Part shown: piece by piece, positions 1-55,372 of the stretch | Layout of the letters: every line of letters begins with the position of its first letter | Position numbering within the stretch: position 1 is the first letter of the stretch | NCBI GenBank assembly: GCA_001897535.1 | Contig: MKTC01000035.1 | Location: 1-55,372 of the forward strand | Direction: 5' to 3' | DNA: 55,372 nucleotides | Source: Bacteroidetes bacterium 37-13 | Lineage (GTDB): Bacteria; Bacteroidota; Bacteroidia; Chitinophagales; LD1 | The notes under the pieces: model-generated | The model's database searches: none | What the model saw: only the letters and a program-made list of their open reading frames with translations | What the model was told of the DNA's origin: nothing | Position numbers and translations under genes: made by a program

Positions 1-58
1 CCTACATCAGAAGAGTAGTAATTACAAGATAGAATCTACATCAATCATTAAAACACAA

Positions 59-89
59 ACGGGCTGTAAAAAATACAGCCCGTTTTTTT
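59..89 (+). terminator. Rho-independent terminator of a gene left of the window
   Basis: A perfect 10-bp stem (positions 59-68 with 74-83) closes a five-A loop and is followed by seven T on the plus strand. It therefore ends a plus-strand transcript that starts outside the window. The minus-strand aldehyde dehydrogenase gene ends at 132 and could use the same hairpin, but the A tract on its far side is interrupted. Confidence 0.85.
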
Positions 90-131
90 ATTGGTGGAGT
101 TAATCCAAATTATAAAATATAGTTGTATAAT

Positions 132-1583
132 CTACACCAACCACTTCAACATAAAATCAATAAGTTTTTTGTGGTAGCCTTTATATGGCGGATAGAGTAA
201 TTGCATGCTTGAGCCGCTATGTAATTGCTTTACCACAGCACGTTCGTTGCTAAATTCCTTAAACCCATAATGCCCCATGCTTTTACCAATGCCGCTATTG
301 TTTACACCGCCAAAAGGTAGATAAGGTTGAGTAACATGTACAATATTGTCGTTAATCACAGTGCCACCGGCTGTAGTTCTGTTTAAAATATCGTTTTGGT
401 TTTTGCTTTTATCGCTAAAGATATAGAGGGCAAGCGGCTTTTCTCCGGCATTTACATAAGCTAACGCTTCATCAATTGTTTTATATTTAATTACAGGAAG
501 TAGCGGCCCAAAAATTTCTTCCTGCATTATTTTAGATTTGAGCGGAACATTTGAAAGTACCGTTGGTGAAATGTAATTTTCACCTTCTGCCACTTTGCCT
601 CCGGCTTCTACTTTTGCTCCATTGTTTACGGCATCTTCAAGCAACTCTTTTACTCTGCCATAATGTTTAGCATTTACCATTCTGCCTAAATCAGCCGATT
701 TTTGTGGATCGCTACCAAAATTTTGTTCTATTCTTTCACGCATTTTTGCAATAAATTCATCATGTTTACTTTCGTGAATTAGTACATAATCTGGTGCAAT
801 ACAAGTTTGTCCTTTATTCAAAAATTTTCCCCAAGTAAGTTTCATTGCAGCAGCTTTTACATTTGCAGTTTCATCTATAATTGCAGGAGATTTGCCGCCC
901 AATTCCAATGTAACGGGGGTAAGAAATTCTGAGGCCGCACGCATAATTATTTTGCCAACTGCGGGGCTTCCGGTAAAGTGAATATGGTCGAATTTTATCT
1001 TTAATAATTCATTAGAAACGGTATAGTCGCCTTGCACAACAGCTACTTCGTTTTCAGGAAAAACTTCAGCAAGTATTTTCTTTAGGTATGCAGAAGTATT
1101 TGGTGTAAATTCACTTGGTTTTAAAATTACGGTGTTGCCTGCCGCTACTGCCGAAATTACAGCGCAAAGCGACAACTGAAACGGATAATTCCATGGAGTG
1201 ATAATGAGTGTATTGCCTTTGGGCTCAAATACCACTTTTGAAGATGACCCGAAGAAAATAAGTGGAGTATCTACTTCTTCTGGTTTCATCCAATCGCTTA
1301 AATTGCGGATAGCATGGTTAAGTTGAACTACCACAGGAACAATTTCTGAATATTCTGCTTCAACCTCCGGCTTGCGAAAATCATCGTAAATTGCTTTAGC
1401 AATTTCAGAGCGCTTTTCAATAACTAAATTTCTAAGTTTTCTAAGTTTAGAAATTCTTTCTTTAGCTGTGGTGCTACGAATATTTGCTTTGTTTTTAAAC
1501 TGCGCATCAAACAGATTTAAAATTTCATCGAGTTTAGTATTGGTACTAATTGGTACTTGTTGGGTTAATGATGCAGTACTCAT
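132..1583 (-). CDS. NAD(P)-dependent aldehyde dehydrogenase, ALDH3-like
   Basis: The 483-residue protein oxidises aldehydes to acids. The catalytic glutamate lies in the ELGGK motif and the nucleophilic cysteine in the GQTCIAPDY motif. The TPWNYPF segment is the usual cofactor-domain signature. The length, and the hydrophobic C-terminal tail ending FMLKWLV, resemble the ALDH3 (fatty or aromatic aldehyde) group, which often associates with membranes through its tail. The gene is transcribed alone and points away from bshA; 137 bases separate the two starts. The natural substrate cannot be told from sequence; a long-chain aldehyde is my inference from the subfamily. Confidence 0.93.
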   Translation of the reverse strand: MSTASLTQQVPISTNTKLDEILNLFDAQFKNKANIRSTTAKERISKLRKLRNLVIEKRSEIAKAIYDDFRKPEVEAEYSEIVPVVVQLNHAIRNLSDWMKPEEVDTPLIFFGSSSKVVFEPKGNTLIITPWNYPFQLSLCAVISAVAAGNTVILKPSEFTPNTSAYLKKILAEVFPENEVAVVQGDYTVSNELLKIKFDHIHFTGSPAVGKIIMRAASEFLTPVTLELGGKSPAIIDETANVKAAAMKLTWGKFLNKGQTCIAPDYVLIHESKHDEFIAKMRERIEQNFGSDPQKSADLGRMVNAKHYGRVKELLEDAVNNGAKVEAGGKVAEGENYISPTVLSNVPLKSKIMQEEIFGPLLPVIKYKTIDEALAYVNAGEKPLALYIFSDKSKNQNDILNRTTAGGTVINDNIVHVTQPYLPFGGVNNSGIGKSMGHYGFKEFSNERAVVKQLHSGSSMQLLYPPYKGYHKKLIDFMLKWLV

Positions 1584-1706
1584 GGCTATTTTTTTTCTTG
1601 AATATAAAGTTAAGCAATTAAAAACTGAAATTTTGAAAATTATGGTGATTTTAAATTTACACTTACTCTATTTACAAACCTTAACGCAAACTTGCATACA
1701 TCTTTT

Positions 1707-1715
1707 TACTTTCGC
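1707..1715 (+). promoter_or_regulatory. Bacteroidota -7 element (TACTTTCGC) before bshA
   Basis: TACTTTCGC fits the Bacteroidota TAnnTTTG -7 box with one change and ends only five bases before the bshA ATG. No clear -33 TTG lies at consensus spacing. If it is used, the mRNA leader would be almost absent. Confidence 0.35.
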
Positions 1716-1720
1716 TTACG

Positions 1721-2875
1721 ATGAATTTGTTGAAAATTGGTATTATATGTTACCCGACTTATGGTGGAAGCGGTGTTGTTGCTACCGAATTAGGCAAGGC
1801 GCTTGCTAAAAAAGGGCATCATGTACATTTTATCACTTACCAAGAACCGGTGCGCTTGGATAGTTTTCACCAGAATATTTTTTACCACGAAGTAAGCTCT
1901 TTGGATTATCCACTGTTTCATTACACGCCTTACGAGAGCGCGCTTGCAAGCAAAATCGTAGATGTTGTAAAATTTGAAAAACTCGATTTGTTGCATGTAC
2001 ATTATGCAATTCCTCATGCTTCATCGGCATTGATGGCAAAGCAAATTTTAGCTGAACAAAATATTCATATTCCGTTCATTACAACGCTGCACGGAACTGA
2101 TATTACATTGGTTGGTCGCGACCCAAGTTATCTGCCTGTGGTAGCTTATTCCATCAATCATTCTGATGGCATTACTTCGGTTTCGAGTTTTTTAAAAGAA
2201 GATACTTATCGCCATTTTAGTATCAATAAACACATTGAAGTAATTCACAACTTTATTGATTTTTCAAGATTTAAAAAAACGAATAAAGAGCATTTTAAAA
2301 AAGCAATTGCTACGCATGGCGAAAGAGTACTCATTCATATTTCAAACTTTAGAAAAGTGAAAAGGGTAGAAGATGTGGTGCAAATGTTTAAATCGGTGAT
2401 TAAGAAAATACCGAGTAAATTACTGTTGGTTGGTGATGGGCCGGAACGCACAAATGTAGAAATGCTTTGCCGCCAATTATGTATAAATGAGCATGTGCGT
2501 TTTTTAGGAAGGCAAGATGCAATTGAAGATCTTTTAGCAATTTCAGACTTGTTTGTTTTACCTTCAGAAACGGAGAGTTTTGGTTTGGCGGCTTTGGAAG
2601 CAATGGCTTGCGAAGTGCCCGTAATTTCTTCTGATGCAGGAGGTTTGCCAGAAATTCAAATACAAGGAATTACAGGCTACATGAGCCCTGTTGGCGACAT
2701 TGAAAGTATGGCAACGAATGCAATTTCTATTCTGGAAAATGAGGATACTTTAAAACAATTTAAAGCAAATGCTTACAAGCAGGCATTAAATTTTAAGATT
2801 GAAAATATACTGCCCAAATATGAGAACTATTACGAATTGGTGTTAAGAACTGCTACTCCGGAATATAGTATTTAA
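1721..2875 (+). CDS. bshA: N-acetyl-alpha-D-glucosaminyl L-malate synthase BshA
   Basis: This 384-residue GT-B fold glycosyltransferase of family GT4 performs the first step of bacillithiol synthesis, transfer of GlcNAc from UDP-GlcNAc to L-malate. The N-terminus (CYPTYGGSGVVATELG) is the nearly invariant BshA opening. The C-terminal half has the GT4 E-x7-E donor-site motif with glutamates near residues 285 and 293 (PSETESFGLAALE). The length is normal for the family. The next gene starts 17 bases downstream, so co-transcription is likely. The other bacillithiol genes (bshB, bshC) are not in this window. Confidence 0.95.
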   Translation: MNLLKIGIICYPTYGGSGVVATELGKALAKKGHHVHFITYQEPVRLDSFHQNIFYHEVSSLDYPLFHYTPYESALASKIVDVVKFEKLDLLHVHYAIPHASSALMAKQILAEQNIHIPFITTLHGTDITLVGRDPSYLPVVAYSINHSDGITSVSSFLKEDTYRHFSINKHIEVIHNFIDFSRFKKTNKEHFKKAIATHGERVLIHISNFRKVKRVEDVVQMFKSVIKKIPSKLLLVGDGPERTNVEMLCRQLCINEHVRFLGRQDAIEDLLAISDLFVLPSETESFGLAALEAMACEVPVISSDAGGLPEIQIQGITGYMSPVGDIESMATNAISILENEDTLKQFKANAYKQALNFKIENILPKYENYYELVLRTATPEYSI

Positions 2876-2892
2876 TCTTTTGTTTGTAATGT

Positions 2893-3666
2893 ATGAATCA
2901 TGGAATTGTAAACACATCTGTTTTGCCCGTTCGCAAAGAACCTTCGCACCGCAGCGAAATGGTTACGCAAATTTTGTTTGGAGAAACGTATGAAGTGTTA
3001 GAAAAAAAAGCAGGTAAATGGCTTCGTATTTCAGGCAGCTATGATGGTTATGAAGGCTGGTTGAATGAATCTTCATTTCACTCCATTTCCGAAAAAGAAT
3101 TTACGCAGTTAGAAAATGCGCCTAAAGCAGTTTCAATAGATTTAGTTACCACCGCCATGAGCGAAATGGGAAGTGTGCCACTTGTTTGCGGAAGCACATT
3201 GCCATTTTACGATGGTATGAATTTTAAACTTCATAAAGAAAAATTTTTATTCAACGGTTCTGCTATGCAAGAGTTTCAACCCAATATTTCTATGGTTGAG
3301 AAAATTGCACTCAAATATTTGAATGCTCCATATTTGTGGGGCGGTCGTTCTCCTTTTGGAATTGATTGCTCGGGTTTCACGCAAGTGGTTTTTAAATGTC
3401 TTTTTACATTGCTAAAGCGCGATGCACACCAACAAGCAGAGCAAGGTGTTGTGGTCAATTTTATAGAAGAATCTTTGCCCGGTGATTTGGCTTTTTTTGC
3501 TGATGAAGACGAAAAAATTACACACGTAGGAATTGTTTTAAAAGAAAATCAAATTATTCACGCACATGGTAAAGTACGCATTGATAAATTAGACCATTAC
3601 GGCATATTTAATGTGGACAAAAAGAAGTATTCGCACCGCTTAAAAATTTTGAGGCGCGTATTTTAA
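2893..3666 (+). CDS. SH3-domain NlpC/P60 cysteine peptidase (cell-wall hydrolase)
   Basis: The protein has 257 residues. The N-terminal part (about 1-60) is an SH3b-like domain (LPVRKEPSHRSEM, then GYEGWL). The C-terminal part (about 130-257) is an NlpC/P60 papain-like domain with Cys159 in DCSGF, His211 in HVGIVL, and a further His in IHAHG. Enzymes of this build cleave gamma-D-Glu to diamino-acid bonds in peptidoglycan stem peptides (family knowledge). No signal peptide is visible, which suggests a recycling role in the cytoplasm or an export route I cannot see. It lies 17 bases downstream of bshA on the same strand and converges with the hydrolase gene ending at 3675. Confidence 0.9.
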   Translation: MNHGIVNTSVLPVRKEPSHRSEMVTQILFGETYEVLEKKAGKWLRISGSYDGYEGWLNESSFHSISEKEFTQLENAPKAVSIDLVTTAMSEMGSVPLVCGSTLPFYDGMNFKLHKEKFLFNGSAMQEFQPNISMVEKIALKYLNAPYLWGGRSPFGIDCSGFTQVVFKCLFTLLKRDAHQQAEQGVVVNFIEESLPGDLAFFADEDEKITHVGIVLKENQIIHAHGKVRIDKLDHYGIFNVDKKKYSHRLKILRRVF

Positions 3667-3674
3667 ACTACTAC

Positions 3675-4499
3675 TTACTTTTTGAAAAAAGTTACCGTTT
3701 CTTTTATGGCATGCAAAGTGTGTTCAGGCAAAGCACTTTCACTCCAAGGGTGTTTTGCTCCAAATGAGTGATTCCCATTTTCAATTACCAATAATTCTGC
3801 ATCAGGTTTCCATTCTTTCAACGCTTCTGCGGCTTTAAGCGGCACGGTTTCATCGTGTGTGCCATGCACAATTAAAAGCGGTTTTTGCATTTGCTTTACT
3901 TGGGTTGGAATATGTAATCGCTCTTTGTTGTTTTCATAATCTTCATACAATTGCTTGTATATTGGCATTTGCTGGTTTGTTCTGGAATTTTGAATGTAAA
4001 TTACACCATCGGTAAGCAGCTTTTCCATTTCGTTGCTTTTCCAAAATTTACCGTATTCACTTACGCTACCCCAAACTGCCACTTTAGATATTCTTGAATC
4101 TTCAGATGCTTTAAGCATGGCAATTCCTCCTCCGCGGCTATGCCCTAAAAGGTAAATTGGCAATGAGTTTTTGAATAAATTAAAATGGTGTTCGGCAAAT
4201 TCAATCACAACTTCTAAATCAAACAATTCTCTTGTGAAATTATTGTTGCCAAATGCTTCTAAATCTGCAAACTCAGTTGTGTTGCGCAATGTGGTTCCAT
4301 TATGGGAAAAATTAAAGGATATAAATGCAAGTTCGTTTTCGGCAAATGCTTCGCCCATAAGCGGAAAAGTGCCCCAATCTTTAAAACCTTTAAATCCGTG
4401 GCAAAAAATCACAATGCCTTTTGTATTATCTTTTGGCAAATAGCAATCTGCATAAAATTTGCGTGTTGCACTGCCGGTTAAAATATGTGTAGTTTTCAC
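3675..4499 (-). CDS. Alpha/beta hydrolase (serine esterase/acyl-peptidase type)
   Basis: The 274-residue alpha/beta hydrolase has a visible triad. The nucleophile is Ser121 in the elbow GHSRGGG, the acid is Asp216 in GTHDETVP, and the base is His244 in NGNHSF. An HGFKG oxyanion-hole motif sits near residue 34. There is no signal peptide, so it probably acts in the cytoplasm. It is related to S9-like and BAAT-like hydrolases. The substrate is unknown. The selD gene ends 56 bases upstream of its start on the same strand, so the two may share a transcript. Confidence 0.88.
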   Translation of the reverse strand: MKTTHILTGSATRKFYADCYLPKDNTKGIVIFCHGFKGFKDWGTFPLMGEAFAENELAFISFNFSHNGTTLRNTTEFADLEAFGNNNFTRELFDLEVVIEFAEHHFNLFKNSLPIYLLGHSRGGGIAMLKASEDSRISKVAVWGSVSEYGKFWKSNEMEKLLTDGVIYIQNSRTNQQMPIYKQLYEDYENNKERLHIPTQVKQMQKPLLIVHGTHDETVPLKAAEALKEWKPDAELLVIENGNHSFGAKHPWSESALPEHTLHAIKETVTFFKK

Positions 4500-4555
4500 T
4501 GTTGTATAAATTTCAATTTATAGTAAAAAATAGGGGATAGGTTGCATAATAATTA

Positions 4556-5596
4556 CTAAATTACAGTAACCAATAAGCTATCTGTTTGTGGAATTAATCT
4601 GCCAAAAGAGTTTATCGGATAACCGATATTTTGCATCAACTGTTCAAATTCATTTGTTGTGTTTTCTTCTACTGCAATAAGCAACCCACCATTTGTTTGC
4701 GGGTCTGCCAAAACCTGAATTTGCCTTTCTGATAATTGGCTTACTTTATGCCCATAACTTAGCCAGTTTCTATTGGTTCCACCCGGAATACAATTTTGTT
4801 CTAAATAGCTGTTGAGAGAAGCAATTACAGGCACTTTAGCAAATTCAATTTCTGCCGAAACCTTGCTGCCTTCGCACATTTCGCACAAGTGCCCAAGCAA
4901 GCCAAAACCGGTAACATCTGTCATTGCGCTCACACCGGAAATTTTTCCGAGTTTTTCGCCCACTCGGTTTAGTTTAGTCATGCTTTCAAGAATTATTTCC
5001 GCATCGTTTGAGAGCAATTTCCCTTGCTTTTGTGCCGTGCTTAAAGCGCCAACACCTAATGGTTTTGTGAGGTAAAGTTTACAGCCGGCAGTAGCAGTAG
5101 AATTGCGCTTTAAGTTTTCTAAAGCAACCATGCCATTTACTGCCAACCCAAAAATCGGTTCAGGACTATCAATGCTGTGCCCTCCGGAAATAGCGATTCC
5201 TGCTTCTTTGCAAATACTGCGAGCACCCTCTAAAACTTGCGCGGCAACTTCGGGAGCTAATTTACTTATAGGCCAGCCTAAAATAGCAATGGCAAGTATT
5301 GGTTTGCCGCCCATAGCATAAATATCGCTAATGGAATTTGCTGCTGCAATTTTCCCGAAATTGTATGGATTGTCCACTATCGGCATAAAAAAATCGGTAG
5401 TGGAAATTAAGGCATAGCCGTTCCCTAAATCTAATACTGCAGCATCGTCTCTTTCAGCGTTTCCAACTATTAAGTTGGGGCTGAATTGTTGTGGTGTTTC
5501 GGTATGCAAAATGGTGCTTAATACGGCAGGGCTTATTTTACAGCCACAACCCGCACCATGTGAATATTGGGTGAGTTTTATATCTTCAAAATTCAT
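4556..5596 (-). CDS. selD: Selenide, water dikinase
   Basis: SelD makes selenophosphate from selenide and ATP, the selenium donor for 2-selenouridine in tRNA and for selenocysteine. The N-terminus carries QYSHGAGCGCK, with Cys17 and Lys20 at the positions known to be catalytic in the E. coli enzyme. The active residue is cysteine, not selenocysteine, so no UGA recoding is needed. The length of 346 is normal. It starts two bases after the stop of mnmH on the same strand, which ties this SelD to tRNA modification. Confidence 0.96.
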   Translation of the reverse strand: MNFEDIKLTQYSHGAGCGCKISPAVLSTILHTETPQQFSPNLIVGNAERDDAAVLDLGNGYALISTTDFFMPIVDNPYNFGKIAAANSISDIYAMGGKPILAIAILGWPISKLAPEVAAQVLEGARSICKEAGIAISGGHSIDSPEPIFGLAVNGMVALENLKRNSTATAGCKLYLTKPLGVGALSTAQKQGKLLSNDAEIILESMTKLNRVGEKLGKISGVSAMTDVTGFGLLGHLCEMCEGSKVSAEIEFAKVPVIASLNSYLEQNCIPGGTNRNWLSYGHKVSQLSERQIQVLADPQTNGGLLIAVEENTTNEFEQLMQNIGYPINSFGRLIPQTDSLLVTVI

Positions 5597-5598
5597 TT

Positions 5599-6627
5599 TT
5601 ATGAAATAGTTTTAGAAACCTGTAAAAGATTTTTGGCACAATTTATGGCATTGTCATAATTAGTTTCCATGCTTAAAATTTTAACTTTTGTTTTTTTAGA
5701 AATACAATAGTTGTATGTTTTATCGTAGTAAGTTAGAATTGTTTTTATGAAGTTAGATAAATCATTTTGTTCAAGAAATTGCAATGCATTTTTTGTTTGC
5801 TCAGGCCCTAATCTCTTTTGAATGTGCATGGTTGCTCCAATTAAAAACTGCTTGTCTAAATTGCCGTATTCTTCAACTAAAAAAGCAATACGCTGTTCTC
5901 TTGGAATTTTAATTTCTATATGATTGGCTAAAATTTTCTGTTGCCAAAAAGAATAAGGAATTACAATTTTGCCTATGGTAATACTTTCATCTTCAACCCA
6001 AATGGTTTTGTTTAAATTTAAGTGGCTTAGTTCTTCCGCAAAATTATTTTCAAATTGTTCTTGTGTAGGTTGAATTAGTTTATTCATGCTGCCATAAGCC
6101 GAACCTTGGTGCTGGGCGAGTTTTTCTAAATCAACAATTTGCTCACCTAAGTTTTCTAATGCATTTAAAATTTCTGTTTTGTGCGATCCGGTTTTGCCGC
6201 TAAGCACTAATAATTTATATGGTTTTAAAAATTGTTGCAATACCCAATTTCTATATGCTTTGTAGCCGCCTTCAATAACTAAAACTTCAAAGCCATAAAG
6301 ATCAAGTGCCCAAGCCATAACACCGCTGCGCATTCCACCACGCCAGCAATGAATTGCAATTTTCTTATTTGGTGAAAGTGCTAATGCTGTTTCTATAAAA
6401 CCTCGCCATTTGTTCCCAACCAAATCAAAACCCAAAAGTATTGCAGCTTCCCGGCTCTCTTGCTTATATGTTGTGCCAACTTTAGCACGTTCTTCGTTGC
6501 TAAATAGTGGTAAACTATGCGCATTAGGAATATGTCCCTTTGCAAATTCAGCAGGTGTGCGCGTATCGAGTAATACAGTGTTTTGGTACTGCCGGAAATA
6601 TTGCTCAATGGAAATTCGCTTTATCAT
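5599..6627 (-). CDS. mnmH: tRNA 2-selenouridine synthase MnmH (SelU/YbbB)
   Basis: MnmH replaces sulfur by selenium at the wobble 2-thiouridine of certain tRNAs, through a geranylated intermediate, using selenophosphate. The N-terminal rhodanese domain has the catalytic Cys94 in HCWRGGMRSG. The C-terminal P-loop GKTGSHKT is at residues 144-151. The length of 342 is typical. It is first in an operon with selD, two bases apart. The protein was chosen to start at the ATG followed by IKRISIEQY, which begins the rhodanese fold without an extension. Confidence 0.95.
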   Translation of the reverse strand: MIKRISIEQYFRQYQNTVLLDTRTPAEFAKGHIPNAHSLPLFSNEERAKVGTTYKQESREAAILLGFDLVGNKWRGFIETALALSPNKKIAIHCWRGGMRSGVMAWALDLYGFEVLVIEGGYKAYRNWVLQQFLKPYKLLVLSGKTGSHKTEILNALENLGEQIVDLEKLAQHQGSAYGSMNKLIQPTQEQFENNFAEELSHLNLNKTIWVEDESITIGKIVIPYSFWQQKILANHIEIKIPREQRIAFLVEEYGNLDKQFLIGATMHIQKRLGPEQTKNALQFLEQNDLSNFIKTILTYYDKTYNYCISKKTKVKILSMETNYDNAINCAKNLLQVSKTIS

Positions 6628-6741
6628 TTTATTGAGCGCTAAAGGTAATGTTACTTACCTTAAATAATAGAAGTTTTTGTTGGCTTGTGTAACCAGTATA
6701 GTTTTGGCTTTAGAAATATTAAGCACCTTGTATCTTGTATT

Positions 6742-6807
6742 AGGCAATTAAACGTTTAAATGTGAAACATAGATTTTGAATTTTCGTTTAATTGTAGCTA
6801 ATTGCCT
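6742..6807 (+). promoter_or_regulatory. Two mutually exclusive helices in the leader before the serine hydrolase
   Basis: One strand, 742-754 of the kilobase, can pair in two ways. CAATTAAACG (6745-6754) is a perfect complement of 6785-6794, and AGGCAATTA (6742-6750) is a perfect complement of 6799-6807. The helices overlap, so only one can form. They lie 76-141 bases upstream of the GTG start at 6883. A regulatory role is inference. Confidence 0.3.
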
Positions 6808-6882
6808 TCTATTAGAAAGTGTTTGTGGAACAGTGATTAAGACTTTGTAGATATTTTAAATTAAATAATAAGCAATAAGATA

Positions 6883-8082
6883 GTGCAAAAACAATATTCA
6901 TTATTACGTACATTATTTACTATAACTATTGTAATAATTGGAAGTGGAACAATAGCCACAGCAGGAGACGGCAACAATTTATTTTCAAACATAACAGAGC
7001 AGTGCCACTACGAATCGCAAAGTATGATACAGATGGCGCAATGTAGAGCGAGTGAACTTATTGATTCGTTTTACCGTAAACGTTGTAAGAATGATGGATT
7101 TAATGGTGCGGTAATGGTGGCAAAAGATGGAGTGCCTATTTACAGCAACACATTTGGATATGCCAATTTACAAAAGCGCGATACACTTTCGTTGCAGAGT
7201 TCTTTTCAATTAGCCTCTGTATCTAAAACGCTTACTGCTTCTGCTATTTTGTTTTTGGCAGAAAAAGGATTGGTATCTTTAGATGATTCTATCCAGCAAT
7301 TTTTTCCTGAATTCCCATATCGGGGCATTACATTAAAAATGCTTTTAAGCCACAGAACAGGCTTGCCCGATTACACTTATTTCCCTAAAGAATATTTTAA
7401 TACTTCAAGTAAGTATATTACAAATAGTGATGTAGTAAATTGCTTTATCACGCGAAAGCCACCATTGCGCTGTAAGCCGGATCACATGTTTATTTATTGC
7501 AACACAAACTATGCTTTACTTGCATCGGTGGTAGAAAATGTATCGAGGATGAGTTTTGGTGAATTTATGAATAAAGTAATATTTGAACCGCTGAACATGA
7601 CCAATACTTTTGTGTATAATCCTTACGATACTGCACAGCAGGCTTTAAATACTTATGATAGAAAAAGCCGCATTTGGAACGATAATATGTATGATGGTGT
7701 TTATGGAGATAAAGGAATTTATTCATCGGCAGAAGACTTACTTAAGTGGGATGTAGCTTTGCGCAGCGGCAAAATTTTAACCGCTGAAAGTTTGAAAGAA
7801 GCTTACACGCCACAAAACACTGATCGCTATTCTTTTGCCCGCGAAAAGGAAAAAAATTATGGATACGGTTGGCGCATGAGCCAGCAACCGGATAATTCGT
7901 ATTTAATATACCACAACGGATTTTGGCACGGTGCCAATACTGTATTTGCACGCGACATAAATAATGGCTACACAATTATTGTATTAGGTAATAAGAGCAA
8001 CCAAAACAATTATTGGACCCAACCTGTATGGGATATATTAAAACAGCTAAATGAAGTAGAAAACTTAGCTGCAACACAGTAA
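6883..8082 (+). CDS. Exported beta-lactamase-family serine hydrolase (class C / PBP-like)
   Basis: This 399-residue protein has the penicillin-binding-protein/class C beta-lactamase fold. The motifs seen are S-x-x-K at Ser112-Lys115 (SVSK), Y-x-N at Tyr205-Asn207 (YCN), and an H-x-G third box in HNGFWHG. An N-terminal hydrophobic stretch (about residues 8-27, ending TATA) is a signal peptide, so it acts in the periplasm or outside. Members cleave D-amino-acid peptides or esters; few are true beta-lactamases. The start is a GTG, preceded by a 255-base leader region with alternative stem-loops. It stands alone between divergent mnmH and the downstream mscS. Confidence 0.88.
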   Translation: MQKQYSLLRTLFTITIVIIGSGTIATAGDGNNLFSNITEQCHYESQSMIQMAQCRASELIDSFYRKRCKNDGFNGAVMVAKDGVPIYSNTFGYANLQKRDTLSLQSSFQLASVSKTLTASAILFLAEKGLVSLDDSIQQFFPEFPYRGITLKMLLSHRTGLPDYTYFPKEYFNTSSKYITNSDVVNCFITRKPPLRCKPDHMFIYCNTNYALLASVVENVSRMSFGEFMNKVIFEPLNMTNTFVYNPYDTAQQALNTYDRKSRIWNDNMYDGVYGDKGIYSSAEDLLKWDVALRSGKILTAESLKEAYTPQNTDRYSFAREKEKNYGYGWRMSQQPDNSYLIYHNGFWHGANTVFARDINNGYTIIVLGNKSNQNNYWTQPVWDILKQLNEVENLAATQ

Positions 8083-8161
8083 TTCCTTTTGCAAGCAACA
8101 GTAGAATTGCTAAAATATTCAATTAAGAATATCACTTTCAATTACATCGCAATTGTTCAGT

Positions 8162-8170
8162 TACATTTGC
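8162..8170 (+). promoter_or_regulatory. Bacteroidota -7 element (TACATTTGC) before the MscS gene
   Basis: TACATTTGC is an exact TAnnTTTG match and ends three bases before the ATG at 8174. The -33 part is not obvious. The spacing implies a leaderless or nearly leaderless mRNA. Confidence 0.4.
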
Positions 8171-8173
8171 AGC

Positions 8174-9232
8174 ATGAATAAATTTTTACATTCAGAATTT
8201 TTCCATAACTCGATTGAAAATTGGTTGATAGCACTTGGTATTATTTTATGTGCTATTGTATTTGCTCGTTTAATATACCGCATCATAAACTTTATTGTAC
8301 TGCAATTAACTTCCCGTACGCACACAAAGTTAGATGATATTATTGTTGAAAGGCTGCGCAAGCCATCTGTGTTTGGAATTATTCTACTTGGGCTGTGGAG
8401 TGCTTTTGAATATTTGCAGTTTACTCCCAAAATTGACAAAACTATTGATAAAGCGTTTGCAATTTTAACCGTATTTATACTTACATGGTTAATTGTAAGA
8501 ATTACCAACGAACTACTGAAAGAATTTTTGGGTGCTTATTCACTTAAAAATTACGGCTCTACCGATACACCATTAGTTCGTGTTTCGCAACAAACTATAA
8601 CAACACTTGTATGGGGAATGGGAATTGTTGTTGGTTTAAATAATATAGGGTTTGATGTTGGTGCACTTATTGCCGGATTGGGAATTGGTGGTTTAGCTTT
8701 TGCGTTAGCAGCTCAGCATACCATAAAGAACATGTTTGGCGGTGCTGTTTTGTTTTTTGACAAACCTTTTGAAGTTGGGGACCGAATTATTATTGATGAG
8801 TTTGATGGCGTAGTTACAGATATCGGTATCCGCAGAACAATTGTGAGAACTTTAGAAGGAAGATTAGTTACCATTCCTAATGGTTTTTTTTCTGAGAAAG
8901 CAATAGTAAACTTCAGTAAAGGGCCTTTTGAAAGAATTGTAAGTAAAATTAGTTTGGTGTACAGCACTACTCCGGAAGAAGTAGAAACCGCTATTGTAAT
9001 TCTTCAAGAAATCGGGAAAGAAAAACGCGAGTTTTTAGCTGATGATGCGGTTGCTTTTCTTGAGAATTTATCTGCCTATTCTTTAGATTTGAAATTTATT
9101 TATTTTTTAAAACTAAGATTAGAAAATCCACGAATTCGCACAGAAATAAACACTGAAATTCTTACACGGTTTAACCATGCAGGATTAAAGTTTGCTTATC
9201 CAACACAACAAATAATTGTAGAAAAACAATAG
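8174..9232 (+). CDS. MscS-family mechanosensitive ion channel
   Basis: The protein is an inner-membrane small-conductance mechanosensitive channel that opens on hypo-osmotic shock. Two to three N-terminal membrane segments are followed by the pore helix (ALIAGLGIGGLAFALAAQ) rich in Gly and Ala, then the beta domain with FDKPFEVGDRI and the VTIPNGFF signature. It has 352 residues from the chosen ATG at 8174. An upstream in-frame ATG at 8153 would add seven residues, but it would place the -7 element inside the gene. It converges with accC with six bases between the stops. Confidence 0.92.
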   Translation: MNKFLHSEFFHNSIENWLIALGIILCAIVFARLIYRIINFIVLQLTSRTHTKLDDIIVERLRKPSVFGIILLGLWSAFEYLQFTPKIDKTIDKAFAILTVFILTWLIVRITNELLKEFLGAYSLKNYGSTDTPLVRVSQQTITTLVWGMGIVVGLNNIGFDVGALIAGLGIGGLAFALAAQHTIKNMFGGAVLFFDKPFEVGDRIIIDEFDGVVTDIGIRRTIVRTLEGRLVTIPNGFFSEKAIVNFSKGPFERIVSKISLVYSTTPEEVETAIVILQEIGKEKREFLADDAVAFLENLSAYSLDLKFIYFLKLRLENPRIRTEINTEILTRFNHAGLKFAYPTQQIIVEKQ

Positions 9233-9238
9233 AGATAA

Positions 9239-10609
9239 TTAGTGAAAAGACTGAATATCTTTCATGGCACTTACATAATCGTAGCGCTCAAGTAAACCGG
9301 TATCAAATTGCCCTTTTCTAAAATCTTCATTATCCATCAATGCAATGTGAAAAGGTATGGTGGTTTTAACACCTTCAATAATAAACTCTTGTAAGGCGCG
9401 CTTCATTTTTACAATGGTTTCTTCACGCGATTTTGCTCTGCAAATTACTTTTGCCAATAAAGAATCATAATAAGGCGGAATGGTGTAACCCGCATAAATG
9501 TGAGTATCTACACGAACTCCGTAACCTTTTGGTGTGTGCAATGCAGTAATTTTTCCCGGGCTTGGTGCAAAATTATTAAATGGGTCTTCGGCATTTACTC
9601 TACACTCAATAGCGTGCATTTTTTCAGGGAAATATTTCATGCCCGAAATTTTTTCGCCCATTGCCAAAAGAATTTGCTCTTTAATCAAATCAAAGTCCAT
9701 TACTTCTTCGGTAACAGGATGCTCAACTTGAATTCTGGTATTCATTTCCATGAAGTAGAAATTCTTGTACTTATCTACCAAAAACTCAATAGTGCCAACG
9801 CCTTCATATTTTATTGCTTCTACTGCGCGAACTGCAGCATCTCCCATTTTTTTTCTTAGCTTCTCATCAATAAAGGGCGAAGGTGCTTCTTCTACTAATT
9901 TTTGGTGTCTGCGTTGTATGCTGCAATCTCTTTCGCTCAAGTGAGTGCCTGCTCCGTATTGGTCTCCAGCCACTTGAATTTCTATGTGATGTGGTTCTAC
10001 AATAAATTTTTCCATGTACATGCCATCGTTGCCAAATGCCGCACCGGCTTCATTTTTTGCAGTACTTAGCGCATGTTCTATTTCTGCTTCTTCATGTACA
10101 ATTCGCATTCCTTTTCCACCACCTCCGGCAGTAGCTTTCAGAATTACGGGATAGCCAATTTTTTTAGCTAATTTCTTAGCCTCCGCAACGCTTTCAATTA
10201 AACCTTCGCTTCCCGGAACGCATGGCACACCAGATTTTATCATGGTTTCTTTTGCAGAAATTTTATCACCCATTGCGCGAATCTGTGCAGCGGTTGGCCC
10301 AATAAATTTGATGCCATATTTAGTACAAGTTTCGGCAAACACAGCATTTTCAGCTAAAAATCCGTAACCCGGGTGAATGGCATCTGCGGCTGTAAGTTCA
10401 GCGGCTGCCATTATATTTTGAATGTTTAAGTAGGAATCTTTTCCTCTTGGCGGTCCTATGCAAATGGCTTCATCAGCAAAGCGTACATGCAAAGATTCGC
10501 GGTCGGCTGTAGAATAAACAGCTACGGTTTTAATACCCATTTCGCGGCATGTGCGAATGATGCGTAATGCAATTTCACCGCGGTTGGCAATCAATATTTT
10601 TTTAAACAT
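9239..10609 (-). CDS. accC: Biotin carboxylase subunit of acetyl-CoA carboxylase
   Basis: AccC carboxylates the biotin on AccB with bicarbonate and ATP, the first half-reaction of acetyl-CoA carboxylase in fatty acid synthesis. The N-terminus [14 protein letters not shown] is diagnostic. The ATP-grasp glycine loop [10 protein letters not shown] is near residue 165, and [13 protein letters not shown] is the metal and catalytic segment near residue 290. The length of 456 is normal. It is the last gene of the minus-strand group efp-accB-accC, 37 bases after accB. Carboxylases of pyruvate or propionyl-CoA share the fold, but the small separate AccB partner supports the acetyl-CoA enzyme. Confidence 0.94.
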
Positions 10610-10646
10610 GATAATCTATTAGCAGGTGAGCTAATTAGTAAATCAA

Positions 10647-11147
10647 CTACCCGATTTTTTCAATTAAAAAGAGTGGCTGGTCGTATTCAACAGGAGAAGA
10701 ATCTTCAGCTAAAATTTTTACAATTTTGCCTTCGCCTCCATCAAATTCTATTTCATTAAATAATTTCATAGCTTCAACCACGCAAAGTACATCGCCATTT
10801 TTTATGCTGTCGCCAACTTTCACAAACACATCTTTATCAGGAGATGGTTTGCGGTAAAAAGTTCCAATCATTGGCGATTTAAAAACATAAGTATTTGCAG
10901 GAGTAGCTTCTTGTTTTGGTGCTTCAGCTTGCGATGTTGCTGTTACAGGAGCTGTTACGGGAGCGTTCACAACTTGTGGTGTAGCTAATTGCATTGGCTG
11001 CTGGTAGGCTACGGGAACAGCAGTAGTAACTACTTCTCCACTTTTATTTGATATTTTAATCTCAAATTCGCCTTGCTTTATTTTTAACCCACTAATGTTG
11101 CTTTTGCTTACAAGCTTAATGAGTTCTTGAATTTCTTTAAATTCCAT
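10647..11147 (-). CDS. accB: Biotin carboxyl carrier protein of acetyl-CoA carboxylase
   Basis: The 166-residue carrier has an N-terminal helical part (1-35), a flexible linker rich in Ala, Pro, Thr and Val (about 40-85), and the C-terminal biotinyl domain. Biotin is attached at Lys128 in EAMKL. The motif SPMIGTFYRKPSP and the AccB-type thumb are present. It sits between efp and accC, and all three are on the minus strand, a frequent arrangement in Bacteroidota and many other bacteria. Confidence 0.95.
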   Translation of the reverse strand: MEFKEIQELIKLVSKSNISGLKIKQGEFEIKISNKSGEVVTTAVPVAYQQPMQLATPQVVNAPVTAPVTATSQAEAPKQEATPANTYVFKSPMIGTFYRKPSPDKDVFVKVGDSIKNGDVLCVVEAMKLFNEIEFDGGEGKIVKILAEDSSPVEYDQPLFLIEKIG

Positions 11148-11243
11148 AGTTAAATAGTTTTATTATGGAAAAATGTTTCCACAAACTTTAAAAGAGATTT
11201 AGAATGGTAATAGTAGAACTAATTTTAGAAAAAGAAAAACTAA

Positions 11244-11804
11244 TTATGCCCTATCCATGTAGGCGCGAGTGCGGGCGTCAATTTTTATTTTGTCGCCAGC
11301 TTCTACAAATAAAGGCACTTTAATGGTTGAACCTGTTTCTACTAAGCAATTTTTAGTAATATTAGATGCTGAATTGCCTTTTACATTTGGGTCGGCTTGG
11401 GTAACTTCTAAAATTACAAAATTAGGTAATTCGCAAGCTAAGATTAAGTTTTGCTCTTCGTGAATAATTACATCGCAAACATCACCTTCTTTTAAAAGGT
11501 CATTATTTTCAATCATCTTTCCATCAATGGTAACTTGGTCAAAAGTTTCTTGATCCATAAAATGATAATCATCTCCATCTTTGTATAGAAACTGATGAGG
11601 CTTGCGAAGTACACGCGCAGTAATAATTTCGTGTCCTGAAGGAAATGTATGTTCAAGTAGTCTGCCTGTTTTAAAGCTTTTCATTTTGCAACGAACAAAA
11701 GCATTGCCTTTGCCCGGTTTTACGTGTTGAAAATCTACAAACTGGAAAATGTCGTGATTCCATTCAATACATAATCCGTTTCTAATATCAGCGGTTGTTG
11801 CCAT
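11244..11804 (-). CDS. efp: Elongation factor P
   Basis: EF-P enters the ribosomal E site and rescues stalls at proline runs. The three-domain beta-barrel protein has 186 residues. The tip loop KPGKGNAF carries Lys32, the position that is post-translationally modified in the E. coli relatives; no modifying enzyme is visible here. Domain III ends with KVPLFVEAGDKIKIDARTR, a standard EF-P C-terminus. It is followed 97 bases downstream by accB on the same strand. Confidence 0.95.
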   Translation of the reverse strand: MATTADIRNGLCIEWNHDIFQFVDFQHVKPGKGNAFVRCKMKSFKTGRLLEHTFPSGHEIITARVLRKPHQFLYKDGDDYHFMDQETFDQVTIDGKMIENNDLLKEGDVCDVIIHEEQNLILACELPNFVILEVTQADPNVKGNSASNITKNCLVETGSTIKVPLFVEAGDKIKIDARTRAYMDRA

Positions 11805-11900
11805 TTTGTACTTATGTTTTTTGTTGTGGGGGGCGAAAATAGAAAAATACCATATAAATTAAATCCTGTTTTGCTTATTTACAATCCAAACTAAAATACT

Positions 11901-11931
11901 TTTGTTTTTTCATTCAAAAAATTACTTTCGC
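11901..11931 (+). promoter_or_regulatory. Bacteroidota promoter (TTTG-N18-TACTTTCG) of the PKD lipoprotein gene
   Basis: TTTG at 11901-11904 and TACTTTCG at 11923-11930 are 18 bases apart, close to the Bacteroidota consensus. This leaves a leader of roughly 20 to 30 bases before the ATG at 11959. Confidence 0.5.
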
Positions 11932-11958
11932 CACCAACACAAATTTCACACTTTAATA

Positions 11959-12279
11959 ATGAAGCATTTTATATCTCTTTCTTTTGTAATTGCATTAACA
12001 GTTGCCGTTTCATCATGTGGCAAAGAACCATCTGCTTGTTTTACTGCCGGTACAAGTGTTGATAGCTTATATGCCAATCAACCAATTCTTTTTGATGCTT
12101 CTTGCTCAAAAGATGCTACACAGTTTAAATGGAATTTTAGCGATCGCCCAGATAGTGTTTATTACGGCATGAAATTTATGCGTTCGTTTGATTCTATTGA
12201 TTCTAACATGGTGGTGAAACTAACTGCGGTTTTAGGCGGTAGAGAAAGCGTGAAAGAACAAACACTTTCCATTAAGTAA
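11959..12279 (+). CDS. Small PKD-like lipoprotein
   Basis: The 107-residue protein begins with a lipoprotein signal (MKHFISLSFVIALTVAVSSC) and lipid-accepting Cys20. The remainder resembles one short PKD beta-sandwich: an ILFDASCSKDATQFKWNFSD core and a closing VVKLTAVLGG strand, without the usual GDG. It is expected to be anchored in the outer membrane or facing the periplasm. The start at 11959 was preferred over an upstream in-frame ATG at 11902 because it begins directly at the signal peptide and lies behind a promoter-like element. Function unknown. Confidence 0.75.
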   Translation: MKHFISLSFVIALTVAVSSCGKEPSACFTAGTSVDSLYANQPILFDASCSKDATQFKWNFSDRPDSVYYGMKFMRSFDSIDSNMVVKLTAVLGGRESVKEQTLSIK

Positions 12280-12303
12280 AATATTGTTTCGATATATTTT
12301 TTT

Positions 12304-12337
12304 AAAAGCCATTGATGAAAATTCAGTGGCTTTTTTA
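12304..12337. terminator. Bidirectional terminator between the PKD lipoprotein and the propeller-like gene
   Basis: A 10-bp stem (12306-12315 with 12323-12332, one wobble) is flanked by A on the left and six T on the right, so it can work in both directions. The stop of the minus-strand gene at 12335 overlaps its right edge. Confidence 0.75.
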
Positions 12338-13171
12338 TTTCCAATCGTATCTAAAAATTTGGGTTTCACTATTGTCGCTATCAGAATCTTCGCACAGCAG
12401 GAATGAAATACCTGTTTCACTTTTTTCAAAAATGGTTAAGCCTTCGATTTTAAATTTATTGCTAATAATTTTGAAGTCTTGCAATTCAAAATTTTGGAAT
12501 GAAATTTTGCCGATTCCGCTGCCAAGCACTGCGCCATCATCATAAGTTGAAATGGTATCTTCTGAGCTTGCTGTAAAATAAATAGTATCGTTATCTAAAA
12601 TAGCATCAGTAAAATCAGAAATGCCGCCATTTATTTTAGGTAAATCTATTGGTTTAAAAGAAATTTTGTGCGGCTCAGTACCTTGCCAATTTTCTACACT
12701 TATTATTCCATTCTTTTTGTTTGGCCCATTTCCTCTGTTGAAAAAATACGCTGTTTCGCCAGAAAGAATAATTCCTTCAATATTGAAATCTTCTTGAACA
12801 ACACTCGAAAATTGCATCATTTCATTGTATAAATTTTGCAAGGAAAAGTTTTCAATCCGGCTAAAATCTGCATTTACTTTTCGCATGTTGAAACGGTTTT
12901 GAGCCGAGCCTGAACCGAAAATAAAAAAGCTATTTCCTTGCTTTGTAAAAGCTTCAAAATCGGGCTTTAATTTCTTAGTAATTTGAGCTTCTAAAGCCTT
13001 ATCTGGATTTAAGTTTATGGCTTGCAGCAATTGAGTAGAAATGGTATAACGATAAAGCGCATACGAATCGTCAGAAATTAAATAGAGATTATCCTTTTCA
13101 TAATAAATTCCCGATGCGCCACTAATACCGGGGATAGTAGTGAAATGCGTGAAGTTAAGTAATGGATTCAT
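12335..13171 (-). CDS. Conserved protein of unknown function, possible beta-propeller
   Basis: The 278-residue protein has no clear signal peptide. Repeated short strands with the patterns SGASGIYYEKDNLYLISDD, EGIILSGETAYFFNRG and IEGLTIFEKSETGISFLLCEDSD suggest a six-bladed propeller of the phytase-like or SdiA-regulated kind. The DFEAF and EG-x-T segments are typical of that group. This assignment rests on pattern recognition alone. A DUF6929-type family is my best guess. The gene is monocistronic and divergent from yidD. Confidence 0.6.
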   Translation of the reverse strand: MNPLLNFTHFTTIPGISGASGIYYEKDNLYLISDDSYALYRYTISTQLLQAINLNPDKALEAQITKKLKPDFEAFTKQGNSFFIFGSGSAQNRFNMRKVNADFSRIENFSLQNLYNEMMQFSSVVQEDFNIEGIILSGETAYFFNRGNGPNKKNGIISVENWQGTEPHKISFKPIDLPKINGGISDFTDAILDNDTIYFTASSEDTISTYDDGAVLGSGIGKISFQNFELQDFKIISNKFKIEGLTIFEKSETGISFLLCEDSDSDNSETQIFRYDWK

Positions 13172-13271
13172 AGATGTAAAAGTAGAAATGGATTTCAGTA
13201 ATAAATAAAATGTATTTTACTTTCTTACGCTGCATTTATATTTTTGGATTGTTTTATATTTATCGCTAAAG

Positions 13272-13493
13272 TTGAAAAACATACTTGTCTCCATTTTTAT
13301 TTTACCAATTAAACTTTACCAAAAGCTTATATCGCCAATATTGCCGCCATCGTGCCGTTACACGCCAACTTGTTCGCAATACAGCATTGAAGCAATTCAG
13401 AAATACGGAATTTTTAAAGGCGGTTGGTTAGCAATAAAAAGAATTTCGAGTTGCCACCCTTGGGGCGGCCACGGGCATGATCCTGTGCCTTAA
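13272..13493 (+). CDS. yidD: Membrane protein insertion efficiency factor YidD
   Basis: YidD is a small inner-membrane-associated protein thought to assist YidC in inserting proteins. The 73 residues contain the family hallmark [11 protein letters not shown] and the ending [15 protein letters not shown]. The start is TTG, the only start codon giving the complete family N-terminus ([16 protein letters not shown]). Its stop overlaps the convergent Nudix stop by four bases in the palindrome TTAA at 13490-13493. Confidence 0.94.
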
Positions 13494-14134
13494 ACTCCGG
13501 CAAGTTTGCAAACTTCTCTAAACTCGCTCAACACAATTGCTGTTGCTCCCCAAATAATATGTTCTTGATACACAAAAGCAGGAACTGTGGTGTACATACT
13601 GTTTCCAAGTTGCATTTTTATTTGCTTTATGTTATTATCATTTTTAAAAAATGAAAGTGGAATTTCTACGATTTTTTCAACTTCATTTTCTTGTGCTTTA
13701 AATGGAATTGATTCTTTTAAATAGCCAACAACCGGCTGCACTAAAAAATTACTTGGCGGAATATAAAGCTCCGAAAGCAAGCCTAAAATTTCAACCTTTT
13801 TTTGAGGTATACCAACTTCTTCTTCTGTTTCGCGTAGCGATGTGGCAATCAAATTTTCATCACCTGCTTCTAATTTTCCACCCGGAAAACTCATTTGGCC
13901 GCTGTGGACACCAGCATATTTTTTTCTTTGTGTAAAAACAGTAAACCAATTATTGTTTTTCTCATAAAGCAACATCAGCACTCCACTGTGTCTTGGATTC
14001 ATTGCCGCAATGGCAGACTTATCTAATCGCTGCCGATAAGGTGCCATTTTATATTGCACATCTTCGCCAGGTAAATTGCGCTTTAATTGCTCAAAAATAC
14101 AGTTAATAAAAGGAGAAAAATTTTCTATTGCCAT
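13490..14134 (-). CDS. Nudix hydrolase, CoA pyrophosphatase-like
   Basis: The 214-residue protein carries a complete Nudix box: GGKLEAGD, then RETEEEVGI with the Mg-binding glutamates. The preceding MSFPGGK and the upstream PRHSGVLML segment match the CoA-pyrophosphatase (NudL/YeaB) subgroup, which splits CoA to phosphopantetheine and 3',5'-ADP. The subgroup call is from motifs only. The gene is divergent from the coiled-coil gene at 14193 and converges on yidD with a four-base stop overlap. Confidence 0.88.
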
Positions 14135-14192
14135 ATTTGGGCGAAAGAACTTATTTTGCAGCCCTTTTTAAAATTGTTTTTAGAATTTATTC

Positions 14193-15380
14193 ATGCAATC
14201 AAGATTTACAGCTCACGGGCTCAACAGTGAAAACAAAGAAGTAGTATTAGCATTCGAACTGCTCGAAGATGCAGTGCAAGTTAATTTACACATTGTACCA
14301 AAGCAAGCATTATCTGCGGAACAAAGCCAGCAGTTGCAAAAAGAATGGGTAAATGGTGTAGCGTTTGAATTTCCTGCCGAAACAGTTTTAACCAATCCCG
14401 ATTTGAATGGCGATTCAATTTTGCCCGATGATATTAAAAGCGAAGAAACGGGTTTAATTAGAAGCAAGCAAAATGAATGGGCTTACCGTTTGCTTACCAA
14501 TAAACTTTGGGAAGTATATTTAGTGGAACTTGCTTCGCTAAAGCAAAAAGCTGCTGAACTTACAAGCTATAGCCGCACTTTGTTTGATGATGCCAAAAGT
14601 TTTTGGGAGCGCGTTTTAGCACACAAAAAAGATAGGGACATTTCTCAGTCTAAATTAGATGAAATTAAAGAAGAAGTAAACGGAATTTTTGAAACCCTGA
14701 AAGAGCTTCGCAAAAAAGAATCTTCGGAGTTTGAAGAAAATTCAAGCGCTTTTAAAAATGATTTAGTAGCCAAAATAGAAGCCATAAAAAGTCGCATGGT
14801 TGAAGGTGTAGTTTTTAAAGAATTACACGAAGAGTTGAAGCAACTACAAACTACACTCAGAGGAGGAATTAGGTTTACCAAAGCAGATGAAACAACTATT
14901 AGAAAAACCTTCGATGGAGCATTTCAACAACTGCACGAAGCCTTCAATAGCTTTGCAAATAATAAGAACGCTTCTCGTATTGAAAATCTTACCAAGATAG
15001 TTGGCAATATTGAAAAATCGCTTCAATACGATAAAAATGATTTGGCATATTTTACTAAGAAAATAAGCCACCCAAAAGCTAATGCTTTAGAAATTCAGTT
15101 GGCAAAATTAAAGTTGAAAATGTTGGAAGAACAAATTGCATCGAAAGAAGCAAAGGTTGCTGACATTAATAAAACATTAGAAAAGTTAAAAGCACCAAAA
15201 CGCAAAACTTCTAACATAGGAAAAGCAAAAGAGGAAACGGCTTCAACTACTACTGAAAATGCAGAGGTAGAAGAAATATTGGATGAAGAAAAAAATGAAG
15301 CAGTAGCTGAAGAAACAACTTCAACAGAAAGCACTACTCAACAAACAGAAACTGAAGATACTACAAACAAGCAGGAATGA
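14193..15380 (+). CDS. Coiled-coil protein of unknown function, translationally coupled to LptE
   Basis: The 395-residue protein has no signal peptide. Residues 1-100 form a mixed domain, about 110-330 is predominantly helical and charged with likely coiled coils, and the last 60 residues are a low-complexity Glu/Thr tail. The helical part has short blocks (AKSFWERVL, LHEELKQLQTTL) that faintly recall DUF349, which I would treat as a weak lead. Its stop overlaps the lptE start in ATGA, so the two are translated together. I do not recognise its function. Confidence 0.65.
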   Translation: MQSRFTAHGLNSENKEVVLAFELLEDAVQVNLHIVPKQALSAEQSQQLQKEWVNGVAFEFPAETVLTNPDLNGDSILPDDIKSEETGLIRSKQNEWAYRLLTNKLWEVYLVELASLKQKAAELTSYSRTLFDDAKSFWERVLAHKKDRDISQSKLDEIKEEVNGIFETLKELRKKESSEFEENSSAFKNDLVAKIEAIKSRMVEGVVFKELHEELKQLQTTLRGGIRFTKADETTIRKTFDGAFQQLHEAFNSFANNKNASRIENLTKIVGNIEKSLQYDKNDLAYFTKKISHPKANALEIQLAKLKLKMLEEQIASKEAKVADINKTLEKLKAPKRKTSNIGKAKEETASTTTENAEVEEILDEEKNEAVAEETTSTESTTQQTETEDTTNKQE

Positions 15381-15874
15381 GGTCTGCCATATTTATCTTT
15401 TTTGTTGCGATAGTTTTGCAAGGCTGTAAAATTTATTCCTTTAGCGGAGCGAATGTGCCAGCTGATATTAAAACGGTTCAAATTGATATGTTTATGAACC
15501 GATCAGGAAATGGTCCAGCTTTGCTTAGCCAAACTTTTACCGACCAGCTAAAAAATAAATTTATTGTAGAAGCGAATTTAAAACAAGTGAGCATTGATGG
15601 CGATTTGCATTTTAAGGGTTACATTTCTGGTTTCACTTATTCAAGTATTGCACCAACTTCTGGTGTAAGCAGTAGTCTAAACCGATTAACCGTTACGGTG
15701 AATGTTGAGTTTCAAAACACTAAAGACGAAAAAGATAAGTGGACACAATCGTTCACACGCTTTGCCGAAGTGCCTTCCACCGAAAACTTATTCTCTGTAG
15801 AGAATCGTTTAATTGATGAAATCAACAAACAATTAGTTGATGATATTTTTTTGAAAGCATTAGTGAAGTGGTAA
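15377..15874 (+). CDS. lptE: LptE-family LPS-assembly lipoprotein
   Basis: LptE plugs the LptD barrel and helps insert lipopolysaccharide into the outer membrane. The 165-residue protein opens with a lipoprotein signal ending LQGC (Cys17). It then has the Bacteroidota LptE pattern: YSFSGANVPADIKTVQIDMF, a TF-x-D-x-L helix, a GYISGF turn, and VTVNVEFQNTK. The start overlaps the upstream gene by four bases. The last codons form the left arm of a 12-bp hairpin. Confidence 0.88.
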   Translation: MRSAIFIFFVAIVLQGCKIYSFSGANVPADIKTVQIDMFMNRSGNGPALLSQTFTDQLKNKFIVEANLKQVSIDGDLHFKGYISGFTYSSIAPTSGVSSSLNRLTVTVNVEFQNTKDEKDKWTQSFTRFAEVPSTENLFSVENRLIDEINKQLVDDIFLKALVKW

Positions 15875-15890
15875 GTACCACTAATGCTTT
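15854..15890. terminator. Stem-loop between convergent lptE and htrA
   Basis: A perfect 12-bp inverted repeat (15854-15865 with 15879-15890) spans the lptE stop codon, which sits in the loop. There is no long T run after it, so it may be a weak bidirectional terminator or an mRNA 3'-end stabiliser. Confidence 0.5.
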
Positions 15891-15899
15891 GCTAAGCAA

Positions 15900-17387
15900 T
15901 TACATTCTAAAAGCATAAAGAAAACTTTCGGGTCTGCCTGGGTAAACACCTTCAATCAAAACTTTGCCGCTTTTGTTTTTGAGTACATTCACAAAATCAT
16001 TTACACTGTTTATCGGGCGGTCATCAATTTGAGTAATCACAAATCCTTTTTTAATATCTGTAAAATCGTGGATTCTGCCTTGTTTTAGATTAGAAACTTT
16101 AATGCCACTTTTTAACCCTAATTGTGCCTTTTCTTTCGTTGATAGTTCAGTTACTTCAATACCTAATGAGCCTAAAATATCTCGGCTGTTATCAACTACG
16201 GCAGTTGTATTGTATTTGTTTTTCAAAATCACATTTGCTTCGTTCAATTTTCCATCGCGGTAGTACTCAACTTTCAATTTATCGCCAGGACGAAACTTAG
16301 CCACTTGCTCTTGCAATTCAGGCGAGCTGTTTACGTTAATGCCATCAATTTTTGTAATCACATCTCTGGCCTTCAAACCTGCTTCTGCTCCGGCACTGCC
16401 TTCGTTTACAGCTTCAATATAAACACCAATCGGCTTGTTTAAGCCAAGCTTTTTAGCAAGTTCATCATCGGTGCTGCGAATTTGCACACCCAAAAATCCT
16501 CTTTGCGTTGCACCATATTTTTCAATATCAAAAACTACTTTTTTTACAATGTTTGCAGGCACTGCAAATGAATAGCCGGCATAACTTCCGGTTGGCGAAG
16601 CAATCGCTGTGTTTATACCAATTAAATTACCTTCTAAATTCACTAAAGCGCCACCACTATTTCCAGGATTTACGGCAGCATCAGTTTGTATAAAAGACTC
16701 AATTGCTGAATTACTTCCTTGGTTCTTGCCTGAAAGAATATTGATATTTCTTGCCTTTGCAGAAACAATTCCCGCAGTTACGGTAGAAGATAAGTTGAAC
16801 GGATTGCCAACTGCCATCACCCATTCGCCAATCATTACACTATCGCTATTGGCAAAATTCATGGCAGGAAATTTTTTACCTTCAATTTTTAGAACTGCAA
16901 GGTCAGTATCCGGATCGCGCCCAACTAATTTTGCCTTATACGTTTTGTTATTGTGAAGCGTAACTTCAATTTCATTCGCATTTTCAACCACGTGATTATT
17001 GGTAACAATGTAGCCTTCATCACTCACAATTACACCGCTTCCGGTTGCTACTTTCGGTTGGTTTTGGTAAGGATTAGGGCCATAAAAATATTTCATGGCA
17101 TCATCACCAAAAAAATCGAAAAACGGATTTCTTCCTTTAGAACTCATAGGCTCTGCTTTGTAAATGGATTTTATGTGAACCACACTTGGCGTAGAAACCG
17201 CTGCTGCATACCGAAAATCCACAGGCTGTAATGAACCGGCAGAACTGTAGCTTGCAAATTGAATAGGAGTCTGCTCCAAAACTTGAACTGTTTGCGAACT
17301 TGAAAAATACTTTTGGTAGCCGAAAAGTGCAATTCCGGCACTTAAAACAGATGCTATCACCACTGTTGCTATTGATTTAAAGTTCAT
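15900..17387 (-). CDS. DegP/HtrA-type periplasmic serine protease with PDZ domains
   Basis: The 495-residue protein has an N-terminal signal-anchor (about residues 7-24). A trypsin-like domain follows with the full triad His132 (TNNHVVENA), Asp162 (DTDLAVLK) and Ser244 (NPGNSGGAL). Two PDZ domains lie near 290-380 and 410-485. HtrA proteins degrade or refold damaged envelope proteins, and PDZ domains bind exposed C-termini. The length matches the DegP/DegQ group. The gene is divergent from dapF and convergent with lptE, and thus close to the outer-membrane assembly genes. Confidence 0.95.
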   Translation of the reverse strand: MNFKSIATVVIASVLSAGIALFGYQKYFSSSQTVQVLEQTPIQFASYSSAGSLQPVDFRYAAAVSTPSVVHIKSIYKAEPMSSKGRNPFFDFFGDDAMKYFYGPNPYQNQPKVATGSGVIVSDEGYIVTNNHVVENANEIEVTLHNNKTYKAKLVGRDPDTDLAVLKIEGKKFPAMNFANSDSVMIGEWVMAVGNPFNLSSTVTAGIVSAKARNINILSGKNQGSNSAIESFIQTDAAVNPGNSGGALVNLEGNLIGINTAIASPTGSYAGYSFAVPANIVKKVVFDIEKYGATQRGFLGVQIRSTDDELAKKLGLNKPIGVYIEAVNEGSAGAEAGLKARDVITKIDGINVNSSPELQEQVAKFRPGDKLKVEYYRDGKLNEANVILKNKYNTTAVVDNSRDILGSLGIEVTELSTKEKAQLGLKSGIKVSNLKQGRIHDFTDIKKGFVITQIDDRPINSVNDFVNVLKNKSGKVLIEGVYPGRPESFLYAFRM

Positions 17388-17515
17388 ATAAAATAGATTT
17401 TAGTTTTTAAAATTGAAAACAGTTTAAAATGTTTCCTTTGCAAATTTAATACGCTTGTGAGCGGAATTTATTTCAATATAAGCTGTGCTTAAATTCATTT
17501 AACAACGAACATTGA

Positions 17516-18298
17516 ATGAAAGTTAATTTTAAAAAGTATCAAGGAACAGGAAATGATTTTGTGATGATTGATAATCGCAATTTTGTATTTAATTCATCTG
17601 ATAACGATTTAGTAGAAAGCCTTTGTAATCGTAGGTTTGGCGTTGGTGCCGATGGCTTAATTTTGTTACAAAATAAAGCTGGGTACGATTTTGAAATGGT
17701 ATATTTTAATAGCGATGGACGAGAAAGTTCTATGTGCGGAAACGGAGGCAGATGTATTATTCAATTTGCAAAAGAATTGGGGTTGATAAATCAATCGTGT
17801 AAGTTTTTAGCGGTAGATGGTGAGCATTTTGGAAGCATTGATGAGAACGGAATTGTAGCCATAAAAATGAATAATGTTGCCACAGTGGAGCAGCTTGGAA
17901 ATGATTTTATTCTGAATACCGGCTCACCACATTACGTGAAGTTTGTTGATAATTTAGATAGCTTAAATGCTGTGGAAGAAGCGCACAAAATCCGCTATAG
18001 TGAACGATTTTCGAAAGATGGTATCAATGTGAATTTTGTAAAAATAGAAGCTCCCAATTTAATTTCAATTCGCACTTACGAAAGAGGAGTAGAAGATGAA
18101 ACTTTGAGTTGTGGCACAGGTGTTGTAGCAGCTTCAATAGCTAATTTTCTTTACCAAAAACCAGAGAATACTACCACAAATATTGATGCAAGCGGTGGCA
18201 AACTGAAGGTAACATTTGATTATGATGCCAGTATTTTTAGCAATGTGAATTTGATTGGTGCAGCAGAAAAAGTTTTTGAAGGAACAGTAAATATTTAG
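17516..18298 (+). CDS. dapF: Diaminopimelate epimerase
   Basis: DapF interconverts LL- and meso-diaminopimelate, the last shared step to lysine and peptidoglycan. The two catalytic cysteines are visible: Cys74 in SMCGNGGRC and Cys199 in LSCGTG. The N-terminal YQGTGNDFVMID motif is standard. The length of 260 is slightly short but normal for Bacteroidota. The next gene begins eight bases after the stop, so the two form an operon. Confidence 0.96.
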   Translation: MKVNFKKYQGTGNDFVMIDNRNFVFNSSDNDLVESLCNRRFGVGADGLILLQNKAGYDFEMVYFNSDGRESSMCGNGGRCIIQFAKELGLINQSCKFLAVDGEHFGSIDENGIVAIKMNNVATVEQLGNDFILNTGSPHYVKFVDNLDSLNAVEEAHKIRYSERFSKDGINVNFVKIEAPNLISIRTYERGVEDETLSCGTGVVAASIANFLYQKPENTTTNIDASGGKLKVTFDYDASIFSNVNLIGAAEKVFEGTVNI

Positions 18299-18306
18299 TA
18301 GCGAAA

Positions 18307-19305
18307 ATGGTAATAGAATTAAAAAAAAATGTTAGCAAAGAACAAGCTGAATTGCTGAGTAAAACTTACAATGCAATTTTGTTTAAAGAACAAGAAGGCT
18401 TTGTTTTAGTAACTTCTTCAAAACAAAAAGAAATTACAGCAGAACTTGAACAAGCAGCAAAGAAAGTTACCGTAACAAGTAGCGATATTCAATTAGCAGG
18501 AAAAGAATATGTTTCTACAAAACGCACAATTGATTTTGGTAATTTTTCAATTGGTGGAAACACAAAAAATACTTTGGTAATTACCGGACCTTGTTCGGTT
18601 GAAAATGAAACACAAATAAATCAGTCTGCTGAATTGTGTGTTTCACTTGGCGTGAAAGTATTACGTGCAGGAGCTTACAAGCCACGCACTTCTCCATATA
18701 GTTTTCAAGGACTTGGTTTAGATGGCTTAAAATTGTTGGCTGATGTTCGCGCAAAATACGGCTTGAAAATTATTACAGAAGTAAAAGATTTTAGCCATGT
18801 AAACGAAGTGATAGAGTACTCTGATATTATTCAAGTAGGAGCCAAGGCAATGTACGACCAAGGTATTTTGCGCGCTTGTTCACAAACTCAAAAACCTATT
18901 TTAATTAAACGTGGATTTGGCTCCACTTTACAAGAATTTGTGCAGGCAGCCGAATTTGTTTTGAGCGGAGGAAATCCAAATGTAATTTTATGCGAAAGAG
19001 GTATTAGAACATTTGAAACCAAAACGCGCTTTACTTTAGATTTATGTGGCATAAGCTGGCTGAAGGAATATACAAATTTACCGGTGGTGATTGACCCGAG
19101 CCACGCAATGGGCTTTGCTTATGGTGTTTCAGACTTGTGCCGTGCAGCAGTGGCAATGGGTGTTGATGGTGTTTTAATTGAAACACACCCTACCCCAAAA
19201 GTTGCGCAAAGCGATGCAGAACAACAATTAAATTTTGAGCAGTTTACTTCTTTATATCACAGCTTAAAACCTATTGCGCAAGCGGTTAGATACAATATTG
19301 TATAG
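18307..19305 (+). CDS. aroF: 3-deoxy-7-phosphoheptulonate synthase (DAHP synthase, type I-beta)
   Basis: The enzyme condenses phosphoenolpyruvate and erythrose 4-phosphate, the entry step of the shikimate pathway. Residues about 1-75 form a small ferredoxin-like/ACT-like N-terminal domain, which in this subtype can mediate feedback control. Residues about 80-332 are the TIM barrel with GPCSVEN, RAGAYKPRTSPYSFQGLG, and the metal-binding CERGIRTFE, DPSHAMG and ETHPTP segments. The length of 332 fits type I-beta. It follows dapF by eight bases. The gene symbol is the usual one for this subtype and is not proven for this organism. Confidence 0.93.
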   Translation: MVIELKKNVSKEQAELLSKTYNAILFKEQEGFVLVTSSKQKEITAELEQAAKKVTVTSSDIQLAGKEYVSTKRTIDFGNFSIGGNTKNTLVITGPCSVENETQINQSAELCVSLGVKVLRAGAYKPRTSPYSFQGLGLDGLKLLADVRAKYGLKIITEVKDFSHVNEVIEYSDIIQVGAKAMYDQGILRACSQTQKPILIKRGFGSTLQEFVQAAEFVLSGGNPNVILCERGIRTFETKTRFTLDLCGISWLKEYTNLPVVIDPSHAMGFAYGVSDLCRAAVAMGVDGVLIETHPTPKVAQSDAEQQLNFEQFTSLYHSLKPIAQAVRYNIV

Positions 19306-19376
19306 TTTTAAAGTGCTTTTATTCAGTAGCGAAGCGATAAATTTGCTTTTATGCTTCCATAAACAAAGCAACTCTC

Positions 19377-19385
19377 TATCTTCGC
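19377..19385 (+). promoter_or_regulatory. Bacteroidota -7 element (TATCTTCGC) before valS
   Basis: TATCTTCGC resembles the TAnnTTTG box and lies four bases before the ATG at 19390. No -33 TTG is at normal spacing (the nearest TTTG is 31 bases upstream). Confidence 0.3.
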
Positions 19386-19389
19386 CCGC

Positions 19390-21999
19390 ATGGAATTAGA
19401 GAAAACATATAACCCCGCAGCGGTAGAAGAAAAATGGTACGATTTTTGGATTAAGAATAACTTTTTTCACAGCGAGCCTGATGAAAGAGAGCCGTTTACT
19501 ATTGTAATTCCTCCGCCAAATGTAACAGGTGTGCTGCACATGGGGCACATGCTCAATAATACCATTCAAGATATTTTAATTCGCAAAGCCCGAATGGAAG
19601 GCAAAAACGCTTGCTGGGTTCCGGGAACCGATCACGCTTCAATTGCTACCGAAGCTAAAGTGGTGCAAATGCTACGCGAAAAAGGAATTAAGAAGAGCGA
19701 TATTTCACGCGAAGAATTTCTTACACATGCTTTTGCTTGGAAAGAAAAATATGGTGGAATAATTTTAGAACAACTTAAGAAATTAGGCGCAAGTTGCGAT
19801 TGGGAACGCACTCGTTTCACAATGGAAGAATCGCTGAGCGATGCAGTTGCGGATTCTTTCATACACCTTTACAACAAAGGTTATTTGTATCGCGATTTAA
19901 AAATGATAAATTGGGATCCTGCGGCAAAAACTACGCTAAGCAACGAAGAAGTTTTATACGAAGAACAGCAAGCTTCGCTTTATTTTATCAAGTACAAGTT
20001 TAAAGATAGTGAAGAGTTTTTGCCGGTAGCTACCGTGCGCCCTGAAACGATTATGGGTGATGTGGCAGTGTGTGTGAATCCTAATGATGAACGCTATAAA
20101 CATTTGGTTGGCAAAACAGTTATAGTACCTTTTGTGAACCGTGAAGTTCCCGTAATTGCTGATGAATATGTTGAAATTGAATTTGGTACAGGCGCATTAA
20201 AAATTACTCCCGCACATGATATAAATGATTATGAAATTGGTAAGAAATTTAACCTGTCGGTTATTGATTGTTTTAATGAAGATGGAACTGTAAGTGAAGC
20301 TGCGCAAGCGTTTGTTGGAGAAGACCGTTTCAAAGCCAGAAAGCTTGCTGTTGCTAAATTAGAAGCTGATGGTTTATTGATTAAAACAGAAATCATTACC
20401 AATAAAATTGGCTTGAGCGAAAGAACTCGCGCAGTAGTTGAGCCGCGACTTTCGTTGCAATGGTTTGTGCGCATGGAAGAGTTGGTAAAGCCCGCTTTGG
20501 AAAATGTAATGAATGACAATATTCAGTTTTTTCCTGATAGGTTTAAAAACCTTTACAAACATTGGTTAGAAAACTTCCGCGATTGGCCAATTAGCCGCCA
20601 ACTTTGGTGGGGACAGCGTATTCCGGCTTGGTATGATGAAAATGGAAACTTAGCAACAGTAGCAAAAACTAAAGAAGAAGCACTCGCACAACTAAAAATA
20701 AAAAATATTACAGGATTAGAAATTCACCAAGATGAAGATGTGGTGGACACTTGGTTCTCTTCTTGGCTGTGGCCGATTTCTGTTTTTAATGGTTTTGAAA
20801 ACCCAAAGAACAAAGAAATTGAATATTACTATCCAACTTCAGTTTTGGTAACCGGCTGGGATATTATTTTCTTTTGGGTTGCCAGAATGATTTTTGCAGG
20901 TTACGAATTTAGAAATGAGAAACCTTTTAAACAAGTATATTTCACAGGAATGGTGCGCGATAAGCAGCGCAGAAAAATGAGTAAAAGCCTTGGCAACTCT
21001 CCCGATACTTTAGAGCTTTTGGCAAAGTTTGGTGCAGATGGTGTACGCTTTGGTGTAATGAGTGCAGCCGCAGCAGGAAACGATTTGCTTTACGATGATA
21101 AACAACCTGAACAGGGCAGAAATTTCTGCAATAAAATGTGGAATGCACTTCGTCTTTTAAAAGGGTGGGAAGTTGTTGAAGAAAAAAATACTGAGAACGA
21201 GATTGTTATCAATTGGTTTGAAGCAAAGCTGAATAAAACCATTGCCGACTTAGAAAATTCGTTTGAAGATTTTAGATTAAGCGAAGCTTTGATGAATTTG
21301 TACAAGTTGCTTTGGAACGATTTCTGCTCTTGGTATTTAGAATTGATAAAACCTGAATTTGGAAAACCAATTGATAAATTTACTTATGATAAAACCATTG
21401 CGTTTTACGATACTTTAATGAGTTTACTGCATCCGTTTATGCCGTTTATTACCGAAGAAATTTGGCAGAACCTAAACGAAAGAAATATGAATGAAAGTCT
21501 TTGTGTGGCTAAGTTTCCGAAAGTAGGAAGTATAAAAGATAACAAAGGCTTATTAAATGAAGCGGAACTCGCCTTTGAAATAATTTCTAACATACGCGAT
21601 ATTAGAACCAAAGCCGGAATGAAAAATGCAGCAACTGCAAAGTGTTACTTTAATGGCAGCGATGAATTGAGTTTTAGTGGTTTTGCGGCAAGCATTAGCA
21701 AACTGTGCAAACTTGAAGTATTTGAAAACACGAATGAAGATTTAAAAGCACTAAAAAGTTTTGTATTAAAAGGTTACAAATTCTTTGTGGACACAGGAAC
21801 AGTTACTGATACTGCTGCTGAGCGTGAAAAATTGCTTAAAGAACTTGAATACGCAAAAGGCTTTTTAGCAAGCGTAGATAAGAAACTTAACAATGAACGT
21901 TTTGTGTCTTCTGCTCCTGCAAATGTGCTTGAGAATGAAAGAAAAAAGCGCGAAGATGCTTTGCAGAAAATTAAGTTATTGGAAGAAAGCTTAAGCTAA
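19390..21999 (+). CDS. valS: Valyl-tRNA synthetase
   Basis: ValS charges tRNA-Val and edits misactivated threonine. The HIGH motif appears as HMGH at residues 50-53, preceded by PPPNVTGVL. The KMSKS motif is at about 529-533 (RRKMSKSLGN). The editing domain lies between them. The C-terminal helical end (about 805-869, AEREKLLKELEYAKGFL) is the coiled-coil tRNA-binding arm. The length of 869 is normal. The stop overlaps the next start in TAATG, so the two genes are coupled. Confidence 0.97.
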   Translation: MELEKTYNPAAVEEKWYDFWIKNNFFHSEPDEREPFTIVIPPPNVTGVLHMGHMLNNTIQDILIRKARMEGKNACWVPGTDHASIATEAKVVQMLREKGIKKSDISREEFLTHAFAWKEKYGGIILEQLKKLGASCDWERTRFTMEESLSDAVADSFIHLYNKGYLYRDLKMINWDPAAKTTLSNEEVLYEEQQASLYFIKYKFKDSEEFLPVATVRPETIMGDVAVCVNPNDERYKHLVGKTVIVPFVNREVPVIADEYVEIEFGTGALKITPAHDINDYEIGKKFNLSVIDCFNEDGTVSEAAQAFVGEDRFKARKLAVAKLEADGLLIKTEIITNKIGLSERTRAVVEPRLSLQWFVRMEELVKPALENVMNDNIQFFPDRFKNLYKHWLENFRDWPISRQLWWGQRIPAWYDENGNLATVAKTKEEALAQLKIKNITGLEIHQDEDVVDTWFSSWLWPISVFNGFENPKNKEIEYYYPTSVLVTGWDIIFFWVARMIFAGYEFRNEKPFKQVYFTGMVRDKQRRKMSKSLGNSPDTLELLAKFGADGVRFGVMSAAAAGNDLLYDDKQPEQGRNFCNKMWNALRLLKGWEVVEEKNTENEIVINWFEAKLNKTIADLENSFEDFRLSEALMNLYKLLWNDFCSWYLELIKPEFGKPIDKFTYDKTIAFYDTLMSLLHPFMPFITEEIWQNLNERNMNESLCVAKFPKVGSIKDNKGLLNEAELAFEIISNIRDIRTKAGMKNAATAKCYFNGSDELSFSGFAASISKLCKLEVFENTNEDLKALKSFVLKGYKFFVDTGTVTDTAAEREKLLKELEYAKGFLASVDKKLNNERFVSSAPANVLENERKKREDALQKIKLLEESLS

Positions 22000-22955
22000 T
22001 GTTTACTACAAACATTGGAACAGATTTGGTAAAAGCAAAACAGTTTCTTGAAGAAGGCGAAGTGGTTGCTATTCCTACAGAAACTGTGTATGGATTAGCA
22101 GCAAATGCTTTAAATCCTAATGCGGTTGCTAAAATATTTGAAGCAAAAAATCGTCCGCACTTCGATCCACTAATTGTGCATTTAAAGAATGTTGATGAGT
22201 TTGAAAAATATGCGCAAAATATTCCCGATTCGGCATATATTTTAGCTGAGAGGTTTTTGCCTGGTCCGCTTACTTTGTTACTACCAAAGCAAAGTGTAAT
22301 TCCTGATTTGGTAACTTCCGGCTTAGAAACTGTAGGCTTGCGGATTCCATATCACCAACTTACTTTAGAATTGCTAAATAGTTTAGATTTTCCTTTAGCT
22401 GCGCCAAGCGCAAACCCGTTTGGCTACATTAGTCCTACAACAGCGAAGCACGTTGCAGACCAATTAAATAATAAAATTCCATACATTTTAGATGGCGGAA
22501 GTTGTGGCGTAGGTGTAGAATCCACTATTGTTGAGCCAACCGCAAATGGAATTATTGTTCATCGTTTGGGAGGAATTAGTTTAGAAGAATTAAAATCAAA
22601 TTTTAAAGATGTTAGCCTCAATTTGAACCATGCTTCTAATCCGAAATCTTCAGGTCAGTTGCTTTCACATTACGCTCCCAAGAAGCGTTTGATTTTTACA
22701 AGTTCTGTTCAGCAGGAAATTGAAACTCATACAGAATCTAACATTGCGGTAATTTCTTTCTTTGAAACTTCATATTCTAATGCTACAGTTTTTCCTCTTT
22801 CTAAAGTGAAAGATTTGAATGAAGCCGCTTCAAATTTATTTAAGGTAATGCGGCATTTAGATGAAGGTGTTTTTGATTTAATTATCGCTGAAAAATTTCC
22901 TGAACATGGCTTGGGTAGAGCCATAAACGATAGATTACAACGAGCTGCTTATTGA
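21999..22955 (+). CDS. L-threonylcarbamoyladenylate synthase (TsaC/Sua5)
   Basis: The enzyme makes threonylcarbamoyl-AMP from threonine, bicarbonate and ATP for the universal t6A37 modification of ANN-decoding tRNAs. The YrdC domain (1-about 205) has the motifs IPTETVYGLAANA, RPHFDPLIVH, LPGPLTLLL and SANPFGYISPTTA. A C-terminal Sua5 domain (about 220-318) makes it the longer Sua5 form rather than short TsaC. Its ATG overlaps the valS stop, linking tRNA charging and tRNA modification. Confidence 0.95.
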   Translation: MFTTNIGTDLVKAKQFLEEGEVVAIPTETVYGLAANALNPNAVAKIFEAKNRPHFDPLIVHLKNVDEFEKYAQNIPDSAYILAERFLPGPLTLLLPKQSVIPDLVTSGLETVGLRIPYHQLTLELLNSLDFPLAAPSANPFGYISPTTAKHVADQLNNKIPYILDGGSCGVGVESTIVEPTANGIIVHRLGGISLEELKSNFKDVSLNLNHASNPKSSGQLLSHYAPKKRLIFTSSVQQEIETHTESNIAVISFFETSYSNATVFPLSKVKDLNEAASNLFKVMRHLDEGVFDLIIAEKFPEHGLGRAINDRLQRAAY

Positions 22956-23005
22956 TTATTCTTTTAGCATAAATGTTAAATAGTTTCAATTTAAGCAATT
23001 AAGTG

Positions 23006-23036
23006 TTGCAACACTAAATGTTTGAACTTATACTTG
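23006..23036 (+). promoter_or_regulatory. Bacteroidota promoter (TTG-N20-TATACTTG) of yceI
   Basis: TTG at 23006-23008 and TATACTTG at 23029-23036 are 20 bases apart and near consensus (one base off). The start codon follows 30 bases later, a usual leader length. Confidence 0.5.
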
Positions 23037-23066
23037 CATTGTAATTAAAAACAAAAAAATAGTATT

Positions 23067-23645
23067 ATGAAAAACTTAATTGTAGCATTAGGCGTAATTG
23101 GCGGTACAACCGCATTAGCACAAGACAAATGGACAGCAGATGTAGCACACAGCACTGTAAAGTTCACTATTCCTCACATGGCAATTTCTGAGGTTGAAGG
23201 TTCATTTAAAGTATATGATGCGGATGTTACAGCATCGAAAGACGATTTCTCTGATGCCAAGATTAATTTTGCTGTTGATATAAACAGCATCAATACCGAA
23301 AATGAAAAAAGAGACGGGCATTTAAAAGCTGACGACTTTTTTAATGCTGCTAAGCATCCTAAAATGACATTTAAAGGAACATCTTTTAAGAAAGTAGGTG
23401 ATAACAAATATGAATTAGAAGGCGACTTAACTATTCGCGATGTAACGAAGAAAATAAAATTAGATGTAGTTTATGGCGGCTTGCTAAAAGACCAATCTGG
23501 TAAGCACAGAGCAGGTTTTAAAGTTTCCGGGAACATCAACCGTTTCGATTATGGTTTAAAGTTTAATGCTCTTACAGAAGCTGGTGGCTTGGTAGTTGGC
23601 AAAGATGTTGCTATCACAGTAAGACTTGAACTTTTAAAATCTTAA
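23067..23645 (+). CDS. YceI-family periplasmic lipocalin-like protein
   Basis: The 192-residue protein has a signal peptide ending TTALAQ near residue 19 and a YceI eight-stranded barrel. Typical motifs are WTADVAHSTVKFTIPHM at the start and KLDVVYGG and KVSGNINRFDYGLKF later. YceI barrels bind isoprenoid or other hydrophobic ligands in the periplasm; the ligand here is unknown. It has its own promoter and terminator, so it is monocistronic. Confidence 0.9.
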   Translation: MKNLIVALGVIGGTTALAQDKWTADVAHSTVKFTIPHMAISEVEGSFKVYDADVTASKDDFSDAKINFAVDINSINTENEKRDGHLKADDFFNAAKHPKMTFKGTSFKKVGDNKYELEGDLTIRDVTKKIKLDVVYGGLLKDQSGKHRAGFKVSGNINRFDYGLKFNALTEAGGLVVGKDVAITVRLELLKS

Positions 23646-23662
23646 AATAAATTTTTGAGAGT

Positions 23663-23700
23663 GTTTACGGGTAGCTGTGTAAACGGTTGCCCGTTTTTTA
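23663..23700 (+). terminator. Terminator after yceI with an alternative overlapping stem
   Basis: A nine-pair stem with two wobbles (23667-23675 with 23686-23694) is followed by six T. A competing six-pair stem (23663-23668 with 23679-23684) overlaps it. Confidence 0.7.
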
Positions 23701-23722
23701 TTTTTGTAGCTAAATATTTTCT

Positions 23723-24184
23723 ATGAGCAGTATTGAAGAATTAATTCATCAGCCTAATTTTAAAAACAAGTACCAAAGAGCTTTAATTAGTTTCATTTAT
23801 GCTAATAGTATTTTAAATACAAAACAACAAGACTATTTTAAAGGGTTTGGCATCACACCGCAACAATTTAATGTGCTTAGAATATTGCGTGGCCAATATC
23901 CCAATCCTGCAACAGTAAATTTAATTCGCGAAAGAATGTTGGAGAAAAATAGTGATGTTTCTCGAATGGTTGAAAGGCTTAAGAAAGCAGAACTTTTAGA
24001 GCGTGTTACTTGTGAGCAAGATAGGAGAGCAGTTGATGTGGTAATAACACAAAAGGGATTAAACCTACTTCAAGTAATTGATGCAGATGGAGAAATGGAC
24101 GGTGAAATTTTTAAGTGTTTTAATAAAGAAGAAATAGAAAAACTCAATGAGCTTTTGAATAAGTTTATTGACCAAAGATTATAG
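23723..24184 (+). CDS. MarR-family transcriptional regulator
   Basis: The 153-residue winged-helix protein has a recognition region FGITPQQFNVLRIL, a wing with TCEQDRRAVDVVITQKG, and flanking dimerisation helices, all as expected for MarR. These repressors usually respond to phenolic or lipid-like ligands and control neighbouring genes. The nearest candidates are yceI upstream and the desaturase 144 bases downstream, both on the same strand. Which gene it controls cannot be told from sequence; no clear operator palindrome was found. Confidence 0.9.
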   Translation: MSSIEELIHQPNFKNKYQRALISFIYANSILNTKQQDYFKGFGITPQQFNVLRILRGQYPNPATVNLIRERMLEKNSDVSRMVERLKKAELLERVTCEQDRRAVDVVITQKGLNLLQVIDADGEMDGEIFKCFNKEEIEKLNELLNKFIDQRL

Positions 24185-24328
24185 TTATTTTCTTAAAATG
24201 TTATACGGTTTGTAATAAAAAGAAAAAAAAACAGCCGTAAGAAATAACAGTAGTATAATTAACCTTATAGAATACTTAAAATAGTTTTCTTTGTGTTATC
24301 ATTGCAAAAAAAATAAAACAGTTTTTCA

Positions 24329-25366
24329 GTGAGTTCACTCAATAAGGAGCAGTTGCTAAAAGATTTAGCAAATTGGAATAAAATAATTCGCAAGTATCAA
24401 ATTCCAAGCACAAAGGAAGCAGTTATTCAAATTGCCAATAGCTTTTCATTCTATATAGTGATTTTAGCTTTACAATTTTATTTGTTTGATAAATCTATAT
24501 TGGGGTCGCTGGCTGTAGCTATTCTAAATGGTTTTATACTTGGTAGAATTTTTATTATTCAGCATGATTGTGGGCACAGTTCTTTTACACGCAGCCGCAA
24601 GGCAAATGATATTATTGGTACAATTTGCAGTGTTTGTACTTTAATCCCATATAAATATTGGGCTAAAAATCATAGTTTTCACCATGCACATAATGGTCAA
24701 TTAGAATTTAGTGGTATTGGCGATATTGAGTGTATTTCTACTGAAGAGTACTCAAAATTATCTTTGAGAAAAAAAATATGGTACCGCATTTATCGCAATC
24801 CGCTTTATCTGTTCACAATTGGAGGTTTTATTTATGTGGTAATTTACAATCGCTTTGCTTTTATGCGAACAGAGTATTTTAAAAAAGTTAAGAATACTGT
24901 TTTGCTAAGTAATATTCTCTTTATAAGCTTGTATGCGTTGTTTGCTTATTTGCTGGGACCTACAAGATTTTTAGTAGTTCAATTTGTAAATTTGTTGTTT
25001 TTCGGCACTTACGCTCTTTGGTTTTTTTATATTCAACATCAATACGAAAATATTTACAAAAGTGGTAAAGACAATTGGAATTATGTAGTTGCAGCAATGA
25101 AAGGAAGCACTTATTACAAGTTGCCACACATATTTCACTGGCTTACAGGGAATATTGGTTATCACCATATTCATCATTTAAGTCCGGCAATACCCAATTA
25201 CAATTTACATAAATGCCATAAAGAAAATCCTGTTTTTCAGAAGCATACAAATACCATTACATTTTGGCAAAGCTTAAAAACTGTGCAGGCAAATTTGTGG
25301 GATGCACAAAGACAAAAAATGGTTTCTTTTAGTGAATATAAAAAGAATAAAAAACGCGGTAGTTAA
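24329..25366 (+). CDS. Membrane fatty acid desaturase
   Basis: The 345-residue integral membrane di-iron enzyme has the three histidine boxes HDCGH (79-83), HSFHH (115-119) and HHIHH (279-283), with membrane segments between them. It introduces a double bond into acyl lipids, helping to set membrane fluidity; a delta-9 or delta-12-type enzyme is possible. The start codon is GTG at 24329, supported by the family length and by the SSLNKEQLLKDLANW amphipathic N-terminus. It lies downstream of the MarR gene. The CRISPR relic begins just after it. Confidence 0.92.
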   Translation: MSSLNKEQLLKDLANWNKIIRKYQIPSTKEAVIQIANSFSFYIVILALQFYLFDKSILGSLAVAILNGFILGRIFIIQHDCGHSSFTRSRKANDIIGTICSVCTLIPYKYWAKNHSFHHAHNGQLEFSGIGDIECISTEEYSKLSLRKKIWYRIYRNPLYLFTIGGFIYVVIYNRFAFMRTEYFKKVKNTVLLSNILFISLYALFAYLLGPTRFLVVQFVNLLFFGTYALWFFYIQHQYENIYKSGKDNWNYVVAAMKGSTYYKLPHIFHWLTGNIGYHHIHHLSPAIPNYNLHKCHKENPVFQKHTNTITFWQSLKTVQANLWDAQRQKMVSFSEYKKNKKRGS

Positions 25367-25467
25367 TTTCGCAGTGAGTTGTTGTTGTCGTGCTATTCTC
25401 TACCATAAAATCAATATCATCGTAAGTGAACTTGGCTTAAAAAAAATAAATCATACGGGCTACTATT

Positions 25468-25528
25468 GTTGTTATTTGCTTTCACCCCGATAACTATCGA
25501 GAGTATCTTTGACATATTGAACAACAAC
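25468..25528 (+). CRISPR. Solitary type II-C-like CRISPR repeat split by a palindrome
   Basis: The left part 25468-25485 (GTTGTTATTTGCTTTCAC) and right part 25500-25528 (starting AGAGTATCTTTGACATATTG and ending AACAACAAC) flank a 14-base stretch CCCGATAACTATCG. Taking out the 14 bases leaves 47, the repeat length I recall for Bacteroidota type II-C arrays, and the two parts match the shape of such repeats (from memory). The left part pairs with the anti-repeat at 27712-27727. There is no second repeat, so no array survives. Confidence 0.65.
25486..25501. repeat. Degenerate copy of the palindrome CCCGATAGCTATCGGG
   Basis: CCCGATAACTATCGAG matches the perfect palindrome found at 35810-35825 at 14 of 16 positions. 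It sits inside the CRISPR repeat remnant. I recall this palindrome as common between genes in Bacteroidota genomes, but cannot count it here beyond two copies. Confidence 0.55.
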
Positions 25529-25548
25529 ATACCATGCCCAAAAGCGTG

Positions 25549-25558
25549 TGATAGCAAA
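25549..25558 (+). repeat. Ten-base duplicate of the tracrRNA anti-repeat core
   Basis: TGATAGCAAA here is identical to the anti-repeat core at 27712-27721 and complementary, with one mismatch, to TTTGCTTTCA of the repeat 65 bases upstream. It may be coincidence in AT-rich DNA. Confidence 0.35.
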
Positions 25559-25602
25559 GGTTTTAATATGTTCAATAGAAATTAAAAAATGTGTTCAATA
25601 TT

Positions 25603-25637
25603 AAAAATCCCGATTGTATTTAATCGGGATTTTTTTT
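25603..25637. terminator. Bidirectional terminator between the CRISPR remnant and the HIRAN gene
   Basis: A perfect 10-bp stem (25606-25615 with 25622-25631) has an A tract on the left and an eight-T tract on the right. It can therefore end plus-strand transcripts from the desaturase or repeat and minus-strand transcripts of the HIRAN gene, whose stop is at 25643. Confidence 0.85.
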
Positions 25638-25642
25638 CTTAC

Positions 25643-26500
25643 CTAAGCTAAAATGAGTTCAATAAATCTTGTGCCGTCTTTGGCATAAATTTCTTGCAGG
25701 TCTTTTATTTTGGGAATTATCTTTTGGGCATCATTCAGGCTGATGGTTAGCTTTTCAACTTCTTCAAACATCAATCCTTCTGCCTTCATCCAACTTTCTA
25801 TTTTAGAAAATGGTTCTTCTACTAAAGTATCAAAATCTTTCCAATCTTTTCGCACCACAAAAATTCTGTTTTTTACACCATAATCATCAGTAGGAGAGAG
25901 GTTTCCATGAATCATATCATAGATAGAATCATTTGCGGAATGATCTACCAGAAATGAGTAGTAGTCAATATCTTCTTCTAAATTTTCATCGTTATCATAT
26001 TCTTCATTTAGCTCTACACGTATCACTCTATCTTTATGTTTTAAAGTGTAATATTTTTGAGTTTCTAATGTGGTGAGGTATTGTGCATGTTCGGGTAATG
26101 GTTCGTTTAATTCTTTCAACAAAAAGAGTGCAACAGAAACATTTTCCCATGTCTTTGCATTCGGTTCAAGGCGCGTAATTTCTGCTTGAATATCTATTGC
26201 TTTTGCATCTAATAGTTTACTGAGCAAATGGTTTTCTTCTGCCGGCACAAAGCCAATTTTCTTTTTATTCCAATGCAGCGCAACAGCACAATCATCATAT
26301 TTATTTTCTGGCTCGCGCACCAATTCCAGCATATCGCCTTCTTTCATTTCGTTTAGCAATTTGGGACCGTTGTAATATTGAAATCCGCGCACAAAACTTT
26401 GCAACAAATATATTTTACTGTATTGCTTTATCCACTTGGTGGGAAGTTTGCCTATGCCTACGCTCAGCAGCGTTTGTTTTATGAAGTCTAAACGGTTCAT
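25643..26500 (-). CDS. HIRAN-domain protein
   Basis: The 285-residue protein has a HIRAN domain at about residues 33-115 (FVRGFQYYNG, then REPENKYDDCAVALHW and KKIGFVPAEENHLLSKLL). HIRAN domains recognise 3' ends or damaged DNA in helicases such as HLTF; stand-alone bacterial versions are poorly understood. The rest of the protein is acidic and I do not recognise it. A mildly hydrophobic N-terminus (FIKQTLLSVGIGKLP) looks like a degenerate signal. The gene sits 58 bases downstream of the cas9 stump on the same strand, in the space where the missing cas genes would have been. Confidence 0.82.
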   Translation of the reverse strand: MNRLDFIKQTLLSVGIGKLPTKWIKQYSKIYLLQSFVRGFQYYNGPKLLNEMKEGDMLELVREPENKYDDCAVALHWNKKKIGFVPAEENHLLSKLLDAKAIDIQAEITRLEPNAKTWENVSVALFLLKELNEPLPEHAQYLTTLETQKYYTLKHKDRVIRVELNEEYDNDENLEEDIDYYSFLVDHSANDSIYDMIHGNLSPTDDYGVKNRIFVVRKDWKDFDTLVEEPFSKIESWMKAEGLMFEEVEKLTISLNDAQKIIPKIKDLQEIYAKDGTRFIELILA

Positions 26501-26558
26501 TTGATTGGGTAAAGTTTTTGTGTTTCATTACTGCGTTTAAATGTAGTTTAAAACATTT

Positions 26559-27662
26559 CTAATTGCAAGCAGTTGCTTTTTGTTTCTTCAAAATAGCGAT
26601 TAATTCGTCTTTGTAAAATTTCCGCTCGATGGTACGAACGAGTTTCCCAATAATTTTCTGTTTTGGATTTTGAAGTAGAGTTTCGTAGATGTAAGTGCCG
26701 ACTGTTTTATTGCTGTTTTTGATAGTAATTTCAGTTCTTGCTTTTATTTTCTTGTAAATTTTATCTTGGTCTTTTTTTGACATTAGATTAATTTCATCAA
26801 AAGAAGGAAGCGGAGTGATTTTTCGTTTTTCTTTCCCGGTAGTGTCTGTTCGTTTATCTTTTACTATTTTTATTACACCATTTTCATACTCTTCAGTAAT
26901 TAAAAACTCTCTTTCTGTATTTAGCCAATTTGGTTCAGAAGTAAACGTTGCAGAATATTCCCAACCATTTTCAAATTGAAATTTATACCAAGTTTTTTTA
27001 TTGTTCTTTTTGTCTATTTCTCCTTTTTCAACTGATACTATTTTTAAAAGTTCACAGTATTCTTTAATGTCGGAATTATTTTCCTCCTCTTCCCCTCTCA
27101 ATTGGTAATAACCTCGTTTTTGATTGAAATTTAAAATGAGCCAAGCTAATTCTTCTTTTTCCAATCGTTGGGTCAATGCTTTTTTTCGCAAATAGTAAAT
27201 CGTCCAATCGTAAGGAATTAATTTTCCGTTAGAAACTAATTCTGGTTGATGAGATTTGAATTCTTCCAGCATTTCTTGAAACGATTTTTTGAAAATAAAT
27301 TCTGAACCATGGTAAGCTAATTTTGGCTCCGTTTCTTCTTTAAATTTTCCAAACCGTTTAGTAAAATCAATTTGCGCAGCAAAATGTTCAGGTAAAAAAC
27401 CTAAAGCATTCAACACACGGTGTAATCGTTCTCTCCTTAAAAGATTTCTTTCTCTTAATCGTCTTATTCCTCTGAAATTTGTTCTGTCGGCAGTTTTTGA
27501 AACAGAACCACCTTCTGCAAATTTCCCAATTTCACCTGCATCCATCGGAATAATCCTACTCCCCATTCCAATTATCCCACCTTTTTTGTTGTCAAAGTCT
27601 TGTTGAATTAATGCCCATCCAATACTATTTGTCCCTAAATCTAATCCTAAAATCTTTTTCAT
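26559..27662 (-). pseudogene. cas9: Truncated Cas9 (type II-C), N-terminal stump
   Basis: The open frame is 367 residues, about a quarter of a full Bacteroidota Cas9. It has the RuvC-I motif KKILGLDLGTNSIGWAL with catalytic Asp8. The arginine-rich bridge helix is at about 60-83 (RTNFRGIRRLRERNLLRRER), and the early recognition-lobe sequence has WLILNFNQKRGYYQ. Homology stops abruptly near residue 361 (AILKKQK), then ATACN and a stop. RuvC-II, HNH, RuvC-III and the PAM-interacting domain are missing and are not found in any frame downstream. It cannot cleave DNA as a normal Cas9. There is no internal frameshift, so loss is recent or the stump is kept for some purpose. Confidence 0.93.
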
Positions 27663-27699
27663 AGTGTATGTTTTTTAGTTTTAAAAAGTTTGCTATTTT

Positions 27700-27780
27700 A
27701 GCAAAACTTTTTGATAGCAAATCACAATAAGGATTATTCCGTTGTGAAAACATTTAAGGCGGGGCAACTCGCCTTTTTTT
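27700..27780 (+). ncRNA. Probable tracrRNA of a type II-C CRISPR system
   Basis: Divergent from cas9, this plus-strand segment has an anti-repeat (TGATAGCAAATCACAA, 27712-27727) that pairs with the start of the repeat remnant at 25468 with two mismatches. It is followed by a small GGATTATTCC hairpin and the CGTTGTGAAAACATTTAAGG stretch that I recall from Bacteroidota tracrRNAs, and it ends in a terminator. The 5' end is not determined; an inverted repeat at 27683-27712 may belong to it or to its promoter. Confidence 0.72.
27756..27780 (+). terminator. Terminator of the tracrRNA
   Basis: AAGGCG and CGCCTT form the stem around a GGGCAACT loop, followed by seven T. The GGCGGGGCAACTCGCC form is the 3' end expected for a tracrRNA. 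Confidence 0.8.
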
Positions 27781-27821
27781 ATTCCATACAAATGTTTGCA
27801 CTTTTTAATTGAGATTTAGAT

Positions 27822-27848
27822 TTTGTTTTCCTGAAACCTTTATCTTTG
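27822..27848 (+). promoter_or_regulatory. Bacteroidota promoter (TTTG-N15-TATCTTTG) of the metallophosphatase
   Basis: TATCTTTG at 27841-27848 is an exact -7 box. TTTG at 27822-27825 is 15 bases upstream of it, shorter than the usual spacing. The ATG follows four bases after the box. The same octamer occurs in the CRISPR repeat remnant at 25504. Confidence 0.45.
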
Positions 27849-27852
27849 TTTA

Positions 27853-28773
27853 ATGCAAATTAACCGTAGAGAATTTTTAAGAAAATCTGGTGCCGCAGCA
27901 GGTTTGTTGCTGGCTGCAAATTTCCCTTTTGAGGCTTTCGCAAATGGTGAAGTAAAAAAGCTCACCATACTTCATACCAACGACCAACATTCACACATAG
28001 AACCTTTCCCGATGGATGGCGGACGTTTTCAAGGTTTGGGTGGTTTTGCAAATCGCGCTACGGCAATAAAAAAAATACGCAGCGAAGAGAAAAATGTATT
28101 ACTGTTTGATAGCGGAGATATTTGGCAGGGCACACCTTACTTTAATATGTTCAATGGCTCGCTGGAATTTAAACTGATGAGCGAAATGGGTTATGATGCA
28201 AGTACTTTTGGCAATCATGATTTTGATAATGGAATTGATGCAATAAATAAGTATATGCCATTGGCAAATTTTCCATTTATATGTTCAAATTACGATTTTA
28301 AAAACACGGTTTTAAATGGTAAAACTTTGCCTTACAAAATCTTTAAAGTTGATGGAATAAAAGTTGGAGTGTTTGGATTAGGAATTGAGTTGAATGGATT
28401 GGTATTGAAATCGCTTTATGGAGAAACAGTTTACCAAGATCCAATTAGTGTAGCTAACAAAATGGCAAGTCTTTTGCGCAACGATTTAAAATGTGATTTA
28501 GTGGTTTGCCTTTCGCACTTGGGCTATAAATACAAAGAAGATAAAGTGAGCGATTTAACTTTAGCCTACAATACCAAAAATATAGATTTAATTTTAGGTG
28601 GACACACGCACACGCTCATGGCAAAACCTGATGAAGTAAAAAATGCAGCAGGCGAGAAAGTATTAGTAAATCAAGTAGGTTGGGCAGGTGTAGCATTAGG
28701 CAGAGTAGATTATTTTTTCGAAAAGAAAAAGCGCGGTGTTTCTATTGCAAATGCACCAATTAAAATTGGCTAG
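27853..28773 (+). CDS. Tat-exported metallophosphatase (5'-nucleotidase N-terminal domain)
   Basis: The 306-residue protein begins with a twin-arginine signal (NRREFLRKSGAAAGLLLAANFP). It continues as a calcineurin-like metallophosphatase with HTNDQHSHIEP, FDSGDIWQGTP, TFGNHDFDNG and LGGHTHT, which supply the bimetal ligands. It corresponds to the catalytic N-terminal domain of UshA-like 5'-nucleotidases and lacks their C-terminal substrate-binding domain. In Bacteroidota that domain is often encoded by a separate neighbouring gene, but it is not adjacent here. It is expected to release phosphate from nucleotides or related esters in the periplasm. Confidence 0.92.
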   Translation: MQINRREFLRKSGAAAGLLLAANFPFEAFANGEVKKLTILHTNDQHSHIEPFPMDGGRFQGLGGFANRATAIKKIRSEEKNVLLFDSGDIWQGTPYFNMFNGSLEFKLMSEMGYDASTFGNHDFDNGIDAINKYMPLANFPFICSNYDFKNTVLNGKTLPYKIFKVDGIKVGVFGLGIELNGLVLKSLYGETVYQDPISVANKMASLLRNDLKCDLVVCLSHLGYKYKEDKVSDLTLAYNTKNIDLILGGHTHTLMAKPDEVKNAAGEKVLVNQVGWAGVALGRVDYFFEKKKRGVSIANAPIKIG

Positions 28774-28824
28774 TAAGCTACATAATTTAGTTCACTTTAT
28801 ATTTTAAAAGTTTTATTTCTAAAG

Positions 28825-28853
28825 TTGCTTAATTGTTTTTTTTTATTAAGCAA
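28825..28853. repeat. Inverted repeat with T-rich loop upstream of dnaA
   Basis: Nine perfectly paired bases (TTGCTTAAT with ATTAAGCAA) flank an 11-base loop of mostly T. It lies between the metallophosphatase and dnaA. It may terminate the former transcript, although the T run is in the loop rather than after the stem. Confidence 0.4.
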
Positions 28854-28900
28854 TTTGCAGACGTATTTTTTCTGAAAAAATCAAGTGTAGAAAAGTTTTT

Positions 28901-28929
28901 TTTTTCACAAGGTTATATACATTTTCACA
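28901..28929 (+). promoter_or_regulatory. Possible DnaA-box cluster upstream of dnaA
   Basis: TTTTTCACA (28901-28909) fits the loose TTWTNCACA pattern, TTATATACA (28913-28921) is two bases from TTATCCACA, and ATTTTCACA (28921-28929) is one base off the loose pattern. Such boxes can mediate dnaA autoregulation or belong to an origin. AT-rich DNA makes chance matches likely. Confidence 0.25.
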
Positions 28930-28989
28930 CCCGTTACCGATAGTTGTACAAAACCTAATTTTCTTAACTAATATAAAACAGACTAAAAC

Positions 28990-30426
28990 ATGACAAAGGA
29001 TAAATCAGCTGCGTCAGTATGGAGTGCTTGCATAGATATTATTAGAGACAACGTGAGTGCCCAAAGTTTCAAAACATGGTTTGAGCCAATAAAGCCGGTT
29101 GATTTAAAAGATTCTGTTCTTACAATTCAAGTGCCATCGCAATTTTTTTATGAATGGTTAGAAGAACATTATGTTTCTTTATTGCGCAAAACTATTAAGC
29201 GTGAATTAGGAAACGATGCGCGATTAGAATATCGCATTGTTGTGGAACACAACGGAACCAATCCCAGTACTGTTGATTACCCGAATTTTAATTCAGGAAA
29301 TGCTTCAAATCCTGAAACAAGTTTTCCGCTTACATTGCAAGGAAACAACATTAAAAATCCATTCGTAATTCCGGGTTTGAAAAAGATAAATATCGATCCA
29401 CAACTAAATTCAAATTGGAACTTCGATAATTTTGTTGAAGGTGATTGCAATCGCCTTGCGCGCAGTGCCGGATATGCTGTTTCGCAAAAACCCGGAGGTA
29501 CAGCTTTTAATCCATTAGTAATTTATGGCGTAGTTGGTTTAGGTAAAACACACTTAGCACAAGCCGTTGGCAACGAAGTGAAACAACTTTATCCAAACAA
29601 AACTGTGTTGTATGTTTCCAGCGAAAAATTTACCAATCAATTTTTTGATGCTGTAAAGAATAATTCAGTAAACGATTTTGTTCACTTCTATCAACTTATT
29701 GATGTGTTGATTGTGGACGATATTCAGTTCTTTAGCAACAAAGAAAAAACACAAGATATTTTCTTCCATATTTTTAATCACCTTCACCAAAACGGAAAAC
29801 AATTAGTATTAACTACCGACCGCTCACCGCGCGATTTAGAAGGTATTGAAGAGCGTTTACTTTCTCGTTTCAAATGGGGCTTGAGTGCTGATTTGCAAGT
29901 GCCGGATTTTGAAACTCGTATTGGAATTTTAGAAAAGAAAATGTATGCCGATGGAATTGAATTGCCGCGCGAAGTAGTAGAATTTGTTGCTTACAATATC
30001 AATACAAATGTTCGTGAATTAGAAGCTGCACTTATTGCATTGCTTGCTCAAGCATCATTGAATAAAAAAGATGTTGATGTAGAATTAGCAAAGAAAATAA
30101 TCAAGAACTTTGTGAAGACTATGAGCCGCGAAGTGAGTATAGATTATATTCAAAAAACGGTGTGCGAATACTTTAATGTACCGGTTGATACCTTAAAAGA
30201 AAAAACACGCAAACGCATGGTAGTTCAAGCACGTCAGCTTTCAATGTTCCTTGCTAAAAACTACACTAAAAATTCTTTGAAAGTTATTGGAAAACATTTT
30301 GGCGGTCGCGACCACTCTACTGTAATTCACTCTTGCCAAGCAGTGCAAAATTTAATTGATACCGACCAAGATTTTCGCGAAAGTGTAAATGATATTCAAA
30401 AGAAAATTCAAATGAGTATTTCATAA
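28990..30426 (+). CDS. dnaA: Chromosomal replication initiator protein DnaA
   Basis: DnaA binds the origin, oligomerises with ATP and opens the duplex. The 478 residues show domain I (about 1-85, AWSACIDIIRDNVSAQSFKTWFEP-like), a linker, and the AAA+ core. The core has Walker A GVVGLGKTH near residue 180 and Walker B LIVDDIQFF near 240. The C-terminal DNA-binding domain carries the signature GGRDHSTVIHSC. The length is typical. The 216-base upstream region holds possible DnaA boxes and a hairpin. A strong terminator hairpin follows and runs into the next gene. Confidence 0.97.
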   Translation: MTKDKSAASVWSACIDIIRDNVSAQSFKTWFEPIKPVDLKDSVLTIQVPSQFFYEWLEEHYVSLLRKTIKRELGNDARLEYRIVVEHNGTNPSTVDYPNFNSGNASNPETSFPLTLQGNNIKNPFVIPGLKKINIDPQLNSNWNFDNFVEGDCNRLARSAGYAVSQKPGGTAFNPLVIYGVVGLGKTHLAQAVGNEVKQLYPNKTVLYVSSEKFTNQFFDAVKNNSVNDFVHFYQLIDVLIVDDIQFFSNKEKTQDIFFHIFNHLHQNGKQLVLTTDRSPRDLEGIEERLLSRFKWGLSADLQVPDFETRIGILEKKMYADGIELPREVVEFVAYNINTNVRELEAALIALLAQASLNKKDVDVELAKKIIKNFVKTMSREVSIDYIQKTVCEYFNVPVDTLKEKTRKRMVVQARQLSMFLAKNYTKNSLKVIGKHFGGRDHSTVIHSCQAVQNLIDTDQDFRESVNDIQKKIQMSIS

Positions 30427-30451
30427 TAATTTTCTTTCTATAAAATGTAAC

Positions 30452-30521
30452 AAGCCGTTTCAGGTTTTCGTACACTAAAGGGTAACACCTAAACGAAAAC
30501 ATGAAACGGTTTCTTTTTTTA
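30452..30521 (+). terminator. Terminator hairpin of dnaA that contains the next gene's start codon
   Basis: A 20-bp stem (30452-30471 with 30493-30512, one G-A mismatch and one G-T wobble) encloses a 21-base loop and is followed by a T-rich tract through about 30521. It is 25 bases downstream of the dnaA stop. The mismatched A at 30501 is the first base of the ATG of the lipoprotein gene, and the T tract encodes its signal-peptide Phe and Leu codons. Confidence 0.75.
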
Positions 30522-30890
30522 CTTGTTTCAAGCTCTATTGTATTGGCTTCTTCGTGCACCAAAAACGAAACGCCTTACGAAATTTATTTCTTTACTTCCA
30601 ATAAGAATTTGCCTTCACTATTTGCCACTAAAAGCAATCATTTAATTGCTCCGGTTCAGTTGCGTAAAACACGCGATTATATTACCGACACCTCAACTAA
30701 TAAGCTCATTACTTTTGATAAAGAAGTGCGCATTGATGCGGTGGATAAGAACGGACAAGTGGTTGCTACTACAAAATTGAATTTGAAAGATGATGGCACT
30801 TTTATTTCTACAGGAGGTGGTTATTTGCATTATGAAATTAAAGTTTTAAAAGATAGAACTTTGGTGATTGACTATATTAAGCAATTGTAG
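30501..30890 (+). CDS. Small lipoprotein of unknown function
   Basis: The 129-residue protein opens with a clean lipoprotein signal (MKRFLFLLVSSSIVLASSC, lipid-accepting Cys19). A beta-rich mature part of about 110 residues follows, with no motif I know. The start is fixed by the signal peptide and falls inside the right arm of the hairpin that ends dnaA, with FLFLL codons forming the T tract. Either the gene is transcribed by read-through, in which case the structure would hide its start, or it has an unseen promoter in the loop. It is likely specific to this lineage. Confidence 0.7.
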   Translation: MKRFLFLLVSSSIVLASSCTKNETPYEIYFFTSNKNLPSLFATKSNHLIAPVQLRKTRDYITDTSTNKLITFDKEVRIDAVDKNGQVVATTKLNLKDDGTFISTGGGYLHYEIKVLKDRTLVIDYIKQL

Positions 30891-30963
30891 TCGCGCGATT
30901 CAGATAAGAATCTTGCGCAAAAATACTTTCATTACTACATTTTAGTTGGTGTTTGCTTGGGAT

Positions 30964-31011
30964 AAAATTTTCAATACCGAATTGGTTTCAAATTTCTGGT
31001 ATTAAAATTTT
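30964..31011. repeat. Inverted repeat upstream of the phosphorelay operon
   Basis: AAAATTTTCAATACC (30964-30978) pairs with GGTATTAAAATTTT (30998-31011) with one bulged base around a 19-base loop. It lies about 50 bases before the kinase start. It could be an operator or a leader structure. Confidence 0.35.
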
Positions 31012-31059
31012 GTCTTAAAATATAAATTCCTCTTATTTACGTTCTACATTCACATTCAA

Positions 31060-32712
31060 ATGAAATTTGATAAAATTCGGATTTTAATAACACTACTAAG
31101 TGTCTTCATATCAATCAACAGTATTTTTTCGCAAGATATTGCAACAGTAGATGAACTAAATGCTTCCGCTTCTGCACTGATTCAAACAAATGGCACCGAA
31201 AGCATTGCAGAAGTGCGCAGAATGGTTACCAAGTCGCTTTCTATGTCTATTGAGTTGAATTATAGCAAAGGCGAAATTGATGCCTATAATATAATGGCAG
31301 AAACTTATGAATTGGAAGGAAATCCGCAGATAGCTTTAAAGTTTAGAAAACGCGCAAGTAAAAAGCAAGCCAATCCTGATGCTCCAAGTAATGTTACCAT
31401 AGTAAAGCCCAAAACGATTGAAGACTTCGCTGTTTCAACTATTCCTAACAGTGCAAAATCGCAAGCTAAAGCAGCACAACCCAAAGAAACACAATCTATT
31501 GTTTCAGAAGAAGTGCAACAACCTATAGAAACAAAGAAAGTAGTTCAATCTAAATCAAGTGTAAACAAACCGATAGAAACAACTTCAGGAAATACTGAAA
31601 AACAAATTGAAAATAAACTAACTGAAATAGAAGAAAAGCAAAAGTTAATTGAGCAATTGCAACAGCAAAGCGTGAATGAAGAAAGCGATTCGCTTGCAGA
31701 AATTAGACAAGCAGAAATTGCAAAACTACAAGCAGAAACAGAAGCTGCTCAAAGCCAAATAGAAGCACTTAGAAAAGAAAAAGAAAATAATGATTTACGA
31801 TTAAAACAGCAACAATATTTAATGGGCTTTTTAGCTGTTATAGTTGTTCTGATGCTGATTTTTGTATTTTTTGTTATTCGCCAAATTCGAGCAAAAAATA
31901 GAGCAAATGCTGAATTGGCAAAAGCCTTAGAAGAATTAAAATCTACACAAGAGCAATTGGTGCAAAAAGAGAAGTTGGCTTCATTAGGTCAGCTTACAGC
32001 AGGCATTGCGCACGAAATTCAAAACCCATTAAACTTTGTAAATAATTTTGCCGACCTTTCATTGGAGTTGCTTCAAGAAATAAAAGAATCTTCTGATTTG
32101 GAAGATATAAAGGCAATTGCAGATGATTTAATTCAGAATCTCACTAAGATTTATCATCACGGTAAACGCGCAGATAGTATTGTAAAAAATATGCTGCAAC
32201 ACAGCCGAGAACAGAAAGGAGCAAAAGAACCTACAGATTTGAATGAATTGCTCAAAGAATTTTCAAACTTGGCTTACCACGGAATGCGAGCAACTAATAA
32301 AGATTTCAATTGCAAAATTGTACAGTCTTTAGATGCCACAATTCCAAAAGTAAGTATTGTGAAACAAGATTTAGGACGTGTGTTTCTAAATATGTTCAAT
32401 AACAGTTTCTATTCAATAAACAAAAAGATTGCACTTAATATAGATAGCTATTTACCTGCTTTAGAAATAAGCACACATGCCGAAGGCGACAAAGTGAAAA
32501 TCACTATTAAAGATAACGGCTTAGGCATGAGTGAAGAAGTAAAGCAAAAACTTTTCCATCCATTTTTCACTACAAAACCAACGGGTGAAGGTACAGGACT
32601 TGGTTTGTCCATTAGCCATGACATAATTGTGAAATTACATAATGGCGAAATGCAAGTTGAATCAAAAGAAGGCGAGTTTGCACAATTTGAAATTACATTA
32701 CCTAAACAATAA
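31060..32712 (+). CDS. Membrane sensor histidine kinase
   Basis: The 550-residue protein starts with a signal peptide (ending SIFSQ) and has a TPR-like helical sensor region (about 30-110). A long Gln/Glu-rich coiled coil (about 175-248) leads to one membrane segment (about 250-272) and then the kinase core. The phosphoacceptor is His318 in GIAHEIQNPLNFVNNF. The ATP-binding lobe carries N, G1 and G2 boxes (NMFNNSFYSI, DNGLGMS, GEGTGLGLS). It is the first gene of a five-gene phosphorelay and is followed ten bases later by a single-domain receiver. Confidence 0.93.
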   Translation: MKFDKIRILITLLSVFISINSIFSQDIATVDELNASASALIQTNGTESIAEVRRMVTKSLSMSIELNYSKGEIDAYNIMAETYELEGNPQIALKFRKRASKKQANPDAPSNVTIVKPKTIEDFAVSTIPNSAKSQAKAAQPKETQSIVSEEVQQPIETKKVVQSKSSVNKPIETTSGNTEKQIENKLTEIEEKQKLIEQLQQQSVNEESDSLAEIRQAEIAKLQAETEAAQSQIEALRKEKENNDLRLKQQQYLMGFLAVIVVLMLIFVFFVIRQIRAKNRANAELAKALEELKSTQEQLVQKEKLASLGQLTAGIAHEIQNPLNFVNNFADLSLELLQEIKESSDLEDIKAIADDLIQNLTKIYHHGKRADSIVKNMLQHSREQKGAKEPTDLNELLKEFSNLAYHGMRATNKDFNCKIVQSLDATIPKVSIVKQDLGRVFLNMFNNSFYSINKKIALNIDSYLPALEISTHAEGDKVKITIKDNGLGMSEEVKQKLFHPFFTTKPTGEGTGLGLSISHDIIVKLHNGEMQVESKEGEFAQFEITLPKQ

Positions 32713-32722
32713 ATTTAAAACT

Positions 32723-33100
32723 ATGGCTCTAAGAATTTTAGTGGTTGATGATGAAGAAGATGTTGAATTACTTTTTCGTCAAAGATTTCGCAAAGAAGTA
32801 AATGACAATAAAGTTAATTTACATTTTGCGAATTCAGGACTTTCTGCCCTTGATATATTGAAAGATGTTTCGCATCAAGATATTATTGTAATTCTTTCTG
32901 ACATAAACATGCCGGGAATGACAGGTTTAGAATTGTTAGAAAAAATAAAAGCTCAATATCCTAATAAAAAAGTAATGATGATTTCTGCTTACGGAAATGA
33001 GCAATATATGAATGAAGCAGAGCAAAAAGGAGCAGATGATTTCTTTACAAAACCTGTGGATTTTAAATTGCTTAAAGAGAAAATATTATCAGATATATAA
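32723..33100 (+). CDS. Single-domain response regulator (REC)
   Basis: The 126-residue receiver has the acidic pocket VVDDEEDV, phosphoacceptor Asp60 in LSDINMPG, the conserved MISAYG Ser and a Lys in FFTKPVD. There is no output domain, so it acts as a phosphate carrier or by protein contact. The start at 32723 begins the REC fold; an upstream in-frame ATG lies within the kinase gene and would add 27 unlikely residues. The next gene starts ten bases after its stop. Confidence 0.93.
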   Translation: MALRILVVDDEEDVELLFRQRFRKEVNDNKVNLHFANSGLSALDILKDVSHQDIIVILSDINMPGMTGLELLEKIKAQYPNKKVMMISAYGNEQYMNEAEQKGADDFFTKPVDFKLLKEKILSDI

Positions 33101-33109
33101 GTTAAAAAC

Positions 33110-34750
33110 ATGAGCGAACAGACCGAAATTGTAAAACCAATAAAAATTTTAGTGGTAGATGATGAACCAGATGTGCAACCTTTAATTACACAACGTTTGC
33201 GCAACTTGGTAAAAGAAGGTATCTGCCAATTGGAGTTTGCCCAAAATGGAGTTGAAGCAATTGAAAAAATTAAGAAAGATACGGCAATAGAATTGGTGAT
33301 GACCGATATAAATATGCCGGAAATGGACGGGCTCACATTGCTTTCAAAAATAAATGAGGTTGATAGATACGTAAAAAGTGTAGTAATTACGGCATATAGC
33401 GATATGCAGCGTATCAGAACTGCCATGAATAATGGAGCATTCGATTTTCTTACAAAGCCATTAGATGCACAAGATTTAAAATTAACACTCGAAAAGTCTA
33501 TTAAAGAAATTCGATTTGAACACCAAGCGCGTGAAGCACGCGTGCAATATGAGAATGAAAGACAGAAACGAGAGCAAGCAGAGCAAGTAGCAAGTTTAAA
33601 GCAAGAATTCCTGGCAAATATGAGCCACGAAATTAGAACTCCCATGAATGCAATTCTTGGTATGACACGTTTGTGCCTCCAACTGGACAATATGCAAGAG
33701 CAAGAACTTCGATACCTAAATGGCATTTATAAATCTGCTGAAAATCTTTTGGTTATCATCAACGATATTCTTGATTTCTCAAAAATAGAAGCTGGTAAAC
33801 TTGAGTTAGAATCCATTCCTTTTTCGCTTAAAGAAACCTTGCAAACAGTTCAAGATACATTGCGTTTTAAGGCAGAAGAAAAAAGTTTATTGCTCAATGT
33901 AATTTTAGAAGATAGTGCAGATAAAGTTGTAGTAGGCGACCCTGTTCGTTTAAATCAAGTGCTGCTAAACCTTTCAGGCAATGCAATTAAATTTACTGAA
34001 AAAGGTGCTGTAACTATTAAGGTTTCAGGAACAGAAACTGAAGGTGATAAAATTGCGCTACTATTTGAAATTAGTGATACGGGAATTGGAATTTCCGAAG
34101 AGCAGATTTCAAAACTATTCAGCAGTTTTTCGCAAGCAAGTTCTGATACAACTCGCAAATATGGAGGCACAGGATTGGGCTTAGCCATTTCTAAAAAGTT
34201 GGTTGAAATGCAGGAAAATGGCACTATTGGCGTGCGCAGCAAAGTAGGAGAGGGAACTACTTTCTTTTTCAATATTACTTATCCGGTAACAAACGATGCC
34301 GCATTGGTTGGCAAAAATACAGAAGAGCAAGTGGTGCTTTCAAACCTGAAAATACTATTGGTAGAAGATAACGCATTCAACCAAATGGTAGCAGTAGATA
34401 CACTTGAATCTGCCATAGAAGGCGTGCAAATTGATGTAGCAGAAAATGGTTTAGAAGCAGTAGAGAAGGTAAAAGCTTTTGAAACCACACCTTGGGATAC
34501 AGCAGCAAGAAAATTTCCTTACGATATTGTTTTAATGGATATGATGATGCCTGTGATGGACGGTTTAGAAGCAACGCGACAAATTAGACAACTCAGCAGC
34601 CCGCTTAAAAACATCCCGATTATTGCACTTACCGCAAATGCTATAAAAGAAGAAGTTGCAAAGTGCTACGATGCAGGAATGTATGATTTTGTAACCAAGC
34701 CTTTCGATACAACTGTATTGTTGAAAAAAATAGCTGCGTTTACTAATTAA
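33110..34750 (+). CDS. Hybrid histidine kinase, REC-HisKA-HATPase-REC
   Basis: This 546-residue soluble protein has no membrane segments. An N-terminal receiver (10-130) has Asp66 in MTDINMPEMDG. A coiled coil (about 133-165) leads to the dimerisation domain with His173 in NMSHEIRTPMNAILGM. An ATPase lobe (GTGLGLAIS) and a C-terminal receiver with Asp477 in LMDMMMPVMDG follow. A receiver at each end makes it a relay node: the first can receive phosphate from an upstream kinase such as the neighbour at 31060, and the last can pass it to the Hpt protein encoded next. Confidence 0.95.
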   Translation: MSEQTEIVKPIKILVVDDEPDVQPLITQRLRNLVKEGICQLEFAQNGVEAIEKIKKDTAIELVMTDINMPEMDGLTLLSKINEVDRYVKSVVITAYSDMQRIRTAMNNGAFDFLTKPLDAQDLKLTLEKSIKEIRFEHQAREARVQYENERQKREQAEQVASLKQEFLANMSHEIRTPMNAILGMTRLCLQLDNMQEQELRYLNGIYKSAENLLVIINDILDFSKIEAGKLELESIPFSLKETLQTVQDTLRFKAEEKSLLLNVILEDSADKVVVGDPVRLNQVLLNLSGNAIKFTEKGAVTIKVSGTETEGDKIALLFEISDTGIGISEEQISKLFSSFSQASSDTTRKYGGTGLGLAISKKLVEMQENGTIGVRSKVGEGTTFFFNITYPVTNDAALVGKNTEEQVVLSNLKILLVEDNAFNQMVAVDTLESAIEGVQIDVAENGLEAVEKVKAFETTPWDTAARKFPYDIVLMDMMMPVMDGLEATRQIRQLSSPLKNIPIIALTANAIKEEVAKCYDAGMYDFVTKPFDTTVLLKKIAAFTN

Positions 34751-34801
34751 AATTTAAAATTTGCAATTACTTTCGTTAAACAAAGAACATAATATTTAAT
34801 A

Positions 34802-35146
34802 ATGTCATTAATAGATCTCACTTTTTTGCAAGGCTTCACCAAAGGCGATAACGCAAAAATGAAAAAATACATTTCCATGTTTTTAGATATTGCACCAAAG
34901 AGCATTACCGATATGGAAGCTATGAACCAAGAAAAGCGTTACGATGAATTAAAAGTGGTTGCGCATTCGCTAAAACCACAAGTGAGCTACATGGGAATTA
35001 AGCACTTAGAAACAAATATTAAAGAAATAGAACTATTTGCAGGAAGCAAAACAAATACAGAGCAACTTGCAGAGAAAATAGCTTATTTTAAAACCGAATG
35101 CACCAAAGCTTGCGAAGAATTATCTTCAGCAGCTTCTAAATTGTAA
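34802..35146 (+). CDS. Histidine phosphotransfer (Hpt) protein
   Basis: The 114-residue four-helix Hpt domain protein carries the phosphate-accepting His55 in AHSLKPQVSYMG. It has no kinase activity and moves phosphate between receivers. It is the only separate Hpt in the cluster and is flanked by the hybrid kinase upstream and the membrane-anchored receiver 29 bases downstream, consistent with an Asp-His-Asp relay. Confidence 0.92.
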   Translation: MSLIDLTFLQGFTKGDNAKMKKYISMFLDIAPKSITDMEAMNQEKRYDELKVVAHSLKPQVSYMGIKHLETNIKEIELFAGSKTNTEQLAEKIAYFKTECTKACEELSSAASKL

Positions 35147-35175
35147 TTTTTAAAAACTAAAACAATAAAAAATCA

Positions 35176-35685
35176 ATGGCAAATTCTTTAAAAGTATATG
35201 TGGTGGAAGACGACACCATGCAAGGAGAAATGGTTAAAGACCATCTTACAGGAAAAGGTTATACTGTAAAATTATTTAACACCGGAGAAGGGCTTTTAAA
35301 AGAACTTGATACCGACTCTCCTGATATTTTAGTGTTGGATTACAACCTTAATTCAGTTGATAAATCTGCAATGGAAGGAATTGATATTTTAAAGCGCGTG
35401 AAAGACAAAAATGATAACGTTGAAGTAATTATGTACAGCGGTCAAGATAGTATTGATGTAGCTGTAAATACCATGCGCTACGGTGCTTTCGACTATATCG
35501 TGAAAGGTGAAACTGCATTCTCTCGTTTAGATTTTATTATTGGTAAAATCCGCAAACAATGGGAAATTGTTGCAAACGAAAAACACTATCGCAAAATGAA
35601 CACTTGGCTTATTGCCTTAATTGCAGCAATGGTTGGCGCTATTATTGTTGGTGTAATTACTGGTGGCATCACGCTTGGCTCATAA
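35176..35685 (+). CDS. Response regulator with C-terminal membrane anchor
   Basis: The 169-residue protein has a receiver domain (1-125) with YVVEDD, phosphoacceptor Asp55 in LVLDYNL, MYSGQ and the conserved Lys110 in YIVKGE. A linker (about 128-142) is followed by one hydrophobic segment (about 144-166, LIALIAAMVGAIIVGVITGG) at the very C-terminus. This puts the receiver on the cytoplasmic face of the inner membrane, an unusual output. It is last in the phosphorelay operon and is followed by a strong terminator. Confidence 0.88.
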   Translation: MANSLKVYVVEDDTMQGEMVKDHLTGKGYTVKLFNTGEGLLKELDTDSPDILVLDYNLNSVDKSAMEGIDILKRVKDKNDNVEVIMYSGQDSIDVAVNTMRYGAFDYIVKGETAFSRLDFIIGKIRKQWEIVANEKHYRKMNTWLIALIAAMVGAIIVGVITGGITLGS

Positions 35686-35702
35686 ATTGTAAACATCATT
35701 TA

Positions 35703-35739
35703 AAATAAAAAAACGGAAGTAGAAATACTTCCGTTTTTT
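35703..35739 (+). terminator. Terminator of the phosphorelay operon
   Basis: An 11-bp perfect stem (35711-35721 with 35726-35736) closes a GAAA tetraloop. A tracts precede it and T tracts follow, giving a strong and possibly bidirectional terminator. Confidence 0.9.
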
Positions 35740-35808
35740 GTTTAAGTAAAGTCTTGTTTTTATACAAAATTGACTTATAAATTAGCTCAATAATATATTG
35801 TATAATGC

Positions 35809-35826
35809 TCCCGATAGCTATCGGGA
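35809..35826. repeat. Perfect 18-bp palindrome TCCCGATAGCTATCGGGA
   Basis: The sequence reads identically on both strands. It lies in the 193-base gap between the phosphorelay operon and the minus-strand type IX-secreted gene. A degenerate copy is inside the CRISPR repeat at 25486. It may be a dispersed intergenic element or a protein-binding site. Confidence 0.75.
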
Positions 35827-35878
35827 TGATAATCGTTTAGTACAATGTAATTGGACTATTACGAATATTCAATCGGTA

Positions 35879-36976
35879 TTAGTTCTTTATCACTTTTATA
35901 GTTGATTGTTTCTTGCCATCAAAAGATTGAATTTTACAAAAATAAATACCGGGTTTTAATTCCGCAATAGAAATTGTTTCTCGGTTTTTATCTATTATTT
36001 CTTCCTTCACTCTTTTTCCTTCAATTGAAAATATTTCAACCAAAAATATTTCTAATTCAGTTTTTAAATGAAGTACACTATTGGTTGGATTTGGATAAAC
36101 AGAAAAAGTTTCCACAGGCGAAAAAATACTGGTTTGCATTGTTGATGGAACTGTCATTTTAAAATACTCCGTAAACATCAAGTTGTTGTTTTTATCGGCA
36201 TAAGACGTCAAAACCGGATAGTCTGTGTCTTTTCCAAAATAGTAGTAAGTGTTAGTAGTATCACGCTTTAAAACTGTTGTGTAAACCGTGTTCCCATTCA
36301 GTGTGGAATAAACGCTATCAACTTTTATGGCATACTCGTGCAAGCGCAACACTTTCGTAAAATTACCATAAGGTGTTTTTATATTTCCAAAAGCATCGTA
36401 CTTAAAATGTTTCTCAGATTTGGTAACATAAAAAGTATCCACGTTTGCAGTGTTTTGGTTAAAACTCAACATCCAACTGCTTTTATGCGAAGTTGAATCG
36501 TTCAAAATTCCCGGAAGCGGAAAAATCAATTCGCTCGGTTGAATTTTTACAATTTTATTACTGTAAACGCCATTGTCAGACCTAAAACCCTCACTCCAAA
36601 AACCTGTAGAATCTGCTCTCCAAAACATATAACCTTTATTTGTGCCTTGCACATCAACCGGAGCCGAACCGAAAAGTCCACTATACATTGCAGCCGGTCC
36701 ATAAGTAAAAAGATTAGAAGTTGGGAATGATGAACCAAAAGAAGTTTTAGATGTAGAATCATAAGTTGGCACTTTGGGATAAGCTTCTACCAAATTGGAA
36801 AAATCCCAAGATTGCGCACTTTGCGATGCTGCCGAAATTGAATATTGTGTTGAAGTATCTTTTGAAACAATATACGTTAAACCTGCCTGTGGCAATGATT
36901 TTACATCAATTGTATCTTGTGAAATGCTGAACTTTACTAAAATTAAACAGCTAAGGATTAAGTAAATATGCTTCAT
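35879..36976 (-). CDS. Exported protein with type IX secretion sorting domain
   Basis: The 365-residue protein has a signal peptide (about 1-19), a beta-rich middle and a C-terminal type A sorting domain from about residue 290 (SVYPNPTNSVLHLKT, then GKRVKE and LKPGIYFCKI). The signature YPNPT and ISIAELKPGIY marks cargo of the Bacteroidota type IX system, which is exported through the outer membrane and attached or released. The middle has no domain I recognise. The gene is alone on the minus strand, divergent from purB. Confidence 0.88.
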   Translation of the reverse strand: MKHIYLILSCLILVKFSISQDTIDVKSLPQAGLTYIVSKDTSTQYSISAASQSAQSWDFSNLVEAYPKVPTYDSTSKTSFGSSFPTSNLFTYGPAAMYSGLFGSAPVDVQGTNKGYMFWRADSTGFWSEGFRSDNGVYSNKIVKIQPSELIFPLPGILNDSTSHKSSWMLSFNQNTANVDTFYVTKSEKHFKYDAFGNIKTPYGNFTKVLRLHEYAIKVDSVYSTLNGNTVYTTVLKRDTTNTYYYFGKDTDYPVLTSYADKNNNLMFTEYFKMTVPSTMQTSIFSPVETFSVYPNPTNSVLHLKTELEIFLVEIFSIEGKRVKEEIIDKNRETISIAELKPGIYFCKIQSFDGKKQSTIKVIKN

Positions 36977-37084
36977 AAATTGAAATTAAAATTTGTAGTT
37001 AGGTTACAATAATAACATCTTATTGAATAAATTACTATGACCAAAATCACCGTATATCAACTAAAATTTATTCACACTAAGCTA

Positions 37085-37112
37085 TTTGCAACACCAATCT
37101 TTATACCTTCGC
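37085..37112 (+). promoter_or_regulatory. Bacteroidota promoter (TTTG-N15-TACCTTCG) of purB
   Basis: TTTG at 37085-37088 and TACCTTCG at 37104-37111 are 15 bases apart, as in the metallophosphatase promoter. The ATG is at 37116, so the transcript would be nearly leaderless. Confidence 0.4.
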
Positions 37113-37115
37113 GCT

Positions 37116-38453
37116 ATGCAATTAAATGAACTTACTGCCATTTCGCCTGTTGATGGCCGATACAGAAATAAAACTTCAGCACTCGCTAATTACTTTTCGG
37201 AATATGCACTTATTCGCTATCGCGTTTTAGTAGAAGTACGTTATTTATTAGCACTTTCGCGCGAAATTCCTGCAGCAAGTGGTTTGCAAAATCATACACG
37301 CGAATTAAATGAAATTGTAAAGAACTTTTCGCTAACAGACGCAGAACAAATTAAAGCAACCGAAAAAGTTACCAATCACGATGTGAAAGCCGTTGAATAT
37401 TTTGTGAAAGCAAAATTAGATGAACTTAAACTTTCGCAGTACAAAGAGTTTGTACACTTCGGTTTAACTTCTCAAGATATAAATAACACGGCAATTCCAC
37501 TTTCAATAAAAGACTTTTTTAATGAAGCACTTTTTCCTGCAATAGAAAAATTGATTGCGCAAATTGCACATTTAGCAAATGAATGGTTAGAAATTCCAAT
37601 GTTAGCACACACGCACGGGCAACCTGCTTCGCCTACAAGATTAGGTAAAGAAATTTATGTGTTTGTAGAAAGGCTTCAGAAGCAATTAGAAGAGCTAAAA
37701 CGCATTCCACACGCAGCTAAATTTGGTGGTGCAACCGGAAACTTTAATGCGCACGCTGTTGCTTATGTAAACCATAACTGGATTAGCTTTGCCGATAATT
37801 TTGTGAACGAGGATTTAGGGCTAAGTCGCAGCCAGTTCACTACCCAAATTGAGCATTACGATTTTCTTGCTGCACAAATGGATGCCATAAAAAGGATAAA
37901 CAATATTCTAATTGATTTGTCGCGCGATTTTTGGATGTATATCAGCATGGAATATTTTAAACAAAAGGTAAATAAAAATGAAGTTGGAAGCAGTGCTATG
38001 CCACACAAAGTAAATCCAATTGATTTTGAAAATGCCGAAGGGAATTTAGGAGTTGCTAATGCGCTTTTTGAACATTTTGCTGCAAAACTCCCGATAAGCA
38101 GATTACAGCGCGACCTAACAGATTCAACCGTTTTACGCAATGTTGGTGTACCGCTGGCACATGTTTTTATCAGCATAGCTTCTTTAGAAAAAGGACTTGG
38201 CAAACTGCTTCTGAATGAAACAAAATTAAATGCTGATTTAGAAGCAAATTGGGCGGTGGTTGCAGAAGCAATTCAAACCATTTTGCGCAGAGAAAACTAT
38301 CCAAATCCTTATGAAAAACTAAAAGAACTCACGCGCGGAAATACAGGAATTACGAAACAATCCATTCAGGAATTTATTGAAAACTTAGATGTGAAACCGT
38401 ATATCAAAAAAGAGCTAAGCAGCATCACTCCGTTTAACTACACGGGAATTTAG
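37116..38453 (+). CDS. purB: Adenylosuccinate lyase
   Basis: PurB removes fumarate in two purine steps, from SAICAR and from adenylosuccinate. The 445-residue protein opens with ELTAISPVDGRY and contains the fumarase/aspartase-family signature GSSAMPHKVNPIDFENAEGN with the catalytic serine loop, and the TSQDINNT and HGQPASPT motifs. The start at 37116 is preferred over an in-frame ATG 30 bases upstream because it begins the conserved N-terminus and follows the promoter-like box. The 3' end overlaps the convergent flippase gene by 39 bases. Confidence 0.96.
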   Translation: MQLNELTAISPVDGRYRNKTSALANYFSEYALIRYRVLVEVRYLLALSREIPAASGLQNHTRELNEIVKNFSLTDAEQIKATEKVTNHDVKAVEYFVKAKLDELKLSQYKEFVHFGLTSQDINNTAIPLSIKDFFNEALFPAIEKLIAQIAHLANEWLEIPMLAHTHGQPASPTRLGKEIYVFVERLQKQLEELKRIPHAAKFGGATGNFNAHAVAYVNHNWISFADNFVNEDLGLSRSQFTTQIEHYDFLAAQMDAIKRINNILIDLSRDFWMYISMEYFKQKVNKNEVGSSAMPHKVNPIDFENAEGNLGVANALFEHFAAKLPISRLQRDLTDSTVLRNVGVPLAHVFISIASLEKGLGKLLLNETKLNADLEANWAVVAEAIQTILRRENYPNPYEKLKELTRGNTGITKQSIQEFIENLDVKPYIKKELSSITPFNYTGI

Positions 38454-39887
38454 TGCCGCAACAACTTTCTTTATTTCAGCCAAAGGAAGAATTTGCAGCG
38501 CTATTGCCAAAAGCAAGATAACTACACCACTTAAACCAATTGAAACAAAGCCTGAATTTAAGTGAAGCAAACTAATGCCGTAGCAAGTAGCAAAACTGAG
38601 AATGATAAATACTAAAAGTGATGCCACAGATTTTAGTGGCATCGTAACTTTAGTTTGTTTCGCAACTGCTAAAACATGAAGCAAACATACCAAAACATTT
38701 GTTGCCAATGCAGTTGCTGCGCTGCCCACTGCGCCATAAATTGGAATAGAAAAATAGTTGGCAAAGAAATTAAAAAACACACCGGCAACCGAGATTTTAC
38801 AGAGTGTATAAATTGCTCCTTTTGCTGTGAGCAAAGTTCCCATAATATAAATTAGCGAAGCAGGAATAAACGCCAACATTGTGAAAATAAAAACCTGTTG
38901 CCATTCTTGACCAGATTGATGATATAAAAGTTGTAACAAAAACTTAGACCAAATCACACAAATTACTGAAACGCTTACCGCGAAAATCATAATGCCTTGT
39001 AAACCAAATTGCACAAGTTCATCATTCTTTTTTTGCTGCTTAAAATTAGCTGCAAACAAAGGCAAAAGTATAGTGCTAAAAAGAAAACCAAATTGATTGG
39101 CAGCATCAAAAATTCTGAATGAAGCAGCGTAAATTCCCGCTTGGTATGCACCATTTTCGCCTAACAAACTATCTAATAAAATAGCATCAATTCTACCGTA
39201 AACTGTCATTAAAAAAACTAAAAGTGCATACGGAAATGTAGAGCGAAAAATCCTTAAGCGGAATTTTCTATCCCAAAAACTAAATAGAAATCCTGCTTGC
39301 TTACCAACTAAAATTCCGGCAATTACACAAGTGATAAATAAAGCTGCTGTTTGGGCTAAAATGAAACTGGCAATACTCAACTCAAAAACATGAAACCAGA
39401 TAATAGCAGCGCAAAATCCAATGGCTAATAATCTATCGGCAATAGAAATAAAACTATCTGCTTTAAAACGCTGCAACGCCTGTAAATTAGAGCGAAAGAA
39501 AAGAATGAGTGTGAGCAATATTTGGTTCACCAATAGCAGACTCAAAATCTCTAATTTCTCTTTATTAAATCCACTCCCAAAAGCAGCAGCCAAAGTGAAT
39601 AAAAAGTAGATAGCAGATAGCGAAATTTTTAGTGTGAATAGATTGCCAAAATATTGCCCAATTCGGCTCGGAACTCTTGATATGGCTCGGTTGTTGAAAT
39701 TATTTAAGCCTAAATCTAAGAGCACACTAAACAGCAATGAATAGTTGAAAACTGCAAAATATAAACCATAAGATTCCGCACCGAGTGTGTTTTGTACCAC
39801 ACGGTCAATTCCAAAAATCCAAAATGGTTTAATCAATAAATTTGCTCCAATTAAAATAGCAAGATTAAGAGCAAACTTTTTGCGCAT
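38415..39887 (-). CDS. Polysaccharide flippase (Wzx/RfbX-like, MATE/MOP superfamily)
   Basis: The 490-residue integral membrane protein has 12 to 14 predicted helices and the N-terminal KFALNLAILIGANLLIKPFWI pattern of oligosaccharide flippases. Such proteins move lipid-linked sugar units across the inner membrane. No glycosyltransferase neighbours are seen, so the substrate (lipid-linked O-unit, capsule or other) is open. It is last in a minus-strand run starting at the protease at 42384 and lies 21 bases after ompH. Its final 39 bases overlap purB on the opposite strand. Confidence 0.88.
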   Translation of the reverse strand: MRKKFALNLAILIGANLLIKPFWIFGIDRVVQNTLGAESYGLYFAVFNYSLLFSVLLDLGLNNFNNRAISRVPSRIGQYFGNLFTLKISLSAIYFLFTLAAAFGSGFNKEKLEILSLLLVNQILLTLILFFRSNLQALQRFKADSFISIADRLLAIGFCAAIIWFHVFELSIASFILAQTAALFITCVIAGILVGKQAGFLFSFWDRKFRLRIFRSTFPYALLVFLMTVYGRIDAILLDSLLGENGAYQAGIYAASFRIFDAANQFGFLFSTILLPLFAANFKQQKKNDELVQFGLQGIMIFAVSVSVICVIWSKFLLQLLYHQSGQEWQQVFIFTMLAFIPASLIYIMGTLLTAKGAIYTLCKISVAGVFFNFFANYFSIPIYGAVGSAATALATNVLVCLLHVLAVAKQTKVTMPLKSVASLLVFIILSFATCYGISLLHLNSGFVSIGLSGVVILLLAIALQILPLAEIKKVVAALNSRVVKRSDAA

Positions 39888-39908
39888 TTCCTTAATATAA
39901 ACTACAAA

Positions 39909-40511
39909 TTATTTCTTGTTTTCTTTTGCAAGTTCTTCGTTCATTCCTTTTACCACATCGTTGGTAATGTTGTATGCTTCATCGTGGTAAAGAAGCGGAC
40001 CGCCTTTTATGTGGCTAAATACAAATGAGTATCTTTTATCGGCATTGTACTTAAGCAAAAACGAATCTAATCGTGTTTGCAGTTCACCATTAAATGCTTC
40101 TTGCTCATCAACAAATTGTTTAGTCATGCGGTCGCGCATTTCTTCTAACTCCATTTGTTTTTGATACATTCTTTTTTGTGCAGCTTCGCCTTCGCTTTGG
40201 GTCATGGTTGCAGCGCGCTCTTGCAATTCGTACAGCTCTTTTTGAAAAGCTGCTGCGCGTTGTGTAAGCGTAGTTTCAATATTCTTCTGTTTTTTTTCTA
40301 GTTCTACTTTTTTGTCTTTAAACAAAGTGTAATTCGCTTCTAAAGAATCTAAATCCACAAAAGCAATTAAGCCCGATTCTTTTACTTGCACATTGTTTGT
40401 AGCAGGAGCAACAGTTGTAGTTGATTTTTTGCTGCCAAAATGAAGAAAAAATAAAGCGCCAACGGCAACTACTAATATGGCATTTAAGGAAATTAAGATG
40501 TTGTCTTTCAT
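39909..40511 (-). CDS. OmpH/Skp-family periplasmic chaperone
   Basis: The 200-residue protein has an N-terminal membrane anchor or signal (about 5-24, ISLNAILVVAVGALFFLHF). The Skp pattern follows: IAFVDLDSLEANYTLFKDKK, then a long charged coiled coil (about 75-150) of alternating Glu, Gln and Lys that forms the tentacles. Skp/OmpH chaperones shield outer-membrane proteins in the periplasm. Here the hydrophobic segment has no clear cleavage site, so it may stay tethered. Confidence 0.88.
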   Translation of the reverse strand: MKDNILISLNAILVVAVGALFFLHFGSKKSTTTVAPATNNVQVKESGLIAFVDLDSLEANYTLFKDKKVELEKKQKNIETTLTQRAAAFQKELYELQERAATMTQSEGEAAQKRMYQKQMELEEMRDRMTKQFVDEQEAFNGELQTRLDSFLLKYNADKRYSFVFSHIKGGPLLYHDEAYNITNDVVKGMNEELAKENKK

Positions 40512-40549
40512 TTAAAATTCAGGTTTAAGTTTTTGTTTTTAATTAGTGT

Positions 40550-40870
40550 TTAATATGTAGTTAATGAATTATCAATCTCGTTTGCCCAAGCTAAAATCCC
40601 ACCTTTCAGGTTGTAAAGATTATTAAAGTTATGGGCACTTTGCAAATATTCAACCATTCTTTCGCTTCTGGCCCCACTGCGGCAGTGAATAATTACAGTT
40701 TTATCGTGTGGAATTTTATCTAAATTATCCGGCAAATCATACATAGGAATGAGTGTTGCATTCAAATTGCAAATGGCATATTCATAAAGCTCTCGAACAT
40801 CAATAAGTAGAAAATCCTCCTCTCTTTCTATCATTTCTTTTAGCTCTTGCACAGTTTTTTCTTTCACCAT
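40550..40870 (-). CDS. Rhodanese-like sulfurtransferase
   Basis: The 106-residue single rhodanese domain carries the active-site Cys63 in the loop HCRSGARS and the conserved LIDVRE near residue 23. Stand-alone cytoplasmic rhodaneses move sulfane sulfur between proteins or detoxify cyanide-like species; no signal peptide is seen. It sits between the exported protein at 40879 and ompH on the same strand. Confidence 0.93.
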   Translation of the reverse strand: MVKEKTVQELKEMIEREEDFLLIDVRELYEYAICNLNATLIPMYDLPDNLDKIPHDKTVIIHCRSGARSERMVEYLQSAHNFNNLYNLKGGILAWANEIDNSLTTY

Positions 40871-40878
40871 ATATAGAA

Positions 40879-41343
40879 TTATTTTACTTGGAAATTATTG
40901 AGCATAATCACTTTGGTGTTTTTCTTTAGTTTAAGTTTTGAAACATTAAACTTTATTTCATTCATCACAAAAGCTCTGCACATATCATTATCAGATTCAT
41001 GAACTAAATACAATTGCAAAGTATCTTTGCTTGCTTGAATTGGTTTAATTAACTGAAATGAATGAACACGGCAACCTCCACCATATTTCACTTTGGTTTC
41101 TAAGCTGTTTTTCTTTTTGCCGCTTAAAGTTGCAGATGAAATCTGAAAACCAATTTCAGTATTTTCAGGTTTCCAATCTTTGTTTTTATTCAATAAGACT
41201 TTTGGCATGTAGCGAAGCTTTTTCACTGAGTCTTCAACCCAACATTTCTTATTTTCTTCTTTAATTGATGTTGATTCTTTGGGCTTAGTGAAAGCAGAAA
41301 AACTCAAAAATAAAAGTGTAATAATTAAAAAACTTCCTCGCAT
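40879..41343 (-). CDS. Exported protein of unknown function
   Basis: The 154-residue protein has a signal peptide (MRGSFLIITLLFLSFSAFT) and a beta-rich mature part with three cysteines (Cys34, Cys90, Cys122) and no recognisable domain. It lies between the type IX protease (nine bases upstream) and the rhodanese (eight bases downstream). The tight spacing indicates one transcript. Confidence 0.65.
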   Translation of the reverse strand: MRGSFLIITLLFLSFSAFTKPKESTSIKEENKKCWVEDSVKKLRYMPKVLLNKNKDWKPENTEIGFQISSATLSGKKKNSLETKVKYGGGCRVHSFQLIKPIQASKDTLQLYLVHESDNDMCRAFVMNEIKFNVSKLKLKKNTKVIMLNNFQVK

Positions 41344-41352
41344 AATTTCTGA

Positions 41353-42384
41353 TTATTGATGAACGAAAACTTTTGTAGTTTGCGATAAATAATTAGAAAA
41401 TATTTTAGCAAAATACATTCCATTGGCATGGTGAAACGGCACTTGAATATTATTTGAATCGAACGATTGAAATTGCTCTACAATTCTACCTGTGGCATCA
41501 GCAATTTCAATTTTTTGCAGCAGACTTTTCGATGAAACATTCAAAACATTATTGCTGAAATAAACTTTAGTGTTATTTGCTTCAATAGAATTTATTTTTG
41601 AAAGTTTGCCTGTAAAATCTTCAATCCACGGCAAATAATTTTGAATTTTAGTATAAATTCCGGGAAAGTTTTTGTCGCCACAACCATTGCCCCAACTCAC
41701 AATTCCGGTAAGTACTTCATTGCCATTTGAATCAACTGAAAAAAGTGGTCCACCGCTATCGCCTTGGCAAGCATCAGAGCCGCCAGCCATAAATCCGGCA
41801 CAAAGCATGTTGTTGGTTATTTCGCCATCATAAGAATTTGGAGTATTGCAAATTGATTGCGCCACAATTGGAACTTCTGCTTCCATAAGCGTGTCGCTGC
41901 CACCTTGAGCAAACTTTTTTAGCTTTCCCCAACCAATAACCTTTTGTACTTTTCCTGAATCAACCAATTCTGTTTCAGCAGTTCGCGCAATTCTAATTGG
42001 AGGAACAGCAGTAACAGGTATTCTCAAATGAATTAGCGCAATATCATTATCGTAAGTCGTGTTGTTGAAATTTTCATGAATATAAAAAGTATCAATATCC
42101 GCAGTAAAATATCCTGTAACAGGTTGCGATAAATAATAAGCATTAAAGAAAATTTTTATCCCCGAAACTGTTTCACCTTCCATACAGTGCGCTGCCGTGG
42201 CAATCCAATCCGGAGCAATTAAAGCGCCTCCGCAAAATTGGTCGTAAGGGTCGTAGCTATATGATAAACCTGCCATCCATTCATAGTTTGGCGGAGCAAC
42301 TGCCGAGCCGGAAATAATTTGCAGCTGTGCATAGTTTACATAGAAACTCCCAACAAAAAAAATGCTTAGAAATAAATTCTTCAT
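41353..42384 (-). CDS. Secreted trypsin-like serine protease with type IX sorting domain
   Basis: The 343-residue protein has a signal peptide (ending VNYAQ), then a chymotrypsin-fold domain (about 22-255). The triad is complete: His66 (TAAHC), Asp114 (NDIALIHL) and Ser210 (CQGDSGGPL). An SWGNGCG loop and three Cys pairs are animal-trypsin-like. The final 75 residues form a type IX sorting domain. The start at 42384 begins the signal peptide; an in-frame ATG 27 bases upstream is less likely. The likely location is outside the cell or on its surface. Asp at 204 (GGSDACQGDS) suggests cleavage after Lys or Arg, by analogy with trypsin. Confidence 0.9.
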   Translation of the reverse strand: MKNLFLSIFFVGSFYVNYAQLQIISGSAVAPPNYEWMAGLSYSYDPYDQFCGGALIAPDWIATAAHCMEGETVSGIKIFFNAYYLSQPVTGYFTADIDTFYIHENFNNTTYDNDIALIHLRIPVTAVPPIRIARTAETELVDSGKVQKVIGWGKLKKFAQGGSDTLMEAEVPIVAQSICNTPNSYDGEITNNMLCAGFMAGGSDACQGDSGGPLFSVDSNGNEVLTGIVSWGNGCGDKNFPGIYTKIQNYLPWIEDFTGKLSKINSIEANNTKVYFSNNVLNVSSKSLLQKIEIADATGRIVEQFQSFDSNNIQVPFHHANGMYFAKIFSNYLSQTTKVFVHQ

Positions 42385-42451
42385 GCGGTGCAAATGTAAA
42401 ATCATTCTCAATGCAGAATAAAAGTTATGTATTTTTCACTTCATTTGTTTT

Positions 42452-42856
42452 ATGAAGCATTTCTTTTTGCAAAAGTGCAATCTTTTAGCAGTTGCAGTTT
42501 TATTAGTGGTTGTTTGTAGTAGTTTTTCTGCCACAAGCCCAATGGCTTTGGTAATGAAAAATATGCTACACTATTTACAAAAAGAAAAAAAAGCTATTGT
42601 TTCAAATAAAAAGAAAACTCAAACTCCTTCAGATATAAATGAAATTTTTTCAGCAGAAATTACAGTAGGAAAGAAGCTGGCTTCTAATCACAAAGAGCTT
42701 TCAATCGAATTGCTAAAACATATTGAAGCCTACAATAATTCAGCAAAAGAAGAACGAAAAACACAGTTCAATTTAGTAGTAAAAAGTTGTGTTGCTTGCC
42801 ACGAAAAAGTGTGCCCCGGACCAATTGAAGCAATTGAACGAAATTTGATTGACTAA
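42452..42856 (+). CDS. Exported CxxCH protein, possible cytochrome c-like
   Basis: The 134-residue protein has a hydrophobic signal or anchor (about 10-26) and a helical mature part with one CVACH haem-attachment motif (Cys113, Cys116, His117) near the C-terminus. The late CxxCH and four-helix pattern resemble cytochrome c prime. The distal ligand cannot be assigned from sequence. It is divergent from the protease and 23 bases before scpA, which is a tight spacing for unrelated genes. Confidence 0.7.
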   Translation: MKHFFLQKCNLLAVAVLLVVVCSSFSATSPMALVMKNMLHYLQKEKKAIVSNKKKTQTPSDINEIFSAEITVGKKLASNHKELSIELLKHIEAYNNSAKEERKTQFNLVVKSCVACHEKVCPGPIEAIERNLID

Positions 42857-42879
42857 AAACATATTTTTGCCAACGATTT

Positions 42880-43662
42880 ATGAGTGAAATTTTTTCAATT
42901 AAGTTACCGCAGTTTGAAGGTCCATTCGATTTATTGCTATTCTTTATCGAGCGCGATGAATTAGATATTTACGATATTCCTATTTCAAAAATTACTGATG
43001 ATTTTCTTAGCTATATTCATAACAATGAATTACTGAATATTGAAGTTGCCAGCGAATTTATTTTGGTTGCCGCCACGCTCATGCGCATTAAAGCTAAATT
43101 GCTTTTGCCAAGAAAGGAATTAGATGAACAAGGCAAAGAAATTGACCCGCGCGAAGAGTTGGCAAACCGACTGATAGAATACAAAAAATATAAAGAAGTA
43201 AGCGAAGCACTTCGCTTATTAGAAGATGATAGACAAAGCATTACCAAGCGCGGAAATGCGGCTTCTGAAATTGGTGAAATTGCAAGTGCTTTTGAAACCG
43301 ATCATGAAATGCAGAGCCTAACCATGTTGCGCTTAATGAAGGCATTTCAAAATGTAATAACACGCTTGGATCGCGAAAAGCACAAAGTGGTTCACACCGT
43401 ATTGCAACCACCATATACCATTTCCGGTGAAAAAATGATTTTGCTTGAAAAAGTAAATGTAGGAGGACAAACTACGTTTGAAGAAGTGTTTGAAGATTGC
43501 GAAAATCGTATTCACGCCATGTTTACTTTCTTGAGTATGCTGGAATTGATTCAAGAAAAACTAATTGGCATCACCATTGGTGAAGGCTACAATAATTTTT
43601 GGATCACCAAATACACAGCCGAGCAAACCGCAGCACTTAACACACCTGAAATACAGGAATAA
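42880..43662 (+). CDS. scpA: Segregation and condensation protein A
   Basis: ScpA is the kleisin that bridges SMC heads with ScpB to compact the chromosome. The 260-residue protein has the typical N-terminus KLPQFEGPFDLLLFFIERDELDIYDIPIS and the EFILVAATLMRIKAKLLLP segment, plus a C-terminal winged-helix end. The partner genes smc and scpB are not here. It is followed by 154 bases before the fusion enzyme. Confidence 0.94.
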   Translation: MSEIFSIKLPQFEGPFDLLLFFIERDELDIYDIPISKITDDFLSYIHNNELLNIEVASEFILVAATLMRIKAKLLLPRKELDEQGKEIDPREELANRLIEYKKYKEVSEALRLLEDDRQSITKRGNAASEIGEIASAFETDHEMQSLTMLRLMKAFQNVITRLDREKHKVVHTVLQPPYTISGEKMILLEKVNVGGQTTFEEVFEDCENRIHAMFTFLSMLELIQEKLIGITIGEGYNNFWITKYTAEQTAALNTPEIQE

Positions 43663-43816
43663 TCTAAGCTGATACAGTACAAATATTTAAAATATTGGGC
43701 AAGTAATTTTATTGCCTGTTTCGCAACTATTTTTACCTTTTTTATTTTCTTTTTCTAAAGAAAAACTTTTATTGCACGATTGTTTAAAAACAAAACAGAC
43801 AAACAAAGGTTCAAAT

Positions 43817-46096
43817 ATGAAAAAGAGTACATCTGCAAAAACAAAACCCGAAACATTTTTTGCAGCAGATTGGCCAAAAGATGGTCCCATAAACCTCAAC
43901 ATTCACGACCTTCCACACGCATCTTCTTCCACCGAATGGTGGTACATGCACAGCCACATTAAAGCAAAAGGGAATAGAAATCTTTCTCTCTTTGCTTCTT
44001 TCTTTCGACATGCTATTAGTTTCGATAAAAAAACAAAGCAACCCAATTACGCACATTCCATAATTTGGGGAATTTCGGATATAGATAATAAGCAGTATCA
44101 CACCGTTTCTTTAGTGGATAAGCGCGCGCCAAAGCTTGGTTTAGAACGCTTAAAAAAAGGCGAAGTGGTGAAAGATTCTTTTATTCGAAGAGCAGCAATA
44201 GAAATGCTTTCAAAAGGTGTGATGCCTTATCCTGATGAATTACTGAAAAACGACCCAACAATTTCTTTCAAAAATCTACATCTTGATTTTGATGGAAATA
44301 CTTTTAAAAAAATGCCCAATGGTTCGTATCAACTTCATCTTAATCATAAAGAACTTCAACTAAGCGTTGATATAAATTTTCTTCCACAAAAACCACCAAC
44401 AAGGCATGGCGATAATGGCGTGGTGCGCGGTGTGAGTGCCGAAGATATGTTTTACTATTTTATTCCGCGATGTGAAGTTACAGGCTCTTTAAAACTAAAA
44501 AAAGAGAAGCTGAAAATTGAGAGCGCAACAGGTTGGTACGACCATGAATTTGGCTGCCACCCAACAACCCAAGACGAGCAACCGAAAGATGATATGAAAA
44601 AAGACATATCGTGGAATTGGATTGCCATGCAGTTGGATAATGGTTGTGAACTTACGGCTTACGATTTAGTGAACTTGAAAACAGGTGAAGATTGTGGCTC
44701 TTTTGTGATTTTGATTGATGCAAAAGGAGAGAGGCATTATTCAAATAAATTTAAGCTAAAGCAAACAGACGAGCTTTGGACAAGTACACGAACATTTAAT
44801 GAATATCCCACACATTGGGTTTTAGAAGCACCGGAATTAGGTTTAAAAGTAAAGGCAGAGGCAGCGTTTCCAAATCAAGAATTTGCAACAGTAATTTCAA
44901 AGCCTGCATTTTGGGAAGGAAGAATGAATATTTCCGGCACTTTAAAAGGAAAAAAAGTTTCTGGTCCGGGATATATTGAAAGGCATGGTTTTGTGAACAG
45001 CAACAGCATGAAAGAGTTTTTGAAAGCAGTATCAAAAGCAACATTAAAGTCTGTTCAGCAAATTATTCCGCTTGCGCTAAGCCAAGAAAAGTTTGAAGAG
45101 CTGGTTTCTAAAAAAGGAAACAAGCGATTTACCGATGGTTTAGACAAAGAAATCTACATTGAAAAATTCATAAAGCCAATTCGTGAAATTACCGACCGTG
45201 GCGGAAAAAGCTGGCGAAGTTATGCCACAATCGCTTGCTGTGATGCAGTTGGCGGCAATTCTCAAGATGCAATTGACTGGTTGGCTTTGCCGGAACTTTT
45301 GCACGTTGGCTCGCTAATGGTTGATGATGTGCAAGATAAATCGCTGGTGCGCAGAGGAGGTCCGGCTGCGCATGTGGTTCACGGTGATGCTATTGCCATT
45401 AACAGTGGTAATGCAGCTTACTTTTTGGGGCAATATTGTATTTATAGAGTTGATAAATCGTTTGAAGATAAAACACAAATTTACAATTGGTATTTTGAAG
45501 CCATGCGCGCTTCGCATAGCGGACAAGCAATGGATATTTACGGCTTAGATTACATGATGCCGAAAGCAATAAAAGATACCGAAACGGCTAAGCTATTGCA
45601 GAAAAGAGTAATTGCCACACACCGTTTAAAATCAGCAGCTCCGGCTTCGTATTTAGCCCGAATTGGCGTGCTTTTAGGCAAAGGCTCACAAGCTCAAATT
45701 GATGCTATGGGAAATTATTTTGAAGCACTTGGAATTTCATTCCAAATTATTGACGATACGCTGAACCTGAAAGGTTTTAAAGACAATTTAAAAACGAAAG
45801 CAGAAGATATTACTGCCGGAAAAATTACTTATCCAATTGCAAAAGCAATGGCTGTAATTTCTGCTAAAGAGCGCAAAAGACTTTGGGAAATTGTGAGTGC
45901 CAAAACAAGCGATACAAAACTGCTTTCTGAAGCCATTGGCATTTTAGATAAATATCAAATTATCGAGAGTTGCGAAAATGAAGCAAAAGCAATTTTAGAG
46001 AAAGCTTGGAAACAACTCAATCCATTGCTACGCGATAGTATGGTTAAGTTAAACTTACGTGCGTTTAGTTGGTTTGTGTTGGAGCGTACTTATTAA
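43817..46096 (+). CDS. Fusion of CrtC-like domain with eukaryotic-type geranylgeranyl diphosphate synthase
   Basis: The 759-residue protein has two parts. Residues about 10-395 resemble the CrtC/AttH lipocalin-like family, with STEWWYMHSH and the SATGWYDHEFG motif. Residues about 425-759 are an all-helical prenyl synthase. It has the first Asp-rich motif DDVQD (503-507) followed by RRGGPAAH, and the second motif DDTLN (646-650). INSGNAAYFLG and GQAMDIYG resemble fungal and animal GGPP synthases rather than IspA. The start at 43817 is preferred over an upstream in-frame ATG at 43712, whose 35 extra residues look random. The neighbouring SDR is convergent. A role in a modified terpenoid is inferred. 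Confidence 0.85.
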   Translation: MKKSTSAKTKPETFFAADWPKDGPINLNIHDLPHASSSTEWWYMHSHIKAKGNRNLSLFASFFRHAISFDKKTKQPNYAHSIIWGISDIDNKQYHTVSLVDKRAPKLGLERLKKGEVVKDSFIRRAAIEMLSKGVMPYPDELLKNDPTISFKNLHLDFDGNTFKKMPNGSYQLHLNHKELQLSVDINFLPQKPPTRHGDNGVVRGVSAEDMFYYFIPRCEVTGSLKLKKEKLKIESATGWYDHEFGCHPTTQDEQPKDDMKKDISWNWIAMQLDNGCELTAYDLVNLKTGEDCGSFVILIDAKGERHYSNKFKLKQTDELWTSTRTFNEYPTHWVLEAPELGLKVKAEAAFPNQEFATVISKPAFWEGRMNISGTLKGKKVSGPGYIERHGFVNSNSMKEFLKAVSKATLKSVQQIIPLALSQEKFEELVSKKGNKRFTDGLDKEIYIEKFIKPIREITDRGGKSWRSYATIACCDAVGGNSQDAIDWLALPELLHVGSLMVDDVQDKSLVRRGGPAAHVVHGDAIAINSGNAAYFLGQYCIYRVDKSFEDKTQIYNWYFEAMRASHSGQAMDIYGLDYMMPKAIKDTETAKLLQKRVIATHRLKSAAPASYLARIGVLLGKGSQAQIDAMGNYFEALGISFQIIDDTLNLKGFKDNLKTKAEDITAGKITYPIAKAMAVISAKERKRLWEIVSAKTSDTKLLSEAIGILDKYQIIESCENEAKAILEKAWKQLNPLLRDSMVKLNLRAFSWFVLERTY

Positions 46097-46151
46097 GGAA
46101 AGAATTTAGCAGAGTATCTACTAATTCAAAAGACATATTTGGACAAACTAA

Positions 46152-46994
46152 TTAGTTTGCCATTACCGCTTTTTGTACCCATTTCTTTTTGCGAAACATA
46201 TTTGCTTTCATGTTTAAGAAAAACGTAGGAGCAAGGCGTTTGAGCCAGTTTACCCAGAGCGCTTGGAATGGATGAAAAATATAAAACTTATCTTTTCCGC
46301 TTTGGATTAAAATTTTATGTGCAACCACTTCCGGCCCAATAGTTATTTTTTGCGTTTTAGCTTTGCCGATAGACGTAGCATGTTCCGGCCCGCGATTATG
46401 TTGCATTATATTGCTTTTAAAAAAAGTGGGAAGCACTAAACTTATTCCCACGCCAAACGGAGCTAACTCTGCATAAAGCGATTCCGCGTGTGCAATCACA
46501 GCAGCTTTAGTAACATTATACATGCTCATGTTAGGCATACAGGCTATTCCTGCCATGCTTGCTACATTCACAATATGTCCGGCTTTTTGCTTTTTCATGG
46601 CAGGTACAAAAAAGTATGAACCGTAAATTACACTCATTTGATTGATGCCGGTTATCCATTCCCAATTTTCTAAACTGTATTCTTCAAATAAGCCGCCATC
46701 GCCAACTCCGGCATTATTTATGAGTAAATCTATACCGCCATTTTTCATTAAGAAATCTTCAGCCGCATTTTTGTATGCTTCCTTTTTAGAAACATCAAAA
46801 ACATATTGAAAAACTTTTCCTCCTGCATTTTCAATTTCGGTAGCAGCAGATTGGAGCGCAGTTGCGTTAATATCGGTGATACCTATTTTCCAACCATCTT
46901 TGGCTAATTGTAGCGCGAGAGTTTTGCCTAAACCAGAAGCCGAACCTGTGATAAATGCTCTTTTTGACGGGTATTTTTTAGTGAGTTGATACAT
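46152..46994 (-). CDS. Short-chain dehydrogenase/reductase
   Basis: The classical SDR has the TGSASGLG cofactor loop (16-23), an NNAG segment near 93, Ser146, and the active pair Tyr159 and Lys163 (YNVTK). A C-terminal tail with FFLNMKANMFRKKK may contact membranes. The ATG at 46994 was chosen; a TTG nine bases upstream directly abuts the TPR gene's stop and would add three residues. It is convergent with the CrtC/GGPPS fusion with 55 bases between stops. The substrate is unknown. Confidence 0.92.
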   Translation of the reverse strand: MYQLTKKYPSKRAFITGSASGLGKTLALQLAKDGWKIGITDINATALQSAATEIENAGGKVFQYVFDVSKKEAYKNAAEDFLMKNGGIDLLINNAGVGDGGLFEEYSLENWEWITGINQMSVIYGSYFFVPAMKKQKAGHIVNVASMAGIACMPNMSMYNVTKAAVIAHAESLYAELAPFGVGISLVLPTFFKSNIMQHNRGPEHATSIGKAKTQKITIGPEVVAHKILIQSGKDKFYIFHPFQALWVNWLKRLAPTFFLNMKANMFRKKKWVQKAVMAN

Positions 46995-47003
46995 TGAATG
47001 CAA

Positions 47004-47459
47004 TTATTTTTTCTTCTTAAAACAGTTTTTAAAATCTTCGCTTTTAGGTAAATATTTCTTTTTCACATTTTGCGTTGCCGCTTGAATATCGGCACAAGGC
47101 GTTCCTACATTAAAATAGTGTTTCACAAAACCTCTGTTCCATAATGCAAAACCATCATTTGGATATAAACGCAAATAATTATCCCATGCAGCAAGGCATC
47201 GGTTGATATAGTTTTTGTCATTGTTAGCAATTACGAAATACGACAATCCTAAATTCCAAAGTGCGGTTTGATCGGTGCTGTTTACTTTCAGCGCATCTTC
47301 AATTTCTTTGTACTTTAACAATGCGTTTGCAAAACTATTGGTTGAAAGATAGCCAATGGAAAGCATTTCGCCTTTTGGAGTTGGTTTATCTTTTGCCGAA
47401 ACTTGTAAGTTTAAAATGGTAAGAAAACAAACCGTAAATGCAATGGAAATAAATTTCAT
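47004..47459 (-). CDS. Exported TPR-like protein
   Basis: The 151-residue protein has a signal peptide (ending LQVSAK), one or two helical repeats with TPR character (ALWNLGLSYFVIANN, then DNYLRLYPNDGFALWNRG), and a Lys-rich tail. TPR domains mediate protein contacts. Two cysteines lie in the mature part (GTPCAD, KNCF). It directly precedes the SDR on the same strand, so the two are probably co-transcribed. Confidence 0.7.
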   Translation of the reverse strand: MKFISIAFTVCFLTILNLQVSAKDKPTPKGEMLSIGYLSTNSFANALLKYKEIEDALKVNSTDQTALWNLGLSYFVIANNDKNYINRCLAAWDNYLRLYPNDGFALWNRGFVKHYFNVGTPCADIQAATQNVKKKYLPKSEDFKNCFKKKK

Positions 47460-47559
47460 AACTTTATATTATTCTTAAATTGATAACGCAATTTTAGTAA
47501 AGGCAATAAAAATTCCACATAATCGCTAATTATACGCTCCAAATTTTTCTTTTTACAAG

Positions 47560-50091
47560 GTGAAAATTTTTCTAAAACGCTTTTTTATAGCTCTGATTTC
47601 TGCAATTATTATTTTGCCTTTAGTAGCAATAATAACCGCTTTTATATTAGAAGACAGTATAAAAAATCAAATTGTAACAGAGGTAAATAAGCAGTTGGCT
47701 GTACCGGTAAAAGTTTCGGGAAAAATAAATTTTACGGTTTTAAAATATTTTCCGAATGCTGCATTGGAATTTGAACAAGTTGCTATAAATAATAAACTAA
47801 AAGTAGGAGAGAAGCAGTTGGCAGAAGTGCAAAGTTTTTCGTTGCTTTTTAGCTTGAGCGATATTGTTAAAAACAAGTTTACCATTCACAGCATTGCATT
47901 AAAAAACGGTGCTGTAAATATTGTAGTTGATAAAGACGGAAACTCCAATTTAGATATTTTAAAAGATGGAAAAGAGAGCAAACAAGATGCTGAACTAAAG
48001 GTAAACCGAGTGCTGCTTTCAAACATAAAAATAAGCTACAATGATTTTAAGAGTGAGTTTAAAGCTGGTTCGCGAGTTAGGACATTGCAATTAGACGGTG
48101 ATTTTACGGCAGCAAAATTTGTGCTAAAAAGCAAAGGTGATTTTTTTGTAGAAAAAATAGCAGCAGGCGAAAATCAACTTGTAGCAAATAAACAACTAAA
48201 CGTAGATATCTTATTGAATATCAGTAACTATTGGAAAGAAATAGCTATCAATAAAGCAGAACTTTCCATTGAGAAAAGTCCATTTGATGTAAATGGAAAT
48301 TTCAAGTTTGGGCAAGATAAAACAACAGTATTCTTTGTGGCAAAAACCGAAGGTGAGAATATCGCGGAGCTAATTGCGCTGCTTCCTCAAAACCTAAGAA
48401 AGACCTTTGAAGAAACCAATGGAAAAGGTGCTTTTGAACTAAACATTCAAGTAGATGGCATAGTTTCAAAGCTGCAATCGCCTGTGGTAACGGTAAAAGC
48501 AAAACTAAAAGACGCTGTGGTAGAATTGCCAAAAGTGAAAAAGGAATTAAAACACGTTTTTGCTGATATTGAATATGGCAGTAACAAAGGCGGAGTAGAT
48601 TATTTAAACATTACCGATTGTCGCTCACAAATAAGCAGCGCAAGTTTTAGGTTTTCATTGTTTTTAAAAAATTTGCCGGACCCGGAATTTCTGTTCGATG
48701 CAAATGGAACACTTTATTTGAGTGAATTAGGCGCATTTGTTCCCGATAGTATCATGAAGAATTTTTCGGGCAATATTATTTTTAGGAATTTCAATATAAA
48801 CGGTATGGTGAAAGACCTTACCGAAAAGCCTGAAAACGTATTTGCAAATGGTAGCGGTAACTTTACTTTACAAGATATTGCGTTTGAAGCAGGTGGAGTT
48901 AAATATAAGAATATCAACGGGTTAATAACTTACAGTGCTCAAAAATTAGCTGCTAAAGATCTGAAAATAAGTTTTTTAAACACTGATGCAGTTTTCAATG
49001 GAAATGTATCCGGTTTAGCGCCTTTTGCGACTGCACTTGCCAAAAGAAAACCAATGAATAATTTGGTTTTAGATGCCGATGGCGATTTGAAAATCAATAA
49101 ATTAGACCTTTCTGAACTCATTAAAACTTTTAGTTCTGCGGAGTCAGAAAAAAGTAAAAGCAAGCTGGATATTAAAAATGTATTTAGAATGAATGGAAAT
49201 CTCTCGCTTTCCATTCAACAGTTTGTTTACAACAAAATGGAATTTAATGATGTAAAAGTTTCGCTCACACTTTCTCCGCTCCATTTACGTTTAAACAAAT
49301 TTAGCACTCAAACTATGGGCGGAACGGCAAACGGAAATGGCTATTTTGTGTTTATGGGCGACAAAGATTTGCTCATGAACTTTGGTGCTGAATTGAATGA
49401 TATTGATATTACTGAAGTCTTTAAGGAAACTGAAAATTTTGGTCAAACCACTTTAACTGCAAACAATATTAGCGGCACAGCCAATGCAAAAGTTTATCTA
49501 AAAAACACATGGAAAAACTATGAAGAAATTGACCCGGATAACCTAAACGCTATTATAGATTTTGAAATTAAAAATGGCAGATTAAAGGATTTTGAACCCG
49601 TGAAAGCTGCTTCTAAATTTATTAAAGTAGAAGAATTATCAGACATAAAATTTTCTGACATAAAAAACAGATTATCAATATATAATAAAACAGTATTTAT
49701 ACCTTCGTTTGAAATAAAATCAAATGCTGTAAACTTGATTTTCTCCGGAGAACATCATTTTGATAATACAGTTGATTACCATTTTAAAGTGAATTTAAGA
49801 AGATTGCTTGCCAATAAATTTAACAGGGCAGGGAGAGAACAATTTATTGAAAACGATCCTTATGACGGCTTGAATGTTTACTTGAGTTTGACAGGAAATT
49901 TAGCTAACCCAACTGTAAAATACGATAAATCTTCAGCGAATGCGAAAATCAAAGAAGACTGGAAAGGAGAGAAGGATGTGCTAAAAAATCTATTTAACAA
50001 AGATAAAACACCTAAAGGTGAAAAACGCGAGGAGAAATACTTCCAAATAGACGAACAACCCACTTTTATGGATTTTGAAGAAGAGAAATAG
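47560..50091 (+). CDS. AsmA-like outer-membrane biogenesis protein
   Basis: The 843-residue protein has one N-terminal membrane helix (about 7-29) and a long periplasmic beta-rich part in repeated blocks, with the AsmA N-terminus ILEDSIKNQIVTEVNKQLAVPVKVSGKINF and a terminal AsmA-C-like block (IDFEIKNGRLKDFEPVKAASKFIKVEEL). AsmA/TamB/YhdP-type proteins are thought to form lipid-transfer bridges between membranes. The start is GTG, which gives a correct signal-anchor without extension. The kinase at 50103 begins 11 bases after its stop. Confidence 0.88.
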   Translation: MKIFLKRFFIALISAIIILPLVAIITAFILEDSIKNQIVTEVNKQLAVPVKVSGKINFTVLKYFPNAALEFEQVAINNKLKVGEKQLAEVQSFSLLFSLSDIVKNKFTIHSIALKNGAVNIVVDKDGNSNLDILKDGKESKQDAELKVNRVLLSNIKISYNDFKSEFKAGSRVRTLQLDGDFTAAKFVLKSKGDFFVEKIAAGENQLVANKQLNVDILLNISNYWKEIAINKAELSIEKSPFDVNGNFKFGQDKTTVFFVAKTEGENIAELIALLPQNLRKTFEETNGKGAFELNIQVDGIVSKLQSPVVTVKAKLKDAVVELPKVKKELKHVFADIEYGSNKGGVDYLNITDCRSQISSASFRFSLFLKNLPDPEFLFDANGTLYLSELGAFVPDSIMKNFSGNIIFRNFNINGMVKDLTEKPENVFANGSGNFTLQDIAFEAGGVKYKNINGLITYSAQKLAAKDLKISFLNTDAVFNGNVSGLAPFATALAKRKPMNNLVLDADGDLKINKLDLSELIKTFSSAESEKSKSKLDIKNVFRMNGNLSLSIQQFVYNKMEFNDVKVSLTLSPLHLRLNKFSTQTMGGTANGNGYFVFMGDKDLLMNFGAELNDIDITEVFKETENFGQTTLTANNISGTANAKVYLKNTWKNYEEIDPDNLNAIIDFEIKNGRLKDFEPVKAASKFIKVEELSDIKFSDIKNRLSIYNKTVFIPSFEIKSNAVNLIFSGEHHFDNTVDYHFKVNLRRLLANKFNRAGREQFIENDPYDGLNVYLSLTGNLANPTVKYDKSSANAKIKEDWKGEKDVLKNLFNKDKTPKGEKREEKYFQIDEQPTFMDFEEEK

Positions 50092-50102
50092 CGAAATAAA
50101 AA

Positions 50103-51626
50103 ATGGATATTTATTCAAAAAAGAGCAACTATAAATTTATTATCTTTTTAATCGCCATGATTATTGGCACAGGAACGGTTGTTTACACCAACAACTTAGC
50201 CAATAAAATTGCAAAAAACGAAAAGAAAAAAGCCAAACTGTGGGCAGATGCCACCGAAAAGCGTGCTCAAATGTTAGGTTACACATATGAACTTTTTAAT
50301 AAGTTAGCAACCGATGAACGTGAAAAAGTAAATGTGTGGGCGCAAAGCACAAAATTTATTTTAACTGTAGAAGACAATGATTTGCTTACCTTTTTCAATG
50401 AAATTGTAACTTCAAACGATAACATTCCGGTGCTTTTGGTAAGTGAAGATGGTACTGTGCTTTCTGCCAGAAATACCGATTCTACATTTAGTGCAAAAAT
50501 TGGCAAACAACTAAGCTTTGCAGAATTACGTCATTTTTCAAACTATCCGCCAATAATTGTGCAGTATAGAAATATTCCGGGATTTAGTAGAAATTATATT
50601 TATTATCAGGATAGCAAACTTTTTCAAGATTTAAGAATAACTTTAAATGAATTGGTTGAAAAGTTTATTTATGAAGTAGTTATGAACACAACAAGTTCTC
50701 CGGTTATTCTTTTAAACGAGAAAAATGAACTGCTTGCTTTCAGCAATATTGATTCAAATGACGTTCGCACAAAAACAAAATTAGAACACAAAGTTCAAGA
50801 AATGGCTGCTAAAAAAGAGCCGATTTTGCTCACTTTAGGTAACAACAATAAAAAGTATATTTATTATGATGAATCGTTGATGATTAAGCAGTTGCGATGG
50901 TTTCCATTTATTCAACTTGCAATTTTTGCAGCCTTCATTTTGCTTTCTTATTTAGTTTTTAGCAATTCGCGCAAAGCAGAGCAAAATTTGGTTTGGGTTG
51001 GTATGGCAAAAGAAACTGCCCATCAATTGGGTACGCCAATTTCTTCGCTTAGCTCGTGGGTTGAATATATGAAGGAAATGAAACTTACGGAAAATACTGA
51101 AATTTTAGATGCTTTAGACCAAGATATTCAAAGGCTTACATTAGTTGCGGAGCGATTTTCTAAAATTGGTTCCAAGCCAAAGTTGGAGGAAACCAATTTG
51201 ATTGAATTTGTAGAAAATACTGCTAATTATTTTATTAAACGAATAAGTACTAAAGTAAAAGTTGAAGTAATTGCGCAAAATGAAAAGCCGATTTTAGTAA
51301 TGCTCAATGGCGATTTGTTTAGTTGGGTTTTAGAGAATCTATTTAAAAATGCTATTGATGCAATGAGCGGAGAAGGAAAAATAACGGTAAAAATTTATAG
51401 CAACAGCAATAAGGCGATTATTGATTTTCAAGATAGTGGAAATGGGCTTGCAAAAAATAAATGGGAGAAAATTTTCGAGCCAGGTTACAGTACAAAACGC
51501 AGAGGCTGGGGCTTGGGGTTGTCATTGTCTAAAAGAATTGTGGAAGATTATCACAATGGTAGAATATTTGTGAAACACAGCGAAGTTGGAAAAGGGACAA
51601 CTTTTAGTATAGAATTAAAAGGATAA
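50103..51626 (+). CDS. Membrane sensor histidine kinase
   Basis: The 507-residue protein has two membrane segments (about 11-30 and 265-285), a roughly 230-residue extracytoplasmic sensor between them, and the kinase core. The phosphoacceptor is His307 in MAKETAHQLGTPISSL, which differs from the more common HEIRNPL type. The ATP lobe has N and G boxes (ENLFKNAIDAM, GNGLAKNKWEKIFEPG, RGWGLGLSL). No response regulator is adjacent. It follows the AsmA-like gene by 11 bases, so envelope stress sensing is a plausible guess. Confidence 0.92.
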   Translation: MDIYSKKSNYKFIIFLIAMIIGTGTVVYTNNLANKIAKNEKKKAKLWADATEKRAQMLGYTYELFNKLATDEREKVNVWAQSTKFILTVEDNDLLTFFNEIVTSNDNIPVLLVSEDGTVLSARNTDSTFSAKIGKQLSFAELRHFSNYPPIIVQYRNIPGFSRNYIYYQDSKLFQDLRITLNELVEKFIYEVVMNTTSSPVILLNEKNELLAFSNIDSNDVRTKTKLEHKVQEMAAKKEPILLTLGNNNKKYIYYDESLMIKQLRWFPFIQLAIFAAFILLSYLVFSNSRKAEQNLVWVGMAKETAHQLGTPISSLSSWVEYMKEMKLTENTEILDALDQDIQRLTLVAERFSKIGSKPKLEETNLIEFVENTANYFIKRISTKVKVEVIAQNEKPILVMLNGDLFSWVLENLFKNAIDAMSGEGKITVKIYSNSNKAIIDFQDSGNGLAKNKWEKIFEPGYSTKRRGWGLGLSLSKRIVEDYHNGRIFVKHSEVGKGTTFSIELKG

Positions 51627-51645
51627 AATAGACTGTTCTAACAGA

Positions 51646-52332
51646 ATGATTATCAATTCATTATTAAGATTCAGGAATTGGTTTAGGCCAAAAAAGATTT
51701 TACTTAGTCATGACGTTGAATTATTTCTACAAACAATGTACCCTGATGTAAATTGGCAAAGCGTAAGTTTCTACGAAGGCTTACCTTGGTTCATTTTATC
51801 TTCAAAAGCTACGGCAATTGCTTTGCCCGAAAGCTACAGTTTTAGCAAAATAAATATTCACTTAACTAGTTTCGATGAAAATTCTATTGACAAACTCGGA
51901 ATTTTGGTACACGAGAGTTTTCATGCTTTGCAATATACTGCGATTGGTGTGTCGGGTTTAGGTTTTATTCGTTTGTTTATGGTGAAATATTTTAGTTTTT
52001 GGGTTGCAAACGGCTACAGAAGCAATCCAATGGAAATTGACGCTTACAAGCACGAAGAGGAATTTTGCAGTTGCTTTGGAAAGTTTTTAACTCAAAGGAA
52101 TCTGAATTTTAAGAAAGAAATGCTCGCTCAATTTTCAAATGCAAATACAAAGCTGATTAGGCGTAAAAGCGAGTTAAGTTATGAAGCTAAAATATTGAAT
52201 TTTTTACTCGGTGCTTTTTTCGTATTTGTAATTGGAATTTGTTTGCCAATTTCAGAGTTTTTCCTCTGGATTGTTTATGGAATTCTTTCTGTAATAAACA
52301 TTTTCATTTCAAACATTTCTAAACGCAATTAA
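51646..52332 (+). CDS. Membrane protein with HExxH zinc-peptidase-like motif
   Basis: The 228-residue protein contains HESFH (His89, Glu90, His93) in LVHESFHALQY. A downstream Glu130 in NPMEIDAY could be the third metal ligand, as in DUF4157-like and similar gluzincin-type domains. A hydrophobic segment (about 187-220) lies near the C-terminus, so the enzyme would be membrane anchored. A role as a metallopeptidase is inferred from the motif only. It starts 20 bases after the kinase, so the two may be one operon. Confidence 0.6.
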   Translation: MIINSLLRFRNWFRPKKILLSHDVELFLQTMYPDVNWQSVSFYEGLPWFILSSKATAIALPESYSFSKINIHLTSFDENSIDKLGILVHESFHALQYTAIGVSGLGFIRLFMVKYFSFWVANGYRSNPMEIDAYKHEEEFCSCFGKFLTQRNLNFKKEMLAQFSNANTKLIRRKSELSYEAKILNFLLGAFFVFVIGICLPISEFFLWIVYGILSVINIFISNISKRN

Positions 52333-52535
52333 GTATTTCAACACTGCTGAAACCGTTTAAATCATTGATATTTTCAAAACCCATTTTTTACTATAATTTA
52401 TATTATGTTAAGTAATAAAGAAGAGAAATGCCTATCGTTAAAATGTTGAATACTTTTTTCAGGAGTAATTATGGAAAATAAAAATTTCTTTTCTATTTTC
52501 AGCAACCAAACAGCAAATTTTTTCTTCTTCTCTGT

Positions 52536-55372
52536 ATGACAAAAACTAGACTCTCAATTTATTTTTTTATAGTTTTTTCTATTGCGAGTATTTCCAAACT
52601 ATGCGCACAAGAGTTCACTACCGAAGGTAAAGACTTTTGGTTTGGGTTCATGGAAAACACTTTAGGTTCACCACCTGATACACTTTTGGTTTCTATGAGT
52701 TCGCGGATTGCCGCAACTGCCACAGTCTCAATTCCATTAAACGGTTGGACTCAAACGGTTAATATTCCTGCTAACACCTCAGTTTCAGTTGGTATTCCAA
52801 AATCTTTAGCCATGGCTTCGGGTTGTGGCGCAAAACTTCCAAGAGGTTGCAGAATTCAGGCAACAGAAAAAATAAGTGCTTATGCACTAAACTTTCAAGG
52901 TTTTTCAGCAGATGCTTCTCTCCTAATTCCCACCACCACTTTGGGCGATAAATACTATTTGAATACTTACAGAGAAAATTTTAGCAATTCGCGCCAAACG
53001 CAAATGTTGATTGTGGCGGCTTATCCAAATTCAACTATACAAATTACACCTACGGTGGCAACAAGTTGTGGAAATGCAGCAGGCGTACCTTTTCAAATAA
53101 ATTTAAACCAAGGTGAAGTTTACAACTTAGAATCGGCTGGAGATTTAACTGGAACTTATGTTCAATCAATTGATAACGGACAAGGTTGTAAGAAATTCGT
53201 TTTACTATCAGGAAATTTTTGTACAGCTGTTGGCGAGCAGTGCTGCTGCGACCATTTATTCGATATAAATTTTCACAACGAATCTTGGGGAAAGAATTAT
53301 ATACTCCCAAATCTTAGAACAAGAAATGTAACGAGATTTAGAGTTGTAGCACAACAAAATGGCACACAAGTTTCGGTGAATGGCGGCCCTGTTCAGAATC
53401 TAAATGCAGGCCAGTTTTATCAATTTGATTTAACAGCAAATGGAAGCGTAACTTCAAATAACCCAATTGCTGTGATGCAGTTGAGTATGAGCGGAGATGC
53501 TGATGGCACAAGCGCAGACCCATTTATGATAACCTTAGGACCAAATGAGCAAACAATGAAAGAAATTACTTTCAACACTTTGTTCAACTCAGGCAATTCA
53601 CCAACATACTATGCCACAATTGTTACCAAAACAAACAGTACAGGACTTCTAACTTTAGATGGCGCTCCTGTGGCAGGTTTCACTCCTGTGGCTTCAAATC
53701 CGGCTTATTCAATTGCATCACCGAATGTTGCATTCGGCAGCCATACCTTGCGTAGTGATAGTGGTTTCTTGGCTTATATTTATGAATATGCCAGCTATGA
53801 ATCTTTCGGCTATTCGGCCGGTGCTAATTTAACCAACCTGTTTGCAAGTTTTGAATATGCTTCTTCAAGACACGATTCTATTTTTTGCCCGGGCGATACG
53901 GTTTTTTTTCAAGGTGTTGGAGATCCTTCAATTTTAAGTTATGAATGGGATTTTGGAGATGGAGATACCTCTAAACAACAAAATCCAAAACATGTTTATA
54001 CAACACTGGGCGACTTTACCGTAAATATGATTATTCAGCGGCAAAATAGTTGCGATAAAGATACCATTCCAGGCAAAGTGAAAATTTTAGGACCTCCGGT
54101 TACCAATGTACCAGACGATACAATTTGTATAGGAACTTCCATTACAGTAAGCGTAAACAGTCCGGATTCAATTCGTTGGAGCACTGGCGATACCACTTCT
54201 TCCATCACACTTTGGCCTTCGGCTACTACTTCTTATTCTGTTTATACTAAAAATGTGGCTTGTGCCGGAATGCCTGATACATTTACTGTAAACATTCGAG
54301 ATCCAAAAGTAGATTTTACCACTTCGCCTCAGTGCTTTGGAAATCCAATTCGTTTTACACCGTTTGCGTCTACTTCGCTGCAATCGTTTAGTTGGGATTA
54401 TGGCGATGGAAATTTTGAAAGTTACAATTCTGCCACATTAAACTATCGAGACCATACATATACTGCTCCAGGAAATTATTCTGTTACACTTGCTATTCAA
54501 GATTCAACAGGCTGCAAAGATACTATCGTTAAAAATGTTTCAGTCTTTCCATTGCTGAACCAAAATTTCACGGTTGGCAATATTTGTCTTAATGGCATTG
54601 CTTCAATCGTAAATAATACAACTGTGGTGAGCGGAAGTGTACACAGCCAATGGAATTGGGGCGATGGAAGTGCCATAGATACCAGCTTCTCTCCTACACA
54701 TCTTTACGCAACAACAGGCAGCTTTGATATTACTTATATTGCCGCAACAGATAGCGGCTGTAGCGACACTTTAGTACGGCAGATAATTGTGTATGATACG
54801 GCAGCCGTGAGTTTCACAGCTAATGATACTTGCTTGGGCAATGCTATACAGTTTGTAAATACCTCAAGCGCTCCACCTGGTTCTACTCCTTTGTGGTATT
54901 TTGGTGATGGTACTCAAAGTAGCGATACTTCACCCGTACATTCTTACACAACAGCAGGAATATTTAATGTTACTGCCATCGCACTCACGCCTTTTGGTTG
55001 TAATGATACAGTAATACAGCAAGTTGAAGTTTTTCCAAATCCAATACCAAATTTTGTTTCGGATAGCGTGTGCGATGGAACAACAATACAATTTGTAAAC
55101 TCATCTTCCATTGCATCAGGAACTTATACTTCTGCATGGAATTTTGGCGATGGAGCAAATGATATTTCTAAAGATCCTTCGCATTTGTATGCCAGTACCG
55201 GAAATTACAATGTGGTGCTAACACTAACTTCCAATTATGGCTGTGTAGATTCTGCACAAAAAGTTGCATTAGTTTCTCCAAATCCAACAGCAGCTTTCAC
55301 ACTTAGCGATGTTTGTAACGATAGCACTTTAAGCGCCACCAATACTTCAAGCGTTTCCGGTGGAACAATTAA
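52536..55372 (+). CDS. IgGFc-binding/PKD surface protein, 5' part (runs off the window)
   Basis: The open frame has a signal peptide (ending KLCAQ) and no stop before the window end; at least 945 residues are present. Residues about 25-430 resemble the IgGFc-binding N-terminal domain (KDFWFGFMEN, TVSIPLNGWTQTVNIPANTS). Then come at least five PKD-type blocks with a WDFGDG-like core (EWDFGDG, SWDYGDG, NWGDG, WYFGDG, WNFGDG) and a sixth that is cut. Such proteins in Bacteroidota usually end in type IX sorting or gliding-motility domains, but the end is not visible here. Probably an adhesin or matrix-binding protein. Confidence 0.88.
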   Translation, partial: MTKTRLSIYFFIVFSIASISKLCAQEFTTEGKDFWFGFMENTLGSPPDTLLVSMSSRIAATATVSIPLNGWTQTVNIPANTSVSVGIPKSLAMASGCGAKLPRGCRIQATEKISAYALNFQGFSADASLLIPTTTLGDKYYLNTYRENFSNSRQTQMLIVAAYPNSTIQITPTVATSCGNAAGVPFQINLNQGEVYNLESAGDLTGTYVQSIDNGQGCKKFVLLSGNFCTAVGEQCCCDHLFDINFHNESWGKNYILPNLRTRNVTRFRVVAQQNGTQVSVNGGPVQNLNAGQFYQFDLTANGSVTSNNPIAVMQLSMSGDADGTSADPFMITLGPNEQTMKEITFNTLFNSGNSPTYYATIVTKTNSTGLLTLDGAPVAGFTPVASNPAYSIASPNVAFGSHTLRSDSGFLAYIYEYASYESFGYSAGANLTNLFASFEYASSRHDSIFCPGDTVFFQGVGDPSILSYEWDFGDGDTSKQQNPKHVYTTLGDFTVNMIIQRQNSCDKDTIPGKVKILGPPVTNVPDDTICIGTSITVSVNSPDSIRWSTGDTTSSITLWPSATTSYSVYTKNVACAGMPDTFTVNIRDPKVDFTTSPQCFGNPIRFTPFASTSLQSFSWDYGDGNFESYNSATLNYRDHTYTAPGNYSVTLAIQDSTGCKDTIVKNVSVFPLLNQNFTVGNICLNGIASIVNNTTVVSGSVHSQWNWGDGSAIDTSFSPTHLYATTGSFDITYIAATDSGCSDTLVRQIIVYDTAAVSFTANDTCLGNAIQFVNTSSAPPGSTPLWYFGDGTQSSDTSPVHSYTTAGIFNVTAIALTPFGCNDTVIQQVEVFPNPIPNFVSDSVCDGTTIQFVNSSSIASGTYTSAWNFGDGANDISKDPSHLYASTGNYNVVLTLTSNYGCVDSAQKVALVSPNPTAAFTLSDVCNDSTLSATNTSSVSGGTI

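Follow-up and report, generated by a model that had tools for sequence, protein, structure and literature searches.

A probable, recently inactivated type II-C CRISPR-Cas locus that retains a Cas9 N-terminal stump beside its tracrRNA gene

The locus described here is best read as an ordinary, recently inactivated type II-C CRISPR-Cas system, a wreck of the long, CbCas9-like kind, and we put the probability of this reading at roughly 0.83. It lies in Bacteroidetes bacterium 37-13, and the stretch of DNA analyzed, hereafter the window, is one whole contig of 55,372 nucleotides (C35) of a 3.12-Mb draft genome, which consists of 43 contigs and is rated 100% complete. The surviving part is the 5' end of the locus, namely the tracrRNA gene, the start of cas9, and about 361 Cas9 codons, still beside a conserved right-hand neighbor, a metallophosphatase gene (27853..28773, plus strand) that also fixes the position of the locus in the sister species. 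In the proposed course of events, one local deletion would have run from about codon 362 of cas9 to just past its stop codon, fusing the stump to the stretch that precedes a HIRAN-domain protein gene, and cas1, cas2, and the array would have been removed, beyond the HIRAN gene, by another loss or rearrangement. These losses are regarded as young because the remains would otherwise show decay. The tracrRNA is perhaps still transcribed, and since there is neither a Cas9 to load nor a crRNA of its own, the locus should be without CRISPR activity. As a wreck it is ordinary; its value lies in preserving what looks like a young loss of CRISPR.

The Cas9 stump (26559..27662, minus strand) is a frame of 367 codons that comprises RuvC-I, the bridge helix, and part of REC, and of these codons about 361 are Cas9, the last five residues or so (ATACN) being foreign. 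Its residues 4–363 match positions 2–222 of the 1070 positions of TIGR01865 with 120 bits (cut-off 100), a match that spans a fifth of the profile and places the stump in the Cas9 protein family as a remnant. The bridge helix, PF16593, is found at residues 60–94 with 31.8 bits (cut-off 26.3), and of the solved structures CbCas9 (1442 aa) matches best, its residues 3–333 aligning with residues 2–362 of the stump at an E value of 4e-107. A preliminary description of this DNA had reported a cas9 frame open for 367 codons with RuvC-I and a bridge helix, and all four lines of evidence, i.e., the frame, the two profiles, and the CbCas9 match, bear it out. In the alignment, the N-termini of the 12 relatives nearest to the stump show 71–77% identity to it, and no close relative sharing the stump turned up. 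A search of phages with the stump gave no match, and a search of plasmids returned three records carrying Cas9 matches. As a separate observation, three frames of 414–527 codons (L204, L205, and L206) have weak similarity (28–30%) to residues ~240–320 of the long Cas9 proteins, which correspond to the beta-rich part of the stump.

The point at which homology to complete Cas9 proteins stops, 26574..26580 on the minus strand, was deduced by comparison with 62 loci whose cas9 frames exceed 1300 codons and is taken as the deletion junction; these relatives are at best 71–77% identical to the stump, and the ends of the deletion are deduced from them. Fifty of the 65 alignments end there (31 at 26580, 16 at 26577, and three at 26574), three are short, and 12 continue past the stop codon of the stump as gapped, weak tails that in part overlie the beginning of the following gene and are taken for chance matches. 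The comparison with relatives that had been suggested for mapping the deletion gave one narrow end point in most alignments. All other Cas9 matches in the window are weak (E at least 0.05).

The rest of the system is missing well beyond the junction. A type II-C locus requires a Cas9 with RuvC-I, RuvC-II, RuvC-III, and HNH, together with cas1, cas2, and an array with a matching repeat, and none of these was found at the locus. The Cas9 family search of the genome returned the stump alone, and the same search gave full-length matches in G029, G204, and G372; four of the 14 named control genomes produced a signal, none of them above the cut-off. When the missing part of a relative's Cas9 was used as the query, the draft genome gave no match, and the same kind of query, spanning RuvC-II to RuvC-III, matched 95 of the 396 genomes surveyed in the order. 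Two candidates were rejected: a frameshifted or split cas9 gene, since no further Cas9 was found in the window or the genome, and a relocation of the rest of the system together with the only cas1, since that cas1 adjoins a Cas12a remnant and repeats taken to be of the Cas12a type. No CRISPR array was seen in the window between 22000 and 33000, and a genome-wide scan with an 18-nt pattern of the II-C repeat end revealed no array, although one with a diverged repeat end would escape this pattern. With up to two mismatches, the pattern occurs at five places in the genome, against two for the reversed control pattern: one exact copy on contig C7, the tracrRNA itself at one mismatch, and three places at two mismatches. 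The earlier statement that RuvC-II, HNH, and RuvC-III are absent thus holds for the whole draft genome by both kinds of search, and the conclusion that the locus cannot perform guide-dependent cleavage stands, as searches of the draft genome found no more of Cas9 and the repeat-end pattern revealed no array. The claimed absence of cas1 and cas2 is correct for the II-C locus and incorrect for the genome, where a distinct wreck, of type V-A, holds a cas2 and a 5'-truncated cas1, the latter being the sole cas1 match of the genome.

These searches also bear on the idea that cas9 is complete in the strain and that the junction is an artifact of assembly or binning. The genome is indeed a draft of 43 contigs, but searches of this assembly, rated 100% complete, did not recover the missing part of cas9, and a random misjoin is unlikely to have brought in a HIRAN gene of the kind that occupies the slot between cas9 and cas1, so we consider such an error extremely improbable.

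Degraded type II loci are known from Mollicutes and from Campylobacter jejuni RM1221, and in the latter a stop in cas9 accompanies weak expression of tracrRNA and crRNA (PMC3656092, PMC6882279). The window resembles these loci in that cas9 is inactivated and other parts survive, and differs from them in the deletion of most of cas9 and the absence of an array. With the CbCas9-type (long) II-C loci of Bacteroidota it shares a divergent tracrRNA gene before cas9 and a HIRAN gene, which lies near cas9 in five of 80 loci; unlike them, it has no cas9 body, cas1, cas2, or array.

The tracrRNA gene (27700..27780, plus strand, with an approximate 5' end) is divergent from the stump and consists of an anti-repeat that extends to 27728, a core at 27729–27755, and a terminator stem at 27756–27775 followed by a T run. 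A tracrRNA with anti-repeat and terminator had been proposed before, and the intact core, the stem, and the T run agree with it. The motif AATAAGGATTATTCCGT precedes most of the cas9 genes examined; the core motif is absent within 500 nt in six loci (L014, L083, L076, L081, L151, and L158), and these, together with seven duplicates, were omitted from a profile built on 101 loci. In a leave-one-out comparison with this profile, the core stretch of the window (52 nt) ranks 38th of 101, with a score of 85.7 against a median of 82.3, and judged by this rank the locus appears to keep the tracrRNA gene that a type II-C system requires. One conserved base of the anti-repeat is altered, with T at 27715 where 94 of the 101 loci have A. 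An Rfam scan of the window returned no family at the gathering threshold.

Upstream of the core, the plus-strand element TATTTTAG at 27694..27701 is likely the tracrRNA promoter, to judge by its relatives. It lies 35 nt before the core and differs by one base from the TANNTTTG box. In 48 of 102 loci, compared with a mean of 5.1 after shuffling, this box is no more than 60 nt upstream of the core, most commonly at a distance of 34–35 nt; the window has no exact copy of the box before its tracrRNA core. A near-palindrome, AAAAAGTTTGCTATTTTAGCAAAACTTTTT, was also noticed at 27683–27712, between the cas9 start and the tracrRNA core and over the likely promoter, and none was seen by eye in the sister species.

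The remains look very clean for a wreck, both in the stump and in the tracrRNA core, and this counts against the preferred reading. Conservation was assessed on 93 sequences, filtered for coverage, for the start, and for at least 48% identity, with duplicates removed. The stump is unchanged at each of the 76 columns that are at least 97% conserved among the other sequences, and so are 47 of the 93 sequences when it is counted in; at the 129 columns conserved at 90%, the stump has one change against a median of three. Its terminal branch measures 0.180 against a median of 0.150 and ranks 32nd of 93. If the stump is unselected, neutral divergence since its release amounts to less than about 1.7% per site, and the lack of stops alone gives a bound of 4.9%. 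Such a clean stump fits either a release less than about 1.7% of neutral divergence ago or selection.

The preliminary description had left the same choice, between a recent deletion and a kept function of the RNA and the N-terminal protein, and the evidence supports the former well, with all 76 conserved columns retained and a bound of about 1.7% per site if unselected. According to the second option, the tracrRNA and the N-terminal piece, perhaps together with the HIRAN protein, would have retained a role, such as RNA binding or regulation without cleavage. The 76 unchanged columns, the intact tracrRNA core, and the recurrence of a stump next to an intact tracrRNA in two further genomes are compatible with it, but youth explains the conservation equally well, as 47 of the 93 sequences, including the stump, are likewise unchanged, and no source of crRNA was found by the repeat-end pattern. 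An AlphaFold2 model of the stump, computed with 38 sequences, has a mean pLDDT of 74.5 and a pTM of 0.65, and in it the orphan RuvC-I part (the first 60 residues) reaches only 48–67 per ten-residue block, with the cut at residue ~361 falling inside a predicted helix (347–365). A cut within a helix and a RuvC-I part modeled at low confidence speak against a selected domain boundary, and the stumps of the two other genomes end elsewhere. We therefore find no support for a kept function and regard it as very unlikely.

The comparison with other stumps comes from a survey of the order in which 396 genomes, taken from a larger group, were searched and 103 matched, with the matches in short frames examined further. 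Two more N-terminal stumps beside an intact tracrRNA emerged. The first (G372, locus L023) is a frame of 492 aa with homology to about residue 484 of the Cas9 of L025, followed by frames without a Cas9 match, in a genome that has a second, complete Cas9 on contig C26. Its family match extends about ten codons beyond a TAA, and the possibility that L023 (the same contig as G372:C95) is merely frameshifted was dropped, since no Cas9 match follows the 492-aa frame in the stretch examined. The second (G210, locus L175) is a frame of 316 aa whose homology reaches residue ~168 of the sister's Cas9, or position 187 of the profile, and the frame that follows is presumably argS. That these stumps end at ~484 and ~168, compared with ~361 here, favors decay over a selected product.

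The remaining short frames are of other kinds. The rest of Cas9 continues after a frameshift or stop in four genomes (G177, G239, G064, and G047), and contig ends cut cas9 in G010, G030, G078, G075, G351, G089, G033, and probably G173. The Cas9 piece of G087 ends near the start of a contig, its second match, on C91, being weak and unconfirmed; G251 has two inner Cas9 fragments and no tracrRNA motif in 12 kb; G011, G279, and G261 have weak matches to the middle of Cas9 alone; and G345, when re-examined, gave no Cas9 match. The reverse search with the RuvC-II-to-RuvC-III part found no lone C-terminal stump among its 95 matched genomes, as judged from frames and contig positions, with the match in G008 beginning at a contig end. 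Three N-terminal stumps, our own included, against no C-terminal one would be a slight bias toward keeping the N-terminal end; it is only suggestive, and it counts somewhat against a plain wreck.

The stump is followed, in the same orientation, by the gene of the HIRAN-domain protein (25643..26500, minus strand; PF08797, E 3.5e-17). In a neighborhood sample of 80 loci and 1.19 Mb, HIRAN-like genes occur near cas9 in five loci, always in or adjoining the cas9 locus and always on the cas9 strand. Three of them, among the 62 complete loci, are in the slot between cas9 and cas1 (L015 at 6893–7627, after one other gene; L075 at 4822–5295; and L081 at 13697–14167), and the other two are upstream of cas9 in L018 and L026, the match in L026 being short. 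The contents of the slot are otherwise varied, and cas1 was recognized in 59 of the 62 complete loci. Because relatives of the HIRAN gene occupy this slot, the break was probably local. A HIRAN gene is also present in seven of 30 genomes of the family, our own included, and of the others, the three for which a cas9 match is listed (G016, G002, and G005) have it on a different contig from cas9; since such genes occur away from cas9, the position beside the stump could be due to chance, which again tells against the wreck reading.

Among the papers listed by a literature search, none showed a link between HIRAN and II-C loci. The present case adds HIRAN genes as a cargo of the cas9–cas1 slot. 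An accessory gene of some II-C loci is already known in PcrIIC1 of CbCas9, which is described as a PIN-domain protein that binds the C-terminal helix of Cas9 (PMC12669027, PMC13153721). The HIRAN gene of the window is comparable to it as an accessory gene; it differs in encoding a HIRAN protein instead of a PIN-domain protein, and in the window the C-terminal end of Cas9 is gone.

The same genome contains a second wreck, of type V-A, on contig C40 (L136 8399–9765, genes on the minus strand), with a Cas12a stump, a truncated cas1, cas2, and three repeats, which we take to be of the Cas12a type. The stump is an N-terminal piece of about 51 codons that matches positions 1–51 of TIGR04330 with 54.6 bits (cut-off 300), cas1 is 5'-truncated and lacks about the first 114 profile positions, and the wreck adjoins a cytosine methylase gene and a Vsr gene. 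Compared with the prophage stretch described below, the window, and three viral loci, the V-A spacers have at least nine mismatches in their best match, and a scan of viral contigs with two of the three spacers gave no exact match. Both effectors found in the genome, Cas9 and Cas12a, thus remain solely as N-terminal ends, and the loss of most of Cas12a in a similar way suggests a lineage that is shedding CRISPR immunity. That a single genome holds two effectors reduced to their N-terminal ends is a further reason for interest.

At the corresponding place, the sister species of the same genus (G029) has a complete II-C system that is different from that of the stump, with a tracrRNA, a Cas9 of 1223 aa, cas1, cas2, and about 41 repeats. 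Another genome of the genus (G028) gave no Cas9 match and has no cas9 adjoining its metallophosphatase gene. The window aligns with the sister genome over 27543–30889 at 77.5%, and nucleotide collinearity stops at 27543, i.e., at codon 40 of cas9; on the left flank, the desaturase gene, the sole gene aligning within 20 kb, is on another contig in the sister.

The sister Cas9 (L130 9759–13430) appears to be of the long type in residues 1–40 and of the short type thereafter. Identities in residue blocks, for which 36 of 40 loci were usable and four had no recognized start, place it at 85% to the stump in residues 1–40 (62–85% among 16 long Cas9 proteins) and at just 28% in residues 41–90. Its closest short-type relatives, L216 and L215, share 76 and 70% identity with it over residues 41–90, and 61 and 63% over residues 1–40. 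Judged from these identities, the sister Cas9 looks chimeric. Three further loci (L226–L228) also start as the long type (72–82%) and then continue differently, their match being confined to the first ~100 residues.

Two related readings follow the exchange of Cas9 rather than its loss. In the first, the tracrRNA together with the opening codons of cas9 would act as a recombination anchor by which cas9 bodies are swapped in situ, and the window would be a locus that stands empty between exchanges. The apparent chimera at about residue 40, the break in collinearity with the sister at codon 40, and the shuffling of Cas9 in situ that is described for II-C (PMC12669027) all agree with it. The chimera is nonetheless judged from identities, the long-type starts of L226–L228 indicate that such starts may be widely shared, and serving as an anchor would be an outcome that does not itself explain selection; we rate this reading as quite unlikely. 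The second, unlikely though a little less so, takes the tracrRNA and the RuvC-I start as the durable half of the locus, which would remain next to the host gene, with bodies, cas1–cas2, and arrays gained and lost by recombination near codon 40 and with stumps as vacant docking sites; if it were true, a stump could take up another Cas9, as seems to have happened in the sister. What links the locus to in situ shuffling is that the sister carries another Cas9, with a long-type start, at the same place; what separates it is that the Cas9 body of the window was lost and not replaced. The wreck reading remains the one that we prefer, and the pair of species offers a testable case of whether II-C loci exchange Cas9 and keep the tracrRNA end.

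The one exact copy of the repeat end in the genome is a solitary II-C repeat outside any array, in a prophage on contig C7 (L190 9965–9991, minus strand), where it reads GTTGTGATTTGCTTTCAAAAGAGTATC and comes directly after a DUF3164 gene and before a tRNA-like fold, at which ARAGORN calls no tRNA. The neighborhood includes, besides the DUF3164 gene, an AAA ATPase gene and a 683-aa frame without a Pfam hit; from the layout, we take this frame for a Mu-type transposase and the prophage as Mu-like. An IMG/VR contig is identical to the prophage stretch across the 14,523 bases compared. CRISPR repeats that stand alone in viral genomes can function as RNA anti-CRISPRs, or Racrs (PMC10651486); the main text of that paper contains no mention of II-C or tracrRNA. 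As a solitary CRISPR repeat in a viral genome, the C7 repeat shows this trait of a Racr and is, from its sequence, a candidate RNA anti-CRISPR that would fit the tracrRNA of the window. The duplex between the two has a computed energy of −31.4; shuffled sequences average −25.0 and reach −34.3 at best. Since shuffling can yield a stronger duplex, the energy lends no support beyond that of the match in sequence. Single copies of the repeat motif are present in nine of the 12 viral stretches found, including the IMG/VR contig and two with identical context. Those in the viral contigs L191, L193, L194, L195, L197, L199, and L200 are single II-C repeat motifs, of which the copies in L193, L197, and L200 look, by eye, like whole repeats, and the copy in L199 lies inside a reading frame.
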